Assembly: GCF_016526145.1 (NCBI RefSeq)
Contig: NZ_JADDUE010000005.1
Span: 372,001-436,000 of the forward strand
DNA length: 64,000 nt
Reading direction: 5' to 3'
From: Saccharopolyspora galaxeae
GTDB taxonomy: Bacteria > Actinomycetota > Actinomycetes > Mycobacteriales > Pseudonocardiaceae
Shown in pieces: positions 1 to 64,000 of the stretch (its first letter is position 1; each line of letters starts with the position of its first letter). Both the position numbers and the translations under genes were made by a program. The notes under the pieces are model-generated. The model was not told where the DNA came from. It searched no databases and worked only from the letters and a program-made list of their open reading frames with translations.

Positions 1-108
1 CGGTTCGGCGTACACGGCCACCGACGCGATGCCGGCATCGCGGCACGCGCGCACCACGCGCACCGCGATCTCACCGCGGTTGGCGACCAGAACCTTCTTC
101 AACCCCAT
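1..108 (-). CDS. Acyl-CoA carboxylase alpha subunit (biotin carboxylase), 5' fragment
   Basis: Only the first 36 codons are present; the gene runs off the left edge. The ATG is at 108-106 and the peptide begins [20 protein letters not shown], the hallmark N-terminus of the biotin carboxylase domain. In actinobacteria this domain is usually joined to a biotin carrier domain (AccA3/BccA type) and carboxylates biotin with ATP and bicarbonate for the beta subunit. The epsilon and beta genes just upstream on the same strand support membership in one acyl-CoA carboxylase complex. The biotin attachment site would lie outside the window, so the fusion is inferred. Confidence 0.93.
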
Positions 109-185
109 GGTGTGCACACCATCCCTGTCCGCAATGCTCGTCTTAGGCAGAGTTCTCGTTCTTGAAGATCTTTATGTCCGCGCGC

Positions 186-476
186 TCAGCGCGGGCGGAG
201 CGAATAGCGCCACGCGCCCGGCCCGGGTCGCGGGGCGGTCTGCGCCGGACCACGGCGCACCTGGTCGGATTTGTCGGCCCAGAACGACACCGGCTGCTGC
301 GGTTCCGCCGCGCCGCTCGCGCCGCCGAGCGCGGTCAGCGTCGCGGTCAACGCGGCGAGTTCGGTGTCGGTCGGATGCCCGTGCAGGACGCGCAACACCG
401 GCCGGTCGCCCGCACCGGTGCCGTCGTCCTCGCCCTGCACGACGCTGAGCTGCGGGCCCTGCCCTGGGCTGCTCAT
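186..476 (-). CDS. pccE: Acyl-CoA carboxylase epsilon subunit
   Basis: A 96-residue protein with the two marks of the small actinobacterial epsilon subunit: a central LRVLHGHPTDTELAALTATL segment (about residues 28-47) and a C-terminal PGPGAWRYS motif (about 83-91). Epsilon subunits bridge the biotinylated alpha and the carboxyltransferase beta subunits and stimulate activity. It lies between pccB and the alpha gene, 77 bp from the alpha start, so co-expression is likely. The N-terminus is acidic and probably flexible. Whether it serves propionyl- or acetyl-CoA carboxylation depends on the beta partner. Confidence 0.88.
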   Translation of the reverse strand: MSSPGQGPQLSVVQGEDDGTGAGDRPVLRVLHGHPTDTELAALTATLTALGGASGAAEPQQPVSFWADKSDQVRRGPAQTAPRPGPGAWRYSLRPR

Positions 477-527
477 GGCTGCGGCTCCTTACGGATCATT
501 TCAGTACGATTTTTGGTCTTCGTTTTG

Positions 528-546
528 TCAGCGGCGTAGCCGCTGA
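528..546. repeat. Short perfect hairpin (8-bp stem, 3-nt loop)
   Basis: TCAGCGGC at 528-535 pairs exactly with GCCGCTGA at 539-546 around a GTA loop. It sits in the pccB-pccE gap just before the larger palindrome at 584-668 and shares its CAGCGG core, so both may belong to one element. Confidence 0.7.
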
Positions 547-583
547 GCGGCGACCATGTACGCAGCCGGACCACCGGCGGGTT

Positions 584-668
584 CTCAGCGGCTTCCTCGC
601 GAGGACAGCGATTTCGCCGCGTAGGGAGCTACGTCAGAAATCGATCCCACAGCGAGGAAGCCGCTGAG
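584..668. repeat. Nested 85-bp palindromic element
   Basis: A perfect 17-bp outer inverted repeat (584-600 with 652-668, starting CTCAGCGGCTTCC) encloses a 7-bp pair (CGATTTC 609-615, GAAATCG 637-643) and a 5-bp innermost stem (620-624 with 629-633, GGAG loop). The nesting would fold as a long cruciform or RNA hairpin. It could end pccB transcription, act as a processing site between pccB and pccE, or be a dispersed palindromic repeat. No coding frame spans it. Confidence 0.8.
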
Positions 669-727
669 GTTCCGCTACCGGCACCGCTACGCAAATCATT
701 CCGAAAGGACTCCTCGAGGTCGGTTGC

Positions 728-2365
728 TCACAGCGGGATGTTGCCGTGCTTCTTGGCGGGCAGGGACTCCCGCTTGTCGGCCAGCATCCGCAGCGACCGG
801 GCCAGGTGGCCGCGGGTGTGCGACGGCGGGATGACCGAGTCGACGTAGCCGCGTTCGGCAGCGACGTAGGGGTTGCAGAGGGTGTCCTCGTACTCCTGCT
901 GCAGCTGCGCCCGCAGCGCCTCGACGTCCTCGCCCTTCTCCTCGGCCTCGGCGAGCTGGCGCCGGTAGAGGATGTTCGCCGCGCCCTGCGCGCCCATCAC
1001 CGCGATCTGCGCGGTCGGCCACGCCACGTTGATGTCCGCGCCGAGGTGCTTGGAGCCCATCACGTCGTAGGCGCCGCCGTAGGCCTTGCGCATGATCACG
1101 GTGACCAGCGGGACGGTCGCTTCCGCGTAGGCGTAGAGCAGTTTCGCGCCGCGCCGGATGATGCCGTTCCACTCCTGCCCGGTGCCCGGCAGGAACCCCG
1201 GCACGTCCACGAACGTCACGACCGGGATGTTGAAGGCGTCGCAGGTGCGCACGAACCGGGCGGCCTTCTCGCTGGCGTCGATGTCCAAGGTGCCGGCCAG
1301 CTGGGTCGGCTGGTTGGCGACCACGCCGACGCTGCGGCCCTCGACCCGGCCGAAGCCGACCACGATGTTCGGTGCGAACAGCGCCGAGACCTCCAGGAAG
1401 TCCCCGTCGTCGAGCACTCGGGAGAGCACTTCGTGCACGTCGTAGGGCTGGTTCGGCGAGTCCGGGACGAGCGTGTCCAGTTCCCGGTCCGCCTCGGTGA
1501 CGCCCTCCGCGATCGAACCGGCCTCCGCCTCGGCGTCGAACACCGGCGGTTCGGCGAGGTTGTTCGCGGGCAGGTAGGACAGCAGTTCCTTGACGTAGTC
1601 GATGCCGTCCTGCTCGTCGGAGGCCAGGTAGTGCGCGTTGCCGGAGGTCGAGTTGTGCGTGCGCGCCCCGCCCAGCTCCTCGAAGCTGACCTCCTCACCG
1701 GTGACGGTCTTGATCACGTCCGGGCCGGTGATGAACATGTGCGAGGTCTGGTCGACCATCACGGTGAAGTCGGTGATCGCCGGGGAGTACACCGCGCCGC
1801 CCGCGCACGGGCCCACCACCAGCGAGATCTGCGGCACCACGCCGGAAGCGTGCGTGTTGCGCTTGAAGATCTCCGCGTACAGGCCCAGCGCGGCCACGCC
1901 TTCCTGGATGCGGGCGCCGCCGGAGTCGTTGATGCCGACCAGCGGGCAGCCGGTCTTGAGCGCCAGGTCCATCACCTTGACGATCTTCTCGCCGAAGACC
2001 TCGCCGAGCGATCCGCCGAAGACCGTGAAGTCCTGCGAGAAAACGCAGATCTTGCGCCCGTCGACGGTGCCGTAGCCGGTGACCACGCCGTCGCCGTAGG
2101 GCCGGTTCTCGTCCATGCCGAAGTTCGTCGAGCGGTGCCGCGCGTGCTCGTCGATCTCCACGAACGAACCCGGGTCCAGCAGCAGGTCGACGCGCTCACG
2201 GGCGGTGAGCTTGCCCTTGGCGTGCTGGCGCTCGATGGCGCGTTCCGAGCCCGCGTGCACCGCCTCGTGGTTGCGCCGGTACAGATCCGCCAGCCGGCCG
2301 GCGGTGGTGTGGATGTCCGGCTCCTCGGCCGGCGGCACGCCCACCGGTTCCGTCGCGCTGCTCAT
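728..2365 (-). CDS. pccB: Propionyl-CoA carboxylase beta subunit (carboxyltransferase)
   Basis: A 545-residue biotin-dependent carboxyltransferase, the usual length for AccD5/PccB. The N-terminal half carries [13 protein letters not shown] (about 116-128) and the oxyanion-type [12 protein letters not shown] (145-156). The C-terminal half carries [17 protein letters not shown]. Asp434 sits where Streptomyces PccB has the Asp that favours propionyl-CoA, whereas acetyl-CoA enzymes usually have a hydrophobic residue; this points to propionyl-CoA as main substrate and methylmalonyl-CoA as product. It is upstream of the epsilon and alpha genes, with the palindromic element in the 250-bp gap. Confidence 0.93.
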
Positions 2366-2530
2366 CGCTGATGCGACCCTGCCATTCCTTCGTCCTGGGC
2401 AGGCCCTGCCGCCGTGGGCAAGTCCTGCGCAACTTGCGCCGTCGTGGCCATTCGCCGCGGAACCTCTCCCCTGACGGGTGCGCGGTCGCGCCGCTGCCTG
2501 CGACGCGGTACCTGCGGGTCCCGATCGGGG

Positions 2531-2560
2531 AGGTTAGTGCGGCCGAATCTTCGGAGTCAA
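2531..2560 (-). promoter_or_regulatory. Candidate pccB promoter with embedded palindrome
   Basis: On the minus strand TTGACT (2560-2555) and TAACCT (2536-2531) are separated by 18 bp, a plausible vegetative promoter with a leader of about 160 nt to pccB. The spacer contains a perfect dyad CCGAATCTTCGG (2542-2553), placed where a repressor would block RNA polymerase. The regulator is unknown; the double-TetR protein encoded just upstream is one candidate. Confidence 0.45.
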
Positions 2561-2658
2561 CCGACAAGTGAGTACGGCATACCCTCGAAGCAGTACCAAA
2601 AGACCTCGAAAACAGGGGTGGCGCCCGCGAAAAGTGAACGCCCCCTAGCAGAGCGCGC

Positions 2659-3831
2659 TCAAGTTCCGGTAGTGAGCATCAGGGCGGCCCCGACCTGCCG
2701 GACCGCCTCCGGAGTGCGCACCGTCCCGGTGCGCGCCATGTCGTTGGCCAGCGTCAGCGTGGCCTGCACGAGGACGCGGGCGGTGGCCGCGTCCAGCTCA
2801 GGGCGGATCTCGCGCAGCAACGAGACCCATTCCGAGACGTATTCGCGCTGGGTCTGCCTGGCGCGGTGCCGCTCGTGATCGGGCAAGTGGCCCACCTCCC
2901 CCACCAGCAGCTCGATGAAGCCGCCGTGATCGAGCGCGAAGGTGATGTAGGACCACAGCAGCGCCCGCAGCGCCTCCTGCGGGTCCGGTTCGCGCACCAG
3001 GGTGCGGCCCAGGTCGATCTCCAGCCACGCCGAGCCGCGAGTGATCACCGCGGCCAGCAGCTCCTGCTTGCTGGCGAAGTGGTTGTACACGCTGGGCCCG
3101 GAGATGCCGACTTCCGCGCCGATCTCCTCGGTGGTCACCGCGTCGTAGCCGCGTTCGGCGAACAGCCTCGTCGCGGCCGAGAGCAGCTGGCGCCGCCGGG
3201 ACGCTCCGCCGCGTTGCAGCAGCAGCGTGTCCGCGTCCGGGATGCCGCGGCGGCGCCCGGACACCAGCAGCGGCAGTCCGGTGATGGTGCGCACCACGTC
3301 CCGCAGCAGCACCTCGAACTGGCCGCGCGGCAACTCGGTGCTGTGGTACGAGGGGCTGGTCAGCGCGCTGAACAGGCACCAGCCGCGGAAGCGCGCGTCC
3401 TCCTCGGACAGATCGGGCCTGCTCGCCCGGGCCAGCTCCGCCAGCCCGCCCGCCACGACGCGCAGCTGGTCCTTGAGCTCGGCCCGTTCGCCCTCCGGCA
3501 GGTGCCGCGCCTCGCGCTGCCACAGCACGCCGAGTTCGCGGTGGTCCAGCGCGGTCGCGGCCAGTTCCCGCACCACCGCGTCCAGGTCGTCGGAACGCGC
3601 GCTCAGCACCCGCTCGAACGGGTGCAGGTGATCGAGCACCACCCGCCGCAGCAGCCGCTGCTTGCCCGCGAAGTGCCGGTACAGCGCGGACGGCCCGACG
3701 CCGACGGCCTCGGCGATGTCGCTGACGCTGACCCTGGTGTAGCCGCGCTCGTGGAACAGCCGGGAGGCCGCTGCGGTGATCAGCTCCCGGCGATTGCGCG
3801 GCCGGGTCCCACCGGTCCTCGTCTCCGCCAC
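2659..3831 (-). CDS. Double-domain TetR-family transcriptional regulator
   Basis: This 390-residue protein has two complete TetR DNA-binding domains: one near residues 14-60 (SRLFHERGYTRVSVSDIAEA, then YRHFAGK) and one near 213-260 (TRLFAERGYDAVTTEEIGAE, then YNHFASK). Ordinary TetR proteins are about 200 residues with one domain, so this looks like a tandem duplication able to bind as a pseudo-dimer. The second in-frame GTG (3831) is preferred because GGGAGG lies 8 bp before it but only 2 bp before the first GTG (3837). It lies between pccB (same strand) and a divergent crotonase, either of which may be a target. Confidence 0.85.
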   Translation of the reverse strand: MAETRTGGTRPRNRRELITAAASRLFHERGYTRVSVSDIAEAVGVGPSALYRHFAGKQRLLRRVVLDHLHPFERVLSARSDDLDAVVRELAATALDHRELGVLWQREARHLPEGERAELKDQLRVVAGGLAELARASRPDLSEEDARFRGWCLFSALTSPSYHSTELPRGQFEVLLRDVVRTITGLPLLVSGRRRGIPDADTLLLQRGGASRRRQLLSAATRLFAERGYDAVTTEEIGAEVGISGPSVYNHFASKQELLAAVITRGSAWLEIDLGRTLVREPDPQEALRALLWSYITFALDHGGFIELLVGEVGHLPDHERHRARQTQREYVSEWVSLLREIRPELDAATARVLVQATLTLANDMARTGTVRTPEAVRQVGAALMLTTGT

Positions 3832-4064
3832 TGGCACGACCTCCCGGCTCGCCCGCCGCCGCGCCCGCCCTCACCGCGGGACGCCCGTCCGCATGGCGGC
3901 GCATCGCCGAACAGGATAGGCCGCCGGGCCCGCCGCCAGCGGCGGCGCGCGTGCGTCCCGAGTCACATCCGCCCTGGCAGGCGACGTCGGCGGGCGGTGC
4001 ATCACGCATCGGCCGCCGGAGTCGTTGTCCGCTCGGAAATCGACCAGTGGGGAGCGAGTCGCTG

Positions 4065-4880
4065 ATGTCTTCCTCCGCCGAAGGCGGCACCGGAATCCGG
4101 GTGCGCACCGAACGCGGCGTCCGGACCATCCACTTCGGACGCCCGGAGCGGCGCAACGCCATGGACGGTGTGATGTTCGCGGCCTACTACGCCGCGCTGG
4201 CCGACGCCGACGCGGACCCGGAAGTCCGGGCCATCGTGGTCACCGGCGACGGCGACTGGTTCTGCAGCGGCGCGGACGCCTCGACGCTGAACCTGCTCGC
4301 CGCGGGCGACAGCGCCGACGTGGTCGAAGCGCTCGGCTTCCCGCCGCACCACCCGATGACGTTGCGCAAACCGCTGATCGCCGCGCTCAACGGCGGCGCG
4401 GCCGGTCTCGGGCTGGCGCAGGCGCTGTTCGCCGACGTGCGGTTCATGGCCGACGGTGCGCGGCTGTCGACCGCGTTCAGCAAGCTCGGGCTGATCGGCG
4501 AGTACGGCACGGCGTGGCTGCTGCCGCGGCTGGTCGGGGTGGCCAACGCGATGGACCTGCTGCTGTCCGCGCGCAAGGTCGACGCGGCCGAAGCGCGGGA
4601 ACTCGGCGTGGTGCAGTTCGTGCGGCCGAAGGAGGAAGTGCTCGCGGCCGCCCAGGACTACGCGCGCGAACTCGCGCAGAACTGCTCGCCCCGCTCGATG
4701 GCGGTGATCAAGCGGCAGGTCTGGCGCGGGGTGGACACCGGCGGTCCGGAGGCGGTCGCCGAGTCGGTGCGGCTGATGGTCGAGTCGCTCTCGGCCACCG
4801 ACTTCCAGACCGCGGTGCAGACGCTCGGGCAGCGCACCCCCGTGGAATTCCCGCCGCTGCCGCCGGAAGGCGAGCCGTGA
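4065..4880 (+). CDS. Enoyl-CoA hydratase/isomerase family protein (crotonase)
   Basis: A 271-residue crotonase-fold protein. RPERRNAMDG, then WFCSGADASTL (first oxyanion strand) and NGGAAGLGLAQALFADVR (second oxyanion strand) follow family order, and KLGLIGEYGTAWLLPRLVG holds the second acidic position. The ATG at 4065 has GGGGAGCGAG upstream; an open frame continues 5' but lacks a better start. Divergent from the double-TetR gene, which may control it. The reaction is probably hydration or isomerisation of an enoyl-CoA; substrate cannot be told. It resembles the crotonase at 58635-59408. Confidence 0.87.
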   Translation: MSSSAEGGTGIRVRTERGVRTIHFGRPERRNAMDGVMFAAYYAALADADADPEVRAIVVTGDGDWFCSGADASTLNLLAAGDSADVVEALGFPPHHPMTLRKPLIAALNGGAAGLGLAQALFADVRFMADGARLSTAFSKLGLIGEYGTAWLLPRLVGVANAMDLLLSARKVDAAEARELGVVQFVRPKEEVLAAAQDYARELAQNCSPRSMAVIKRQVWRGVDTGGPEAVAESVRLMVESLSATDFQTAVQTLGQRTPVEFPPLPPEGEP

Positions 4881-5072
4881 GCGGGCGGCTCACCCCGGTG
4901 TGATCCGGCCGCGCGTCCCGCCAGCGACACCGTTGCGCGGCGAGCTCCTGCCGACGCGACCGACCGCCGCGGAACGTTCCCACCGGGTCGCCCCTGCGAG
5001 CCGACCGGCTCCGGCCAGCGACCATTCGGGTGAATCCCCGGCGAAACGGGTACGCGGAGCGTCCCCTGGGCA

Positions 5073-5097
5073 AGCATGTTTCTGGATCACACATGCT
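5073..5097. promoter_or_regulatory. 25-bp dyad in the leader of the secreted-protein gene
   Basis: AGCATGT (5073-5079) and ACATGCT (5091-5097) form a perfect 7-bp inverted repeat separated by 11 bp, ending 6 bp before the Shine-Dalgarno tract. It could be an operator or an mRNA hairpin. No regulator is identified. Confidence 0.4.
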
Positions 5098-5113
5098 GAC
5101 CAGGGGGAGGAAC

Positions 5114-6397
5114 ATGAAAATCCGCAGGAAAGGCCTGGTGCGCAGTCCCCGCCGGACGACCGGCTCGCGGATACGGGGCCACGCGGCGCTCGCGGCGATG
5201 GCGCTGCTGCCCGCACTGCTCTGCGCACCCGCCACTGCGGTGGCGGCCGAGAACGCCGGACCGCAGGTCGACAAGGGCTTCGAGCTTCGCACGCCGAGCC
5301 GGGAGTACCTGGACATCGCGAACGAGATCCGGGACCAGCACACCAGGGTCGGGGTTCAGACCCTGCTGAAGGACGCCAACCGGACCGCCGGAACGGAAGG
5401 CGACAAGGGTTGCAACGCACCGGAAGGCGCCGCGCACACCTTCTGCTTCCAGCCCCAGGTCGACGGGCAGGGCGACGACCAGAACACCGAGGCCTGGTAC
5501 CCGCAGGGCGTCACGACCGTCTCCGACGCGGTCGCCGACGAGCAGTGGGGCGCGCGGAAGCCGGTCGTGACCAGCTGGTACAGCAAGGGGGACCAAGGCG
5601 TCCGGTTGTCGTTCCTCGACCCGGCGACGAAGAAGTACCGGCACGTCCTGCTGATGATCCCCGACCGCGACGACCAGAACGACCCGACGTTGCGGCCGCT
5701 CACCAGCGGCGGGAAGAGCATCCACGCCGGCGGCATCGCGTGGTACGGCAAGAACCTCTACGTGGCCGACACCAACGGCGGTATCCGGGTGTTCAACACC
5801 GACTACATCCTCGACCTCGAGGGCAGCGGCGACCCCGCGGCCGGGGACTACCGGTACGTGATGCTCCAGGTGGACGCCTACGTCAAGGTGCAGGAGCCGG
5901 AGGGCACGTGCGGTACCGGACCGACCCGCTTCTCCTACATCGGCCTGGACCGCAGCACGAAGCCGGACCGGTTGATCACCGGCGAGTACTGCGGCGGTGG
6001 CAAGGGCGAGCCGAACGGCCGGGTCATGACCTGGAACCTGAAAGACGGCAAGATCGCGCCCACGTCCGGCGGCTCGGAACGATTCCGGCCGCAGGAGGCG
6101 CACACGCTGCCGACCGGGTACGTCCAAGGCGCTTCGGTGCACGACGGGAAGTGGTACTTCACGCACCGGGGCGAAGGCACCGGCGGCTACGACAAGGATG
6201 CCTACTACCTTTCGCGCGCCACCGAGAAGGACGGCGAGCTCGTGCTCGACGCGAAGGATGCGGTCGGAACGCCTGCGGAAGACGGCGGTCGGGGCCCATC
6301 CGAGGACCTGTCCTACTACAACAGCAGTGACCACCTCTGGACGCTGACGGAGGAACCGGGCAGCCGGGCGATCTACAGCGTGAAGCCGCCGAGCTGA
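5114..6397 (+). CDS. Secreted protein of unknown function
   Basis: A 427-residue protein with a basic N-terminus (MKIRRKGLVRSPRR), a hydrophobic stretch (AALAAMALLPALLCAPATAV) and an AVAAE-type cleavage region near residue 45, so probably Sec-exported. The ATG at 5114 was chosen because of the strong AGGGGGAGG tract 3 bp upstream. The mature part is rich in Asp, Gly, Tyr and Trp with repeated WY(G/S/F)K-like strands, giving a beta-rich impression, perhaps a propeller. There is a Cys pair early (CNAPEGAAHTFC) and more Cys later. I recognise no catalytic motif. It stands alone, with a terminator just downstream. Confidence 0.8.
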   Translation: MKIRRKGLVRSPRRTTGSRIRGHAALAAMALLPALLCAPATAVAAENAGPQVDKGFELRTPSREYLDIANEIRDQHTRVGVQTLLKDANRTAGTEGDKGCNAPEGAAHTFCFQPQVDGQGDDQNTEAWYPQGVTTVSDAVADEQWGARKPVVTSWYSKGDQGVRLSFLDPATKKYRHVLLMIPDRDDQNDPTLRPLTSGGKSIHAGGIAWYGKNLYVADTNGGIRVFNTDYILDLEGSGDPAAGDYRYVMLQVDAYVKVQEPEGTCGTGPTRFSYIGLDRSTKPDRLITGEYCGGGKGEPNGRVMTWNLKDGKIAPTSGGSERFRPQEAHTLPTGYVQGASVHDGKWYFTHRGEGTGGYDKDAYYLSRATEKDGELVLDAKDAVGTPAEDGGRGPSEDLSYYNSSDHLWTLTEEPGSRAIYSVKPPS

Positions 6398-6419
6398 TCC
6401 CACCAGCGCAGCGGCTGCC

Positions 6420-6456
6420 GCGGGCGCCTCCCCCGGCCTCGGGTGGAGGCGCCCGC
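6420..6456 (+). terminator. Intrinsic terminator-like hairpin
   Basis: GCGGGCGCCTCC (6420-6431) pairs perfectly with GGAGGCGCCCGC (6445-6456) around a 13-nt loop, 23 bp after the stop of the secreted-protein gene. There is no long T tract, which is usual in high-GC actinobacteria. Confidence 0.7.
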
Positions 6457-6618
6457 TTCCGCCGCTCGCACCAGGCGCGGCAACCGGACCGGCACCGCAG
6501 CCCGACTGGCAGCGCAGCCGGGCCGGCACCGCGGTCCCGCCGTCGTCACACCCCGGCCGACCGCGTCGTTGTACCGGCCGAGAGGCTCGGACCCGACCGT
6601 GCCGCGAGGAGGCTCCCG

Positions 6619-7506
6619 ATGCCGCGGACTTGGTTGCACCGCATCGCCGCGCTCGATCCGGCGACCGACGACCAGGAGATCTACCGGATCTCGATCGGGC
6701 ACGAGTTCCCGTTCGACTACCAGCGCGCGCTGGAGTTCGCGCTGTTCCGCACCTACTGCGTGCCGAGCATCTCGGCGCTGCTGGCCGCCACCGGCGAGTT
6801 CGAGAAGCGCCCGCAGCAGCGCTACGACGACACCGCGCTGCTGATGGCCGAACTCGCCGAGCACGGCTACGACTCGGAACGCGGCAAGCAGGCGCTGCGG
6901 GTGATCAACCGGGCGCACGGCCGCTACGTGATCAGCAACGACGACATGCTCTACGTGCTGTCGACGTTCGTCTACGACCCGATCGACTGGATCGAGCAGT
7001 TCGGCTGGCGGCCGCTGCACGCCAACGAGCGCGCGGCCGCGTTCCACTACTTCCAAGCCGTCGGCAACCGGATGGGGATCAAGGACATCCCGGAGACCTT
7101 CGAGGAATTCCGCCGGTTCAAGCTGGATTTCGAGGCCGAGCACTTCCGCTACACCGACACCAACCACGCCATCGGCCGCTACACGCTGGAGCTGTTCTGC
7201 TCCTGGTTCCCGAAACCGCTGCGGCCGGTGGTGTCGCTGGGCGTGCGCAGCCTGCTGGACGAGCGGATGCTGACCGCGTTCGGCTTCCGCGCCGCCCCGG
7301 CATGGGTGGGAGCGGTTTCCCGCGGCGCGTTGCGCGCGCGCTCGGCGGTGGTGCGGCGGTTGCCCGAGCGCAAGGTCTCGAAGGCCGCGCAAGACCCGGG
7401 CAACCGCAGCTACCCGAACTACCCGAACGGCTACACCCCGCAAGACCTGGGCGCCCCGGCTCCGGTCGGCATCGACCCGAGCTGGCTGCGCCGCAAGACC
7501 AGCTGA
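6619..7506 (+). CDS. MpaB/rubber-oxygenase-like protein (DUF2236 family)
   Basis: A 295-residue protein with features of the DUF2236/MpaB oxygenase family: INRAHGRYVISNDDMLYVLS (conserved His near residue 100), then TFVYDPIDWIEQFGWRPL and NRMGIKDIPETFEEF. Relatives bind haem (latex-clearing protein) or act as membrane-associated oxygenases (MpaB), but most bacterial members are uncharacterised. No signal peptide is visible, so it is probably cytoplasmic. GAGGAGG lies 8 bp before the ATG at 6619. The C-terminal 40 residues are basic, then Pro/Gly/Tyr-rich and probably flexible. Single gene between terminators; substrate unknown. Confidence 0.8.
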   Translation: MPRTWLHRIAALDPATDDQEIYRISIGHEFPFDYQRALEFALFRTYCVPSISALLAATGEFEKRPQQRYDDTALLMAELAEHGYDSERGKQALRVINRAHGRYVISNDDMLYVLSTFVYDPIDWIEQFGWRPLHANERAAAFHYFQAVGNRMGIKDIPETFEEFRRFKLDFEAEHFRYTDTNHAIGRYTLELFCSWFPKPLRPVVSLGVRSLLDERMLTAFGFRAAPAWVGAVSRGALRARSAVVRRLPERKVSKAAQDPGNRSYPNYPNGYTPQDLGAPAPVGIDPSWLRRKTS

Positions 7507-7510
7507 ACCC

Positions 7511-7540
7511 GCGGCGGGGCCGGGAACCCGGCCCCGCCGC
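7511..7540. terminator. Bidirectional terminator between convergent genes
   Basis: GCGGCGGGGCCGGG (7511-7524) and CCCGGCCCCGCCGC (7527-7540) are perfect complements between the oxygenase stop and the egtD stop, so one hairpin can serve both strands. Confidence 0.75.
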
Positions 7541-7545
7541 CCGGC

Positions 7546-8517
7546 TCAGCTCGCAGTGGCCAGCGTCAAGGCGAAATCGCCCGCTTCGTCGGTCCACCAA
7601 CGGCTGAGCTCGAAACCGGCGGCGGCCAGCTCGCCCGCCACCCGCGCGCGCCGGAACTTCGCCGAGACCTCGGTGCGGATGTCCTCGCCCGCGGCGAATT
7701 CCACGGTCAGGTCGAGCCCGGTGATGTGCACCCGCATCGGGCGGGTGGCGCGCAGCCGGATCTCGATCCACTCCTGCTCGGCGTTCCACTGCGCGACGTG
7801 CTCGAACGCCGCCGGGTCGAACTCGGCGCCGAGTTCGCGGTTGAGCACCCGCAGCACGTTGCGGTTGAACTCGGCGGTCACGCCCTGGGCGTCGTCGTAG
7901 GCGCGCACCAGCCTTCCGGAGTCCTTGACCAGGTCGGTGCCCAGCAGCAGCCACTCCCCCGGCCGCAGCGCGGATCGCACCGCGGAGAGGAACTCCGCGC
8001 GCTCGGCGGGCAGCAGGTTGCCGATGGTGCCGCCGAGGAACGCCACCATCCGGCCGCGACCCGGCGGGACCGAAGCCAGCTCGGTGGTGAAGTCGCCGAC
8101 GATGCCGCGCACCGCCAGGTCCGGGTAGTCCCGCGCGATGGCGTCGATCGCCGCGCGCAGCGCGGACTCCGAGACGTCCAGCGGCACGAACTCCTGCAAC
8201 GTGCCGGTCTTGCGCAGTGCCTCCAGCAGCAGCCGGGTCTTCTCCGAGGAACCCGACCCCAGCTCCACCAGCGTTCCCGCGCCCGCCGCCTCGGCGATCT
8301 CGACCGCGTGCCGGGCGAGGATGTCGTGCTCGGCGCGGGTCTGGTAGTACTCCGGCAGTTCGGTGATCCGCTCGAACAGCTCGCTGCCCGCGGCGTCGTA
8401 GAACCACTTCGGCCGCAGCCACTTCGGCTCGTCGGTCAGTCCTTCGCGGACGTCGGCGCGCAGTTCCCGCGCCGCGTCGGCCTCGGTGAAGTGCACGGTC
8501 AGCTCGGGTTGGCTCAC
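7546..8517 (-). CDS. egtD: L-histidine N-alpha-methyltransferase EgtD
   Basis: Adds three methyl groups from S-adenosylmethionine to the histidine amino group, giving hercynine, the first ergothioneine intermediate. The 323-residue length fits EgtD. Visible: LRPKWFYDAAGSELFERITE near the N-terminus (34-53), the SAM loop LVELGSGSSEKTRLLL (83-98), FLGGTIGNL in the middle, and a C-terminal FRRARVAGELAAAGF. It starts at GTG 8517, and that GTGA overlaps the egtC stop, so translation is coupled. Last gene of egtA-B-C-D. Confidence 0.95.
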   Translation of the reverse strand: MSQPELTVHFTEADAARELRADVREGLTDEPKWLRPKWFYDAAGSELFERITELPEYYQTRAEHDILARHAVEIAEAAGAGTLVELGSGSSEKTRLLLEALRKTGTLQEFVPLDVSESALRAAIDAIARDYPDLAVRGIVGDFTTELASVPPGRGRMVAFLGGTIGNLLPAERAEFLSAVRSALRPGEWLLLGTDLVKDSGRLVRAYDDAQGVTAEFNRNVLRVLNRELGAEFDPAAFEHVAQWNAEQEWIEIRLRATRPMRVHITGLDLTVEFAAGEDIRTEVSAKFRRARVAGELAAAGFELSRWWTDEAGDFALTLATAS

Positions 8518-9266
8518 GGGTGTTCCCCCTCCGGAAGTGGTGTGACGCGCACGGTGCTGGAATCGGCCACCACGAGGTGGCGATCCGGCACCGGCTCCCA
8601 TTCGCGGTCGTCGCCGAACGGTTCGGACGAGACCGTCACCGAGTCCTCGGTGCGGCGCAGTGCGAGCGCATGACTCCAAGTCGTGGCGTACACGGTGGAG
8701 CCGTCGGTCAGCAGCAGGTTCAGCCGGGAGTCCGGGCGCACGGCTGCGACCTGGTCGATCACCTCGCACACCGCCAGCGCCGGGTCCTGCCCGGCGTGCA
8801 GGCGTTGCCGCAGCAGCGCCCACAGCACCGCGGAGTCCGTGGGCGCCTCCAAGGTCATCAGGTCGATCACGTCGAGTTCCGCGGCGGCCTTGGCCAGCGA
8901 GTCCGGCCAGCCGGCGACCACTCCGTTGTGGCTGAACAGCCAGGTGCCGTCGGTGAACGGGGCGCAGGCGGTCTCGATCACCGGCATTCCCACCGTGGCC
9001 GAGCGCACCGCCGCGAGCACCGCGCTCGCCCGCTGCCTGCGCGCCAGCCCCGCGAACGCGGTGTCCGTCCACATCGGAACGGCGCTGCGGAACCGCTCCG
9101 GTGCACCCTGCTCGTACCAGCCGGCGCCGAAGCCGTCGACGTTCACGGTGCCGCCGCCGCGCATGTCGCGCGGCGACCAGGTCTGCTCCAGCAGCGAATG
9201 CCGCGGGCGCAGCAACAACTCCTCCAGCGTCACCGCCGGACCCAGGTAGGCCAGATGACGGCACAT
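8514..9266 (-). CDS. egtC: Gamma-glutamyl-hercynylcysteine sulfoxide amidohydrolase EgtC
   Basis: A class II (Ntn) glutamine amidotransferase-type hydrolase that removes glutamate from the EgtB product in ergothioneine synthesis. The 250-residue protein starts MCRHLAYLG, so Cys2 becomes the N-terminal nucleophile after Met removal. FSHNGVVAGWPD and the earlier GGTVNVDGFGAGWY are typical of the fold. It begins 6 bp after the egtB stop and overlaps egtD by 4 bp. Its weak Shine-Dalgarno fits translational coupling. Confidence 0.93.
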   Translation of the reverse strand: MCRHLAYLGPAVTLEELLLRPRHSLLEQTWSPRDMRGGGTVNVDGFGAGWYEQGAPERFRSAVPMWTDTAFAGLARRQRASAVLAAVRSATVGMPVIETACAPFTDGTWLFSHNGVVAGWPDSLAKAAAELDVIDLMTLEAPTDSAVLWALLRQRLHAGQDPALAVCEVIDQVAAVRPDSRLNLLLTDGSTVYATTWSHALALRRTEDSVTVSSEPFGDDREWEPVPDRHLVVADSSTVRVTPLPEGEHP

Positions 9267-9272
9267 CCCGGG

Positions 9273-10643
9273 TCAGCCGAACTCGCCCGCGCGCGGCGTG
9301 CGCGCGCAGCGGAATCCGGTGAAGATCTGCCGACGGATCGGGAAGTCCCAGTTGCGGAACGTCCCGCGGCAGGCGGCCTCGTCGGTGCCGAACGAGCCGC
9401 CGCGCAGCACCTTGTAGTCCGGGCCGAAGAACACCTCGGAGTACTCCCGGTACGGGAAGGCGTTGAAACCCGGGTACGGCAGGAAGTCCGTCGCCGTCCA
9501 CTCCCACACGTCGCCGATCAGCTGCCGCGCGCCGCAAGGCGCTTCGCCGCGCGGATACGCCCCGGCGGGTGCGGGCCGCAGGTGCCGCTGGTTGAGGTTG
9601 GCGTGCTCCGGCGACGGGTCCTCATCGCCCCACGGGTAGCGCAGCGAGCGGCCGCTGCGCGGGTCGTACCGGGCCGCCTTCTCCCACTCCTGCTCGGTCG
9701 GCAGCCGTTTGCCCGCCCAGCGCGCGTACGCCTCGGCTTCGTGGAAGCTGACGTGCATGACCGGCTCGTCACCCGGCACCGGTTCGACGTGCCCGAAGCG
9801 GCGGCGCATCCAGCGATCGCCGTCGCGCCGCCAGAACCGCGGCGCGGACAGCTCGGCGCGCTGCCGGTAGGCCCAGCCGTCCTCGCTCCACCAGCGCGGC
9901 TGCTCGTACCCGCCGGCTTCGATGAACCGCATGAACGCGGCGTTGGTGACCGGTGTGCTGTCGATGGCGAAGTCGTCCACGTGCACCCGGTGCGCGGGCC
10001 GCTCGTTGTCCAGCGCCCACGGCTCGGTGGAGGTGCCCATCACGAACGGTCCGCCGGGCACGAAGACCTCCGGCGCCAGACCGTCCACTTCGGACGCCGA
10101 CGGCGGCTGCACGTCGGTGAGCACCGGGGCGCCCTTGCGCAGCTGATGAGTCGCCAGCATCGTCTCGTCGTGCTGCTGCTCGTGCTGCACGATCATGCCG
10201 AAGGCGAACGCCCGGTCCACCAGCCTGCGGCCCTCCAGCGGCGTGCTGTCGAGCAGGTCCAGCACCTTGTCCCGCACGGTTCCCACGTAGGAGCGCGCTT
10301 CGGACGGGCCGAGCAGCGGCAGCTGCGGGCGGTCCGAACGCGGGTGCTGGAACGCGTCGTAGAGGTCGTCGATGTCCGGGCGGACCGCCTCGCGCCCGCC
10401 GACGTCGCGCACCAGCCAGATCTCCTCCTGACTGCCGATGTGCGCGAGGTCCCACACCAGCGGCGACATCAGCGGCGAGTGCTGCTGGACGAGGTCGTCG
10501 TCGTCCACGCTGTCGGTGAGCACGGCGCTGCGCTCACGGGTGCGGACGAGGTCTTCGGCCGCGCGGGAACGCAGTCGCTCGATACCCAGCTCGGCCAGGT
10601 TTCCCCTGCTCGCAGGGCGTTCGGTCGGCGGCTCGGTGCTCAC
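9273..10643 (-). CDS. egtB: Hercynine sulfoxide synthase EgtB (non-haem iron)
   Basis: Joins hercynine to gamma-glutamylcysteine with O2, forming the C-S bond. The 456-residue protein has an N-terminal DinB-like domain and a C-terminal formylglycine-generating-enzyme-like domain. Iron ligands are visible: His68 in WDLAHIGSQEE and the HX3HXE motif HEQQHDETML (His154, His158). The C-terminal half carries MHVSFHEAEAYARWAGKRLP and VLRGGSFGTDEAACRGTFRN. The GTG at 10643 is preceded by GGAGGTGATCCG, an excellent ribosome site. The use of gamma-glutamylcysteine rather than free cysteine is inferred from neighbouring egtA and egtC. Confidence 0.95.
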   Translation of the reverse strand: MSTEPPTERPASRGNLAELGIERLRSRAAEDLVRTRERSAVLTDSVDDDDLVQQHSPLMSPLVWDLAHIGSQEEIWLVRDVGGREAVRPDIDDLYDAFQHPRSDRPQLPLLGPSEARSYVGTVRDKVLDLLDSTPLEGRRLVDRAFAFGMIVQHEQQHDETMLATHQLRKGAPVLTDVQPPSASEVDGLAPEVFVPGGPFVMGTSTEPWALDNERPAHRVHVDDFAIDSTPVTNAAFMRFIEAGGYEQPRWWSEDGWAYRQRAELSAPRFWRRDGDRWMRRRFGHVEPVPGDEPVMHVSFHEAEAYARWAGKRLPTEQEWEKAARYDPRSGRSLRYPWGDEDPSPEHANLNQRHLRPAPAGAYPRGEAPCGARQLIGDVWEWTATDFLPYPGFNAFPYREYSEVFFGPDYKVLRGGSFGTDEAACRGTFRNWDFPIRRQIFTGFRCARTPRAGEFG

Positions 10644-10726
10644 CGGATCACCTCCAGGGTTTCGCGGGAACGCGCCAAGGCCCTTCTGTTCGCTGCCCCG
10701 GCGCGCGGGATTCCAAACGCGCGGGT

Positions 10727-11968
10727 TCAGCTCGAAGCGCCGACCGCGGCCAGGCGGCCTGCCACGGTCTCGGCGAGGCGTCCCGCCAGCTGCGGGTGCG
10801 TCCCGTCGAGCCGGCGGGCGGCCAGCGCCAGCACGTCCGCGGCGGTGCGGGCCAGCACCGGATCCTGCAGCCCGCAACGGGCGGCGTCGACCCACCGGCC
10901 CGCGGCGGGAGCGGCCAGCTCCACCACCTCGTCCACCGTGGACTCGTCGGCGAACAGCGCGAACAGCGCGGCGGCGGGCAGCATCCAGCCGTCCCCGCCC
11001 TGCGTGTCCAGGTAGCGCACCTCGAAGTACCCGCGCGGGCGCACCGGCGGGAAGATCGTGGTCAGGTGGTAGTCCAGGTCGTCCGTCGTCGGCGGGCTGG
11101 GCAGCGCCCCGCCGATCCACTCGGCGAAGGTCACCCCGCCCGGCACCCGCCAGTCCTCCCCGTCGCGGCGCAGGCACAGCAGCGCGGTGTCGAGCACCCG
11201 CCGCGCCCAATCCGCGGCCGGATCGGCGGTGGCCGGACCGGGCCGCATCCGCGGCGCGTCGGTGCGCAGCAGCGACCGGGTCCGCGCCGAGGCCCACCCG
11301 GTCGGCTCGCCGAACAGCCGGGGCGAGTTCGCGAAGGCCGCGATGAACACCGGGCCGAGCGCGTGCAACGCGGCCCAGCGCGCCGCCACCCGGTGCGGCT
11401 CGCCGGCGTCCACGCACACCTGCACGCCCGCGGTGCTGCACATCATCAGCCGCCCGCCGATCCCGATGCGGTCGAACGCGCACTCCATCGCCGCGTAGCG
11501 CGGCACGTTCAGCAGCCGGTGCGGAGTGCGCCAAGGATCGGTGCCCTGTTCCCCCAGAACCAGGTCGGCGCCGGCGAGCCTGCGGCGGACGTGCTCCGCG
11601 TCGGCGGCGACGGTGTCGAACAGGGAATGCATCGAATGCGCGGGAAGGCTGGAGACCTCGACCTGGCCACCGGGTTCGACGGTGAGCGCGGAACCGTTCG
11701 GCAACGGGCGCTGCGGGGAGTCCGGGACCAGGGAGTTGGGAGCGTGCGGGCCGAGTGCGCGGATCAGCGCGTCGGCGTCGAGTGGCCTGCGCGGATCGTC
11801 GGCGTGGTGGACGGTCCATTCGAGCTCGACGCCGAGCAGTCGCGGAGGCCCGTGCTTGAAGCACACCGACGCGACGTAGGCCTCGGCGTCGGCCCGTGTC
11901 CGGATGCGGGAGTTGGGAACCTCGGCAGACGGATGAGCGCCGGTCTGCGGGTCGATCGACACGGTCAT
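10727..11968 (-). CDS. egtA: Glutamate-cysteine ligase EgtA
   Basis: Makes gamma-glutamylcysteine with ATP, the sulfur donor for EgtB. The 413-residue protein has GVELEWTVHH near the N-terminus, LTVEPGGQVEVSSLPA (substrate loop) and FPPVRPRGYFEVRYLD, all typical of the actinobacterial EgtA branch of the GCS2 fold. The ATG at 11968 follows an AGGTGGTGA site; the open frame upstream lacks ligase similarity. First gene of the egt set, followed by an 83-bp gap to egtB. Divergent from the AcnR-like gene, with 236 bp between the starts. Confidence 0.92.
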   Translation of the reverse strand: MTVSIDPQTGAHPSAEVPNSRIRTRADAEAYVASVCFKHGPPRLLGVELEWTVHHADDPRRPLDADALIRALGPHAPNSLVPDSPQRPLPNGSALTVEPGGQVEVSSLPAHSMHSLFDTVAADAEHVRRRLAGADLVLGEQGTDPWRTPHRLLNVPRYAAMECAFDRIGIGGRLMMCSTAGVQVCVDAGEPHRVAARWAALHALGPVFIAAFANSPRLFGEPTGWASARTRSLLRTDAPRMRPGPATADPAADWARRVLDTALLCLRRDGEDWRVPGGVTFAEWIGGALPSPPTTDDLDYHLTTIFPPVRPRGYFEVRYLDTQGGDGWMLPAAALFALFADESTVDEVVELAAPAAGRWVDAARCGLQDPVLARTAADVLALAARRLDGTHPQLAGRLAETVAGRLAAVGASS

Positions 11969-12151
11969 GCAGGTCACCACCTGTAGTGGGTCGGCCACCG
12001 ACGCTACCGGCGCCCATGTCCGGCCGCACCCGTCCGCTGCCGAGCGGGTTCCGGCCAGCGCGGCGATCGGCCACGAGGGGCGTTCGCGCGGTGTCGTGCG
12101 GACGTGCGATGTCCGTGCGCGATACTTCCGCACCGGGGTGCGGCTTGCCAA

Positions 12152-12171
12152 CAATACGTACGTACTGATTG
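12152..12171. promoter_or_regulatory. AcnR-type operator
   Basis: CAATACGTACGTACTGATTG is a 16-of-20 palindrome lying 33 bp before the AcnR-like start. Its first 16 bases match the operator CAGNACnnncGTACTG, which I recall for Corynebacterium AcnR, with one mismatch (A for G at position 3). Autoregulation is therefore likely. It also lies 184 bp upstream of egtA, so an effect on ergothioneine genes is possible but unproven. Confidence 0.7.
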
Positions 12172-12204
12172 CATTCCGCACCACCGAGCTGCCACGATCA
12201 ATGG

Positions 12205-12798
12205 ATGCCCAGGGTCAGTCAGGATCACCTCCAGGCCAGGCGCCGCCAGATCCTCGACGGCGCCCGGAGCTGCTTCGCGCGGCACGGCTACGAGGGTGCC
12301 ACGGTGCGCCGGCTGGAAGACGCCACCGCGCTGTCCCGCGGCGCGATCTTCCACCACTTCAAGGACAAGGAGTCGCTGTTCCTGGCGCTGGCCGAGGACG
12401 ACGCCTCCCGGATGGCCGACGTCGTCGCCGAGCAGGGCCTGGTGCAGGTGATGCGCGATCTGCTCGCCGACCGCACCCCCGGAGGCGGGGCCGAGCCGGA
12501 GGCCGAATGGCTCGGCACCCGGCTGGAGGTGTCCCGGCGGCTGCGCACCGACACCGATTTCCGCACCCGGTGGGCGCAGCGCTCGGAGCAGCTCACCGCG
12601 GCCACCAAGGCCCGGCTGCAGTGGCAGCGCGACTCCGGCAACCTGCGCGACGACGTCGACGTCGACGTGCTCACCGCCTACCTGGAACTGGTGCTGGAAG
12701 GGCTGGTCTCGCACCTGGCGATGGGGCTGCCCGCCGACGACCTGGGGCCGGTGCTGGACGTGGTCGAGGAGAGCGTGCGGCGGCACCGGGCGCACTGA
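12205..12798 (+). CDS. acnR: AcnR-like TetR-family repressor (aconitase regulator type)
   Basis: A 198-residue one-domain TetR protein. It begins MPRVSQDHLQARRRQILDGA and continues FARHGYEGATVRRLEDATAL and SRGAIFHHFKDKESLFLALA, very close to the AcnR/Rv1474c type that represses aconitase in corynebacteria and binds citrate and magnesium. The ATG at 12205 is chosen from this family N-terminus; no Shine-Dalgarno is seen, so the mRNA may be leaderless. The matching operator just upstream strengthens the call. Aconitase itself, usually adjacent, is not in the window. Confidence 0.8.
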   Translation: MPRVSQDHLQARRRQILDGARSCFARHGYEGATVRRLEDATALSRGAIFHHFKDKESLFLALAEDDASRMADVVAEQGLVQVMRDLLADRTPGGGAEPEAEWLGTRLEVSRRLRTDTDFRTRWAQRSEQLTAATKARLQWQRDSGNLRDDVDVDVLTAYLELVLEGLVSHLAMGLPADDLGPVLDVVEESVRRHRAH

Positions 12799-12962
12799 GC
12801 CGTAGCGAGCGGCTGGCGACCTCGATCGACGGGCCGGCTCGACCGTTCGGCCACCTCGGTCGACGGGCCACCCCGGCGCCGCCGCCTGCGGCAAGCGGGC
12901 CGTTGGCACCGCGCGCGGCGTAAGGTCGCACCGGGAGCGGACGGAAAGGAGCGCGCGCGGGC

Positions 12963-15302
12963 ATGATCAGCGAGTGGTGGAACCGCTTCCTCGCCTCCGA
13001 TCCCGCGTTGCGCCGGTTGCGCAACGCCGTGCGCGTCACGGCCGCCACCGGACTCACCCTGCTGGTGGTGCTCCCGTTACTGCTGCTGTGGCAGCAGCCC
13101 ATTCCGGTCGGGATGGTCTCCGCGGTGGTGGCGATCAACTCCTGCACCGCGGTCAACGACGACACCGAGGCCGAGCGCAAGCTGACCACGCTGCTCATGC
13201 CGATCCCCGCGATGATCTCGCTGGCGCTGGCGACCAGCACCACCAGCCTGCCGTTGCTGCACGTGGGGCTGTTCCTGCCCGTCGTGTTCGTCGCGACCTA
13301 CATCCGGCGGTTCGGCTCGCGCTACTTCGCCTTCGGGATGGTCGCGTTCATGGGCTACTTCTTCGCCATGTTCGTGCGTCCGCAGCTGCCGCAGCTGCCC
13401 GCGCTGGCGCTGGCGGTGGTCTCCGGTGCGCTCAGCGCCTACCTGATGCGGTTCGTCGTGTTGCGCGACAACCCGCGCGGCGTGCTCGAACGGGGTCGGC
13501 GAACGTTGCGAGCGCAGGTGCACGGGCTGCTGCACGACGTCCGCGACGTGGCGCAGAACCCGGACGTGCAGCGGCACCGCAGGCGGTTGCAACACCGCTC
13601 GGTGCGGTTGAACGAGACGGCGCTGATGCTGGAGAACAACGTCGCCGAGCTGCCCGGGCTCGACGAGCAAGGCCGTGAGCTGCTGCGCCGGCGGGTGCTG
13701 GCGGTGGAACTCGCCGCGGAGAACACGCTCACACCGCTGATGCGCGTGCTGGACCACCCCAGCGGTGGTGGTGCTGTGTCGCACGCGATCGCGGGGCTGC
13801 TCGCGCTGGTGCAGAGCGATCCCTCCGAGGTTCGGGCGGCCGCGCGGAGCCTGGCCGACCGCATCGAGCGGGAAGGTGTCGGCACCGGCGGAGCCTGGTC
13901 GACCCGGCCCGCGGCGGCGCACTCCGGCGCGGGCTCCCCGGCGCACTCCGGCGCGGCTTACTCGTCGGATCAGGCCCCGGCGCCGATGACCCCGCACGAC
14001 CCGCGCACGCGCGGACGGTCGCTGCTGCGGATCTCGGGATCGCTCGACTCGGCCGTCCCGGCCACGCGATCAACTCCGCCGCAGCAGCCGCCGGATCCTC
14101 CGGATGCAGCGGAAGCCGCTGCGGCCCGGCGACCCGGCGCCGCACAGCTGGCGATGGCGATCCGGCGGTTCGGCGCCGCGCTGGCCGATCTGACCGCAGC
14201 CAACGAAGACCTCGGCCGGGTCGGACCGCGCACCGGCGACGATGGCGAGAAGGACGAATCCAGCGCCGAAGAGCCGACCGAGACCGGCTTGCAACGGCCC
14301 GAGGTGCGCGCGGCCGTGCAGGCCACCTGCGCTGCCGGGATCGCGATCGTGGCGGGTCAGCTGATCTCCCCGAACCGCTGGTACTGGGCGGTGATCACCG
14401 CGTTCGTGGTGTTCATCAGCGCCCGCAGCCGCGGCGAGCTGCTGGTGCGGGCGTGGCAGCGCACCGCGGGCACGCTGCTGGGCGTGATCGCCGGGGTGCT
14501 GCTGGCCTCGCGGATCACCGGGGACACCACCGCCGAGCTGATCATGATCCTGTGCTGCGTCTTCCTCGCGTTCTACCTGGCGGGCGTGTCGTACGCGGGG
14601 CTGACCTTCTTCATCACCACGATGCTCGGCGCGCTCTACGGCATCCTCGGCACGTTCAACACCTCCACGCTGGGTCTGCGGCTGGCCGAGACCGCGGTCG
14701 GGGCGGTGGCCGGGGTGCTGGCCGCCGTGTTCGTGCTGCCCACCCGCACCCGTCGGCTGGTGCGCCAGAACGTGGACAAGTTCCTGCTGGCGCTGCGCGA
14801 TTTCCTGCGCTCGGCAGGCACCGACGTCAGCAGCGGCAACGCCGGTGGCGTGCTGCGCGAAGACGTGCGGGAGGTCGACGACGCGCTGCACCAGGCGTTG
14901 TCGAGCGCTCGCCCGCTGGTCAACTACCGGGTGTCCACCCGGCGCAGCAGCCTGGACCGGTCGATGACGATGCTCAGCGGATGCGCGTACGCGGCCCGCA
15001 ACCTCGCGGTGGCGCTGCCGCAGGCGGCCGAGATGGTCGACGAGGACACCCGGCAACGGCTGGCCGAGCTGCTGTGGGCGCTGGCCGAGACCGCCGAGGC
15101 GTTGACCGACGAGGCCGGGCAGTCGTTCGAAACCGCCCGCGAGTCGGCCCGCAAGTGGGCCGAGGACCTGCGGGACCTGGCGGAGTCGCTGCCGCAGGAC
15201 CCGACATCGCTGCACCGCGCGCTGAGCGTGCTGGACCGGCTTGCCTCGCTGCTCGACGACGTGCGCGGCGAGATCAGCGCCCCGCAGGTCACCCGCGGCT
15301 GA
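12963..15302 (+). CDS. FUSC-family membrane protein (aromatic acid exporter type)
   Basis: A 779-residue integral membrane protein with two similar halves. Membrane segments cluster near residues 22-165 and again near 460-590, each followed by a soluble helical part. The middle linker (about 290-390) is rich in Ala, Pro, Ser and His and probably disordered. This is the FUSC/ArAE (YccS/AaeB-like) arrangement, thought to export aromatic acids or similar toxic compounds. AAAGGAG lies upstream of the ATG. Direction and substrate are not known. It converges on the POT gene across a strong hairpin. Confidence 0.82.
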   Translation: MISEWWNRFLASDPALRRLRNAVRVTAATGLTLLVVLPLLLLWQQPIPVGMVSAVVAINSCTAVNDDTEAERKLTTLLMPIPAMISLALATSTTSLPLLHVGLFLPVVFVATYIRRFGSRYFAFGMVAFMGYFFAMFVRPQLPQLPALALAVVSGALSAYLMRFVVLRDNPRGVLERGRRTLRAQVHGLLHDVRDVAQNPDVQRHRRRLQHRSVRLNETALMLENNVAELPGLDEQGRELLRRRVLAVELAAENTLTPLMRVLDHPSGGGAVSHAIAGLLALVQSDPSEVRAAARSLADRIEREGVGTGGAWSTRPAAAHSGAGSPAHSGAAYSSDQAPAPMTPHDPRTRGRSLLRISGSLDSAVPATRSTPPQQPPDPPDAAEAAAARRPGAAQLAMAIRRFGAALADLTAANEDLGRVGPRTGDDGEKDESSAEEPTETGLQRPEVRAAVQATCAAGIAIVAGQLISPNRWYWAVITAFVVFISARSRGELLVRAWQRTAGTLLGVIAGVLLASRITGDTTAELIMILCCVFLAFYLAGVSYAGLTFFITTMLGALYGILGTFNTSTLGLRLAETAVGAVAGVLAAVFVLPTRTRRLVRQNVDKFLLALRDFLRSAGTDVSSGNAGGVLREDVREVDDALHQALSSARPLVNYRVSTRRSSLDRSMTMLSGCAYAARNLAVALPQAAEMVDEDTRQRLAELLWALAETAEALTDEAGQSFETARESARKWAEDLRDLAESLPQDPTSLHRALSVLDRLASLLDDVRGEISAPQVTRG

Positions 15303-15407
15303 CGCCCCGGGGCCGCGCCGCTCACGACGCCGCGACGGGGCCAAGCTGCTGCGCCGTGAGCAGCAGCGGCGCTATCGGTTCGGGCCGCCATCGGTTGGGC
15401 CGCTGCC

Positions 15408-15449
15408 CGGGCAGCCGGCACCCGCGCCTGCTGAAGTGCCGGCTGCCCG
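15408..15449. terminator. Bidirectional terminator hairpin
   Basis: CGGGCAGCCGGCA (15408-15420) and TGCCGGCTGCCCG (15437-15449) form a perfect 13-bp stem with a 16-nt loop between the convergent FUSC and POT genes. Confidence 0.75.
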
Positions 15450-15479
15450 AACCGCATCAACCGCTCCGGCCGCAGCCGA

Positions 15480-16958
15480 TCACGGCACCCCGTGCATCAT
15501 CCGGCGCACCCACGGCACCGACACCGCGAGCAAGCCGCCGCAGGCGATCGTGAGCACGCCGATCACGCCGAAGTACAGCGCCTGGTTCTCCGGCGAGTAC
15601 AGCTTCACCACCTGCGCACCGAGCCCCTGGCCCAGCGCAGGCGCCAGGAAGTACAGCCCCAGCGTCTGCGAGGAGAACGCCGCGGGCGCCAGCTTCGTCG
15701 AGGCGGAGAGCCCGACCGGCGAGAGCATCAGCTCACCGATGGTGAGGATGACGAACACCAGCGCGACCATGATCGCCAGCTGCTGGCCGTCGGAGTTCAC
15801 CACGAACCCGGACAGCACCACCCACAGGAACCCGAGCCCGACGAACACGACACCGCCGACGAACTTGGCGGGCGTGCTGGGCTGGCGCGAACCCAGCTTG
15901 AGCCACAGCGCGGCGAAGACCGGCGCCAGGATGATGATCGCCAGCGAGTTGATCGACTGGAACCAGGCGACCGGGAACTCCCAGCCGAGCACGGAGTGCG
16001 CGGTGTCCTCCTCCGTCACCCGCACCAGCGTGCTGGCCTGCTGCTCGAACAGCAGGAAGAACAGCGCGGTGGCCAGGAACAGCGGGATGTAGGCGATCAG
16101 CCGGTCCCGCTCCACCTTGGTGATCTGCTTGCTGCTGAGCATCACCGCGAAGTACACGACCGGCAGCACCGCGGAGATCACCGAGACCACGTTGACCAGC
16201 CCGCCCAGGCCGATCGAGCCGGTGGCCACCAGACCGCCCAGCACCACCACGAACAGCACCGCGATGCCGACGGCGCGGGTGAGCACGCGGCCCTTCTGCC
16301 CCTCGGGCAGCGGGTTGCCGGGGTGGTCGCTGACCGTGCCGAGGTTGCGCCTGCCGAGCACGTACTGGATCAGGCCCAGCGCCATGCCGACGGCCGCGGC
16401 GCCGAAGCCCCAGTGGAAGCCGATCTCGCTCTGCAGGAACCCGGCGATCAGCGGACCGAAGAAGCCGCCGAGGTTGATGCCCATGTAGAACACCGAGAAC
16501 CCGGCGTCCCGGCGCTGGTCCTGCGCGCTGTAGAGGTCGCCGACCATCTTGGACACGTTCGGCTTCAGCAGCCCGGAGCCGGCGATGATCAGCACGATGC
16601 CGAGCCCGGCGCTGGTCAAGCCGCCGGGCAGCGCCATCCCGATGTGCCCGAACATGATCAGCACGCCGCCGTAGAACACCGAGTGCCGCGCGCCCAGCAA
16701 CCGGTCGGCGAGCCAGCCGCCCGCGACGCCGGTGAGGTACACCGAGGCGCCGTAGGCCTGGACCGTCGAGGTGGCGGTCCCTTCCGGCAGCCCCAGACCG
16801 CCCTTGCTCACCTCGGTCATCAGGTACAGGGCGAGGATGCCCCGCATCCCGTAGTAGGAGAAGCGCTCCCACATCTCGGTGAAGAAGAGCGTGGACAACC
16901 CGCGCGGCTGGCCGAAGAAGCCGCGCTGCGGGGCATCCGCGACCGTGTTGTCAGCCAC
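15480..16958 (-). CDS. POT/PTR-family proton-coupled peptide symporter
   Basis: A 492-residue, about 14-helix transporter for di- and tripeptides driven by protons. The family signature is clear at the N-terminus: GFFGQPRGLSTLFFTEMWER then FSYYGMRGILALYL (ExxER region), and FSVFYMGINLGGFFGPLIAG further on. Two in-frame GTG codons occur (16964 and 16958). AAAGGA sits 7 bp before the second but only 1 bp before the first, so 16958 is preferred. Upstream lies a perfect 15-bp tandem repeat. Monocistronic. Confidence 0.92.
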   Translation of the reverse strand: MADNTVADAPQRGFFGQPRGLSTLFFTEMWERFSYYGMRGILALYLMTEVSKGGLGLPEGTATSTVQAYGASVYLTGVAGGWLADRLLGARHSVFYGGVLIMFGHIGMALPGGLTSAGLGIVLIIAGSGLLKPNVSKMVGDLYSAQDQRRDAGFSVFYMGINLGGFFGPLIAGFLQSEIGFHWGFGAAAVGMALGLIQYVLGRRNLGTVSDHPGNPLPEGQKGRVLTRAVGIAVLFVVVLGGLVATGSIGLGGLVNVVSVISAVLPVVYFAVMLSSKQITKVERDRLIAYIPLFLATALFFLLFEQQASTLVRVTEEDTAHSVLGWEFPVAWFQSINSLAIIILAPVFAALWLKLGSRQPSTPAKFVGGVVFVGLGFLWVVLSGFVVNSDGQQLAIMVALVFVILTIGELMLSPVGLSASTKLAPAAFSSQTLGLYFLAPALGQGLGAQVVKLYSPENQALYFGVIGVLTIACGGLLAVSVPWVRRMMHGVP

Positions 16959-16970
16959 GATCACGTCCTT

Positions 16971-17000
16971 TCTGCCTGGGTCCGGTCTGCCTGGGTCCGG
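16971..17000. repeat. Perfect tandem repeat, 2 x 15 bp
   Basis: TCTGCCTGGGTCCGG occurs at 16971-16985 and again at 16986-17000, immediately upstream of the POT ribosome site. It lies in the untranslated leader or promoter and looks like a recent duplication. Confidence 0.85.
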
Positions 17001-17494
17001 CTGCTGTGATTTTGCGGCAGGCTATACCTGCGCCGATTGGCGTGGACCAACCGAAACGTGAGTGAATTTTCACAAAAGTCCGGATGGCGCTCCCCGACCC
17101 GCCCATCGCCACCCGGGCACGCTAGGTCACGGGACACGCCGCCGATGGTTCAGCCCGCCCGGTGCGCCGCCGGTCGCGGCGCGGCCGGGACGTCGCCGTG
17201 ATCACGAGGCGCTGCCTCCCGCTACTCCATCCGGATATACTGGCGTCGTATTTCTCCCGTTTCACCGACATCCGGCGAACACGCCTGATATTCGCGAGAG
17301 GTGACACCTTCGGTGCCCCAGGCTGAGTCCCCTGACGGCAGTACCGAGCCGGGTCGAAGTCCCGGCTCCCCGACCTGTTCCTGCGCAGCCGCACGGCCGC
17401 GCTCCGCGGAACCCCGCTCCCGCACATGGTTCGGCGGGCCGTCCGCATCCGGCGTCCGCGCCGCAGCGCCCCCCTTCGGCGGGGGTGAACCACG
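17001..17494. other. 494-bp divergent intergenic region with leader hairpin
   Basis: This lies between the divergent POT and CNNM genes. It holds a TATACT hexamer (near 17236), a perfect 8-bp hairpin GAGCCGGG/CCCGGCTC (17346-17353 with 17361-17368) and a short CACC-TTC-GGTG stem near 17309-17319. A structured 5' leader on the CNNM mRNA is possible. I compared it by eye with M-box, yybP-ykoY and ydaO patterns and found no convincing match. No gene is supported here. Confidence 0.5.
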
Positions 17495-18853
17495 TTGAGC
17501 ATTCTGCTCTCGATCCTCGGCCTGCTTTTCGTCGCCGTGCTCACCCTGGGCACCGCGCTGGCGGTCACGGCCGAGTTCTCGCTGACCTCGCTGGAGCGCA
17601 GCACCGTTGACGCGCACGTCAACGAGGTCGGCGACCGGCGGGCGAAGGCCGTGCAGCGCGCGCACCGCACGCTGTCGTTCCAGCTCTCCGGCGCCCAGGT
17701 CGCGATCACGCTGACCACGCTGATCACCGGTTACGTGGCCGAGCCGCTGATCGGTGAGCTGCTGCGCCCGCTGCTGCTGGCCACCGGCATGCCGGGCGCG
17801 GTTTCCACCGTGCTCTCGCTGGTCCTGGCGATCCTGCTGGCCACGACGCTGTCGATGGTCTTCGGCGAGATGGTGCCGAAGAACCTCGCGATCACCCGGC
17901 CGCTGTCGGCGGCGCGGGCGGTGTCCGGCTACCACCGCCGCTTCTCCCAGGTGTTCCGCTGGCTGATCGATGCGATGAACAACAGCGCGAACTGGGTGGT
18001 GCGCCGCTTCGGCATCGAACCCCAGGAGGAACTGCGCTCGGCGCGCTCCGCCGACGAGCTCGGTTCGATCGTGCGCACCAGCGCCGAGCACGGAACCCTC
18101 GACCAGTCCACCGCCACGCTGATGGACCGGTCGCTGCGCTTCGGCGACCGCACCGCCGAGGAGCTGATGACGCCTCGCGTGCAGGTGGAGTCGTTGCCTG
18201 CCGAGGCCGGCGTGCAGGAGCTGCTGGCGCTGGCGCGGCGCACCGGTTTCTCCCGCTTCCCCGTGCACGGCGGCGATCTGGACGACGTGCACGGCGTGGT
18301 GCACGTCAAGCAGGCGTTCGGAGTGCCCGTGGACAGGCGCGACACGACCCGGGTCGGCTCGCTGGCACGGCCGGTGCCGAGCGTTCCGGAGACGCTGGAC
18401 GGCGACTCGCTGCTGAACCGGCTGCGCGGCTCCGGCCTGCAATTGGCGCTGGTGGTCGACGAGTACGGCGGAACCGCGGGCATGGTGAGCCTGGAGGACG
18501 TGATCGAAGAGATCATCGGCGACGTGCGCGACGAGCACGACCGCCGGGAGACCGCCGCGGTGCGGCCGCTGGACCGGGACAGCTGGATCGTCTCCGGCCT
18601 GCTGCGCGCCGACGAGCTCCTGGAGGCCACCGGCTTCGAGATGCCCGACGGCGAGTACGAGACCGTCGCCGGGCTGGTGCTGGAGAAGCTGGGCCGCATC
18701 CCGCAGGCCGGTGACCGCGTCGAGGTCGGCGACTGGTGCCTGACGGTCAACGGCATGGACCGCAACCGCATCGCCGAGCTGCGGCTGAGCCGGCCGCAGA
18801 CCGCCGCAGGCGGCACCAGCGGGGTCGGCACCACCGCGGGAGGCGTCCGATGA
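17495..18853 (+). CDS. CNNM/CorC-family transporter (HlyC/CorC type), long form
   Basis: A 452-residue protein with an N-terminal DUF21/CNNM membrane domain (about 1-190, including FGEMVPKNLAI), a pair of CBS domains (about 215-345, with LVVDEYGGTAGMVSLEDVIE) and a C-terminal CorC/HlyC domain (about 360-440). Relatives export magnesium or sodium/cobalt and sense adenine nucleotides through the CBS pair; the old name hemolysin is misleading. Start is TTG 17495 with GGGGGTGA 6 bp upstream. Its stop overlaps the start of the next gene (ATGA), so the two are co-translated. Confidence 0.88.
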   Translation: MSILLSILGLLFVAVLTLGTALAVTAEFSLTSLERSTVDAHVNEVGDRRAKAVQRAHRTLSFQLSGAQVAITLTTLITGYVAEPLIGELLRPLLLATGMPGAVSTVLSLVLAILLATTLSMVFGEMVPKNLAITRPLSAARAVSGYHRRFSQVFRWLIDAMNNSANWVVRRFGIEPQEELRSARSADELGSIVRTSAEHGTLDQSTATLMDRSLRFGDRTAEELMTPRVQVESLPAEAGVQELLALARRTGFSRFPVHGGDLDDVHGVVHVKQAFGVPVDRRDTTRVGSLARPVPSVPETLDGDSLLNRLRGSGLQLALVVDEYGGTAGMVSLEDVIEEIIGDVRDEHDRRETAAVRPLDRDSWIVSGLLRADELLEATGFEMPDGEYETVAGLVLEKLGRIPQAGDRVEVGDWCLTVNGMDRNRIAELRLSRPQTAAGGTSGVGTTAGGVR

Positions 18854-19893
18854 GCGACACCGCGGCGATCCTGTTCGGAATCTTGTTGCTGCTGCTGAAC
18901 TCGCTGTTCGTGGGCGCGGAGTTCGCGCTGCTGTCCTCGCGCCGGGACCGGTTGGAGGCGCTGCTGGACCAGGGCGTCAGCCGCGCCCGCACGGTGATCA
19001 AGGCGAGCCAGGAGGGCTCGCTGATGCTGACCAGCGCCCAGCTCGGCATCACGCTGTGCTCGCTGGGACTCGGGCGGTTGGGCGAACCGGCCGTGGCGCA
19101 CCGCCTGGAGCTGCTGTTCGAGCCGTTCAACGTGCCCGCACCGGTGGTGCACGCGGTCGGGTTCACCATTGCGCTGGCGATCGTGGTGGTGCTGCACGTG
19201 CTGGTCGGCGAGATGGTGCCGAAGAACCTCGCGATCGCCGAGCCGGAACGACTGGCGCTGTGGCTGGTGCCCGCGCTGGTCGGGTTCGTCAAGCTGGCGC
19301 GGCCGCTGATCGCGCTGTTCAACATGATGGCGAACGCGGTGCTCAAGCTGCTGAAGGTGCAGCCGAAGGACGAGCTGGACACCGCCTACACCTCCGCCGA
19401 GCTGGCCGAGCTGCTGGTGGAGTCGCGCCGGGAGGGGCTGCTGGAGCAGTCCGAGCACCGCAGGCTCGCCCAGACGTTGTCCTCGGTGGAGAACACCGTG
19501 GCCGACGTGCTGGTGCCGCTGCCGGAGGTCACCAGCGTGCCGGGGAACCCGACGCTGGGCGATGTGGAGCAGGCGGTCGCCGCGACCGGCTTCTCCCGGT
19601 TCCCGGTGCGCGCGGCTTCGGGTGAGCTGCTGGGTTATCTGCACGTCAAGGACCTGCTCGACCAGGCGGGCTCGGACCCGGGCACGCCGGTCGCGCCGAG
19701 CCGGGTCCGGCAGCTGCCGAACGTGCCGGTGAGCGCGCGGCTGGACCAGGCACTGGCGTCGTTGCGCCGGGCGCGCAGCCACTTGGCCACCGCGGTCGAC
19801 GCGGATGGCGTGCCGCGCGGGGTGGTCGCGCTCGAGGACCTGGTCGAGGAGTACGTGGGCACGGTCCGCGACGGCACCCACGTCACCGCCTGA
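18850..19893 (+). CDS. CNNM/CorC-family transporter, short form
   Basis: A 347-residue paralogue of the upstream protein with the DUF21/CNNM membrane domain (LVGEMVPKNLAIAEPERLAL) and CBS pair, but without the C-terminal CorC/HlyC domain. In many actinobacteria such long and short forms sit in tandem and may work as a heteromer. The ATG at 18850 overlaps the previous stop by 4 bp. Magnesium or another cation is the likely substrate by family; nothing here fixes it. A strong terminator follows 15 bp after the stop. Confidence 0.87.
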   Translation: MSDTAAILFGILLLLLNSLFVGAEFALLSSRRDRLEALLDQGVSRARTVIKASQEGSLMLTSAQLGITLCSLGLGRLGEPAVAHRLELLFEPFNVPAPVVHAVGFTIALAIVVVLHVLVGEMVPKNLAIAEPERLALWLVPALVGFVKLARPLIALFNMMANAVLKLLKVQPKDELDTAYTSAELAELLVESRREGLLEQSEHRRLAQTLSSVENTVADVLVPLPEVTSVPGNPTLGDVEQAVAATGFSRFPVRAASGELLGYLHVKDLLDQAGSDPGTPVAPSRVRQLPNVPVSARLDQALASLRRARSHLATAVDADGVPRGVVALEDLVEEYVGTVRDGTHVTA

Positions 19894-19908
19894 GACCCGT
19901 TCCCCTCG

Positions 19909-19940
19909 GGGGCGGCCGCTACGTGCGGCCGCCCCTTTCT
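19909..19940 (+). terminator. Intrinsic terminator with short T tract
   Basis: GGGGCGGCCGC (19909-19919) pairs with GCGGCCGCCCC (19925-19935) around TACGT and is followed by TTTCT. It ends the CNNM operon. Confidence 0.82.
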
Positions 19941-19991
19941 CGTTCGCGCCCGTTCGGGCGCTGGCACCCGGATTCGGCGGCGTCGGGGTAG

Positions 19992-20020
19992 TTGACACGC
20001 AGTCGGCGAAAAATCAGTAT
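19992..20020 (+). promoter_or_regulatory. Promoter of the mycofactocin-type SDR operon
   Basis: A perfect TTGACA (19992-19997) is followed after 17 bp by CAGTAT (20015-20020), in a locally AT-rich stretch unusual for this DNA. Transcription would start near 20027, about 60 nt before the SDR gene. Confidence 0.6.
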
Positions 20021-20088
20021 AACCATCATCACAGTGCAGTGAGTCCGGCCGCGCCCGCCGAGGCGGTGCGCGAAACGCGGGAGGCAGC

Positions 20089-20922
20089 GTGGCGGAACGC
20101 ATGGCTGGCAGGGTCGCTTTCATCACCGGTGCGGCCAGGGGGCAGGGACGATCGCACGCCGTGCGCCTGGCCGCCGAGGGCGCCGACATCATCGCGGTCG
20201 ATGCCTGCGCGGACGTCGCGACCGCGGCTTACGCGATGGCCACTGAGCAGGACCTGGAGGAGACCGCCCGGCTGATCGCCGAACAGGGCCGCCGGGTGGT
20301 GGCCCGCAAGGCGGACGTCCGCGATTTCGACGCCCTGCAGGCCGCCTTCGACGCCGGCGTGGCCGAGCTCGGTCCGGTGCACACCGTGCTGGCCAACGCG
20401 GGCATCGCGTCGTTCGCGCCGACCTGGGAGTTGACCGCCCAGCACTGGCAGGACATGATCGACATCAATCTGACCGGGGTCTTCCACACCGCGAAGGTCG
20501 CGATCCCCGGCATGATCGAGCACGGTGCGGGCGGCTGCCTGCTGTTCACCTCGTCGATCGGCGGTTTCAAGGGCTTGCAGAACGTCGGGCACTACGTCGC
20601 GGCCAAGCACGGCATCGTCGGGCTGATGCGCACGCTGGCCAACGAACTCGGCCCGCACGGCATCCGGGTGAACACCATCCATCCGACCAATGTGGACACT
20701 CCGATGATCCAGCACGAAGGCGCGATGGGGCTGTTCGTGCCCGAGGGGGTCGAACCCACCCGCGAGAACGCCATGCCCGGCTACCGCTCGCTCAACGCGA
20801 TGCCGGTCCCGTGGGCCGAGGTCGGCGACATCAGCAACGCCGTGGCCTTCCTCGCCAGCGACGAGGCCCGCTACATCACCGGCGCGACCTTCCCGGTCGA
20901 CGCGGGCGCCAACGTCAAATGA
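20089..20922 (+). CDS. Mycofactocin-type short-chain dehydrogenase/reductase
   Basis: A 277-residue SDR of the type that keeps its NAD(H) tightly bound and is thought to pass electrons to mycofactocin. Evidence: GRVAFITGAARGQGRSHAVR (the ARGQGRSHA form is typical), a longer-than-usual insert after the second strand, catalytic Tyr169 and Lys173 in HYVAAKHG, and HPTNVDTPM. The start is GTG 20089, with GGGAGG 4 bp upstream; the ATG 12 bp later is too far from that site. First gene of a six-gene operon, so it probably oxidises an alcohol made or used by the CoA ligase and hydratases. Substrate unknown. Confidence 0.85.
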   Translation: MAERMAGRVAFITGAARGQGRSHAVRLAAEGADIIAVDACADVATAAYAMATEQDLEETARLIAEQGRRVVARKADVRDFDALQAAFDAGVAELGPVHTVLANAGIASFAPTWELTAQHWQDMIDINLTGVFHTAKVAIPGMIEHGAGGCLLFTSSIGGFKGLQNVGHYVAAKHGIVGLMRTLANELGPHGIRVNTIHPTNVDTPMIQHEGAMGLFVPEGVEPTRENAMPGYRSLNAMPVPWAEVGDISNAVAFLASDEARYITGATFPVDAGANVK

Positions 20923-20945
20923 GCCAGGCAGTGGAAGGAGCGCCG

Positions 20946-21359
20946 ATGTCCACCGGCACGGCACGCGGCGAGATCGAGGACGTGCTGAGCAGGTACGCGC
21001 TCGGTTACGACGAAGGCGACCTCGCACTGCTCGAGGAGGTCTTCACCGAGGACGCGGTGCTCACGATCCGCATCGCCGACGGTGATCTCATCGGCCCGTT
21101 CGAGGGCCGCGCGGCGATCATCGGGATGATGCGCGACACCGCGCAGACGCAGCAGGACAAGCGCAAGCACGTGATCAGCAACCTGGTGCTCGACGAGCGC
21201 GGCGACACCGCGACCGCCCGGACCTACCTGACGCTGTTCTCCGTCGCGGACGGGCAGCTGACGGCGTTGACCACGGGCCGGTACGAGACCGAGCTGCGCA
21301 GCACCGGTGACGGCTGGCGGCTCGACTCCGTGCACATCGCCCTGGACCTGCCCTACTGA
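20946..21359 (+). CDS. NTF2-like / SnoaL-fold protein
   Basis: A 137-residue protein of the small cone-shaped NTF2-like fold: EIEDVLSRYALGYDEGDLAL, then LLEEVFTEDAVLTI, then a C-terminal RYETELRSTGDGWRLDSVHI. Many members are isomerases, dehydratases or hydroxylase partners acting on steroids, polyketides or aromatics; some are only binding proteins. ATG 20946 has GGAAGGAG 5 bp upstream and is preferred over the ATG overlapping the SDR stop (20919). Context suggests a step in the same catabolic pathway. Confidence 0.8.
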   Translation: MSTGTARGEIEDVLSRYALGYDEGDLALLEEVFTEDAVLTIRIADGDLIGPFEGRAAIIGMMRDTAQTQQDKRKHVISNLVLDERGDTATARTYLTLFSVADGQLTALTTGRYETELRSTGDGWRLDSVHIALDLPY

Positions 21360-21366
21360 GCCGGCC

Positions 21367-22926
21367 ATGACGAGCAACCAGGGATTCATCCCGGCGAAGT
21401 GGGCCGCGCTCACCCCGGATGCACAAGCGATCTACGACGCGCCGAACGAGCGGCGGGTGAACTGGGCGGAGCTGGACGAGCGGGTGCGCCGCGCCGCGAA
21501 CGGCCTGCGCGGGCTCGGGCTGCAGCACGGTGACCGGGTTGCGGTGCTGGCCCGCAACTGCGTGGAGTTCCAGGAGCTGTACTTCGCCTGCGGCCGCGTG
21601 GGGCTGGTGCTGCAACCGCTGAACTGGCGGCTGTCCACCGGCGAGCTCACCGAGCTCATCCGGGATGCCGCGCCGCGCGCCGTGGTGACCGCGGCCGAGT
21701 GGTCCGAGCAGGCCCAGCAGCTGCAGCGGGACTGCGACGTGCCGCACTGGCTGGAGTTCGGCGAGTCCGGTGACGGCAGCTACGAGCGGCTGCTGGCCGC
21801 GGCGGCCACCGACGAGCCCGAAGGCTCCGACCGCATCGGCGGCAACGACCCGTTCTTCATCCTCTACACCGGCGGCACCACCGGACGCAGCAAGGGCGCG
21901 CTGCACACCCACCACAGCGCGGCGACGGGCGGGCTGAACCAGACGGTGGCCGAGCGCATCGTGCCCGGTGACGTCTACCTGCTGACCGGGCAGATGTACC
22001 ACATCCCGATCGTGCTCTCGATGAACTACCTGCGGCACGGGTGCCCGCTGGTGCTGATGAACTTCGAGGCCGAAAGCGCGCTGCGGATCATCGAGCAGGA
22101 GAAGGTCTCGGCGTTCCTGGGCATCACCACGATGCTCAACTGGATGATGGCGGTGCCCGGATTCTCCGGCTACGACCTCTCCAGCCTGCGCAACATCCAG
22201 TACGGCGGCGGGCCGATGCCCTCGTCGATCGTGCGGGCGGCGCTGGATTCGTTCCCGTGCACGCTGATCCAGGGCTACGGCCAGACCGAGGGCCCGGGCA
22301 TGACGTTCCTGTCCCAGGAGGACCACGCCGAGGCGGCGGCCGGGCGAAACGAGCACCGGCTGCGCTCGTGCGGCCGGGAAGGTTTCGCCGGGATGTTGCG
22401 GGTGCTCGACGAGTACGGCGCCGAGGTGCCGCGCGACGGGCGCACGCCGGGGCAGATCGCGGTCCGCTCGGACGCGAACATGATCGGCTACTGGAACCGG
22501 CCGGAGCTGACCGCGCAGACCATCCGGAACGGCTGGATGTGGACCGGTGACGTGGCCACCTGGGACGAGCAGCACTACGTCTACATCGTCGACCGGGCCA
22601 AGGACATGATCATCTCCGGCGGCGAGAACATCTACAGCGTCCAGGTCGAGGAGGCCGTCGCCGCGCATCCGGCGGTGCTGGAGTGCGCGGTGATCGGGGT
22701 CCCGGACGACGAATGGGGCGAGAACGTCAAAGCCGTGGTGGTGCTCAAACCCGGCACCGAAGCCACCGAGCAGGACATCATCACCACCGCGAAGCAGCAC
22801 CTCGCTTCCTACCAGAAGCCGAAGTCGGTGGACTTCGTCGCGAGCCTGCCGAAGGCGCCGACCGGCAAGGTGATGAAGCGCGACCTGCGCACCCCGTACT
22901 GGGCCGACCGGGAGCGTTCGGTTTGA
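21367..22926 (+). CDS. Fatty/aromatic acyl-CoA ligase (AMP-binding, FadD type)
   Basis: A 519-residue acyl-CoA synthetase that activates a carboxylate with ATP and CoA. Motifs in order: LYTGGTTGRSKGALHTHH (ATP loop), GYGQTEGPG, TGDVATWDE, and C-terminal PTGKVMKRDL with the catalytic Lys. The GGTTG form of the ATP loop is typical of FadD enzymes acting on bulky or medium chains. It starts 8 bp after the NTF2-like gene without its own clear ribosome site, so coupling is likely. Side chains of steroids, terpenoids or branched acids are candidate substrates by analogy only. Confidence 0.88.
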   Translation: MTSNQGFIPAKWAALTPDAQAIYDAPNERRVNWAELDERVRRAANGLRGLGLQHGDRVAVLARNCVEFQELYFACGRVGLVLQPLNWRLSTGELTELIRDAAPRAVVTAAEWSEQAQQLQRDCDVPHWLEFGESGDGSYERLLAAAATDEPEGSDRIGGNDPFFILYTGGTTGRSKGALHTHHSAATGGLNQTVAERIVPGDVYLLTGQMYHIPIVLSMNYLRHGCPLVLMNFEAESALRIIEQEKVSAFLGITTMLNWMMAVPGFSGYDLSSLRNIQYGGGPMPSSIVRAALDSFPCTLIQGYGQTEGPGMTFLSQEDHAEAAAGRNEHRLRSCGREGFAGMLRVLDEYGAEVPRDGRTPGQIAVRSDANMIGYWNRPELTAQTIRNGWMWTGDVATWDEQHYVYIVDRAKDMIISGGENIYSVQVEEAVAAHPAVLECAVIGVPDDEWGENVKAVVVLKPGTEATEQDIITTAKQHLASYQKPKSVDFVASLPKAPTGKVMKRDLRTPYWADRERSV

Positions 22927-23363
22927 GCCCGGACGAGGCCGAACTGGCGAGGCTGGTCGGCACCGAACTGCCCGGCGGCGAGTTCACCTTCGAACCGTGG
23001 TGGGTGCGACTGGTCAACGACTGCGCGCTCGCCGCACCCGAGGACGGCGCGGGCAGCCCGGTGTTCGTCTTCCTCGCCGGAACCGCCGCGATGGGCATGT
23101 CCTGGGAGCAGTTGTGGGCGATGTTCGGCGCCACCGAGTCGGACGGCCCGATGGCCGGCGAGACCAGCACCGAAATCCACGTCCCGCTGCGCGTCGGCGG
23201 CACCTACCGGGTCCGCGGCCGGATCGAGTCCGCGCGGCGCAAGCGCGGCTCGCGCACCGGTGTCTTCGACCTCGTCGAGTACCGGCTCGACCTGCACGAG
23301 GATTCCGGCGCGCTGGCGGCGAGCTGCACCAGCTCGATCATCTTCCCGAGGAGGGCGCAGTGA
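22923..23363 (+). CDS. MaoC/FAS1-like dehydratase domain protein (N-terminal type)
   Basis: A 146-residue hot-dog-fold protein resembling the N-terminal FAS1-dehydratase type that pairs with a MaoC partner: FEPWWVRLVNDCALA, then PLRVGGTYRVRGRI and SIIFPRR near the end. In actinobacterial steroid and fatty-acid pathways two such small subunits form a heteromeric enoyl-CoA hydratase. The start is TTG 22923, overlapping the previous stop (TTGA), an unusual but coupled arrangement. It overlaps the next gene by 4 bp. It probably lacks the catalytic His/Asp itself and depends on its neighbour. Confidence 0.72.
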   Translation: MSPDEAELARLVGTELPGGEFTFEPWWVRLVNDCALAAPEDGAGSPVFVFLAGTAAMGMSWEQLWAMFGATESDGPMAGETSTEIHVPLRVGGTYRVRGRIESARRKRGSRTGVFDLVEYRLDLHEDSGALAASCTSSIIFPRRAQ

Positions 23364-23773
23364 CCGAGGCCGGCGAGCAACTGCCGGAGCACCGCATCGG
23401 CCCGGTCTCGGCGGAGAAGATGAAGACGATGTCGGCGCTGATGCGCGATGCCAACCCGATCCACTTCGACGAATCCGCGGTGCGCGCGCTCGGGCTCGGC
23501 GAGCGGGTGATCAACCAGGGTCCGCTGAACCAGGCGTACGTGCTGGACATGCTGAGCCGTTGGGCGGGCGGCGCGGACCGGGTGCGCGGCGTGCGGTTGC
23601 GCTACCTCGGCACCGTGTTCGCAGGTGACCACCTTTGCGCGCGGGGGACGGTGCGCGAGGTCGCCGATGAGGAGGGCTGCCGGGTCGCCACCTGCGATGT
23701 GCAGCTCGACGTGCTCGGCGGGCGGACCGTGCTGTCCGGCACCGCGACCGTGCTGCTGGAGGAGAACCGATGA
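23360..23773 (+). CDS. MaoC-like (R)-specific enoyl-CoA hydratase subunit
   Basis: A 137-residue MaoC-type hot-dog protein. The hydratase motif appears as MRDANPIHFDESAVRAL, with Asp and His in the DxNPIH catalytic arrangement, so this is the likely catalytic partner of the preceding small protein. It starts at GTG 23360 (GTGA overlap), with GAGGAGGG upstream, and overlaps the next ATG by 4 bp. Expected role: adding water to an enoyl-CoA produced after ligation by the operon's CoA ligase. No acyl-CoA dehydrogenase is in the operon, so that step would be encoded elsewhere. Confidence 0.8.
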   Translation: MTEAGEQLPEHRIGPVSAEKMKTMSALMRDANPIHFDESAVRALGLGERVINQGPLNQAYVLDMLSRWAGGADRVRGVRLRYLGTVFAGDHLCARGTVREVADEEGCRVATCDVQLDVLGGRTVLSGTATVLLEENR

Positions 23774-24186
23774 CGCCGCCGACGATGCAACGGTTCCAGC
23801 TCTCCTACGGGGATTGCGACTCGCTCGGCATCGCCTACTTCGCGATCTACTACCCGTGGATGGAGCGCACCTACAGCAGCTGGCTGCACCACCACGGGCT
23901 GCGCTCGGCGGAGCTGGCCGAACAGCTCGGTGCGGGAACGGTCGGCGTGCACTCGGACGCCACCTACCTGCGGCCGGTGCACGTGTTCGACGAACTCACC
24001 TGCGAGCTGGTGCGCAGCAAGGTCGGCACCACTTCGTACACCCTCGGCCACGAGTTCCGCCGCGGCGACGAGCTGGTCACCTTCGGCACCATGACCTTCG
24101 CCTGCCGCGCCCCGGACGGGACCAAAACCCCCATCCCGGCACGGCTCGGCGAACTCCTCGGCACGCTGCGACCGGCAGCGGACTGA
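23770..24186 (+). CDS. 4HBT-type acyl-CoA thioesterase
   Basis: A 138-residue hot-dog thioesterase. LSYGDCDSLGIAYFAIYYPW carries the Asp (Asp17) used by 4-hydroxybenzoyl-CoA-type thioesterases, followed by WMERTYSSWL and VFDELTCELVRSKVGTTS. It probably releases CoA from the pathway product or from dead-end intermediates. The ATG overlaps the MaoC stop by 4 bp. It is the last gene of the operon that begins at 20089. Confidence 0.85.
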   Translation: MTPPTMQRFQLSYGDCDSLGIAYFAIYYPWMERTYSSWLHHHGLRSAELAEQLGAGTVGVHSDATYLRPVHVFDELTCELVRSKVGTTSYTLGHEFRRGDELVTFGTMTFACRAPDGTKTPIPARLGELLGTLRPAAD

Positions 24187-24237
24187 GCCCACCGGGGCGC
24201 CGGACGGCCACCCGACCTCGCCTATCCTGGCCGCACT

Positions 24238-25143
24238 ATGCAAGTGCTTGCCGAGCAGGAGTGGCGCGCACGCCGAGCCGCGCATCGGCAGCGGGTGCGG
24301 CAGTGGACCGAACCGCATCGCCGCAGGCGGCGCGAGGGCATCCCGCACCCGGTGATGGACTTCCTGTTCACCTACTACTCGCACCGCCCGTCACTGCTGG
24401 AGCGCTGGCAACCCGGCCTCGGCGTCGCGCTCGCGGGCGGCGAGGAGTTCCTGGACCGGCGCGGCTACGTCGCGCTGCCGCAAGGCGTCGCACTGTCCCC
24501 CGCGGCACGCACGGCGAAACGCCTGGACACCGCGCGTTTCGTGCGGGACCTGCTGACCGCGGTGCAAGACCGGCGGCCGTTCCTGGGCTGCTTCGGCCTG
24601 CACGAGTGGGCCATGCTGTACCGCACCACGCCGGAGGACGTGCGGCACGCTTCCTGGCCGTTGCGACTCGGGCACCGCGGCACCGATGAAGTCGTGGAGT
24701 CCATGCAGATCCGATGCAGCCACCACGACGCCTTCCGATTCTTCACCCCGCAGGCCCGGCCGCTGAATGCGCTGCAACCGACCCGCGCCGATCAGGTCGC
24801 GATGGAACAGCCGGGCTGCCTGCACAACAACATGGACCTGTTCAAGTGGGCCTACAAGCTCGACCCGCTGGTGCCGTCCGAGCTGATCGCCGACTGCTTC
24901 GACCTGGCCGCGCGCATCCGCGCGGTCGACATGCGCGCGAGCCCGTACGACCTGCGCGAACTCGGATACGAACCGATCGCGGTGGAAACGGCGGAAGGGC
25001 GCGCCGAATACGCGGCGCGGCAACGCGAATTCGCCGATGAGGCGGGCGGATTGCGCACCCGGCTGATCGAGGTCTGCGCGGGGCTGCTGGCGGCGGAAAC
25101 GGCCGAGGCAGCTCGTTCCGAGTTGAGCGATTCCCAGCCCTGA
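24238..25143 (+). CDS. Conserved actinobacterial protein of unknown function
   Basis: A 301-residue soluble protein. The N-terminus is very basic (RARRAAHRQRVRQWTEPHRR), then come FLFTYYSHRPSLLERWQPGL, FLGCFGLHEWAMLYR and SHHDAFRFFTPQARPLN with several His residues. From memory, relatives are sometimes labelled 3-methyladenine DNA glycosylase, but I see no helix-hairpin-helix or catalytic motif to justify that. TATCCT lies 9 bp before the ATG and no Shine-Dalgarno is present, so the mRNA is probably leaderless. It is not clearly part of the preceding operon. Degenerate repeats begin just after the stop. Confidence 0.75.
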   Translation: MQVLAEQEWRARRAAHRQRVRQWTEPHRRRRREGIPHPVMDFLFTYYSHRPSLLERWQPGLGVALAGGEEFLDRRGYVALPQGVALSPAARTAKRLDTARFVRDLLTAVQDRRPFLGCFGLHEWAMLYRTTPEDVRHASWPLRLGHRGTDEVVESMQIRCSHHDAFRFFTPQARPLNALQPTRADQVAMEQPGCLHNNMDLFKWAYKLDPLVPSELIADCFDLAARIRAVDMRASPYDLRELGYEPIAVETAEGRAEYAARQREFADEAGGLRTRLIEVCAGLLAAETAEAARSELSDSQP

Positions 25144-25148
25144 AACGA

Positions 25149-25260
25149 TTTCCGGCCCTAAAGCGGCTCCGGGTCCTAAAGGGGCTCCGGGTCCTAAAGG
25201 GGCTCCGGGCAGAAAGCGGCTTCGGTCCCTGAACAACTCCGGTTCCAAAGCGACTCCGCC
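25149..25260. repeat. Degenerate 17-18-bp tandem repeats
   Basis: Two perfect adjacent copies of an 18-bp unit (GGCTCCGGGTCCTAAAGG, 25165-25182 and 25183-25200) are flanked by one partial copy before and about three diverged copies after. The array lies in the non-coding space between convergent genes. Copy number may vary between strains. Confidence 0.8.
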
Positions 25261-25288
25261 CAGCGAGCCGCACTTCGATCCGAACGAA

Positions 25289-25320
25289 ATCGGCCCGCCA
25301 CCACGCGGCGGCGGGCCGAT
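25289..25320. terminator. Bidirectional terminator hairpin
   Basis: ATCGGCCCGCC (25289-25299) pairs with GGCGGGCCGAT (25310-25320) between the convergent unknown gene and the A-type carrier-like gene. Confidence 0.75.
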
Positions 25321-25324
25321 CAGC

Positions 25325-25609
25325 TCATTCCCGAACGGCCAGGCTCAGCTCACCGTTGTCGTCGCGCTCGGCGTCGAGGACCTTGTCCCCGAGCAGCGAC
25401 GCGGCCTGCGGCTCGAGGAACACCCGGGCACCGGACTCCTCGACCACCTCGTCGTCGGCCTGCGGCTCGCTGGCGATGGCCGCCTGGAGCTCGCCCTCAC
25501 CGGACGCGTTGGCGACCGGCGCGATCCGCAGCCCCGAGCTCTCGCCCGATTCACCACCGGCCAGCACGACCTTGATGACCTCGGCTGCGCTCTCGCTGAT
25601 CGTGAGCAT
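25325..25609 (-). CDS. HesB/IscA-like protein without cysteines
   Basis: A 94-residue protein resembling A-type iron-sulfur carriers: MLTISESAAEVIKVVLAGG, then SGLRIAPVAN and VFLEPQAASLLGDKVLD, with the usual size and order. However, the sequence has no cysteine, while true IscA/ErpA proteins need three to hold the cluster. It therefore cannot be a classical cluster carrier and may have another role. The ATG 25609 follows GAGGAG by 7 bp. It lies 81 bp downstream of gcvP on the same strand, so read-through is possible. Confidence 0.75.
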   Translation of the reverse strand: MLTISESAAEVIKVVLAGGESGESSGLRIAPVANASGEGELQAAIASEPQADDEVVEESGARVFLEPQAASLLGDKVLDAERDDNGELSLAVRE

Positions 25610-25690
25610 TGCTGCACTCCTCTCGGAGGCGGTCGGATGGAACCGCCCACCGTAGTGCATCCGGCCGGTCGCCCGCTCACCCCCGCGCGA

Positions 25691-28588
<2,898 letters not shown>

Positions 28589-28642
28589 CGCCACACCTCA
28601 TTCATCGCAGCGGACACAGGGCGGCAGCGTTGTGTGCTGCCC

Positions 28643-28847
28643 TCCCCCTCTGTCACTGTCCGCATCGCGAACGCCTGAGAGCTTCGCCCGGTCGGACCGG
28701 ACTTGCACCGTCGGCGGGCGCCACCTCGTCCGGTGGCACCTCTTTCCAGAGGTATCTCGCCCGTGCGGTCCAGCCGCCTGAGAGGTTGTCGGGGAGGGTT
28801 TGCTCCTTCGGCGCCGCCGGCGACCGGATCACCGGCGGACTCTCCCG
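28643..28847 (-). promoter_or_regulatory. Tandem glycine riboswitch
   Basis: On the minus strand two glycine aptamers lie in series. Aptamer 1 has GGGAGAG (28846-28840), the core CGCCGAAGGAGCAAACC (28814-28798) and CTCTCAGG (28784-28777). Aptamer 2 has GGCGAGAT, the core CGACGGTGCAAGTCCGG and CTCTCAGG (28681-28674), ending with ACAGAGGGGG. Core elements match the known class and the downstream gene is gcvP. By analogy glycine turns the gene on; whether control is by termination or translation is not clear. Confidence 0.93.
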
Positions 28848-28995
28848 CACGGGGTCTGCGATGCCTCGCACCCTACCCGATCCAGTGAGCGCCGACCGGT
28901 GCGATCTTCGTCGCGTCCGAACGTCCCACGCACCGGACGCGCTGCGCACGCACCGTGTCCACGCGAAATCCCCGGGCCGGAGCCGCCGAACCGGT

Positions 28996-29574
28996 TCAGC
29001 CCGTTTGCCGGTCCCGACGCCTGCGGGACAGCTCGTCATCGACGGGCTCTTCGGGGTCGGCGGTGTCGGCTCTTTCCGCCGGGAACTCGTGGATGGTGCC
29101 GGTGATCTCCCGCATCGCACCGCTGACCGCGATGCCGAACACGCCCTGCCCGCCCTGCAGCAGGTCGACGACCTCTTCCGCGGAGGTGCACTCGTAGACC
29201 GTGGTGCCGTCGCTGAACAACGTGATCTTCGCCAGGTCGCGCACCCCGCGGCCGCGCAGGTGCTCCACCGCCAGCCGGATGTTGTGCAACGAGACCCCGG
29301 TGTCCAGCAGCCGCTTGACCACCTTGAGCACCAGGATGTCCTTGAACGAGTACAACCGCTGCGAGCCCGAACCGGCCGCGCTGCGGATGGACGGGCCGAC
29401 CAGCTTGGTCCTGGCCCAGTAGTCGAGCTGCCGGTAGGTGATTCCGGCGATCTGGCAGGCCGCGGGTCCGCGGTAGCCGACGAGTTCATCCGGCAGCGCT
29501 GGATCCGGCAACGCGGGGTCGGCCATCGGTTCCGGCTGCTGCGCGAAATCTTCGCCGGGTGCTCGCTCCACCAC
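28996..29574 (-). CDS. MerR-family regulator (Rv1830 type)
   Basis: A 192-residue MerR-type DNA-binding protein. GYRGPAACQIAGITYRQLDY and WARTKLVGPS form the winged helix, followed by RLYSFKDILVLKVVKRLLDT and the helix GVSLHNIRLAVEHL. The C-terminal part (about 125-185) has TLFSDGTTVYECTSAEEVVD, seen in the Rv1830 group. GTG 29574 is chosen because GGGGAGG lies 5 bp upstream; the GTG at 29598 lacks one, and the next codon (29571) is also GTG. Position between gcvP and the DUF151 gene matches mycobacterial order. Confidence 0.85.
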   Translation of the reverse strand: MVERAPGEDFAQQPEPMADPALPDPALPDELVGYRGPAACQIAGITYRQLDYWARTKLVGPSIRSAAGSGSQRLYSFKDILVLKVVKRLLDTGVSLHNIRLAVEHLRGRGVRDLAKITLFSDGTTVYECTSAEEVVDLLQGGQGVFGIAVSGAMREITGTIHEFPAERADTADPEEPVDDELSRRRRDRQTG

Positions 29575-29815
29575 GCCTGCCTCCCCTCGTCCGGCCACCG
29601 GGGCCGGCGAACCACCGGGAACCGCACCGGGCGGCTGCCGCCCCGGAGCTCCCGCGACCGGGCCGCGAGCGCCCGACCTGGAAAATCACATCGGAGCAAT
29701 TCGCGTTGCAACGACGGTAAGCCCACCCCGTGGGCGGGTCAACGCGACGCGCGGACGCACCCCCGCCGGGCGGACACCCCACCGGGAATTCCCCGCCACC
29801 GGGCCGGAAATGCGA

Positions 29816-29848
29816 ACGGCTCCCGTGCCTCTCGGCAGCGGGAGCCGT
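29816..29848 (-). terminator. Terminator after the DUF151 gene
   Basis: ACGGCTCCCG (29816-29825) pairs with CGGGAGCCGT (29839-29848), starting 19 bp after the DUF151 stop in the direction of transcription. It separates that gene from the MerR gene. Confidence 0.65.
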
Positions 29849-29866
29849 CGTGGCGCACCGGGGCGG

Positions 29867-30343
29867 TCAGGTATCCGCGCCCCGGAAGTCCTCCGGCGAG
29901 ACCGAGTCCAGGAACTCCCGGAACTTCTCGACCTCGTCCTCCTGCTCGTCCGGGATGATCAGCCCAGCTTCGTCCAGCACCGATTCGTCGGCGTGGATCG
30001 GCACCCCGACCCGCAGCGCCAGCGCGACCGAGTCGCTCGGGCGGGCCGAGACCCGCACGTCCCCGTCGAAGATCAGCTCGGCGAAGAACGTGCCCTCCTG
30101 CAGATCGGTGATCCGCACCTGCTCCAGATCCCGCCCGAGGGCGCCGATGACGTCCTTGAGCAGATCGTGGGTCAGGGGTCTGGCCGGCCGCACACCCTGC
30201 TGCTCCAGCGCGATCGCGGTGGCCTCCACCGATCCGATCCAGATCGGCAAGTACCGCTCACCGTCGGTTTCGCGCAGCAGCAGAATCGGCTGGTTGGCTG
30301 GTAGTTCCACTCGCACGCCGACGACGCGCATCTCGCTGCTCAT
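29867..30343 (-). CDS. Bifunctional nuclease domain protein (DUF151)
   Basis: A 158-residue protein of the DUF151 family, known from Arabidopsis and mycobacterial members as a possible DNase/RNase. EMRVVGVRVELPANQPILLL opens the domain, followed by RYLPIWIGSVEATAIAL, PLTHDLLKDV and RPSDSVALALRVGVPI. ATG 30343 has GGAGG 10 bp upstream; an open frame extends further but is not family-like. It is the orthologue by position of Rv1829. Activity is inferred from family only. Confidence 0.9.
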   Translation of the reverse strand: MSSEMRVVGVRVELPANQPILLLRETDGERYLPIWIGSVEATAIALEQQGVRPARPLTHDLLKDVIGALGRDLEQVRITDLQEGTFFAELIFDGDVRVSARPSDSVALALRVGVPIHADESVLDEAGLIIPDEQEDEVEKFREFLDSVSPEDFRGADT

Positions 30344-30869
30344 CGTCTCATCGCCTCCTCCAGCGCGCCGAAGCGTGACATCCTTGGTCGAGGATCGCGC
30401 ACCGACGCCTCCGACGCTACCCGCGATACGGCGGACACGCCTACCACTGGCCATCGCCTCCGGCCGGATTTTCCGCTCGCTGAACGGCTTTTTCCGGTTC
30501 GTACCGCCTGCTCGCCGGACCGCGCGCGAACGCCGGTGCCGCCGGTGCAGGCCCTTGTTCGTCGACCGACTCCGGTTCCGCTCGCCGGTGCCGTTCGCGA
30601 TGCTGCCGAGATCGTTCGCCCGCTGCGGGCTCCGGGCGAACGGGGAGTTCCCGCGCCCTGCCGGTTGCTGCAGCGCAACGACGCCCACAGCAACGATACA
30701 CCGCAGCCCCAACGGCCAACCGCTGGTCAGAGCCTCGCGGAGGGCATCGGGCGAGGACGGACCGGCGGCTCCGCACCCGGCGATCGGATGATCGCCTCCG
30801 GTGCCGCGATCGGACGATCGCCTCGGATGCCGTCGGGGCGGCGCCCCGTCGCGGAACGGCCGCGGACCT
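30344..30869. other. 526-bp gap with a 26-bp tandem duplication
   Basis: Between the DUF151 gene and garA no convincing coding region is seen. Mycobacteria carry an FtsR-type MerR gene (Rv1828) in this place, but none of the frames here resembles it. The sequence contains two near-identical 26-bp units (30781-30806 and 30807-30832, 23 of 26 identical), each with a CGATC/GATCG dyad. It must also hold the promoter of the DUF151 gene. Confidence 0.65.
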
Positions 30870-31331
30870 TCAGCGTCCCTGGCCGCCGTCGATCGGCCCG
30901 GTCAGGAACACCAGCCGGAACTTGCCGATCTGCACCTCGTCGCCGTTGGCCAGCACCGAGGTGTCCACCGGTTCCCGGTTGACGTAGGTCCCGTTCAAGC
31001 TGCCCACGTCCACGACGACGAAGTCGCTGCCCTCGCGCCGGAACTCGGCGTGGCGACGGGAAACGGTGACGTCGTCGAGGAATATGTCGCTGTCGGGGTG
31101 CCGACCCGAGCTGGTGGTCTCCCGGTCGAGCAGGAATCGCGACCCCGCGTTCGGGCCGCGCTTGACCACCAGCAGGGCGGACCCGGCGGGCAGCGCGTCG
31201 ACTCCGGAGGCCGCAGGCTCCGGAGCCGCACTCTCGGTGCTCTCCGATTCCGACAGGAACGGCCTGAAGACCGAGGTGGTCTCCGGTGACTGCTCCGGCG
31301 GAACGCCGCCGGGCCCGTCGTTCTGGCTCAC
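30870..31331 (-). CDS. garA: FHA-domain regulator GarA/OdhI type
   Basis: A 153-residue forkhead-associated protein that in mycobacteria and corynebacteria inhibits 2-oxoglutarate dehydrogenase and adjusts glutamate metabolism. The N-terminal SPETTSVF contains the Thr pair (Thr18-Thr19) phosphorylated by PknG/PknB in homologues. The FHA core follows at about 70-140: SSGRHPDSDIFLDDVTVSRR, HAEFRREGSDF and GSLNGTYVNREPVD. GTG 31331 has GAGGAGA upstream. It lies 115 bp downstream of gcvH on the same strand, as in Mycobacterium. Confidence 0.93.
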   Translation of the reverse strand: MSQNDGPGGVPPEQSPETTSVFRPFLSESESTESAAPEPAASGVDALPAGSALLVVKRGPNAGSRFLLDRETTSSGRHPDSDIFLDDVTVSRRHAEFRREGSDFVVVDVGSLNGTYVNREPVDTSVLANGDEVQIGKFRLVFLTGPIDGGQGR

Positions 31332-31446
31332 CTGAGCTCTCCTCTGCGCGGATGGGTCGTGCAAGTGCGTTCCAACGTACCGCGCCGTTCCAGGTGGCAG
31401 ACGCGGGAGTCCCACAACGATCCGGCCGCGGTGCGGAGATCGACGA

Positions 31447-31830
31447 TCATGCCTGGTCGATGACGGCTTGGTAGTCCTCCGGGCCGAGCAGCGCGTCCGG
31501 CGCCGCCGGGTCGGCCAGCTTGATCTCGAGCATCCAGCCGTCGCCGAACGGCGCGGAGTTGACCAGCTCGGGCTGCTCGTCGAGCCGCTCGTTGCGGGCG
31601 ACGACCTCGCCGGCGACCGGGGCGTAGATGTCCGAGACGCTCTTGGTCGACTCCACCTCGCCGATGCCGCCACCGGCCTGCACCGCCTCGCCCGCATCGG
31701 GCAGCTGGACGAACACCACGTCGCCGAGCTGCTGCTGGGCGTAGTCGGTGATGCCGACCCGGACGGTGTCCTCGCCGGTGCGCAGCACCCACTCGTGGTC
31801 TTCGGTGTACTTGATCCCTTCCGGGGCCAC
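31447..31830 (-). CDS. gcvH: Glycine cleavage system H protein
   Basis: A 127-residue lipoyl carrier protein that shuttles the aminomethyl group between GcvP, GcvT and the lipoamide dehydrogenase. The lipoyl Lys is Lys63 in GEVESTKSVSDIYAP. YTEDHEWVLRTGEDTVRVG and ITDYAQQQLGDVVFVQLP are conserved. Start is GTG 31830 with a modest AAGGCGGGA upstream. No glycine riboswitch is seen before this gene, unlike gcvP. Confidence 0.96.
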   Translation of the reverse strand: MAPEGIKYTEDHEWVLRTGEDTVRVGITDYAQQQLGDVVFVQLPDAGEAVQAGGGIGEVESTKSVSDIYAPVAGEVVARNERLDEQPELVNSAPFGDGWMLEIKLADPAAPDALLGPEDYQAVIDQA

Positions 31831-32021
31831 TTGGGTCCCGCCTTCCTGGTCGCTCGGCCGACGGGACTTCGCAGCGCCTCCGCCTCACCCGCGATGATCG
31901 CCGCGGGCGCCGCGAGCCTAGGTCGAGGTCGCAGCGGACCGCAAGGCAGCCGCGACGTGATCAACTCCGCAGCGCGGGTGACACCGGCAGCGCACGCGCA
32001 CCGCGGCCGGGTGCGCCGCGG

Positions 32022-32894
32022 TCAGGTCCGGTTCGATCTGGCCAGCCGCACGGTCGCGAAGACCTGGATCAGGTACAGCACACCGGCCCACACGTACAGC
32101 ACGCCGCCCCAGCCGGTGAAGGCGTACGCCAGCGGGCGCACGACCTGCTCGAACGCGAAGTCCTCCTGCACCAGCAGCAACAGCGGGAACGCGTACATCA
32201 GGCAGAAGGTCGCGGCCTTGCCGAGGTAGTGCACCTCGGGCGGCTCGAACCCGTGCCAGCGCAGCACCGGCAAGCACAGCGTCAGCACCACGTCGCGGCC
32301 GATCAGCGCCACCGCGGCCCACCACGGGATCACGTCCCGGAGCACGAAGGCGATCAGCGTCGCGACGATGTAGAGCCGGTCGGCACCCGGGTCGAGCAGC
32401 TCGCCGACGCGGCTGTACTGGTTCAGCCAGCGGGCGAGCTTGCCGTCGAGCCAGTCGGTGGCCCCGCTGATCACCAGCACCAGCAGGGCAAGCAGGTCCT
32501 GCTGCGGCCCCAGCAGCAGCCAGAGGAACAGCGGGACACCGGCCAGGCGCAGCACGCTGAGCAGGTTCGGCCAGGTCAGCCAGGGATCGTCCCAGACGTT
32601 CGCGGCGACCTCTTTGATGTGCGCGATGCCGGGATCGGGCGGGGCTGCGGTTTCGGCGTCATCCGGACCGGACGAATCCGCCGGTTGCTGCGCGGAGTCC
32701 TCCGGCGGTTGCTGCGCGGCTGCTTGCTCGCCTGGTTCGGGATGCTCGCGCGCTTCGGGGTGCTCGCTCGGTTCCGGTCGGTCCGGAGCCGGATGCCGGG
32801 ACGGTTCCGGGGGCACGGAATCCTGCGCCCCACCCCGGCCACGCGGTCCGGCCGTGGTGCCGTCGGCGTCCTGCACCACAGCCCTCCCTGACAC
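32022..32894 (-). CDS. CDP-alcohol phosphatidyltransferase (PgsA2-like)
   Basis: A 290-residue membrane enzyme that transfers a CDP-linked phosphatidyl group to an alcohol, making a phospholipid. The family motif DG-x2-AR-x8-G-x3-D-x3-D is present as DWLDGKLARWL, then G, LLDPGAD. Five or six membrane helices follow. The first 95 residues are a Pro/Glu/Ala-rich, probably disordered tail with repeats such as EPSEHPEAREHPEPGE. Start taken as GTG 32894. Its position near gcvH resembles Rv1822 (pgsA2), which may make phosphatidylglycerol phosphate or cardiolipin; the alcohol acceptor is not determined. Confidence 0.87.
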   Translation of the reverse strand: MSGRAVVQDADGTTAGPRGRGGAQDSVPPEPSRHPAPDRPEPSEHPEAREHPEPGEQAAAQQPPEDSAQQPADSSGPDDAETAAPPDPGIAHIKEVAANVWDDPWLTWPNLLSVLRLAGVPLFLWLLLGPQQDLLALLVLVISGATDWLDGKLARWLNQYSRVGELLDPGADRLYIVATLIAFVLRDVIPWWAAVALIGRDVVLTLCLPVLRWHGFEPPEVHYLGKAATFCLMYAFPLLLLVQEDFAFEQVVRPLAYAFTGWGGVLYVWAGVLYLIQVFATVRLARSNRT

Positions 32895-33038
32895 GGTTGT
32901 GCGATCCGCCGTACGGCGCTCACCTGCGCCTCCGGCCCGATGGACGCTCGGCGTCCACTCGCGTCAGGGTGCCACACGCCCCCGGCACCGGCCGTGGCGG
33001 CCGTGGCTGCGGCGAGCCGGGTGCGCGGGCGGCTCCGT

Positions 33039-33263
33039 TCAGCGACGGGCGTGGCTCCAGCCCCGCCGCTGCAGCTCGGCGTCGGTGAGGAAGCGGGCGC
33101 GGCCGCGGTCGTCGACACCGGCCCAGCGCGCCCGGCCGCCCACGCCTTCGAGGACGAACGAGTGGCCGCCGCTCCACACCACGCTGCTCGGCGTGGTCGG
33201 CAGTTCACCGGCCCGTCCGGAGCCGTCCGGCCCGGCTTCGCGCACCGTCGTATTCGCACTCAT
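33039..33263 (-). CDS. Small conserved-looking hypothetical protein
   Basis: A 74-residue protein with SSVVWSGGHSFVLEG in the middle and a C-terminal FLTDAELQRRGWSHARR. Base composition and amino-acid balance are gene-like and a GGAGGT site lies 11 bp before the ATG (8 bp before the in-frame GTG one codon upstream). No function recognised. Single gene divergent from the acyl-CoA synthetase. Confidence 0.6.
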   Translation of the reverse strand: MSANTTVREAGPDGSGRAGELPTTPSSVVWSGGHSFVLEGVGGRARWAGVDDRGRARFLTDAELQRRGWSHARR

Positions 33264-33681
33264 CACTACCTGGCACCTCCATCACGGTTGTCGGCCGCGC
33301 CGCACCCCGTGTTAGCTCCGCCGCCTCCCCTCCCGGCGAATTCTGTTCCATGGATCACCGGTCATTCGCGCAATTCCGGGCCTGCCGCGCCAAGCGGGCG
33401 GGCGAGGGCGCCGAGCTGCACGAGCCGGTCCGCGCGCCGGTTCGGCGCGGGCGAAGCGGGCGGACCGCTCGTCGCGAGGCCCGCTCGCCGCCGCAGTTCC
33501 GCGCACTCCGGAAGTCCGTTGTGGACGCTTGCCGGGAACGGCGGCACGGGTGCGGTGCCACCCGCGCAACACGGTGCACGGCGGCGGGTATTCCGGCCGG
33601 TGGCCGCAGGTTGTTGGCGCGAACGGGTGCCGTGCGGTAGGACTTCGGCACCTGAACAGCCGCACGTGGGAGGTCGTGGTC
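33264..33681. other. Divergent intergenic region with candidate prpE promoter
   Basis: No gene is supported in these 418 bp. On the plus strand TTGGCG (33614-33619) and TAGGAC (33638-33643) with an 18-bp spacer could drive the acyl-CoA synthetase. The rest is GC-rich without clear dyads. Confidence 0.4.
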
Positions 33682-35571
33682 ATGGGCGCCTACGCCGACG
33701 CGCACCGGCGCAGTCTGTCCGATCCGGACGGGTTCTGGCTCGATGCCGCCCGCGGCATCGAATGGGACCGGGCACCGGAGCGGGCGCTGGCGGATTCCGG
33801 GCGGTGGTTCGCCGACGGTGTGCTCAACACCTGCTTCAACGCGCTGGACCGGCACGTGCGGGACGGGCACGGCGCGCGGACCGCGGTGATCTGGGACTCC
33901 GCGATGGCAGGCGGGGCGATGGCCGGTGAGCAGCTCAGCTGGAGCTACCAGGAGATGCTGGACCGGGTCGCGCGGTTCGCAGGCGCGTTGCGCTCGCGCG
34001 GTGTCGGCAAGGGCGATCGGGTGATCATCTACCTGCCGATGGTCCCGGAGGCGCTGGTGGCGATGCTGGCCTGCGCGCGGATCGGCGCGGTGCACTCGGT
34101 GGTCTTCGGCGGATTCGCGCCCAAGGAGCTCGCCGCGCGCATCGACGATGCCCAGCCGGCGGTGATCGTGGCCGCCTCCTGCGGACTCGAGCCGAATCGG
34201 GTGGTGGAGTACAAGCCGATCGTCGACGAGGCGCTGCGGATGTCCGAGCACCGGCCCGCGGGCGGTGTGGTGATGTTGCAGCGGCCGCAGTCCCCCGCCG
34301 AGCTCGGCCCGGACGACGTCGATTGGGACGAACTAGTCGCGACGGCCGAACCTGCCGACTGCGTGCCGGTCGCGGCGACCGATCCCCTCTACGTGCTCTA
34401 CACCTCCGGCACCACCGGCCGCCCCAAGGGCGTCGTGCGGGACAACGGCGGGCACGCGGTGGCGCTGCACTGGTCGATGGGCGCGATCTACGACATCGGG
34501 CCCGGCGACGTGTTCTGGACGGCCTCCGACGTGGGCTGGGTCGTCGGGCACACCTACATCGTGTACGCACCGCTGCTGGCCGGGGCGACCACGGTGGTCT
34601 ACGAGGGCAAGCCGGTGGGCACGCCGGATGCCGGTGCGTTCTGGCGCGTGATCTCCGAGCACCGGGTGAAGGCGCTGTTCACCGCACCGACCGCGTTCCG
34701 CGCGATCAAGCGGGTCGATCCGGAGGCTCGGGAGCTCGACCGCTACGACGTCTCCAGCCTGCAGACCCTGTTCCTGGCAGGCGAGCGGCTGGATCCCGAG
34801 ACGTACCAGTGGGCCGTGGACCGGCTGCGGATTCCGGTGATCGACCACTGGTGGCAGACCGAGACGGGCTGGCCGATCTGCGCGAACCTGCGCGGGCTGG
34901 AGCCGATGCCGGTCAAGCCGGGTTCGCCGACCGTGCCGGTGCCCGGTTTCGACGTCCGGGTGCTGGACCAGTCCGGGCAGCAGGCGCCTGCCGGGACCGA
35001 GGGCGCGATCTGCATCAAGCAGCCGCTGCCGCCGGGGATGCTGCCGACGTTGTGGAACGACGACGCGCGGTTCCACGAGTCGTACATGTCCCGCTACCCC
35101 GGCTACTACCGCACCGGCGACAGCGGCTACATCGACGAGGACGGCTACGTGTTCGTCATGGGACGCACCGACGACGTGATCAACGTGGCCGGGCACCGGT
35201 TGTCGACGGGTTCGATCGAGGCGGTGCTGGCGGGGCACCCGGCGGTGGCCGAATGCGCGGTGATCGGGGTGCACGACCCGCTGAAGGGCCAGGTGCCGCG
35301 CGGATTCGTGGTGCTCAAGTCCGGCGTGGAGATCGACGACGAGACGCTGCGCGCGGAGCTGGTCGCCGCGGTGCGCGAGCAGATCGGGCCGGTGGCGGCG
35401 TTCCGCGACGTCGACGTGGTGGACGGGCTGCCGAAGACGCGCTCCGGCAAGATCCTGCGCAAGTCGATGCGCGAGATCGCCGACACCGGCGACGCGAAGG
35501 TTCCCTCGACGATCGAGGACCCGGCGGTGCTGGACGGCTTGCGCGGAGCGCTGCGCGGTCGGCGGGAGTGA
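33682..35571 (+). CDS. prpE: Propionyl/acetyl-CoA synthetase-like enzyme (PrpE type)
   Basis: A 629-residue acetate/propionate-type acyl-CoA synthetase that activates a short-chain acid through an acyl-adenylate. Motifs in order: LYTSGTTGRPKGVVRDNGGH (ATP loop), DHWWQTETGWPICANL, YYRTGDSGYIDEDGYVFVMG, and C-terminal TRSGKILRKSMR with the catalytic Lys. The pairing of VVRDNGGH with TETGWPI is typical of PrpE rather than Acs. ATG 33682 follows GGGAGG by 8 bp. It could feed the carboxylase encoded at the left end of the window with propionyl-CoA. Confidence 0.88.
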   Translation: MGAYADAHRRSLSDPDGFWLDAARGIEWDRAPERALADSGRWFADGVLNTCFNALDRHVRDGHGARTAVIWDSAMAGGAMAGEQLSWSYQEMLDRVARFAGALRSRGVGKGDRVIIYLPMVPEALVAMLACARIGAVHSVVFGGFAPKELAARIDDAQPAVIVAASCGLEPNRVVEYKPIVDEALRMSEHRPAGGVVMLQRPQSPAELGPDDVDWDELVATAEPADCVPVAATDPLYVLYTSGTTGRPKGVVRDNGGHAVALHWSMGAIYDIGPGDVFWTASDVGWVVGHTYIVYAPLLAGATTVVYEGKPVGTPDAGAFWRVISEHRVKALFTAPTAFRAIKRVDPEARELDRYDVSSLQTLFLAGERLDPETYQWAVDRLRIPVIDHWWQTETGWPICANLRGLEPMPVKPGSPTVPVPGFDVRVLDQSGQQAPAGTEGAICIKQPLPPGMLPTLWNDDARFHESYMSRYPGYYRTGDSGYIDEDGYVFVMGRTDDVINVAGHRLSTGSIEAVLAGHPAVAECAVIGVHDPLKGQVPRGFVVLKSGVEIDDETLRAELVAAVREQIGPVAAFRDVDVVDGLPKTRSGKILRKSMREIADTGDAKVPSTIEDPAVLDGLRGALRGRRE

Positions 35572-35639
35572 GCCTGCGCTGATCGTGCGGGCCGGCTCGG
35601 TGCCCGATACGTCCGTTCGGCCGCTCCCGGCGGCGGATC

Positions 35640-35653
35640 GTGGTCTATACCTT
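35640..35653. promoter_or_regulatory. DasR-like operator (dre) before the hexosaminidase gene
   Basis: GTGGTCTATACCTT matches the DasR element core TGGTCTAGACCA at 10 of 12 positions and ends 35 bp before the GH20 start. A second TGGTCT half-site follows at 35654-35659. DasR represses chitin and N-acetylglucosamine genes in actinomycetes, which fits the downstream enzyme. Confidence 0.7.
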
Positions 35654-35688
35654 TGGTCTCCACGATCTTCCGAGCCGGGAGCGAGCCG

Positions 35689-37263
35689 ATGAACCACTTC
35701 CCGATCGAGTTCCCGCGGCGTGCGGCGATGGCCCTGTTCGGCGGCGCCGTCGCGGCGGGCGCGCTGGGCGCCGCACCATCCGCACGTGCGGCGCAGGGAT
35801 CTCGGATGCAGCAGGTGATCCCGGTGCCGGAGTCGGTGCGGGAGGCGCCGGGCGTGCGCTTCGAGCTGGGGCCGGACAGCGCGATCGGCGCGGACCCGGC
35901 GGCCGCAGGGGTCGCCGAGTACCTCGCGGGTGTGCTGCGCCCGGCGACCGGCTACGCCTTGCCGACCGGCGAACGGGGCGATCTCGTGCTGCGCCTCGAT
36001 GACGCGGGGCTCGGCCAAGCCGGATACCGCCTCGAAGTCACCGCCGAAACCGTCACGTTGCGCGCGGGAACGCCCGAGGGGCTGTTCAACGGCGTGCAGA
36101 CGCTGCGGCAGCTGCTGCCTCCGCAGATCGAGAGCGCGGACCCGCAGCCCGGGCCGTGGCCGATCCCGGGCGGTGCGATCGCCGACCGGCCCCGGTTCGG
36201 CCACCGCGCGGCGATGCTCGACGTGGCGCGGCACTTCTTCGGCGTCGAGCAGGTCAAGCGCTACATCGACCAGATCGCGCGCTACAAGATCAACTTTCTG
36301 CACCTGCACCTGAGCGACGACCAGGGCTGGCGCATCGAGATCGAGTCCTGGCCGCGGCTGACCGAGCACGGCGGCAGCACCGAGGTCGGCGGCGGCCCCG
36401 GCGGCTTCTACACCCAGCAGGACTACGCCGAGATCGTGCGCTACGCCGCTTCGCGGCACATCACGATCGTCCCCGAGATCGACGTTCCGGGGCACACCAA
36501 CGCCGCGTTGTCGTCCTACGCGGAGCTCAACTGCGACGGTGTGGCGCCGCCGCTCTACACCGGCATCGAGGTCGGGTTCAGCTCGCTGTGCGTGGACAAG
36601 GACATCTCGTACCGGTTCCTGGACGAGGTGATCGGCGAGATCGCCGCGCTCACGCCCGGCCCCTACCTGCACATCGGCGGTGACGAGGCGGACGCGACGA
36701 CCGACGAGCAGTACCGGGCGTTCATGCGCCGCGCGCTGCCGATCTTGCGCGCGCACGGCAAGACCGTCGTCGGCTGGCACGAGTACGCCAAGGCGACACC
36801 GCAGAATCCGGCGGTCGTGCAGTACTGGGGAACCGATCCCGCCGACCCGGAGGCGGCCGAGGTCGCGGCCGCCGCCGCGCGTGGCAGCAAGATCCTCATG
36901 TCGCCCGCGAACAGGTCCTACCTGGACATGAAGTACGACGAGTCGACCGAACTCGGCCTGAACTGGGCCGGCTACGTCGAAGTCGCCGACGCCTACGGCT
37001 GGGACCCGGCCGCGCACCTGCAGGGCGTCGGCGAGGAGTCCGTGCTCGGCGTGGAAGCACCGATCTGGACCGAGACGCTGGAGAACTCCGCGCACCTGGA
37101 GGTGATGGCGTTCCCCCGGCTGCCCGCGATCGCCGAACTCGGCTGGTCCCCTGCCGCGACGCACGACTGGGAGTCGTTCCGGGCGCGGCTGGCCGCGCAA
37201 GCACCGCGCTGGGAGGCGGCGGGCATCGGGTTCACCCGCTCCCCGCAGCTCCCGTGGCCGTGA
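35689..37263 (+). CDS. Exported beta-N-acetylhexosaminidase (GH20)
   Basis: A 524-residue family 20 glycoside hydrolase that removes terminal N-acetylglucosamine from chitin or cell-wall fragments. The N-terminus FPRRAAMALFGGAVAAGAL followed by APSARA looks like a signal peptide with twin arginines, so Tat or Sec export. A GH20b domain (about 40-170) precedes the catalytic barrel. The catalytic Asp-Glu pair is Asp332-Glu333 in HIGGDEAD, and HLHLSDDQGWRIEIESWP is also typical. ATG 35689 follows CGGGAGCG. A DasR-like site upstream suggests induction by GlcNAc signals. Confidence 0.93.
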   Translation: MNHFPIEFPRRAAMALFGGAVAAGALGAAPSARAAQGSRMQQVIPVPESVREAPGVRFELGPDSAIGADPAAAGVAEYLAGVLRPATGYALPTGERGDLVLRLDDAGLGQAGYRLEVTAETVTLRAGTPEGLFNGVQTLRQLLPPQIESADPQPGPWPIPGGAIADRPRFGHRAAMLDVARHFFGVEQVKRYIDQIARYKINFLHLHLSDDQGWRIEIESWPRLTEHGGSTEVGGGPGGFYTQQDYAEIVRYAASRHITIVPEIDVPGHTNAALSSYAELNCDGVAPPLYTGIEVGFSSLCVDKDISYRFLDEVIGEIAALTPGPYLHIGGDEADATTDEQYRAFMRRALPILRAHGKTVVGWHEYAKATPQNPAVVQYWGTDPADPEAAEVAAAAARGSKILMSPANRSYLDMKYDESTELGLNWAGYVEVADAYGWDPAAHLQGVGEESVLGVEAPIWTETLENSAHLEVMAFPRLPAIAELGWSPAATHDWESFRARLAAQAPRWEAAGIGFTRSPQLPWP

Positions 37264-37264
37264 G

Positions 37265-37291
37265 CGGGTGCGGCCGGGCGGGCCGCACCCG
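37265..37291. terminator. Bidirectional terminator hairpin
   Basis: CGGGTGCGGCC (37265-37275) pairs with GGCCGCACCCG (37281-37291) around GGGCG, between the convergent GH20 and DUF779 genes. Confidence 0.78.
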
Positions 37292-37305
37292 AGCAAACGG
37301 GTGGT

Positions 37306-37698
37306 TCAGTGCGAACCCAGCGCGGCCCATTCCTCGTCGGTGAACAGCCGCGAGCGGATCAGGAAGCGCACGCCTTCGGGCGCCTCCAGGGAGAAACCAC
37401 TGCCCCGCCCCTGCACGACGTCGATGGTCAGGTGGGTGTGCTGCCAGTACTCGTATTGCGGGCCGGACATCCACACCGGGACCGGATTCGGCGCGCCGTC
37501 CTCGTCGTCCACGGCCAGATCGCCGAGATGCACGTCGGACGCTCCGGTGCGGAACTCGCCCTGCGGGTAGCACATCGGTGCGCTGCCGTCGCAGCAGCCG
37601 CCGCTCTGGTGGAACATCACCTGGCCGTGCTCGCCGCGGAGGCGGCGGATCAGCTCCGCCGCCTCCGGCGTCACGGCCACTCGGCCGGGCTCGTCCAT
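37306..37698 (-). CDS. DUF779 protein, aldehyde dehydrogenase partner
   Basis: A 130-residue DUF779 protein. VMFHQSGGCCDGSAPMCYP holds the conserved Cys cluster, followed by VWMSGPQYEYWQHTHLTIDV and the C-terminal FTDEEWAALG. Such proteins are regularly encoded next to acetaldehyde-type dehydrogenases, but their biochemical role is unclear; a metal-binding or redox helper role is a guess. Its ATG overlaps the aldehyde dehydrogenase stop by 4 bp, so it is co-translated. Confidence 0.87.
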   Translation of the reverse strand: MDEPGRVAVTPEAAELIRRLRGEHGQVMFHQSGGCCDGSAPMCYPQGEFRTGASDVHLGDLAVDDEDGAPNPVPVWMSGPQYEYWQHTHLTIDVVQGRGSGFSLEAPEGVRFLIRSRLFTDEEWAALGSH

Positions 37699-39221
37699 CA
37701 GAACAGCCCTTGGGCGCTGTCCGAGTAGCTGACCAGCAGGTTCTTCGTCTGCTGGTAATGGTCGAGCATCATCTTGTGCGTCTCGCGGCCGATGCCGGAC
37801 TGCTTGTAGCCGCCGAAGGCCGCGTGCGCCGGGTAGGCGTGGTAGTTGTTCACCCACACCCGGCCCGCCTGGATGTCCCGGCCCGCCTTGTAGGCGGTGT
37901 TGCCGTCCCGCGACCACACGCCCGCGCCGAGGCCGTAGAGGGTGTCGTTGGCGGTCTTGAGCGCGTCGTCGTAGTCGTCGAACGAGGCCACCGACACGAC
38001 CGGGCCGAAGATCTCCTCCTGGAAGATCCGCTGCTTGTTGTGCCCCTCGAAGATCGTGGGCTGCACGTAGTAGCCGCCGGACAGCTCCCCGCCGAGGTCG
38101 ACGCGCTCACCGCCGGTGCGGATCTTGGCGCCCTCCTGCTTGCCGATGTCGATGTAGGCGAGGATCTTCTCCAGCTGGTCGTTGCTGGCCTGCGCGCCCA
38201 CCTGGGTTTCGGTGTCCAGCGGGTGACCCTGCTTGATGGTCTCGGTGCGCGCGACCGCGTCGGCGATGAAGTCCTGGTAGATGCCGCGCTGCACCAGCGC
38301 CCGGGACGGGCAGGTGCACACCTCGCCCTGGTTGAGCGCGAACATCGTGAAGCCCTCGATCGCCTTGTCGTAGAAGGCGTCGCGCTGCGCGGCGACGTCG
38401 TCGAAGAAGATGTTCGGGCTCTTGCCGCCCAGCTCCACGGTCACCGGGATGATGTTCTCGCTGGCGTACTGCAGGATCAGCCGCCCGGTGGTGGTCTCGC
38501 CGGTGAAGGCGACCTTGCGGATGCGGGAGTTCGACGCCAGCGGTTTGCCCGCTTCGACGCCGAAACCGTTGACCACGTTGAGCACGCCCGGCGGCAGCAG
38601 GTCCCCGATGACCTCCAGCAGCACGTGGATCGATGCGGGCGTCTGCTCGGCGGGCTTGAGCACGATCGCGTTGCCGCCCGCCAGCGCCGGGGCGATCTTC
38701 CACACCGCCATCAGGATCGGGAAGTTCCACGGGATGATCTGCCCGACCACGCCCAGCGGCTCGTGGAAGTGGTAGGCGACGGTGTTCTCGTCGATCTGCG
38801 AGAGCGACCCTTCCTGCGCGCGCAGCGCGCCCGCGAAGTAGCGGAAGTGGTCGATCGCCAGCGGGATGTCCGCGGCCAGGCACTCCCGGATCGGCTTGCC
38901 GTTCTCCCAGCTCTCGGCGACCGCGAGCTTCTGCAGGTTCTGCTCCATGCGGTCGGCGATCGCCAGCAGCGTCCCCGCTCGCTCGGTGGGTGCGGTGCGG
39001 CCCCACGCGGCGGCCGCGCCTTCGGCGGCGTCCACGGCTCGTTCCACGTCGTCGGCGGTGCCGCGGGCGATCTCGGTGAAGACCTGCCCGTTGACCGGCG
39101 TGGGGTTGTCGAAGTAACCACCCTTGGCCGGGGACACGTATTCGCCACCGATGAAGTGGTCGTAGCGCGACTTGTATTCGACGACCGATCCCTCGGTGCC
39201 CGGCGCTGCGAAGCGGGTCAT
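37698..39221 (-). CDS. NAD-dependent aldehyde dehydrogenase (AldB/ExaC type)
   Basis: A 507-residue aldehyde dehydrogenase, full length. The active-site Cys is Cys302 in [16 protein letters not shown] and the general-base Glu lies in [26 protein letters not shown] and the C-terminal YTFGHYQQT-like end, here [16 protein letters not shown], fit the acetaldehyde/ethanol-oxidation group that pairs with DUF779. GGGAGG precedes the ATG at 39221. Divergent from a GAF-domain activator, the usual arrangement for alcohol- or aldehyde-induced expression. Confidence 0.93.
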
Positions 39222-39487
39222 CTGGTGCCTCCCGTACGACGTTGTGCGGTCTCGGGCGGGGAACCTACGGAGCGCGACGTTGCAGATGCGTTGCCGCGGC
39301 GAGCAGCATTGGGGTGAGGATGGTTGCTCGTAACGATCGTCACCGTTCAGGATGAGCCGAACGGGCGTGGTACGGCGCACCACCGGAGCAGCCCGCGAGC
39401 ACCGCCCGCGCGAGACCGCGAGGACGGTTCCACGAGCAGGTGCGGCGCACCGGACCACCGGTGAAGATCCCGCGGCGTACAGGAGCC

Positions 39488-40960
39488 ATGAACCACACCG
39501 ACGACACCCCGGCCGACCCGCTGGAGCGGGCCCACCTGCTGCGGCGGGTGCACACCGCCGTGCTCTCCGGGCAGCCCGCACCGCGAGCGCCCCGCGCGGT
39601 GGTGTCCGAGTCGTGGCAGCGGTCGCTGGCGGCCAGCGTGGATCCGGAACGCTGGGAGCCCCCGGTCACCTTCGGCTCCGACCAGCTCTGCGACGTGCGG
39701 GCTGCGCATCCGCTGGCGGAGTGCGTGCCGCTGCTGCGCCGGACGTTGCTGGACGCCGCGGACGGCACCACGCACATCATGATCGTCACCGACGCGGACG
39801 GGAACATCCTGTGGCGGGAGGGCCACCGCGACGTCTGCCGCGACGCCGACCGGGTGTGGCTGGCGGAGGGCACCCGGTGGGCGGAGTCGTCGATCGGCAC
39901 CAACGCGATGGGCACCACGCTCGCGACCGGGCTGCCGGTGCAGATCCACTCCGCCGAACACCTGGTGCGCCGCTACCACTCGTGGACCTGCGCGGCGTCG
40001 CCGGTGCACGACCCGGAGACCGGGCGGCTGCTCGGCGCCATCGACCTCAGCGGCCCGTTGCATACGATGCACCCGGCGCTGCCCGCGCTGGTATCGGCGG
40101 CCGCGACGCTGGTGGAAAGCGAGCTGCGGGAGCGGATGACGCGCCGCGACGAGCAGCTGCGGGAGCGGAACCTGCACGCGTTGCACGCGTTGCAGGGCGA
40201 ACCGGCCGCGCTGCTGAGTTCCTCCGGCCGCGTGATCGCCGCCGAGCCCGGTGATCTGGCGCTGCCGGAACGGGTCGAGCTGGACCGGCCGGACGGGGCG
40301 CTGCTGCTGTCCGGCCGCGAGGCGCGGATCGAGCCGCTGGACGACGGCTACCTGCTGCGCGCACCGTCACCCGCGTCCAAGACGCGCGCGCCGACGTTGC
40401 GGCTCGACTTCCTCACTCCCCGTCCGACCGCGCGGCTGCGCGGCCGCGAAGTCGCGCTGAGCCCCCGCCGCGCGGAGCTGCTGGCCGTGCTGGCGCTGCG
40501 CCCGGACGGCGTCAACGCCGAGCAGCTCGCACTGGCGCTGCACGGCGAGCAGGGCAACCCGGTGACCGTGCGCGCGGAGATCCACCGGCTGCGCGCGCAG
40601 CTCGGGCACGACGTGGTGGGCACCAAGCCGTACCGGCTCGCCGCCGAGGTCGACGCGGATTTCCTGCGCCTGCGCAAGGCATTGCGCGCAGGCGAGGTCT
40701 CGGCCGCGCTCGAGCTGCACGGCCCGCTGCTGCCCGCTTCGGAAGCGCCGCTGATCCACGAGGAGCGCGAAGACCTGATCACCGGCGTGCGCGGTGCGGT
40801 GCTGGCCGCGCGGGACGCCGAGGCGCTGTGGCGGCTGGCCGACGCGGAAGTCGGCAAGCACGACATCGAGGTGCACGAGGTGCTGCTCGAAGCGCTGCCG
40901 GTGCACGACTGGCGGCGTGCCACGGTGGCCGCGCGGTTGAACCGGCTGCTGGTCGAGTGA
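39488..40960 (+). CDS. GAF-domain transcriptional regulator (AcoR-like sensor, no AAA domain)
   Basis: A 490-residue regulator. It begins with [15 protein letters not shown], like AcoR-type activators, then a GAF sensor (about 60-200, with [18 protein letters not shown] and [20 protein letters not shown]). There is no sigma-54 AAA domain; instead the C-terminus has a winged-helix segment ([20 protein letters not shown] to [20 protein letters not shown], about 325-385). ATG 39488 has GGAG upstream. It faces the aldehyde dehydrogenase across 266 bp and probably activates it in response to an aldehyde or alcohol. Confidence 0.83.
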
Positions 40961-41077
40961 ATCGCCGAAGGCGTTGCGCCGGGCGGGGCTCGACCGACCC
41001 GCGGTCCGCGGTGCTCCCCGCTTATTCGCGCCGTTCAGCGCCGAATCGGGCCGATGGCGAAACCGCCCGCCGCGAAC

Positions 41078-41322
41078 TCAGTCCTGCGCTTCGGCGACCT
41101 TCGGCTCCAGCACGCTCCACCAGTCCGCCAGGCTCGGACGTTCTGCCAGGTCCGCGAAGGTGATCTGCACGCCGAGCCTGCGCCACCGCTCCACCAGGCT
41201 CATGATCCGCACCGAATCCAGGCCCCAGTCCAGCAGGTTCTCGTCGTCGGCGAGCTCGGAAGGGTCCTCGTAGAGCAGTTCCGCCACGTCGGCCCGCACG
41301 TCGTCCAGGGTCAGCTTCGCGC

Positions 41323-41326
<4 letters not shown>
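41078..41326 (-). CDS. Aryl carrier protein for 2,3-dihydroxybenzoate
   Basis: An 82-residue stand-alone carrier protein. LLDWGLDSVRIMSLVERW shows the phosphopantetheine Ser (Ser38) in the LDSVR form typical of EntB/DhbB aryl carriers. In those proteins the carrier is fused to isochorismatase; here the two are separate genes overlapping by 4 bp. It would receive 2,3-dihydroxybenzoate from the EntE-type ligase. No condensing NRPS follows, so the acyl group must be used by an enzyme encoded elsewhere. Confidence 0.9.
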
Positions 41327-41985
<659 letters not shown>

Positions 41986-42019
41986 CGGTGATTCCTCCTG
42001 TCCTCGCTGCGAAATCCGT

Positions 42020-43648
42020 TCAGCGCCGCTGGAGTCCGGGGACGAGGTCCCGCTCGATCGCCGCGCGCAGGTCGCGCTTGCTGACCTTGCCGACGCCGGT
42101 CTGCGGGAACCGGTCGACGAACTCGACGCGGTCGGGCACCTTGTAGCCGGCCAGCCCGCGCTGCCGGACGAACTTGATCAGCTCCCGCGGTTTCGGCGCT
42201 TCCCCGCGCGGCACCACGAAGGCGCAGGTGCGCTCGCCGAGGTACGGGTCCGGCATGGACACCACCGCGGCGTCGTGCACCGACGGGTGCGCCAGCAGGT
42301 GGTTCTCCACCTCTTCGGCGGCGACCTTCTCGCCACCGCGGTTGATCTGGTCCTTGGCGCGGCCCTCGACCACGATGTTGCCTTCCGGGGTGAATCGGAC
42401 GACGTCGCCGGTGCGGTAGAAGCCTTCCGGCGTGAACGCCTTCGCGTTGTGCTCCTCGGCGTCGTAGTAGCCGCGGATGGTGTACGGACCGCGGGTGAGC
42501 AGGTGCCCGGTTTCCCCTGCTGCGACGGGGTTGTCGTCGTCATCGACCACCAGGACCTCGTCGTCCGGGGAGATCGGACGGCCCTGCGTGCCGACGATGA
42601 CCTCTTCCGGATCGTCCAGCCGCGTGTAGTTCACCAAGCCCTCGGCCATGCCGAAGACCTGCTGCAGCGTCGCCCCCAGCACCGGCCGCACCCGGCGCGC
42701 GACCTCCTCGCTGCACTTCGCGCCGCCGATCTGCAGCACTCGCAGGCTGGAGAGGTCGTGCTCGGTGTGCTCGGCCGCGTCCAGCCACACCAGCGCCAGC
42801 GGCGGCACGGCCGCCACCAGCGTGGCCCGTTCGGTTTCGACGAGCGGGAAGACCTCGTCCGGGCTGGAGCGCCGCGCGAGCACCACCCGGCCTCCCGCGT
42901 GCAGCACGCCGAACGTTCCCGGGGAACTCATCGGGAAGTTGTGCGCGATCGGCAGCGCCGCCAGGTACACCGTGTCCGCGGTGACACCGCAGATGTCGTT
43001 GCTGGCGCGGAACGAGTACAGGTAGTCGTCGTGGGTACGCGGGATCAGCTTCGGAACACCGGTGCTACCGCCGGACAACTGCAGGAAGGCGATGTCGCCG
43101 GGATCCGGTCCGTCCAGTTCGGACGGCTCTGCGTCCACATCAGACAGCGCGGTGAAGCCGGTGTCGCCCGGATCGCCCGCGATGAGCACCCGCCCCAGCC
43201 CCGGCACCTTCCCCGCCACCTCGGCGGCCAGCGTGCGGTGGTCGAACCCGGCCTCCACGTCGCAGGTGATGTAGGCAGCGGCGGCGCTGAACTCGCAGAA
43301 GTAGGACACCTCGGTCAGCCGGTGCGACGGCAGCGCGAACACCGGCACCGCGCCCAGCCGGAACAGCGCGAAGCACACCTCGAAGAACTCCGCGATGTTC
43401 GGCAGCTGCACCACGACGCGGTCCTGCCGGGCAATCCCCAGCTCACGCAACCCGGCAGCCAGCCGGTCCGCGCGCTCGTCGAGCTCGGCGTAGGTGATCC
43501 GGCGCCGCTCATCGACGATCGCGACCCGATCGCCGCGCTCGGCCGCGCGGGCGCGCAGCAGCGCGCCGAAGGTCTCCCCGCGCCAGTAACCGGCTCGCCG
43601 GTAGCGGCGGGCGAAATCTTCGGGCCAAGTGGGACATCCGGGCAGCAT
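42020..43648 (-). CDS. 2,3-Dihydroxybenzoate-AMP ligase (EntE/DhbE type)
   Basis: A 542-residue stand-alone adenylation enzyme that activates 2,3-dihydroxybenzoate and loads it onto the aryl carrier. [20 protein letters not shown] (ATP loop), [14 protein letters not shown] (aryl pocket), [17 protein letters not shown] and [14 protein letters not shown] are typical. ATG 43648 follows GAGGA by 7 bp and gives the family N-terminus [12 protein letters not shown]; the ATG at 43669 is less likely. It starts 40 bp after the isochorismate synthase stop. Confidence 0.95.
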
Positions 43649-43688
43649 CGTGCATTCCTCTTCGATCATTGGCCAAGAACGGGTGCGA

Positions 43689-44945
43689 CTACAGCGCGCC
43701 GGACCACCCCATGGCCGACAACGCGGTGCGGAATTTGGCGGAGGTTTCGGCGAGCTCCTCGGCCGGATCGGAGCCCTCGACGATTCCCGCGCCCGCGTAC
43801 AGCCGCAGCGCCGCATCTTCGATCTCCGCGCAGCGGATCGTCACGACCCACTCGCCGTCACCGGCCGCGTCGCACCAGCCGACCATCCCGGTGTAGAAGC
43901 CGCGCTCGAACGGCTCGGCCTCGGCGATGGCCTGCCGCGCGGGTTCCGGCGGAGTACCGCACACCGCGGGCGTCGGGTGCATCGCCACTGCCAGCTGCAG
44001 CGACGAGGTGGCGGGGTCGGCGAGCTCACCGGTCACCTCGGTCGCCAGGTGCCACATCGCGGCCGTGCTGCGCACCGACGGACGCTCCGGGACGACGAGT
44101 TCGGTGCAGTACGGGCGCAACGCGTCCGCGACCGCCTCCACGACGGCGGCGTGCTCGCGCAGGTCCTTGTCCGACTCCAGCAGCTCCGCGGCGCGGCGGC
44201 GGTCCTCGGCCGGGTCGTCGCTGCGCGGGCGGGAGCCGGCCATCGGGTTCGCCCGCACCTGGGTGCCGTGCCGCGACACCAGCAGCTCCGGGCTCGCGCC
44301 CAGCAGCGTGCGCGCGAGTTCGGGCTGCGGGCCGAAGTTGTCCCGCGAACCGTCGGCGCCGCGCCGCGGCAGGTCGACCGCGTAGGTGTAGCCGCCGGGA
44401 TCGGCGGCGGCCAGGTTGCGCAGCATCCGCGCCGGATCGATTCGGTCCGCAGTGGACAGTTCCAGCGAGCGGGCCAGCACCACCTTGCTCAACTCGGCGC
44501 TGCGCAGCCGTTTGAGCACCCGCTCCACCGCCCGCTCGTACTCGCCCGGCGCAGGCACCTGGCGCAGTTCGTAGTCGCCGCCGGCCGATTCCGCCGCCGG
44601 GGCCACCACCGCCGACTCGCCCAGCGGTTGCGCGCGGACGACCTCGCTGGGCAGCACCAGGTGCGCGGGCAGATCCCCGTCGAACGGCACCGCACCCACC
44701 ACGAGCGGATCGCGGCGGCCGAATTCCTCGGCGTGGCGCAGGAAATCCGCCACCCTCCGGGGAAGCCCGGAGCGTCCGTAGGCGCACGTCGTCTTGGGCA
44801 CCGTGGCGTCCACCCCGCGGGCCAGCATCGAACCGCGCGGAGAGGCGAAGAAGAACGACGAGCCCGCCGCGTACTCCGCGAGCAGTTCGGCCGCGTCCGC
44901 GGTGTCCCGGAACATGCCGGTGCCGGTGTCGCTGTCAGTGGTCAT
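43689..44945 (-). CDS. Isochorismate synthase (EntC/DhbC type)
   Basis: A 418-residue chorismate-binding enzyme that converts chorismate to isochorismate. Conserved features: [44 protein letters not shown] and the C-terminal [20 protein letters not shown]. It supplies the isochorismatase encoded downstream. ATG 44945 begins [12 protein letters not shown]. Second gene of the iron-regulated set, 47 bp after the dehydrogenase stop. Confidence 0.95.
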
Positions 44946-44992
44946 GTGAGCCTTCCGTGCGAGGCGTTGCGGAGTGGGCCGGGCGCGCGGTC

Positions 44993-45775
44993 TCAGGCGC
45001 GCAGCGTGGCGCCACCGTCCACGTAGAGGTCGTGCATGGTGATGTGCCCGGCCTGCTCGGAGACCAGGAACACCACCGCCTCCGCGATGTCCTCCGCGGT
45101 GGCCAGCTTGCCCAGCGGGATGCCGGTTTTGAACGTTTCCGGCGAGCCGGCGATCACCGCGGCGGCACCCTGCTGGTCCCACAGGGCGTGCTGCATCGGG
45201 GTGTCGGTGGAGCCCGGCGAGACCACGTTGCAACGAATGCCGTGCTCGGCCAGCTCCAGGCCGAGGGATTTGGTGAACAGCGTGGCCGCTGCTTTGGACG
45301 CGCCGTAGGCGGCCATTCCCTGACGCGGGACGCCCGCCGCGTTGGAACCGACCGTGACGATGGCGCCGCGGCTGCGCGGGATCATCAGCTCTGCGGCCGC
45401 GCGGCACATGTGGAACACGCCGTTGGTGTTCACCGCGAAGGTCCGGTGCCAGTCGGCGTCGGAAAGCTCAGCGACCTTGCCGGGGTGCAGCACTCCGGCG
45501 ACGTTGACCAGGATGTCGACCGGGCCTGCTTCGTCCTCCGCGCGGCGCACCGCGGCCCGTGCCGCGTCGGCATCGGCGACGTCGGCCGGGCAGGCCAGCA
45601 TCCGGCGCTGCTTGGCTTGCGCGGCCGCGGCGAGCTCGTCGAGCCCTTCCGCGTCGACGTCCACAGCGGCCACGGTGGCCCCCAGCTCGCCCAGCGCGTG
45701 GGCGACCGTGGCACCGATCCCGCGGGCGGCTCCGGTCACCACGGCCGTTCGGCCGCTGATGCCAGTTCGGTCCAT
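44993..45775 (-). CDS. 2,3-Dihydro-2,3-dihydroxybenzoate dehydrogenase (EntA/DhbA type)
   Basis: A 260-residue SDR that oxidises the isochorismatase product to 2,3-dihydroxybenzoate using [18 protein letters not shown] binds NAD, and the active site is in [38 protein letters not shown] is close to the EntA group. ATG 45775 follows AAGGA by 5 bp. First gene of the set; an IdeR-type iron box lies 57 bp upstream. Confidence 0.93.
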
Positions 45776-45831
45776 TGCGTCCTTTCCTCCCACAACGGCG
45801 CGCGGTGCGCTGCGGCGATGCCGCGAGCCTG

Positions 45832-45850
45832 TATGGTTAGGCTAACCTGA
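45832..45850. promoter_or_regulatory. IdeR/DtxR iron box
   Basis: TATGGTTAGGCTAACCTGA matches the consensus TTAGGTTAGGCTAACCTAA at 16 of 19 positions, including the whole central GGTTAGGCTAACCT. It lies upstream of the DHB gene set, so iron-loaded IdeR should repress it and iron shortage should turn it on. Confidence 0.9.
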
Positions 45851-46513
45851 CCGCTGACCAAACCGGTAGGGGATGACCGTCACATTTGCGATCGCCGCGC
45901 AATTTTCCCGTCGAATCGTCGGTGCGTGGCCAGCGGAAGAGGCATGACTCACTGCGGTCGCGGCTTTCGGCGAGCCGGGGCCGATTCGGGAGAAGTCCGC
46001 CCGGCGACGCACAGCGCGCGGGGAGATCCGGTGCGTTGATCCACCCGATCAAGCTATGGCGAACGACTGTTCGAGGCCGGATACTCGGGATCATGGATGA
46101 GCGAGCAGCAGAACAGCCGAACCCCACCCAGCACCGAGACCCCACCCAGCACCGAGACCCCGCCCAACGCCGGGAGCCCGCCCAGCCCCGGGACCCGGGC
46201 TCGGGCCACCTGCAGTCGGACGATTACCGAAGCGCGAGCGGCTGTCGGTTAGCGGCGCAGGGCGCGATCGTTCCGAACCGACCGTGCCGATCTCGGAAAT
46301 CGACCGTTCCCGCGGTGCAGCGCGGTTCCATGCTTCGGCCTATCGCGGAAGCGACGTGGCTTCGCGGGGCAATGTGGCTTCGCGGGGGAATCGGGAAATC
46401 CGGCGATGTGCCGGTTTCCCGGCCGCCGCCTGTGGTGGGCGCTCCCGGCAGGAATTCCCGGGTACCGACGGGCATCGCGGGCCGCGCGCCGCCCGGTAGC
46501 GCACGGCGCGGTT
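45851..46513. other. 663-bp gene-poor gap with 18-bp tandem repeats
   Basis: Four tandem copies of an 18-bp unit (ACCCCACCCAGCACCGAG, 46121-46192, the first two identical, the others diverged) lie in the middle. Near 46359-46390 GTGGCTTCGCGGGG is also repeated. An open plus-strand frame crosses the array from ATG 46093, giving PTQHRD repeats, but it ends inside the opposite-strand carboxyltransferase gene and has no clear ribosome site. I do not call a gene. The region separates the iron-regulated set from the malonate locus. Confidence 0.55.
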
Positions 46514-47968
46514 TCACGCGGGTGGGACCACACCCCGCACGAAGCCGAGTTCGAGCAGGTCCTGCGGACGCAGCTTGAGCCGGTCGGCCAACTCCGGTGC
46601 CTCCTCCGGCGGCCGCTTCAGGATCGCCGCGCTCGATTCCGGGGCGATCACGGCGAAGTAGGCGTCCGCGGTGATCCAGGTGGACTCCGGCGCGGCCAGC
46701 GCGAGCGCTCCCCCGGAACCGCCCTCACCGATGACCAGCGTGGTGATCGGCACCCTGGCCTCGGCCACGGCGGTGAACAGCTCCGCGATGGCCGGGCCGA
46801 CGCCGGTGCGCTCGGCCTCGGCGTCGTTGGCGGCACCGGGGGTGTCCACCAGCGTCAGCACCGGCAGGCCGAGCTGGTCGGCGAGGCGCACCAAGCGCGC
46901 GGCGGTCCGGAAACCCGCCGGGTTGTTGGCGGTGCCGTCCTGCGCGGCGTAAGCGACCGGACGCCCGTCGTGTTCGCCGATTCCGCACAACATCCCGGAG
47001 TCCGTGCCGCCGGCACGGTCTCCGCTCAACGAGAACCGGGAGGTGAAATACCGGTCGAGGTAGTCCTGCGCATGCGGCCGGTCGGCGGCGCGGGCGCGGC
47101 GAACGGCATCCCATCCGGTGCCGGGCTCGGGTCGCCGGGTGATCGGTTCCGGCAGGTCGGCGGGGGCCGGCGGGCGGACCAGGCGTTGCGGGTGCAGCAG
47201 CTCCACCAGCCGGGCCAGCACCTGCGGTAGCTCGGTGTCGTCGACGAGCCGGTCGACCTGACCGTCGGTGACCTTGCCCGCGGCGGTGAACGAAGCACTC
47301 TTCTCGTCAGGGGTGCGCACCCGGCTGCCGCCGAAGGCAACATCGGCTTCCGGGGAGGCGAGCACGATGTCGGCACCTGCGGCCAGGGACGCCCACATGC
47401 CGCCCGTCGTCGGGTTGCGCAGCACGGTGATGTGCGGGATCCGCGCCTGCCGGGTCAGCAGGCAGGCGCGGGCGATCGCCTGCAGCTGTGCGAGCGCGCG
47501 GATGCCCTCCTGCATCCGGCTGCCGCCGGATGCGACCAGGGAGATCACCGGCAGACGCAGCTCGCGCGCCCGCTCGAAGGCGTGCACCACGCGGGCTCCA
47601 GCGGTCTCCCCGACCGAACCGCCCAGGAAACCGAACTCGAACGCGATCAACACGGCCTGCCCGGCGCCGATGCGTCCCTGTCCGCACAGCACGGATTCGT
47701 CGGCGCCGGTGCGTTCGGCCGCGCGGCACCGCTGTTCGTCGTAGCCGGGCCAGCGCAGCGGGCCGTCCGCGGTGGAAACCGCGTCCGGGTTGCTCACATC
47801 CGGCGCCATCCGCTCGTCCGGGTCCGCATCCGCAACATGATCGAACGCGGCTGCCGCGGGCTCCGGTCCGCCCGCAGCCGTGCCGGTGTGCGGGACCTCG
47901 AACTCCTCGAAGTCCGCGCACAGCGACTCGATCAGGACGCGCACGCCGTTCCCGCGCTGGTCAACCAT
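46514..47968 (-). CDS. Fused AccD-AccA-type carboxyltransferase, probable malonyl-CoA decarboxylase or carboxylase component
   Basis: A 484-residue protein joining two crotonase-fold halves. The AccD-like half (about 90-235) has FGFLGGSVGETAGARVVHAF, LVASGGSRMQEGIRALAQLQ and PTTGGMWASLAAGADI. The AccA-like half (about 290-480) has DTPGAANDAEAERTGVGPAI, VIGEGGSGGALALAAP and YFAVIAPESSAAILKRP. The four-Cys zinc finger that normally opens AccD is missing, and no biotin carboxylase or carrier is nearby. Its ATG overlaps the MatB stop by 8 bp, so the two are co-translated. In this setting it may decarboxylate malonyl-CoA; acetyl-CoA carboxylation with distant partners is the alternative. Confidence 0.75.
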   Translation of the reverse strand: MVDQRGNGVRVLIESLCADFEEFEVPHTGTAAGGPEPAAAAFDHVADADPDERMAPDVSNPDAVSTADGPLRWPGYDEQRCRAAERTGADESVLCGQGRIGAGQAVLIAFEFGFLGGSVGETAGARVVHAFERARELRLPVISLVASGGSRMQEGIRALAQLQAIARACLLTRQARIPHITVLRNPTTGGMWASLAAGADIVLASPEADVAFGGSRVRTPDEKSASFTAAGKVTDGQVDRLVDDTELPQVLARLVELLHPQRLVRPPAPADLPEPITRRPEPGTGWDAVRRARAADRPHAQDYLDRYFTSRFSLSGDRAGGTDSGMLCGIGEHDGRPVAYAAQDGTANNPAGFRTAARLVRLADQLGLPVLTLVDTPGAANDAEAERTGVGPAIAELFTAVAEARVPITTLVIGEGGSGGALALAAPESTWITADAYFAVIAPESSAAILKRPPEEAPELADRLKLRPQDLLELGFVRGVVPPA

Positions 47969-49412
47969 GCAGGGCCTTCTTCATGATCTTGCCCATCTCG
48001 TTGCGTGGCAACGAGTCCACGAACCGCACCTCGCGGGGCCGCTTGTGCGGGGTGAGCAGTCGGGCGACGTGTTCGGTGAGCTCGGCGGCCGTGCCGTCGC
48101 GGTCGGTCAACTCGCCTGCGGGCACGACCCAGGCGACGATGCGCTCGCCCAGGTCCGGATCCGGTGCGGCGGCGACCGCGACCTCGGCGACCAGCGAGTG
48201 CTCCAGCAGCGCGTTCTCGATCTCGCCGGCGCCGATCTTGTAACCGCCGCTTTTGATGATGTCGGTGGCCTTGCGCCCGACAATGCGCAGGTAGCCGTCG
48301 GCCGCCCGGGTTGCGACGTCACCGGTGCGGAACCAGCCGTCCGCGAACGCCTCCGCGGTGGCGTCCGGCCGGTTGAGGTAGCCGGTGAACAGGTTGCTCC
48401 CGCGAACCAGGATCTCCCCTACCGTCTCGTCGTCGCTGACTTCGATGTCCCGGCCCGCGTCGTCGACGAGTTTGATCTCCACCCCGTCGAAGGGCAGCCC
48501 GACGTAACCGGGTCTGCGGTCACCGGATGCCCGGACCCCGGAATTCATGATCGTTTCGCTCATGCCGTAGCGCTCCACCACGCGCTGCCCGGTCGATCGC
48601 GAGATCCGCTCGTGCTCCACGGCGGGCAGCGCGGCCGATCCGGACACCAGCAGTCGCGCCCGGCCGACCGCCTTCGCCAGGTCCGGATCGCGCTCGGCGT
48701 CGTCGGCGAGCCGGTGGTACATGGTCGGCACCCCGAACAACATGGTCGCCGACCCGGCCAGTTCATCGGCCGCCGCCTGCGGGGAGAACTTGCCGAGGTG
48801 GTGCACGGTGCCGCCGAGCCGCAGCGGTCCCAGCGTGCCGAGGATCAAGCCGTGCACGTGGAACAGCGGCAGCGCGTGCACCAGCACGTCTTCGGCGGTC
48901 CACTCCCACGCGTCGGCCAGCGCGTCCAGGTTCGCCCGGATGGCGCGGCGCGGAAGCACCACGCCCTTCGGCGGTCCGGTGGTGCCGGACGTGTAGACGA
49001 CGAGCGCGGGCGATTCCTCGTCCGGTTTGGGCGGGAGCGCTCCGCTGCCCGGTGCCAGGTCGACCTCGTGCACCGGGATCTGCCGCAGCACCTCGGGCGG
49101 TTGGAACCCGGGCGCCGCCAGCAGCAATCCCGGCTCGCTGTCGCCGACGATGTGCTCGAGTTCCCGCTCGCCCACCTTCGGGTTGATCGGCACCACCGCT
49201 GCCCCGGCGGCCAGCGCGCCTGCCACGGCCACGCAGGTCTCCAGTTCGGCGGTCGCCCACACCGCGACCCGTTCGGCGCGCCCCACCCGCTCGGCGATGC
49301 CGCTCGCGGCCGCGGCCAGCTCCCGGTAGGTCAGCGCGCGGTCACCGAACCGCAACGCCTCCTCGTCGTCCGGGCGCCGCAGCTTCGGGAACAACTCCGT
49401 TGCGCGATCCAT
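47961..49412 (-). CDS. matB: Malonyl-CoA ligase (MatB)
   Basis: A 483-residue AMP-binding enzyme that makes malonyl-CoA from malonate, CoA and ATP. LVVYTSGTTGPPKGVVLP (ATP loop), HALPLFHVHGLILGTLGPL, ERYGMSETIMNSGVRASGD, RRPGYVGLPFDGVEIKLV and the C-terminal RNEMGKIMKKALHG closely follow Streptomyces MatB, which also accepts methylmalonate. It lies between the dicarboxylate carrier (28 bp upstream) and the carboxyltransferase fusion (8-bp overlap). Confidence 0.9.
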   Translation of the reverse strand: MDRATELFPKLRRPDDEEALRFGDRALTYRELAAAASGIAERVGRAERVAVWATAELETCVAVAGALAAGAAVVPINPKVGERELEHIVGDSEPGLLLAAPGFQPPEVLRQIPVHEVDLAPGSGALPPKPDEESPALVVYTSGTTGPPKGVVLPRRAIRANLDALADAWEWTAEDVLVHALPLFHVHGLILGTLGPLRLGGTVHHLGKFSPQAAADELAGSATMLFGVPTMYHRLADDAERDPDLAKAVGRARLLVSGSAALPAVEHERISRSTGQRVVERYGMSETIMNSGVRASGDRRPGYVGLPFDGVEIKLVDDAGRDIEVSDDETVGEILVRGSNLFTGYLNRPDATAEAFADGWFRTGDVATRAADGYLRIVGRKATDIIKSGGYKIGAGEIENALLEHSLVAEVAVAAAPDPDLGERIVAWVVPAGELTDRDGTAAELTEHVARLLTPHKRPREVRFVDSLPRNEMGKIMKKALHG

Positions 49413-49439
49413 GGCGTACCTCCGAGCTCCGTTGCAATT

Positions 49440-50690
49440 TCACCCCAGACCGGGGACGACGAAAATGAGCCAGGCCACTGCCGGGCCCGCGGCGGCGACC
49501 GCTGCGCCGTAAACCAGCAGGCGCCGGAAGAACACTTCCCGATCGACGCCCTTCGCGTTGGCCAGCACGATCGCCCCGTTCGTGGAGAAGGGGCTGACGT
49601 CGACGAGCGTGGCGCTGACGGCCAGCGCGGTGACCATGCCGACCGCTCCGATCGCCCCGGTCTCCAGGAACGGCACGGCCAGCGGGATCAAGGCACCCAT
49701 CAGTCCGACCGAACTGGCGAACGCCGAGACGATGCCGCCGATGTAGCACAGCAGCACCGCGGCCAGCAGCGGCAATCCGACCCCGGCCACGGCGTGGCCC
49801 ACGTAGTCGATCGTGCCCATTTCCTTGAGCACGCCGACGTAGGTCAGCACACCGCAGATCAGCAGCACCGTGGGCCAGGTGACCTCCGCGGGAGCGTTCG
49901 CGGCCGCCTTCGGCGACATCACGGTCAGCACCACGGCCACGGTCATCGCCACCAGGCCGGCGTCCAGCTCGAACACCAACGTGCACACCACGAGCGAGAC
50001 CAGCCCGAGCAACGTCAGCACCCGGTCTCTGGTGAGCCGCATGAACTCGGCCGATTCCTCTTGATCGGGTGCGACCGGCTGGCTGCGCGCCAGCCGCATG
50101 CCGCCGAGCACCACGAAGACCACGGCCGCGATCAGCAGGTTCGCCGCGAAGCTGCCGAGGAACAGCACCAGCGGACTGCCGGGCAGCTTGTTGTCGGCGA
50201 CCACGCCGTTGACGATCACGCCGTACACGCTGATCGGCGAGAACCCGCCTGCCTGCGCTCCGTGCACGACCATCGCGCCCATCAGCAGCGGGTTGATGCC
50301 GTGCCGGGCCGCGAGGTTCAGCGCGATGGGCGCGACGATGGCGCACGCGGCCGGGCTGACCGCGCCGATCGCGGTGAGCACCGCACCGACACCGAACATC
50401 ACCCAGGGAATGACCGCGAGCCGTCCGCCGACCAGCCGCACCGCCCAGTGCACCAGCCAGTCCGTGGTGCCGTTGGCCCGGGCGATCGCGAACAGGTAGG
50501 TCACGCCGACCAGCACCACGAAGATGTCGCCGGGGAAGCCGGCGAAGATGTCGTCGTCGGAGAGCCCGCCGGCGAGCTTGCCGACGGCGAACGCGGCGGC
50601 GAACGCCAGCACCCCCATGTTCACCGACATCGTCGTGGCCAACGCGAAGCAGGCCACCAGCGCGAAGATCGAGATCAACTCGGGCGACAC
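49440..50690 (-). CDS. matC: Malonate/dicarboxylate carrier (MatC type)
   Basis: A 416-residue membrane protein with about 11-12 helices. The N-terminal part (ISIFALVACFALATTMSVNM) and the repeated GLSDDDIFAGFPGDIFVVLV and GAQAGGFSPISVYGVIVNGV fit the MatC branch of dicarboxylate carriers. It probably imports malonate. Start is GTG 50690 with GGGGAGA upstream. First gene of the minus-strand malonate set; divergent from a GntR regulator across 180 bp. Confidence 0.87.
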   Translation of the reverse strand: MSPELISIFALVACFALATTMSVNMGVLAFAAAFAVGKLAGGLSDDDIFAGFPGDIFVVLVGVTYLFAIARANGTTDWLVHWAVRLVGGRLAVIPWVMFGVGAVLTAIGAVSPAACAIVAPIALNLAARHGINPLLMGAMVVHGAQAGGFSPISVYGVIVNGVVADNKLPGSPLVLFLGSFAANLLIAAVVFVVLGGMRLARSQPVAPDQEESAEFMRLTRDRVLTLLGLVSLVVCTLVFELDAGLVAMTVAVVLTVMSPKAAANAPAEVTWPTVLLICGVLTYVGVLKEMGTIDYVGHAVAGVGLPLLAAVLLCYIGGIVSAFASSVGLMGALIPLAVPFLETGAIGAVGMVTALAVSATLVDVSPFSTNGAIVLANAKGVDREVFFRRLLVYGAAVAAAGPAVAWLIFVVPGLG

Positions 50691-50735
50691 CGTTGTCTCC
50701 CCTCGTCATCCCCGCGACCGCGAGGCCGCGGGGAC

Positions 50736-50813
50736 ATTGGTTCACTGGATGGACCACTTTGCGCCTCGGCCCGAACACCGTCAAGGCTGAATTGGTCGAC
50801 TGGACGAACCTCT
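50736..50813. promoter_or_regulatory. Two operator-like 23-bp repeats for the GntR regulator
   Basis: Copies at 50736-50758 and 50791-50813 agree at 18 of 23 positions (ATTGGTTCACTGGATGGACC and ATTGGTCGACTGGACGAACC). The first is a partial dyad TGGT...ACCA, the form recognised by FadR-type GntR proteins. Starts are 55 bp apart, about five helical turns, which would place two dimers on one face of the DNA. Confidence 0.6.
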
Positions 50814-50870
50814 GACCGAGATCTCCGGTGCTAATCTGGGCGCTGTCGATCCGTCCGCTGGAGGCCGAAG

Positions 50871-51575
50871 GTGTCCGACGCGCTGCGCCCGCTGACCCGG
50901 CCGAAGCTCTACGAGCAGGTCGTGGTGCGGTTGCGCGAGCACGTCGCCGCTTCCGGGCTGGACGTCGGCGACCGCCTACCGCCGGAACGGGAGCTGGCCG
51001 ACCGGCTAGGGGTGAGCCGCGCCTCGGTGCGCCAGGCGATCGTCGTCCTGGAAGTCCAGGGCCTCGTCGAGGTGCGCCACGGCGGCGGCACCTACCTGCG
51101 CGAGCGCGTGCTGGACAGCGAGCCGGTGGAAGAGCTGGTGGCGCGGCGCCGCAGGTTGCCGGACGTGCTCGACGCCCGGGAGGCGCTGGAGACGAAGCTT
51201 GCCGAACTCGCCGCCGAACGCCGCACCGAGCAGGACCTGACCGAGATCGACGCGGCGCTGGCCGACATGCGCGGCCAGGTGGAAGCCGGCGACCTCGGCG
51301 GCGACGGGGACCGCCGGTTCCACGCCGCGATCACCGCGGCCGCGCACAGCACGATGCTCGCGGACTTCATGCGCACGATCGCCGACGAGATCGCCGAGAG
51401 CCGCCAGGAGTCGCTGCGCCAGCCCAACCGCCCGCCGCAGTCGCTGCGCCAGCACGAGCGCATCGCCGAAGCGATCCGCGCGGGCAACGCCCGCACCGCG
51501 GTCACCGCGATGCGCCGCCACCTGCGCACCGTCAGCCGCGTCCGGTTGCTCAGCTGGGATCCGGACGCGGACTGA
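50871..51575 (+). CDS. GntR-family regulator, FadR/FCD subfamily (MatR-like by context)
   Basis: A 234-residue regulator. The winged helix at about 10-75 reads LYEQVVVRLREHVAASGL, then RLPPERELADRLGVSRASVR and GLVEVRHGGGTYLRE. The all-helical FCD ligand domain (about 95-225) has VLDAREALETKLAELAA, DRRFHAAITAAAHS and HERIAEAIRAGNARTAVTAM, with Asp/His residues able to bind a metal and a carboxylate. GTG 50871 follows GGAGG. Divergent from matC, it probably represses the malonate genes until malonate or malonyl-CoA binds. Confidence 0.88.
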   Translation: MSDALRPLTRPKLYEQVVVRLREHVAASGLDVGDRLPPERELADRLGVSRASVRQAIVVLEVQGLVEVRHGGGTYLRERVLDSEPVEELVARRRRLPDVLDAREALETKLAELAAERRTEQDLTEIDAALADMRGQVEAGDLGGDGDRRFHAAITAAAHSTMLADFMRTIADEIAESRQESLRQPNRPPQSLRQHERIAEAIRAGNARTAVTAMRRHLRTVSRVRLLSWDPDAD

Positions 51576-51726
51576 AACCGCGGCGAATCCCCCATCGCGG
51601 ACACCCTCCGCCGAGCCTGGCCTGCCGCGATGGCACCGGGAACGGTGCGGTTAGGCTTCGTCTCGCCGTCCCGACCGCAGTGGAGCAATCCTTGATCCCC
51701 GCCCGCCCCCGGCCCGCAGGCCCCCA

Positions 51727-52215
51727 ATGATCGGCTGGCTGCTGGCCACGGCGGGCACCGCCCTGCTGGGCAGCGTTTTCCCGCTGGCCAACATCGAGCT
51801 CTACCTGGTCGGTGTGCTCAGCACCGTCGAAGGCTTGAACTGGTGGGCGCTGGGCCTGGCCGCGGCGGTCGGGCAGATGCTGGGCAAGACGCTGTTCTTC
51901 TTGGCCGGTCGCGGCGGTTTCTCGCTCGGCAGGCGCCTCGGCAGGATGACCGAGGCCCGCGAGGGCGGCCGCTGGGCCGCTCTGCTGGAGAAGTTCCACT
52001 CCCGCACCGAGCAACACCCGTGGTGGGGGCTGGGCGTCCTGTTCGTCAGCGCGGTGCTGAGCTTTCCGCCGTTCACCGTGCTGTGCTTCCTGTCCGGCGC
52101 CGCCGGCCTGCCCCTGCTCGGTTTCCTCGCGGTGAGCCTCACCGGCCGCGCGATCCACTTCCTGATCGTCGCAGGCGCCCCCGAAGTGGTGCACCAGCTG
52201 CCGTTCTTCGGCTGA
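51727..52215 (+). CDS. Small membrane protein of the VTT/DedA-like type
   Basis: A 162-residue protein with about four membrane helices: WLLATAGTALLGSVFPLANI, WWALGLAAAVGQMLGKTLFF, GVLFVSAVLSFPPFTVLCFL and a last one near the C-terminus. The GQMLGKTLFFLAGRGG loop recalls the VTT (SNARE-associated/DedA) family, thought to flip lipids across membranes. It is shorter than typical DedA. No strong ribosome site is seen before the ATG. It lies 65 bp upstream of the catalase on the same strand; co-transcription is possible. Confidence 0.72.
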   Translation: MIGWLLATAGTALLGSVFPLANIELYLVGVLSTVEGLNWWALGLAAAVGQMLGKTLFFLAGRGGFSLGRRLGRMTEAREGGRWAALLEKFHSRTEQHPWWGLGVLFVSAVLSFPPFTVLCFLSGAAGLPLLGFLAVSLTGRAIHFLIVAGAPEVVHQLPFFG

Positions 52216-52280
52216 GCGCATAACGACCTCCGGGCGAGGGCACCCGCTGAGGGCAGGTTCCGGCCACCCGGAGGTAGGTA

Positions 52281-54401
52281 ATGGCTTCCCACCACGGCGA
52301 CAAGCAGGAGCAGCTCGACGGCGTCCGCAAGGACGTCGAAGACACCTACTTGACCACCCAGCAAGGCGTGCGAGTCGACCACACCGACGACTCGCTGACC
52401 GTCGGCGAGCGCGGTCCGACGTTGCTGGAGGACTTCCACGCGCGCGAGAAGATCACCCACTTCGACCACGAACGCATCCCGGAGCGGGTGGTGCACGCGC
52501 GCGGCGCGGGCGCCTACGGCTACTTCCAGCCCTACGACGGCTGGCTGGCGGACTACACGGTGGCGAAGTTCTTGACCGACCCGCAGGAGCAGACGCCGGT
52601 GTTCATCCGGTTCTCCACCGTCGCGGGTTCGCGGGGTTCCGCGGACACCGTCCGGGACGTGCGCGGTTTCGCGACCAAGTTCTACACCAGCCAGGGCAAC
52701 TACGACCTGGTCGGCAACAACATGCCGGTGTTCTTCATCCACGACGGGATCAAGTTCCCCGACTTCGTGCACGCGGTGAAACCGGAGCCGGACAACGAGA
52801 TCCCGCAGGCGCAGTCCGCGCACGACACGCTGTGGGACTTCGTTTCGCTGCAACCGGAAACGCTGCACATGATGATGTGGCTGATGTCGGATCGGGCGAT
52901 CCCGCGCAGCTACCGGATGATGCAGGGCTTCGGCGTGCACACGTTCCGCCTGGTCGATGCGCAGGGCAGGGGCACCTTCGTGAAGTTCCACTGGAAGCCG
53001 ATGCTCGGCACGCACTCGCTGGTCTGGGACGAGTGCCAGAAGGCGGGCGGCAAGGACCCGGATTTCAACCGCCGGGACCTGTGGGAGGCCATCGAGACCG
53101 GCCAATACCCGGAGTGGGAACTGGGCGTGCAGCTGGTCGACGAATCCTCCGAACACGACTTCGACTTCGACCTGCTGGACGCCACCAAGATCATCCCCGA
53201 GGAGGAGGTCCCGGTGCGTCCGGTGGGCAAGCTGGTGCTCAACCGCAACCCGGACAACTTCTTCGCCGAAACCGAGCAGGTCGCGTTCCACACCGCCAAC
53301 GTGGTCCCGGGCATCGACTTCACCAACGACCCGCTGCTGCAGGCCCGCAACTTCTCCTACCTGGACACCCAGCTGATCCGGCTGGGCGGGCCGAACTTCG
53401 CGCACATCCCGGTGAACCGGCCGGTCGCCGAGGTCAGCAACAACCAGCGCGACGGCTTCCAGCAGCAGCGGATCCACCGGGGCCGCACCAGCTACACCAA
53501 GAACAGCCTCAGCGGCGGCTGCCCGGTGATCGCCGGGACCGACGAGGGAGCGTTCCACCACTACCAGGAGAAGGTGGAAGGCCAGAAGATCCGCAAGCGC
53601 AGCGAGAGCTTCAAGGACTACTACAGCCAGGCCACCCTGTTCTGGAACAGCATGGCGTCCTGGGAGAAGGCGCACATCATCGCCGCGTTCCGGTTCGAGC
53701 TGGGCAAGGTCGACCACCACCACGTGCGGGAGGCCGCGGTCGAGCAGCTCAACCACGTCGACCACGAGCTTGCCGTGCAGGTCGCCGAGGGCATCGGCGT
53801 CACGCCGCCGGAGTCCGCGGTCACCACCAACCACGGCCGCAGCTCCCCGGCGCTGAGCCAGTCGAACTCGGTGACCGGCACGATCGCCACCCGCAAGGTG
53901 GCCGTGCTCGTCGGCGACGGGGTCGACCCGACCGAGGTCGACCAGATCCGCCGCGGGTTGTCCGAACGCGGCGCGGTCGCCGAGGTGCTCGGGTTGCGGG
54001 ACGGCACGGCGCGCGGCTCGGACGGCGACGATGTCCGCGTGGACCGCGCGATCAGCACGATGGCCTCGGTGGTCTACGACGCGGTGATCGTGCCGGGCGG
54101 TTCGGAAAGCGCGCGGGCGCTGTCGGCGGACGGCTACGCGGTGCACTTCGTCGCCGAGGCGTACAAGCACGCCAAACCGGTCGCGGCCAGCGATGAGGGG
54201 CTGGCCGTGCTGCAGCGTGCGGGCATCAACGACGTCCGGCAGGCCGGTGCGAGCGGCGGCGACGGCGTGGTCGCCGACCGGGGCGTCGTCACCGCCGCCG
54301 CGACCGGTGGCGCGCTGCCGGAGGGGTTCCTGGCGGAGTTCGCCAACGCGCTCGCCGGTCACCGGGTGTGGGATCGGGACACCGATTCCGTCGCGGCGTG
54401 A
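52281..54401 (+). CDS. katE: Large-subunit catalase (HPII/KatE type)
   Basis: A 706-residue clade 2 catalase that breaks down hydrogen peroxide. The catalytic His is His72 in [13 protein letters not shown], the Asn lies in [11 protein letters not shown], and the haem Tyr lies in [14 protein letters not shown]. After the catalase core (to about residue 500) comes a DJ-1/PfpI-like C-terminal domain (about 530-700: [20 protein letters not shown] and [15 protein letters not shown]), as in HPII. GGAGGTAGGTA precedes the ATG. Confidence 0.95.
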
Positions 54402-54402
54402 G

Positions 54403-54435
54403 ACGGCGGGGCCGCTTCGGCGGCCCCGCCCCGTC
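54403..54435 (+). terminator. Terminator of katE
   Basis: GGCGGGGCCG (54405-54414) pairs with CGGCCCCGCC (54421-54430) around a CTTCGG loop; GAC and GTC flank the stem. It begins one base after the katE stop. Confidence 0.82.
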
Positions 54436-54702
54436 AACCCCTTCCCGAATACTGGGCGCGCAGAATCGCGTGATCGTCGGCGATTCCGTGATTCGGCGCA
54501 CCGCACCGCCGTGCCGCACTTTTCCCGCCGCCCCGGCACCGCCACCTGGAGCAAGCCCGTGCGCAGCGACGATGTCCGACCGGAGGATCCGGTGCAATTG
54601 GCCGGCGCGTCGATGTTCCGTTTCTCGCGGTCCGATACCGAAACAGTTACGCCGAGCCTGGAAATTCGCCATCGCGTTGGCGATCTCCTACGGTGCTAGC
54701 CC

Positions 54703-56163
54703 GTGAGTCTTCTCCGAACACTTCCCGTCGACGACGTGCTGACGCGCACCCAGCGCAGCGGCCTCGTGCGACGGCTGACCGGCCGGGACCTGGTCGGTTT
54801 CGGCATCGGCATCATCATCGGCACCGGCGTGTTCACCCTCGCCGGGATCGAGGCGAAGGACCACGCCGGACCGGCCGTGGTGCTGTCCTTCGTGATCGGC
54901 GGCGTGGTCGCCGCGCTGGCGGCGCTCTGTTACGCGGAGCTGGCTTCGGCGGTGCCGACAGCGGGCAGCGCCTACACCTACGCCTACTCCACGCTGGGCG
55001 AGATCTTCGCCTGGATCATCGGCTGGGACCTGCTGCTGGAGTTCGCGCTGGGCTCGGCGGTGGTATCGCGGAGCTGGTCGGGCTACATCGCCAGCCTGCT
55101 CGGGCTGCCGCAGGAATGGTTCGGCGAGGACGCCACCGTCAACCTCGGCGCCATCCTGATCATCGCGGTGCTCACCGTGGTGGCGGTTTCCGGCATCCGG
55201 GAGTCCTCCTGGGTGACCAACGCACTGGTCGTGATCAAGGTCGCGGTGTGCGTGCTGGTCATCGTGGCCGGGCTGTTCTTCTTCACCGGCGCCAACCTGA
55301 CACCGTTCGTACCGCCCGCGGAGCTGAGCACATCGGGCGGCAGCGTGCTGGAGCAACCGCTGGTGTCCGCGCTGCTGGGCATGGAGCAGTCGAAGTACGG
55401 CTTCGGCGGGGTGCTCACCGCCGCGGCGATCGTGTTCTTCGCCTACACCGGGTTCGAGGCGCTGGCCAACCTCGGCGAGGAGACCAAGCGCCCGCGGCGC
55501 GACCTGCCGACCGGGCTGCTCGGCAGCCTGCTGATCTGCACGGGGCTGTACGTCGCGGTGGCGCTGGTGCTCACCGCGATGGTGCCGTATTCGCAGATCG
55601 ACGAAGGCGCGCCGCTGGCCGCCGCGTTCCACCTGGTCGGTTCGCACTGGGTGGCCGCGCTGATCTCGCTCGGCGCCGTGACCGGGCTGACCTCGGTGAT
55701 GATGGTGCAGCTGGTGACCATCGGGCGGATCGGCTTCGCGATGAGCCGGGACGGCCTGCTGCCGCCGAAGCTGTCCCAGGTGCACCCGAAGTGGGGCACG
55801 CCGCACCGGATGACCATCGGCGGCGCGATCGTGATCATGCTGCTGGGCGGGTTCGTGCCGATCTCCGAGCTCTCCGACATGGTCAGCATCGGCGCGCTGT
55901 CCGGGTTCATCATCGTCGCGATCGCGGTTCCGGTGCTGCGCTCGCGCAAACCGGACCTGCAGCGCCCGTTCCGCGTTCCGCTCTCCCCGGTGCTGCCGGT
56001 GCTGACCGCCGTCGCCTGCCTGTACCTGATGTCGAACCTGGACGTGCTGACCTGGCTGCGGTTCGCGGCCTGGCTCGCGGTGGGACTGGTGCTGTACCTG
56101 CTCTACGGCTACCGCAAGTCGCGGCTGGGCAAGGGGGAGCCGGTCACCGGCGGCGACGTGTGA
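54703..56163 (+). CDS. Amino-acid permease (APC superfamily, cationic amino acid transporter type)
   Basis: A 486-residue permease with 12-14 helices. GRDLVGFGIGIIIGTGVFTL is the classic first-helix unwinding motif, followed by CYAELASAVPTAGSAYTYAY and FFAYTGFEALANLGEETKRP, as in the CAT branch. It probably imports arginine, lysine or neutral amino acids. Start is GTG 54703 without an obvious ribosome site. Its 3' end overlaps the convergent MFS gene by 20 bp. Confidence 0.9.
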   Translation: MSLLRTLPVDDVLTRTQRSGLVRRLTGRDLVGFGIGIIIGTGVFTLAGIEAKDHAGPAVVLSFVIGGVVAALAALCYAELASAVPTAGSAYTYAYSTLGEIFAWIIGWDLLLEFALGSAVVSRSWSGYIASLLGLPQEWFGEDATVNLGAILIIAVLTVVAVSGIRESSWVTNALVVIKVAVCVLVIVAGLFFFTGANLTPFVPPAELSTSGGSVLEQPLVSALLGMEQSKYGFGGVLTAAAIVFFAYTGFEALANLGEETKRPRRDLPTGLLGSLLICTGLYVAVALVLTAMVPYSQIDEGAPLAAAFHLVGSHWVAALISLGAVTGLTSVMMVQLVTIGRIGFAMSRDGLLPPKLSQVHPKWGTPHRMTIGGAIVIMLLGGFVPISELSDMVSIGALSGFIIVAIAVPVLRSRKPDLQRPFRVPLSPVLPVLTAVACLYLMSNLDVLTWLRFAAWLAVGLVLYLLYGYRKSRLGKGEPVTGGDV

Positions 56164-57565
56164 CCACGAGCTGCTCGGCGACCGCGATCAGCAGCGCCAG
56201 CGCGACGAATCCGACCGCCACCAGCAACCCGGTGGAGATCGCGGCGTCCCAACCGCCTTCGGTGACCGAAGAGAAGAACAGCCCGGAGGCGGTTGCGGTG
56301 CCGATCGCGGTGCCCAGCCGCTGTCCGGTCTGCTGCACACCGGCCGCGGTCCCGCCGCTGGCGCTGTCGACCTCGGAGAGCGTGACGGTCTGGTTCGGCG
56401 AGATCACGGCACCGCTGCCGATCCCGGCCAGCAGCAGGGCGGGCGCGGCCACCGCGCCCGCCATCCGGCCGAATCCGGCGCCGAGCAGCACGTCGGTCAG
56501 AACCAGCCCGGCCAGTGCCGCGACCAGGCCCAGCACGACCAGCGACCGGCCGAAGCGGTGCACGAGGCGGCCGCTGGCCGCCGACGACACGGCCGACCCG
56601 ATGGCGAACGGGGTCATCGACAGCCCCGCCAGCAGCGGCGAGTACCCCAGCCCGTGCTGCAGGTACAGCGCCAGCACGAAGAAGATGCTGGTGAACCCGG
56701 CGAAGTACACCATCCCGAGGGCGCTGCCGAAGCTGTAGCTGCCGATGCCGAACAGCCGGATGTCGACCAACGGCTGGCGGCCCCGGTCCCGGTAACGACG
56801 CTCCCAAAGCACGAACAGCACCAGCAGCACCGGCGCGGCCAGCATGAACCACCACGGCGTCCCGCTGCTGCTCTCCCGCTCGACCAGCGGCAGCAGCACC
56901 GACAGCAGGGTGGCCGCCAGCAGCAGCACGCCGATCAGGTCGAGGCTTTGCGCCGGTCCGCTCGGCAAGTCCCGCGGCAGGTACTTCCGCGCGAACACCA
57001 GCGCCGCCAGCCCGATCGGCACGTTCACGAAGAACACCCAGCGCCAGCCGTCCTCGGCGCCCGCGACCTCGATGATCAGCCCGCCCAGCAGCGGGCCGAT
57101 CGCGGTGGACAGCCCCACCACGGCGCCGAACAACCCGAACGCCTTGCCCCGCTCGGGACCGTGGAACAGCGCCTGGATCAGCCCGAGGATCTGCGGGTTC
57201 AGCATCCCGCCCGCGGCGCCCTGCACCAGCCGCGCGATCACCAGCCACAGCGGCCCTGTGGCGAACCCGGCGATAGCGCTAGCGGCGGTGAACAGCAGCA
57301 ACGCGAGCACGAACATGCGGCTGCGGCCGCGGTCGTCGCCGAGCCGCCCGGACGGCACCAGCACCAGCCCGAAGGTCAGCGCGTAACCGGACACCACCCA
57401 GGCCAGCGCGATCGGCGGCGCCTGCAGTCCCTGCTGCATCGACGGCAGCGCGACGTTGACGATGCTGACGTCGAGCAGCGTCATGAATCCGGCCAGCAGG
57501 CAGATCACCAATGCCGGCCAGCGGTGCGCCGGCTGCTCGGTGCTGATGGTGCTCGTAGTCGTCAC
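56144..57565 (-). CDS. MFS drug/proton antiporter (DHA2, EmrB/QacA type)
   Basis: A 473-residue, 14-helix major facilitator. The N-terminal FMTLLDVSIVNVALPSMQQG and WVVSGYALTFGLVLVPSGRL are motif D1 and the following loop of the DHA2 family; RLVQGAAGGMLNPQILGLIQ is also typical. GTG 57565 follows AGGA by 7 bp. It is divergent from the XRE-TetR fusion gene, a likely local repressor, so it may export a toxic or signalling compound sensed by that protein. Confidence 0.9.
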   Translation of the reverse strand: MTTTSTISTEQPAHRWPALVICLLAGFMTLLDVSIVNVALPSMQQGLQAPPIALAWVVSGYALTFGLVLVPSGRLGDDRGRSRMFVLALLLFTAASAIAGFATGPLWLVIARLVQGAAGGMLNPQILGLIQALFHGPERGKAFGLFGAVVGLSTAIGPLLGGLIIEVAGAEDGWRWVFFVNVPIGLAALVFARKYLPRDLPSGPAQSLDLIGVLLLAATLLSVLLPLVERESSSGTPWWFMLAAPVLLVLFVLWERRYRDRGRQPLVDIRLFGIGSYSFGSALGMVYFAGFTSIFFVLALYLQHGLGYSPLLAGLSMTPFAIGSAVSSAASGRLVHRFGRSLVVLGLVAALAGLVLTDVLLGAGFGRMAGAVAAPALLLAGIGSGAVISPNQTVTLSEVDSASGGTAAGVQQTGQRLGTAIGTATASGLFFSSVTEGGWDAAISTGLLVAVGFVALALLIAVAEQLVVTRRRR

Positions 57566-57681
57566 CCCCACATCCTGCCGGTCGTGCTGAAAGATGTTCG
57601 CGTTCAGGGCGCCCTGGGTCGACGCGGCCGTGCTCCAGCACACCGGAACCCGCCGCGACGCGCTTGGTAGCGTCCGAGCCC

Positions 57682-58548
57682 GTGCAGGAGCTGGCGGAGC
57701 TGGAGGCGTTGCGCGGCCGGGTGCGCGAGGTCCTCGCCGGCTACCCGGAAAGCCACCGCGCGTTCGCCGACCGCATCGGGCTGGACGCCACCAAGCTCTC
57801 CAAGTCGCTGACCGGCATCCGCCGGTTCACCCCGGTCGAGCTGACGCGCATCGCCGAAGTCGGCCAGGTCACGGTGAACTGGCTGATCAACGGCCGGGAC
57901 GACGCCGAGACCGTCGCCGCTGCCCCGCGCCGCACCGCACGTCCACCGGAGCACCCCGGCGGCGACCGCTATCGGCAGATCCTGGACGCCGCGTGGGAGC
58001 TGATCGCCGAGCGCGGCTACCACTCGGTGCGCGTCGCCGACATCGCCGAGGCGTGCGGGGTCAGCGCGGCGACCATCCACTACCACTTCCCCGGCCGCGA
58101 CGACCTGCTCACCGAGGCGCTGCGGCATTCGGTGCGGCAGGCGTTCGACCGCCAGGTCGCCGAACTGCACCGGATCGACGACGCCCGCGAACGGTTGCTG
58201 CGGCTGGTCGAGCTGCAATTGCCCGCATCCGCCCCGTTGCGCCGCGAGTGGTCGATCTGGCTGCAGGTGTGGAACGAGAGCGCGCTGCGCCCCGAGCTGC
58301 GCGGGCTGCACGGCGACTCCTACACCCGCTGGCACGACACGATCGCCCGCACCATCCGCGAAGGCCAGCAGCAGGGCGTGTTCGCCCCGGGCGATGCCGA
58401 GGACCTGGCGGTGCGGCTGACCGCGCTCATCGACGGGCTCGGCATCGGCGTGCTGACCGGGCGCCCGGGGCGTTCGGTCGACCGGATGCGCGGGGTGTTG
58501 CGCGAGTTCATCGAGCGGGACGTGGCAGCCGGTCGTGATCACCCGTAG
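57682..58548 (+). CDS. XRE-TetR fusion transcriptional regulator
   Basis: A 288-residue protein with two DNA-binding parts. Residues about 12-65 look like an XRE/Cro helix-turn-helix (AFADRIGLDATKLSKSLTGI then RRFTPVELTRIAEV). From about 95 a full TetR protein begins (RYRQILDAAWELIAERGYHS, VADIAEACGVSAATIHYHF) with a C-terminal ligand domain. The start is uncertain: GTG 57682 is used; a TTG at 57664 is in frame. It faces the MFS gene across 116 bp and probably regulates it. Confidence 0.8.
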   Translation: MQELAELEALRGRVREVLAGYPESHRAFADRIGLDATKLSKSLTGIRRFTPVELTRIAEVGQVTVNWLINGRDDAETVAAAPRRTARPPEHPGGDRYRQILDAAWELIAERGYHSVRVADIAEACGVSAATIHYHFPGRDDLLTEALRHSVRQAFDRQVAELHRIDDARERLLRLVELQLPASAPLRREWSIWLQVWNESALRPELRGLHGDSYTRWHDTIARTIREGQQQGVFAPGDAEDLAVRLTALIDGLGIGVLTGRPGRSVDRMRGVLREFIERDVAAGRDHP

Positions 58549-58634
58549 TGGTCCGCGGATCGCCTGTTTGCGCGGTTGAGCCGTTGTGGTCGCTGCAATA
58601 GTTTGCGGGAGCGACCGCCCACGGAGGTGATCAC

Positions 58635-59408
58635 GTGCCGGAGGACGACGAAGTACTGGTCGAGCACCACGACGCGGTGCTGCTGCTGACGTTCAACCGC
58701 CCGGAAAGCCTCAACGCCTGGACCCCGTCCATGCAGCGGCGGTACTTCGAACTGCTGGACAAGGCCGAGCACGACCCGGCGGTGCGCGCGGTGGTGGTCA
58801 CCGGCTCCGGCCGCGGCTTCTGCGCGGGCACCGACCTGTCCGCGCTGTCCGGCGCGCCGGAGGTGGACGACGACGTGCCGCCGGTGTCGCAGCCGATCCG
58901 GATGCGCAAACCGGTGATCGCTGCGATCAACGGTCCGGTCGCGGGCATCGGGTTGATCGCCGCGCTGTTCGCCGACGTGCGGTTCGCCGCGGCGGAAGCG
59001 AAGTTCACCACCGCGTTCAGCCGCCGCGGGCTGGTCGCCGAGCACGGCATCTCGTGGATCCTGCCGAAGCTCGTGGGGGCCGGAACGGCGCTGGACCTGA
59101 TGCTCTCGGCGCGCACCTTCCTCGGCGACGAGGCGCACCGGATCGGCTTGGCCGACCGCGTCATGCCCGCCGCCGAGGTGCTGCCCGCGGCGTTGGAGTA
59201 CGCGCGCACGCTGGCCACCGAGTGCTCCCCTGCCTCGCTCGCCGAGATCAAGCAGCAGATCTACGCCGGCCTGGACAGCGGGTTGGAGACGGCGACCGCG
59301 GATGCGCACAGCCGGATGATCGCCGCGTTCGACCGCCCCGACGTGCGGGAAGGGGTGCGCAGCTTCCGCGAGGGCAGGCCCCCGGACTTCCCGCCGCTGA
59401 GCGGCTGA
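58635..59408 (+). CDS. Enoyl-CoA hydratase/isomerase family protein (crotonase)
   Basis: A 257-residue crotonase. LLTFNRPESLNAWTPSMQRR, GRGFCAGTDLSAL and INGPVAGIGLIAALFADVR give the oxyanion hole; RRGLVAEHGISWILPKLVG holds the acidic residue. Start is GTG 58635 with a perfect GGAGGTGATCAC upstream. It closely resembles the 4065-4880 protein, so the two are paralogues. No acyl-CoA gene is adjacent, so the substrate is open. Confidence 0.88.
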   Translation: MPEDDEVLVEHHDAVLLLTFNRPESLNAWTPSMQRRYFELLDKAEHDPAVRAVVVTGSGRGFCAGTDLSALSGAPEVDDDVPPVSQPIRMRKPVIAAINGPVAGIGLIAALFADVRFAAAEAKFTTAFSRRGLVAEHGISWILPKLVGAGTALDLMLSARTFLGDEAHRIGLADRVMPAAEVLPAALEYARTLATECSPASLAEIKQQIYAGLDSGLETATADAHSRMIAAFDRPDVREGVRSFREGRPPDFPPLSG

Positions 59409-59452
59409 GCCGCAGTCACCGCCACGCTCAACGGTTCTGCCCGGGCCCCTTC

Positions 59453-59546
59453 GGCGACTCCGCCGCGGGACCGTTGGGCGGCTCCGCCGCGGAGGCGTTG
59501 GGCGGCTCCGCCGCGGAGGCGTTGGGCGGCTCCGCCGCGGGGCTAC
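59453..59546. repeat. 24-bp tandem repeats, about four copies
   Basis: Units start at 59453, 59477, 59501 and 59525; units 2 and 3 are identical, unit 1 is slightly diverged and unit 4 is cut short. Each contains GGCGGCTCCGCC, a small hairpin. The array lies between the crotonase stop and the small acidic protein, probably in its promoter or leader. Confidence 0.85.
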
Positions 59547-59590
59547 CCGATACGGTGGCCGCAAGCCCCGAGTCGAGGAAGGAGCGCGCG

Positions 59591-59761
59591 ATGAACCCGG
59601 AGACCCCGGAAGCCGACGCGGTCGAGCAGGCCCAGCAGGACGAGGCGATCCCGGAGGAGGACGGCCCGACCGGCACCGAAGCCACCTGGGAAGCGGATCC
59701 GGCCGACCTCGCCGACCAGAAGCGCACCGAACCCACCGACGACGACTACGAGCGGGACTGA
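59591..59761 (+). CDS. Small acidic protein of unknown function
   Basis: A 56-residue protein, very rich in Glu, Asp, Pro and Thr (starts MNPETPEADAVEQAQQDEA, ends EPTDDDYERD), without Cys and with a single Lys. It is probably disordered. AAGGAG precedes the ATG by 7 bp, good support for a real gene. The 3' end overlaps the convergent FAD dehydrogenase gene by 16 bp. Function unknown. Confidence 0.68.
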   Translation: MNPETPEADAVEQAQQDEAIPEEDGPTGTEATWEADPADLADQKRTEPTDDDYERD

Positions 59762-61164
59762 CCAGGCAGATCCCCGGCCGGGTCGTCCGCATCGGGTAGC
59801 ACCCGGCCGGGGTTGAGCACTCCCCTCGGATCCAGCGTCCGCTTGATGGCCCGCTGCGCCCACAGCGCCGCCGGGTCCAGCTCCCGGCCGAGCCAGCGCC
59901 GCTTCAGCGCGCCCACGCCGTGCTCGCCGGTGATCGTCCCGCCGAGCCGCAGGCCCAGGTCCATGATCGCGTCGAAGGCTCGCTCGGCGCGCGCGGTCTC
60001 GGCCGCGTCGTCGGCATCGAACACGACCACCGGATGCATGTTCCCGTCCCCGGCGTGCCCCGCGCACAGGATCTGCACCCGATGTTCGGCGGACAGTCCG
60101 GCGAGCCCTTCGACCAGGTCCACCAGCCGCCCGCGCGGCACGCACACGTCGTCGATGAGCAGTGATCCCAGCTTCTCGTGCGCGTCGCCGACCAGTCGCC
60201 GCGCCCGCATCAGCAGGTCGCCTTCGGCCGGATCGTCGGCGACGACCACGTCCGTTGCCGCGCACTCCCCGGCCGCCCGCGCGAACCCGTCCAGGTCCGC
60301 GCCCGCCAGCGGTCCGCGGTCGGACTGCGCGATGAGCATTCCGGCGGCCTGCTCCGGGAAGCCCAGGTCGGCGATGCCCGCGACGGCACGCATCGTGGGC
60401 GCGTCCATGAACTCCAGCGCCGACGGCCGGAACCCGGCGCCGAGGTAGCTCGCGACCGCGCGGCAGGCGTCGGCGACGGCGCCGAAGAACGCCACGGCGG
60501 TCAGCGGCCGCTCCTGCGCGGGCCGCAGCGCGAGCGTCGCCTCGGTGACCACGCCGAGCGTGCCTTCGGAGCCGACGAGCAGGCTGGTGAGGTCGTAGCC
60601 GGCCACGCCCTTGGCCGTTGCGCGCCCGGTCCGCAGCACCCGCCCGTCGGCCAGCACGACCTGCAACCCGCGCACGAAGTCCCCGGTCACGCCGTATTTC
60701 ACGCAGCACATGCCACCCGCGTTGGTGGCGATGTTGCCGCCGATCGTGGAGATGGACCGCGACCCCGGGTCCGGTGGGTAGAACAGCCCGCGCTCGGCGG
60801 CGGCCTCCCCCAGCTCGCCGTTGACCACGCCCGGCTGCACGAGGGCAACCTGCTCCTCGGGGTCGATCCGCAGCACCCGGTTCATCTTCTCCAGCGACAG
60901 CAGCACGCATCCCGCCGACGCGTTCGCCGCTCCGGAAAGGCCGCTTCGGGCGCCCTGCGGCACGACCGGCACCCCGTGCTGATGAGCCCAGCCGAGCGTG
61001 GTCGATACGTCCTCGGTGCTGCGTGCACGCACCAGCACAGCGGGTTCGCCTGCCGGGCAGAAGGTGGCGCGGTCCCTGCTGTGCGCTCGCAGCACGTCGG
61101 GATCGTCGATGACGCTGCCCGCGGCGAGAAGTCCGGTCAGCGGGTGCGCGGCGGTCGTCGTCAT
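59746..61164 (-). CDS. FAD-linked 2-hydroxyacid dehydrogenase (GlcD/D-lactate dehydrogenase type)
   Basis: A 472-residue flavoprotein. The FAD-binding PCMH domain (about 35-215) has VPQGARSGLSGAANA, STIGGNIATNAGGMCCVKYG and SLLVGSEGTLGVVTEATLAL. The C-terminal FAD-oxidase domain has CAGHAGDGNMHP, TGEHGVGALKRRWLGRELDP and DPRGVLNPGRVLP. It probably oxidises glycolate, D-lactate or a related D-2-hydroxyacid. ATG 61164 is chosen from the domain start. No GlcE/GlcF partner is adjacent. Confidence 0.9.
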   Translation of the reverse strand: MTTTAAHPLTGLLAAGSVIDDPDVLRAHSRDRATFCPAGEPAVLVRARSTEDVSTTLGWAHQHGVPVVPQGARSGLSGAANASAGCVLLSLEKMNRVLRIDPEEQVALVQPGVVNGELGEAAAERGLFYPPDPGSRSISTIGGNIATNAGGMCCVKYGVTGDFVRGLQVVLADGRVLRTGRATAKGVAGYDLTSLLVGSEGTLGVVTEATLALRPAQERPLTAVAFFGAVADACRAVASYLGAGFRPSALEFMDAPTMRAVAGIADLGFPEQAAGMLIAQSDRGPLAGADLDGFARAAGECAATDVVVADDPAEGDLLMRARRLVGDAHEKLGSLLIDDVCVPRGRLVDLVEGLAGLSAEHRVQILCAGHAGDGNMHPVVVFDADDAAETARAERAFDAIMDLGLRLGGTITGEHGVGALKRRWLGRELDPAALWAQRAIKRTLDPRGVLNPGRVLPDADDPAGDLPGQSRS

Positions 61165-61409
61165 GGAGCCCCTCGGCGTCGGTGCCGGATCCACGCTAGC
61201 CGTGCTCGAGCGTCCGGCCCACCGCCAGGAGGGTCGAGCCGCGGCGGACGCTGGGCCATCCGGCCGGTCGGTTCCGCACGAATGCCGTCGGCGAAATTTC
61301 TCTTCCGGGCAGCGCTGCGGGTTTTCCCGCAAATGCGACGCCGAACTTAAAAACGATAAGCCCGCCCCTGTTCGCCGACCGCGAAAGGATTCGGCGGACA
61401 ACGCGCGCC

Positions 61410-62339
61410 TCAGCCCGGCCAGAGACCGAACAACGTTGCGAAACCTTCCCGCCAACTCGGCCACATCGGACGCCATCCCAGCGTTTCCCGCAGCCGGAAA
61501 TTCGTGGCGCCACGCTGCTCGGTCAGCCGGTGCACCGTCAACCAGTCCAGCTGCGCCCGCGCCTGCTCCAGCGTCAACGACACCGGCGCCGGGCCACCGA
61601 CCATCCGGGCGTAGGCAGGCAGCCATTCCGCGTATTCGGCAGGTTCGTTGTCCACCACGTTGTAGATGCCGGATTCGCCGGCGCTCAACACTTCGGCCAC
61701 AGCGCTGGCGGCGTCGTCGACGTGCGTGAACGAGGTGAGCCCGACCCCGTCGTCGACCAACGGCAACGCGCTGCCGCGCACCTGCTCGTGGATCCGCCCG
61801 CCCGGGGCGTACCAGGTGTCGGGCCCGTACAGCGAGCCGTAGCGCAGCACCACGCCGTCGTGCTCGAGCACCGCGTCTTCCAGGTCGGCGACCGCGCGCA
61901 CCAGCTCGCCCCACCGCCCGGGCGCGTCGGTCCACAGCGGGGAGTCCTCGTCCAGCACGTCGTGGCCGTTCGGGTAGTACGCCTCGACCGTGCTCTGCGC
62001 GACGACCCGGTTCACCCCGGCGTCCCGCGCGGCCCTCACGAGGTTGCGCGTGCCCAGCCCCCACAGCTGCGCCGTGCGGTCCAGGGCATCGTCGTAGTCC
62101 TCGGCGCGGAAACCCGAAACCTGCGCCACGACGACGTCCGGCGCACTGTCGCGCAGCACGCGGCGCAGCTGCGGCAGCTCGAGCACATCGGCGACCGCGA
62201 CATCGTCCGCGCCGGTCGCCGCCTCCGCGTTCGCGGCGCGCAGCAGCGCCGTCACGTGGTGGCCGCGCTGCTGCAGGCTGGACAGCAACGTTCTTCCGAC
62301 CACGCCGGTGGCACCGGCGATGAACACCCGCAGGGGCAC
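61410..62339 (-). CDS. NAD-dependent epimerase/dehydratase family protein
   Basis: A 309-residue extended SDR. The NAD-binding motif GATGVVGRTLLSSL is at the N-terminus, followed by YGSLYGPDTWYAPGG and YNVVDNEPAEYAEWLPAYA. The Tyr of VEAYYPNG replaces the usual YxxxK context, so catalysis as a sugar epimerase is unsure; it could be an atypical reductase or NmrA-like sensor. GTG 62339 is preferred because GAGG lies 6 bp before it; the ATG at 62363 has no ribosome site. Confidence 0.8.
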   Translation of the reverse strand: MPLRVFIAGATGVVGRTLLSSLQQRGHHVTALLRAANAEAATGADDVAVADVLELPQLRRVLRDSAPDVVVAQVSGFRAEDYDDALDRTAQLWGLGTRNLVRAARDAGVNRVVAQSTVEAYYPNGHDVLDEDSPLWTDAPGRWGELVRAVADLEDAVLEHDGVVLRYGSLYGPDTWYAPGGRIHEQVRGSALPLVDDGVGLTSFTHVDDAASAVAEVLSAGESGIYNVVDNEPAEYAEWLPAYARMVGGPAPVSLTLEQARAQLDWLTVHRLTEQRGATNFRLRETLGWRPMWPSWREGFATLFGLWPG

Positions 62340-62432
62340 TGAGAACCTCGCAGCGATCGACATCAGCGGGAGGGGGCAGCCTACCCCGGGGGCCCAGAGA
62401 TGATCATCACTCCGCGCCGGGCGGGAACATGC

Positions 62433-62466
62433 GAGGGGCCCGCGCCTGGGCAGGCGCGGGCCCCTC
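62433..62466 (-). terminator. Terminator of the cold-shock gene
   Basis: GAGGGGCCCGCGCCT (62433-62447) and AGGCGCGGGCCCCTC (62452-62466) make a perfect 15-bp stem with a 4-nt loop, 14 bp after the csp stop on the minus strand. Confidence 0.85.
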
Positions 62467-62480
62467 GTAGCTCGCGGAAC

Positions 62481-62684
62481 TCAGATGCTGCGGATTCCCG
62501 AAGCCTGCGGACCCTTCGGCCCCTGAGCGATCTCGAACTCCACCCGCTGGTTCTCGTCGAGCGTGCGGAAACCCGAGGCGTCAATCGCGGTGTAGTGGGC
62601 GAACACGTCAGAACCGCCCCCGTCAGGAGTGATGAAGCCGAAGCCCTTCTCGGCGTTGAACCACTTCACGGTACCGGTAGCCAT
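62481..62684 (-). CDS. Cold-shock domain protein (CspA family)
   Basis: A 67-residue single-domain nucleic-acid-binding protein. The two RNP motifs are KGFGFI (13-18) and VFAHY (27-31). [20 protein letters not shown] and [16 protein letters not shown] are typical of actinobacterial CspA, an RNA chaperone. AGGAG lies about 9 bp before the ATG. Strong terminators lie on both sides, so it is transcribed alone. Confidence 0.97.
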
Positions 62685-62780
62685 TCTCTTTACTCCTACT
62701 TCAGATGGCCAGGGGCCGACACTTCGCCAACCCCGAAGTCGCCGAGATGATCACCTGGGCCGAACGGCCTACGGCACAAC

Positions 62781-62816
62781 AAAGTGCCTGCGGCACGCTT
62801 GTTTCGCAGGCACTTT
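62781..62816 (-). terminator. Terminator after the amino-acid dehydrogenase gene
   Basis: AAAGTGCCTGCG (62781-62792) and CGCAGGCACTTT (62805-62816) form a perfect 12-bp stem with a 12-nt loop. On the minus strand it lies about 185 bp after the dehydrogenase stop and before the csp gene. The A/T-rich outer pairs act as a U tract. Confidence 0.7.
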
Positions 62817-63000
62817 CAAGTACTTCTGGGAACCAAAACTGCAACCGGCGGCAACGCTAGCACCCGATCCACGGGTTGTCACACACTTGTCACCCGAAGT
62901 CGTGGCCGCCACAGATGGATGTAACACCGAAAGGCATTCCGACGATTTCCGCAAAACCTCGGCGCGCGCCACCGGCTATGGCGCGCGCCGAGCACCGCCG

Positions 63001-64000
63001 CTACGGAATGCTCACCAGCAGCCGGCCTTCCGCCTCGGCCACCCGGTTCTGCTCGGTCTGCCGGTCCGCCATGCCCAGCGCCGCGTCCCGCGGCGTCGTG
63101 CCGTCGGCGTCCCAGGCCGCCAGCAGCGGCGGGATCTTGGCCAGCATCTCCTCGCGCAGCACGCTGAACGACAGCACCGGGTCGGCGTCCACCCGCCCCA
63201 GCAGCAGCCACCAGGCCCAGGCGACGGCGCCGGAGTTCGCCACGAAGTCCGGGATCACCGGCACGCCCCGGGTCGCCAGCAGCTCCTCGGCCGCGGGCGT
63301 GATCGGCGTGTTCGCCGCCTCGATGATCACCTTGGCGCGCACCTGCGGCACCCGCTCCGGAGTGATCGCGTAGGACACCGCCGCCGGGATCAGCACGTCG
63401 ACCTCCGCGGACAGCACCGCGTCCCTGGACAGCCGCTGCACGTCCGCGGGCACCTGATCGCGATCGATCTCGCCGAACCGGTCGCGGGCCTCCAGCAGCG
63501 CCGGGATGTCCAGCCCGTCCGGGTGGTACAGCGAGCCGGCCGCGTCGGCCACCGCGACCACCTTCAGCCCCGCCTCGTGCAGGTACCACGCCGCGCCGCC
63601 GCCCATGGTGCCCACACCCTGCACCGCCACGGTCGTGCGCTCGTGGTCCCAGCCGCGGGCCTGCACCACGCCCAGGCAGCTCTGCGCCACGCCGTAGCCG
63701 CCGACGACATCGCCCAGCAGGAGTCCGCCCGGCACCGGGGAGTTCAACCCGGCCCGGACGCGGCGCAGCGTGTGCTCGACGTCCGGCGCCCGCCGGATGG
63801 CCGCGTGGTAGGACTGCTGCAGGCCGGATTCCTCGAAGACCTCGTCGATCAGGTGCTGCGGCACGCCCAGGTCCTCCGCGGTCACCCAGTGCGCGTCGAT
63901 CCACGGGCGCATTGCTTCGACGAAGCGGCGCAGCACGCCGCGCGCCTCGGGATCCTTCGGGTCGCAGTCGATCCCGCCCTTGGCGCCACCGACCGGCAGG
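63001..64000 (-). CDS. Glu/Leu/Phe/Val dehydrogenase, N-terminus cut by the window edge
   Basis: At least 333 residues of an NAD(P)-dependent amino-acid dehydrogenase. The visible part begins LPVGGAKGGIDCDPKDPEAR, carrying the catalytic Lys of GGAKGGI. Then come VTAEDLGVPQHL, the Rossmann loop VAVQGVGTMGGGAAWYLHEA, LIPAAVSYAITPERV and IIEAANTPITPAAEELL. Asn/Ala-rich substrate residues do not decide between glutamate and branched-chain or aromatic amino acids. The 5' end and promoter lie beyond 64000. Confidence 0.93.
   Translation of the reverse strand, partial: LPVGGAKGGIDCDPKDPEARGVLRRFVEAMRPWIDAHWVTAEDLGVPQHLIDEVFEESGLQQSYHAAIRRAPDVEHTLRRVRAGLNSPVPGGLLLGDVVGGYGVAQSCLGVVQARGWDHERTTVAVQGVGTMGGGAAWYLHEAGLKVVAVADAAGSLYHPDGLDIPALLEARDRFGEIDRDQVPADVQRLSRDAVLSAEVDVLIPAAVSYAITPERVPQVRAKVIIEAANTPITPAAEELLATRGVPVIPDFVANSGAVAWAWWLLLGRVDADPVLSFSVLREEMLAKIPPLLAAWDADGTTPRDAALGMADRQTEQNRVAEAEGRLLVSIP

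What the first reader, a model, noticed from the sequence alone, without database searches (positions are those of the whole stretch)
46514..50690. Malonate operon with a zinc-finger-less fused carboxyltransferase in place of malonyl-CoA decarboxylase
Seen: minus-strand order matC-matB-fused AccD/AccA, with an 8-bp overlap between matB and the fusion gene. Known: classical mat loci use MatA to decarboxylate the malonyl-CoA made by MatB; mdc systems use MdcD/MdcE, which are carboxyltransferase relatives working without net carboxylation. Inferred: the fusion (both halves in one 484-residue chain, no four-Cys zinc finger, no biotin genes nearby) may decarboxylate malonyl-CoA to acetyl-CoA, giving a hybrid of the mat and mdc routes. 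Carboxylation with a distant biotin carrier is the alternative.
Basis: partly seen in the sequence, partly recalled or inferred. Interest (0 to 1): 0.7.

Follow-up and report, generated by a model that had tools for sequence, protein, structure and literature searches.

The report
Malonate operon with carboxylase-like decarboxylase
A soil actinobacterium's malonate-use genes carry, where the usual decarboxylase gene should be, a fused relative of the fat-making enzyme acetyl-CoA carboxylase that stands without biotin partners and most likely runs backwards, turning malonyl-CoA into acetyl-CoA.

Summary
On the minus strand lie matC, matB and a fused AccD/AccA-like carboxyltransferase (CT), with an 8-bp matB/CT overlap and a divergent GntR gene. 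The core is conserved: matB lies directly upstream with an overlapping start in 77 of 80 named relatives, while matC and GntR are optional. The genome shows no canonical MatA and no MdcA.

The 76 zinc-finger-less fused CTs in my tree form one clade, apart from 18 carboxylase-type CTs. Zinc-finger CTs have a biotin carboxylase within 6 kb in 12 of 12 loci, zinc-finger-less ones in 0 of 64. The latter pair with MatB or, in 10 loci, with a family III CoA-transferase in MatB's place. Three carboxylase-invariant residues are changed in all 76; the N-half oxyanion glycines stay.

Best reading: a biotin-independent malonyl-CoA decarboxylase replacing MatA. No activity was measured. A 2019 paper (PMC6491548, section read) already calls a Saccharopolyspora erythraea CT, presumably this gene, a "MatA" ortholog. 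New here: the clade, the missing biotin partners, the swapped activating enzyme, and a possible role for mycobacterial AccD3.

The parts
46514..47968 (-). Fused AccD/AccA-like carboxyltransferase without zinc finger, 484 aa; proposed malonyl-CoA decarboxylase
47961..47968 (-). 8-bp overlap of the matB stop and the CT start (ATGGTTGA)
   Evidence: overlapping starts in 77 of 80 named loci
47961..49412 (-). matB, malonyl-CoA synthetase
   Evidence: NF005858 708.8 bits, cut-off 575; 3nyq, 620 bits
49440..50690 (-). matC, dicarboxylate carrier
   Evidence: MatC_N 9e-60
50744..50758 (-). Weak operator-like site between matC and GntR (10 of 14 positions of AGTGGCTNAGCCACT); not above chance in the window as a whole
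50871..51575 (+). Divergent GntR/FCD regulator, optional part of the unit

Best explanation
A malonate-assimilation unit. MatC imports malonate (inferred from family). MatB makes malonyl-CoA from malonate, ATP and CoA (strong family inference). The fused carboxyltransferase, its gene overlapping matB (shown; coupled translation inferred), binds malonyl-CoA, holds the thioester oxyanion with the glycines of its N-half SGG-RMQEG motif and releases CO2 to give acetyl-CoA without biotin, biotin carboxylase or a zinc finger (inferred). It thus replaces MatA. GntR probably controls the unit (inferred). In relatives without matC the same pair would clear malonate that arises inside the cell (inferred).
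For: matB directly upstream with overlapping start in 77 of 80 named loci. No PF05292 in the own genome; the same search finds it in 4 of 396 genomes of the phylum. One clade of 76 zinc-finger-less fused CTs, SH-aLRT 100, with 0 of 64 loci beside a biotin carboxylase against 12 of 12 zinc-finger loci, and a biotinyl motif in 0 of 70 and 0 of 80 against 10 of 12. MatB's place is taken by a family III CoA-transferase directly upstream in 10 loci; in L147 and L186 the order is GntR, MatC, CoA-transferase, CT. Positions 226, 380 and 390, uniform in 18 of 18 carboxylase-type CTs (F, Y/F, Q), are changed in 76 of 76; glycines 148-149 are kept in 94 of 94. MdcD-MdcE, a CT-fold pair, decarboxylates malonyl-CoA in vitro (PMC5534430, passages). 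MatB carriers have a zinc-finger-less CT in 25 of 37 genomes against 44 of 359 others (relatedness not corrected).
Against: No activity data. The C-half oxyanion motif is intact in the window type, and the window type's C half is no more diverged from carboxylases than its N half (37.1% and 36.5% identity; the wider type 37.1% and 42.0%), unlike MdcE. The genome has 6 biotin carboxylase and 14 biotin/lipoyl domains that could serve in trans, including an AccB-AccC pair with no CT seen beside it. Loss of the finger and of biotin neighbours is one event on the tree, not many. 12 of 37 MatB genomes show no such CT. G171 holds PF05292 and a window-type CT together.
Confidence: 0.7

Rival explanations
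1. An ordinary biotin-dependent carboxyltransferase that borrows a biotin carboxylase/carrier encoded elsewhere and makes malonyl-CoA from acetyl-CoA, so that the operon supplies malonyl-CoA by two routes.
For: CT fold; C-half oxyanion motif kept; 6 BC and 14 biotin/lipoyl domains in the genome, with an AccB-AccC pair near LamB/YcsF; PMC10302056 lists SCO2445/44 as a carboxylase pair (passages).
Against: 0 of 64 relatives beside a BC; carboxylase-invariant residues changed in 76 of 76; two different malonyl-CoA-making or dicarboxylyl-CoA-making enzymes are coupled to it; AccD3, probably of this clade, bound no partner (PMC4347857, passages).
Confidence: 0.15
2. A biotin-free decarboxylase whose main substrate is another malonyl-type thioester, such as methylmalonyl-CoA, made by a broad-range MatB.
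For: 14 of 57 wider-type loci share B12-binding and succinyl-CoA-ligase-like gene families, one representative of each named; broad MatB range is recalled.
Against: These loci belong to other subclades than the window's; MatC_N carrier and MatB beside the window's CT point to malonate.
Confidence: 0.08
3. A transcarboxylase that moves the carboxyl group of malonyl-CoA onto a biotin carrier or another acyl-CoA instead of releasing CO2.
For: The listed Foldseek matches include the transcarboxylase 12S subunit; both oxyanion motifs are kept in the window type.
Against: Biotinyl motif near zinc-finger-less CTs in 0 of 70 and 0 of 80 loci; no second acyl-CoA enzyme is constant beside matB-CT.
Confidence: 0.05

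Closest known systems
Carboxyltransferase of multi-subunit acetyl-CoA carboxylase (AccD + AccA)
   Same: Both halves, order, fold and oxyanion glycines
   Different: One chain, no zinc finger, no biotin carboxylase or carrier at the locus, invariant residues 226, 380 and 390 changed
Malonate decarboxylase MdcD-MdcE
   Same: CT-fold pair that decarboxylates malonyl-ACP and, in vitro, malonyl-CoA without biotin (PMC5534430, passages)
   Different: Window protein misses MdcD/MdcE cut-offs; no MdcA in the genome; would act on malonyl-CoA from MatB, not on a carrier protein
matABC operon of Rhizobium trifolii
   Same: MatB, MatC and a GntR-type regulator (R. trifolii order recalled)
   Different: MatA (PF05292 fold, recalled) is absent; the CT stands in its place
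SACE_3856 and the S. coelicolor 'MatA' of PMC6491548
   Same: Placed with CTs said to catalyse the reverse reaction and named malonyl-CoA decarboxylase (section 5 read); presumably orthologs of the window gene, but I saw no sequence of either
   Different: No assay in the parts I read; equated there with R. trifolii MatA, recalled to be an unrelated fold
Mycobacterial AccD3
   Same: Divergent CT that bound no partner (PMC4347857, passages); nine mycobacterial-type rows of the tree are probably AccD3 (inferred from kinship and recalled size)
   Different: No MatB, CoA-transferase, GntR or MatC found beside those nine rows; function stated to await study (PMC5311964, passages)

Membership tests
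Acetyl-CoA carboxylase carboxyltransferase (AccD/AccA) | CT fold with the oxyanion glycines | tested here: met
Acetyl-CoA carboxylase carboxyltransferase (AccD/AccA) | Four-Cys zinc finger of the AccD lineage | tested here: not met
   found in 12 of 12 BC-linked fused relatives and in 6 of 6 outgroup rows
Acetyl-CoA carboxylase carboxyltransferase (AccD/AccA) | NCBIfam AccA and AccD cut-offs | tested here: not met
   172 of 357 bits (PRK05724), 151.7 of 319.3 (accA), 122 of 317.45 (accD)
Acetyl-CoA carboxylase carboxyltransferase (AccD/AccA) | Biotin-dependent carboxylation of acetyl-CoA | not testable with these tools
   Partners in trans exist
Malonate decarboxylase (Mdc) | MdcD and MdcE family cut-offs | tested here: not met
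   61.8 of 278.15 (malonate_beta), 32.3 of 237.15 (malonate_gamma); MdcE 25.1 of 32.7
Malonate decarboxylase (Mdc) | MdcA acyl-carrier transferase in the genome | tested here: not met
   PF16957 0 matches; the control rang in E. coli
Malonyl-CoA decarboxylase (MCD/MatA) | PF05292 domain | tested here: not met
   not in the CT; not in the genome; the 14 control genomes did not ring, but 4 of 396 phylum genomes did
mat malonate-assimilation operon | MatB with MatC | tested here: met
mat malonate-assimilation operon | MatA of the PF05292 family | tested here: not met
Biotin-independent malonyl-CoA decarboxylase | Turnover of malonyl-CoA to acetyl-CoA without biotin | not testable with these tools
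   Needs purified protein

The most novel reading that the evidence does not exclude
A whole actinobacterial clade of zinc-finger-less fused carboxyltransferases, including mycobacterial AccD3, left biotin chemistry in one step and became stand-alone malonyl-CoA (and perhaps methylmalonyl-CoA) decarboxylases, plugged into interchangeable CoA-activating modules: MatB ligase, family III CoA-transferase, or succinyl-CoA-ligase-like and B12-binding genes.
Probability: 0.5. Interest if true: 0.75.

Novelty: new variant of a known kind. Interest (0 to 1): 0.58.

Why it matters
It would be a further genetic route for malonyl-CoA decarboxylation beside MCD/MatA and Mdc, correct genes now annotated as acetyl-CoA carboxylase subunits, give polyketide engineers a native malonyl-CoA drain to delete, and offer a testable role for AccD3, which PMC4347857 doubts is a carboxylase subunit and PMC5311964 leaves open (passages). 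It would also show how a biotin enzyme can shed its biotin half.

Tried and rejected
Rejected: (1) The downstream SDR gene (44993-45793) as part of the operon: it neighbours an AMP-ligase and an isochorismatase gene, and close copies (66-78%) occur in 8 of 80 loci, each Saccharopolyspora. It reads as a catechol siderophore cluster (partly recalled). (2) 'No zinc finger' as proof by itself: the six other own-genome CTs lack it. (3) The amidase beside the CT of L132 and L133 as a malonamidase: the closest solved structures are other amidases. (4) A shared GntR operator as evidence: 27 of 31 divergent gntR regions score 12 or more of 14, but the window scores 10, L008 11, L186 10 and L045 9; the six gntR-CT loci score 8 to 11; 11-scoring sites occur elsewhere in the window; L147's 13-scoring site lies over the start of gntR; and the consensus came from these same sequences. 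I give it no weight. (5) Viral contigs: no relative confirmed. (6) Papers: ten searches showed me no assay of this protein and no paper on the CoA-transferase/CT pairing; one search gave 0 papers. Only open-licence PMC text was searched, and I read passages, except section 5 of PMC6491548.

Limits: one search scored at most 4 candidates per genome, so its absences are soft. The tree used 9 of 80 named loci and left out L148; support is SH-aLRT from a quick search. Biotin carboxylase was sought with one probe protein, and several loci end soon after the CT, so neighbour counts are lower bounds. The Fisher test is not corrected for relatedness.

Full report
What is there. On the minus strand lie matC (49440-50690), matB (47961-49412) and a 484-residue fused AccD/AccA-like carboxyltransferase (CT, 46514-47968), with a divergent GntR/FCD gene at 50871-51575. 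MatB matches the malonyl-CoA ligase 3nyq at 620 bits. The CT scores 1.9e-52 for ACCA and 2.8e-30 for Carboxyl_trans, is below the cut-off for MdcE, and is below the cut-off of all nine NCBIfam models listed, AccA, AccD, MdcD and MdcE models among them. The AlphaFold2 model (mean pLDDT 80.6, pTM 0.82) is a CT fold: the 50 Foldseek matches shown, of 547 at E 0.001 or better, are carboxyltransferase chains of carboxylases or transcarboxylase. The window lies in a 6.4-Mb genome, probably a Saccharopolyspora: the first-listed named relative, Saccharopolyspora sp. NFXS83, is 77% identical in the best segment and 84% in the alignment.

The unit is conserved. One scan of named genomes found 214 relatives and kept the best 80: Saccharopolyspora, Halopolyspora, Streptomyces, Saccharothrix, Amycolatopsis. 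In 77 of 80, matB lies directly upstream with an overlapping start, 71 by 8 bp and 6 by 4 bp. Of the other three, L015 begins at a contig edge, L028 has 0.6 kb upstream without matB, and L017 keeps what looks like a remnant of matB's start. Of 75 loci with more than 4 kb upstream, 23 have matC, 28 a close GntR, and 46 neither. The core is matB-CT; carrier and regulator are optional.

No classical decarboxylase. PF05292 (MCD/MatA) has no match in the own genome. The 14 control genomes did not ring, but 4 of 396 genomes of the phylum did, so the search can find it. One of the four, G171, is Streptomyces-like: it has PF05292 beside a MatB (40% identical) and a GntR, and its window-type CT has no matB beside it; a closer MatB lies elsewhere in that genome. 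MdcA (PF16957) has no match in the own genome.

One clade without biotin partners. In the phylum sample of 396 genomes, window-type CTs (14 genomes, 55-63% identical over most of their length, one split copy apart) score 460 bits or more, and a wider set of fused CTs (32-43%) 266 or less. I fetched loci of these and compared them. Zinc-finger fused CTs have a biotin carboxylase within 6 kb in 12 of 12 loci, zinc-finger-less ones in 0 of 64, the named loci in 0 of 80. A biotinyl-lysine motif in a fitting context is found in 10 of 12, 0 of 70 and 0 of 80. In a tree of 94 rows, the 76 zinc-finger-less CTs form one group with SH-aLRT 100; the 18 carboxylase-type rows (12 fused, 6 outgroup) fall outside. 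This is one evolutionary event, not 64 independent observations. The six other CTs of the own genome also lack fingers, so the trait means something only in this lineage.

A second activating enzyme. Of 57 wider-type loci, 14 have a family III CoA-transferase within 6 kb, against 0 of 12 zinc-finger loci. In 10 it lies directly upstream on the same strand, in 5 of these with a possible 4- or 8-bp overlap, as matB does. L147 and L186 read GntR, MatC, CoA-transferase, CT, with GntR and MatC 49-61% identical to the window's. L185, in the same subclade, instead has a MatB (68%) divergent beside the CT. A named example, Rhodococcus sp. USK13 plasmid pUSK13_1, has a CoA transferase overlapping a CT by 4 bp. 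The CoA-transferase's closest solved relatives are a CAIB/BAIF protein and succinate-hydroxymethylglutarate CoA-transferase. Two unrelated ways of making a dicarboxylyl-CoA thus feed the same kind of CT, which suits a decarboxylase and is hard to explain for a carboxylase. Another 14 of the 57 share B12-binding and succinyl-CoA-ligase-like genes, one representative of each named, a hint at methylmalonyl-CoA. Not helpful: the nine AccD3-like rows and others show none of the probed neighbours, and two plasmid examples sit beside a hydroxyacyl-CoA dehydrogenase or an aldo/keto reductase. Three window-type CTs of another class (L132, L133, L209) have no matB nearby.

Residues. Against 18 carboxylase-type CTs, all 76 zinc-finger-less CTs have changed positions 226 (F in 18 of 18), 380 (Y/F in 18 of 18) and 390 (Q in 18 of 18). 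W451 (17 of 18) is kept in 8 of 57 wider and 0 of 19 window-type rows. Glycines 148-149 are kept in 94 of 94. The C-half motif GEGGSGGALA is intact in the window type at its glycines and varied in the wider type. Against my reading, the window type's C half is no more diverged from carboxylases than its N half (37.1% and 36.5%; wider type 37.1% and 42.0%), unlike MdcE, which PMC5534430 reports as much less conserved because it binds no biotin (passages).

Mechanism, with status. Malonate import (family inference); malonyl-CoA synthesis by MatB (strong family inference); decarboxylation by the CT without biotin (inferred; MdcD-MdcE shows that the fold can do it in vitro); coupling through overlapping genes (sequence shown, effect inferred); GntR control (inferred; the operator-like site is strong in most relatives but weak here). 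The main rival is a biotin-dependent CT with partners in trans: the genome has 6 BC and 14 biotin/lipoyl domains, including an AccB-AccC pair near LamB/YcsF.

What is known. PMC6491548 (section 5 read) places SACE_3856 with CTs 'that catalyse the reverse reaction' and calls it an ortholog of MatA from S. coelicolor and R. trifolii: the same functional idea, without an assay in the parts read, apparently merging two unrelated folds (R. trifolii MatA as PF05292 is recalled). That SACE_3856 and SCO2445 are orthologs of the window gene is presumed; I saw neither sequence. PMC10302056 lists SCO2445/44 as a carboxylase pair (passages). PMC4347857 reports that AccD3 bound no partner, 'raising doubts' about a CT role; PMC5311964 says its function awaits study and notes a second homologue in M. 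smegmatis (passages). That nine grouped mycobacterial-type rows of the tree are AccD3 is my inference from kinship and recalled size.

Co-occurrence. 37 of 396 genomes carry the MatB family over its cut-off. 25 of them have a zinc-finger-less CT, against 44 of the other 359 (Fisher p 7e-13, relatedness not corrected); 12 of 37 show none.

Verdict. The locus is real and conserved. The best reading is a biotin-independent malonyl-CoA decarboxylase standing in for MatA (0.7), already named in print for a presumed sister protein but, as far as the searches listed under Tried and rejected show, neither assayed nor placed in its clade. A new variant of a known kind.

Noticed in passing
window 41323-45793: Isochorismatase, AMP-ligase and SDR genes with an isochorismate-synthase-like frame between them: probably a catechol siderophore (2,3-DHB) cluster ending just before the malonate unit.
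   Followed up: partly
window 737-2230: A second carboxyltransferase of the propionyl/acyl-CoA carboxylase type, with a biotin carboxylase and biotinyl domain just outside the window.
   Followed up: partly
L017 (Streptomyces carpinensis), before 1366: matB appears reduced to an N-terminal remnant while the CT frame stays open.
   Followed up: partly
L148 (G193): CT homology split into two stretches inside one long open frame, an insert between the AccD and AccA halves.
   Followed up: no
L135 and L134 (G171): A Streptomyces-like genome with both the classical PF05292/MatB/GntR set and a window-type CT without matB beside it.
   Followed up: partly
L132, L133, L209: Window-type CT in a different class of the phylum, without matB nearby; an amidase in L132 and L133, and a short-chain fatty acid transporter and TRAP DctM in L133; these genomes also hold ordinary AccD and AccA hits.
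   Followed up: partly
G000:C28 55636-57197 (L218): Free-standing biotin carrier and biotin carboxylase genes near a LamB/YcsF gene, with no CT seen in the stretch.
   Followed up: partly
window 52281-54401: Large catalase with a DJ-1/PfpI-type C-terminal domain, next to a VTT-domain gene; kept near the unit in several Saccharopolyspora.
   Followed up: no
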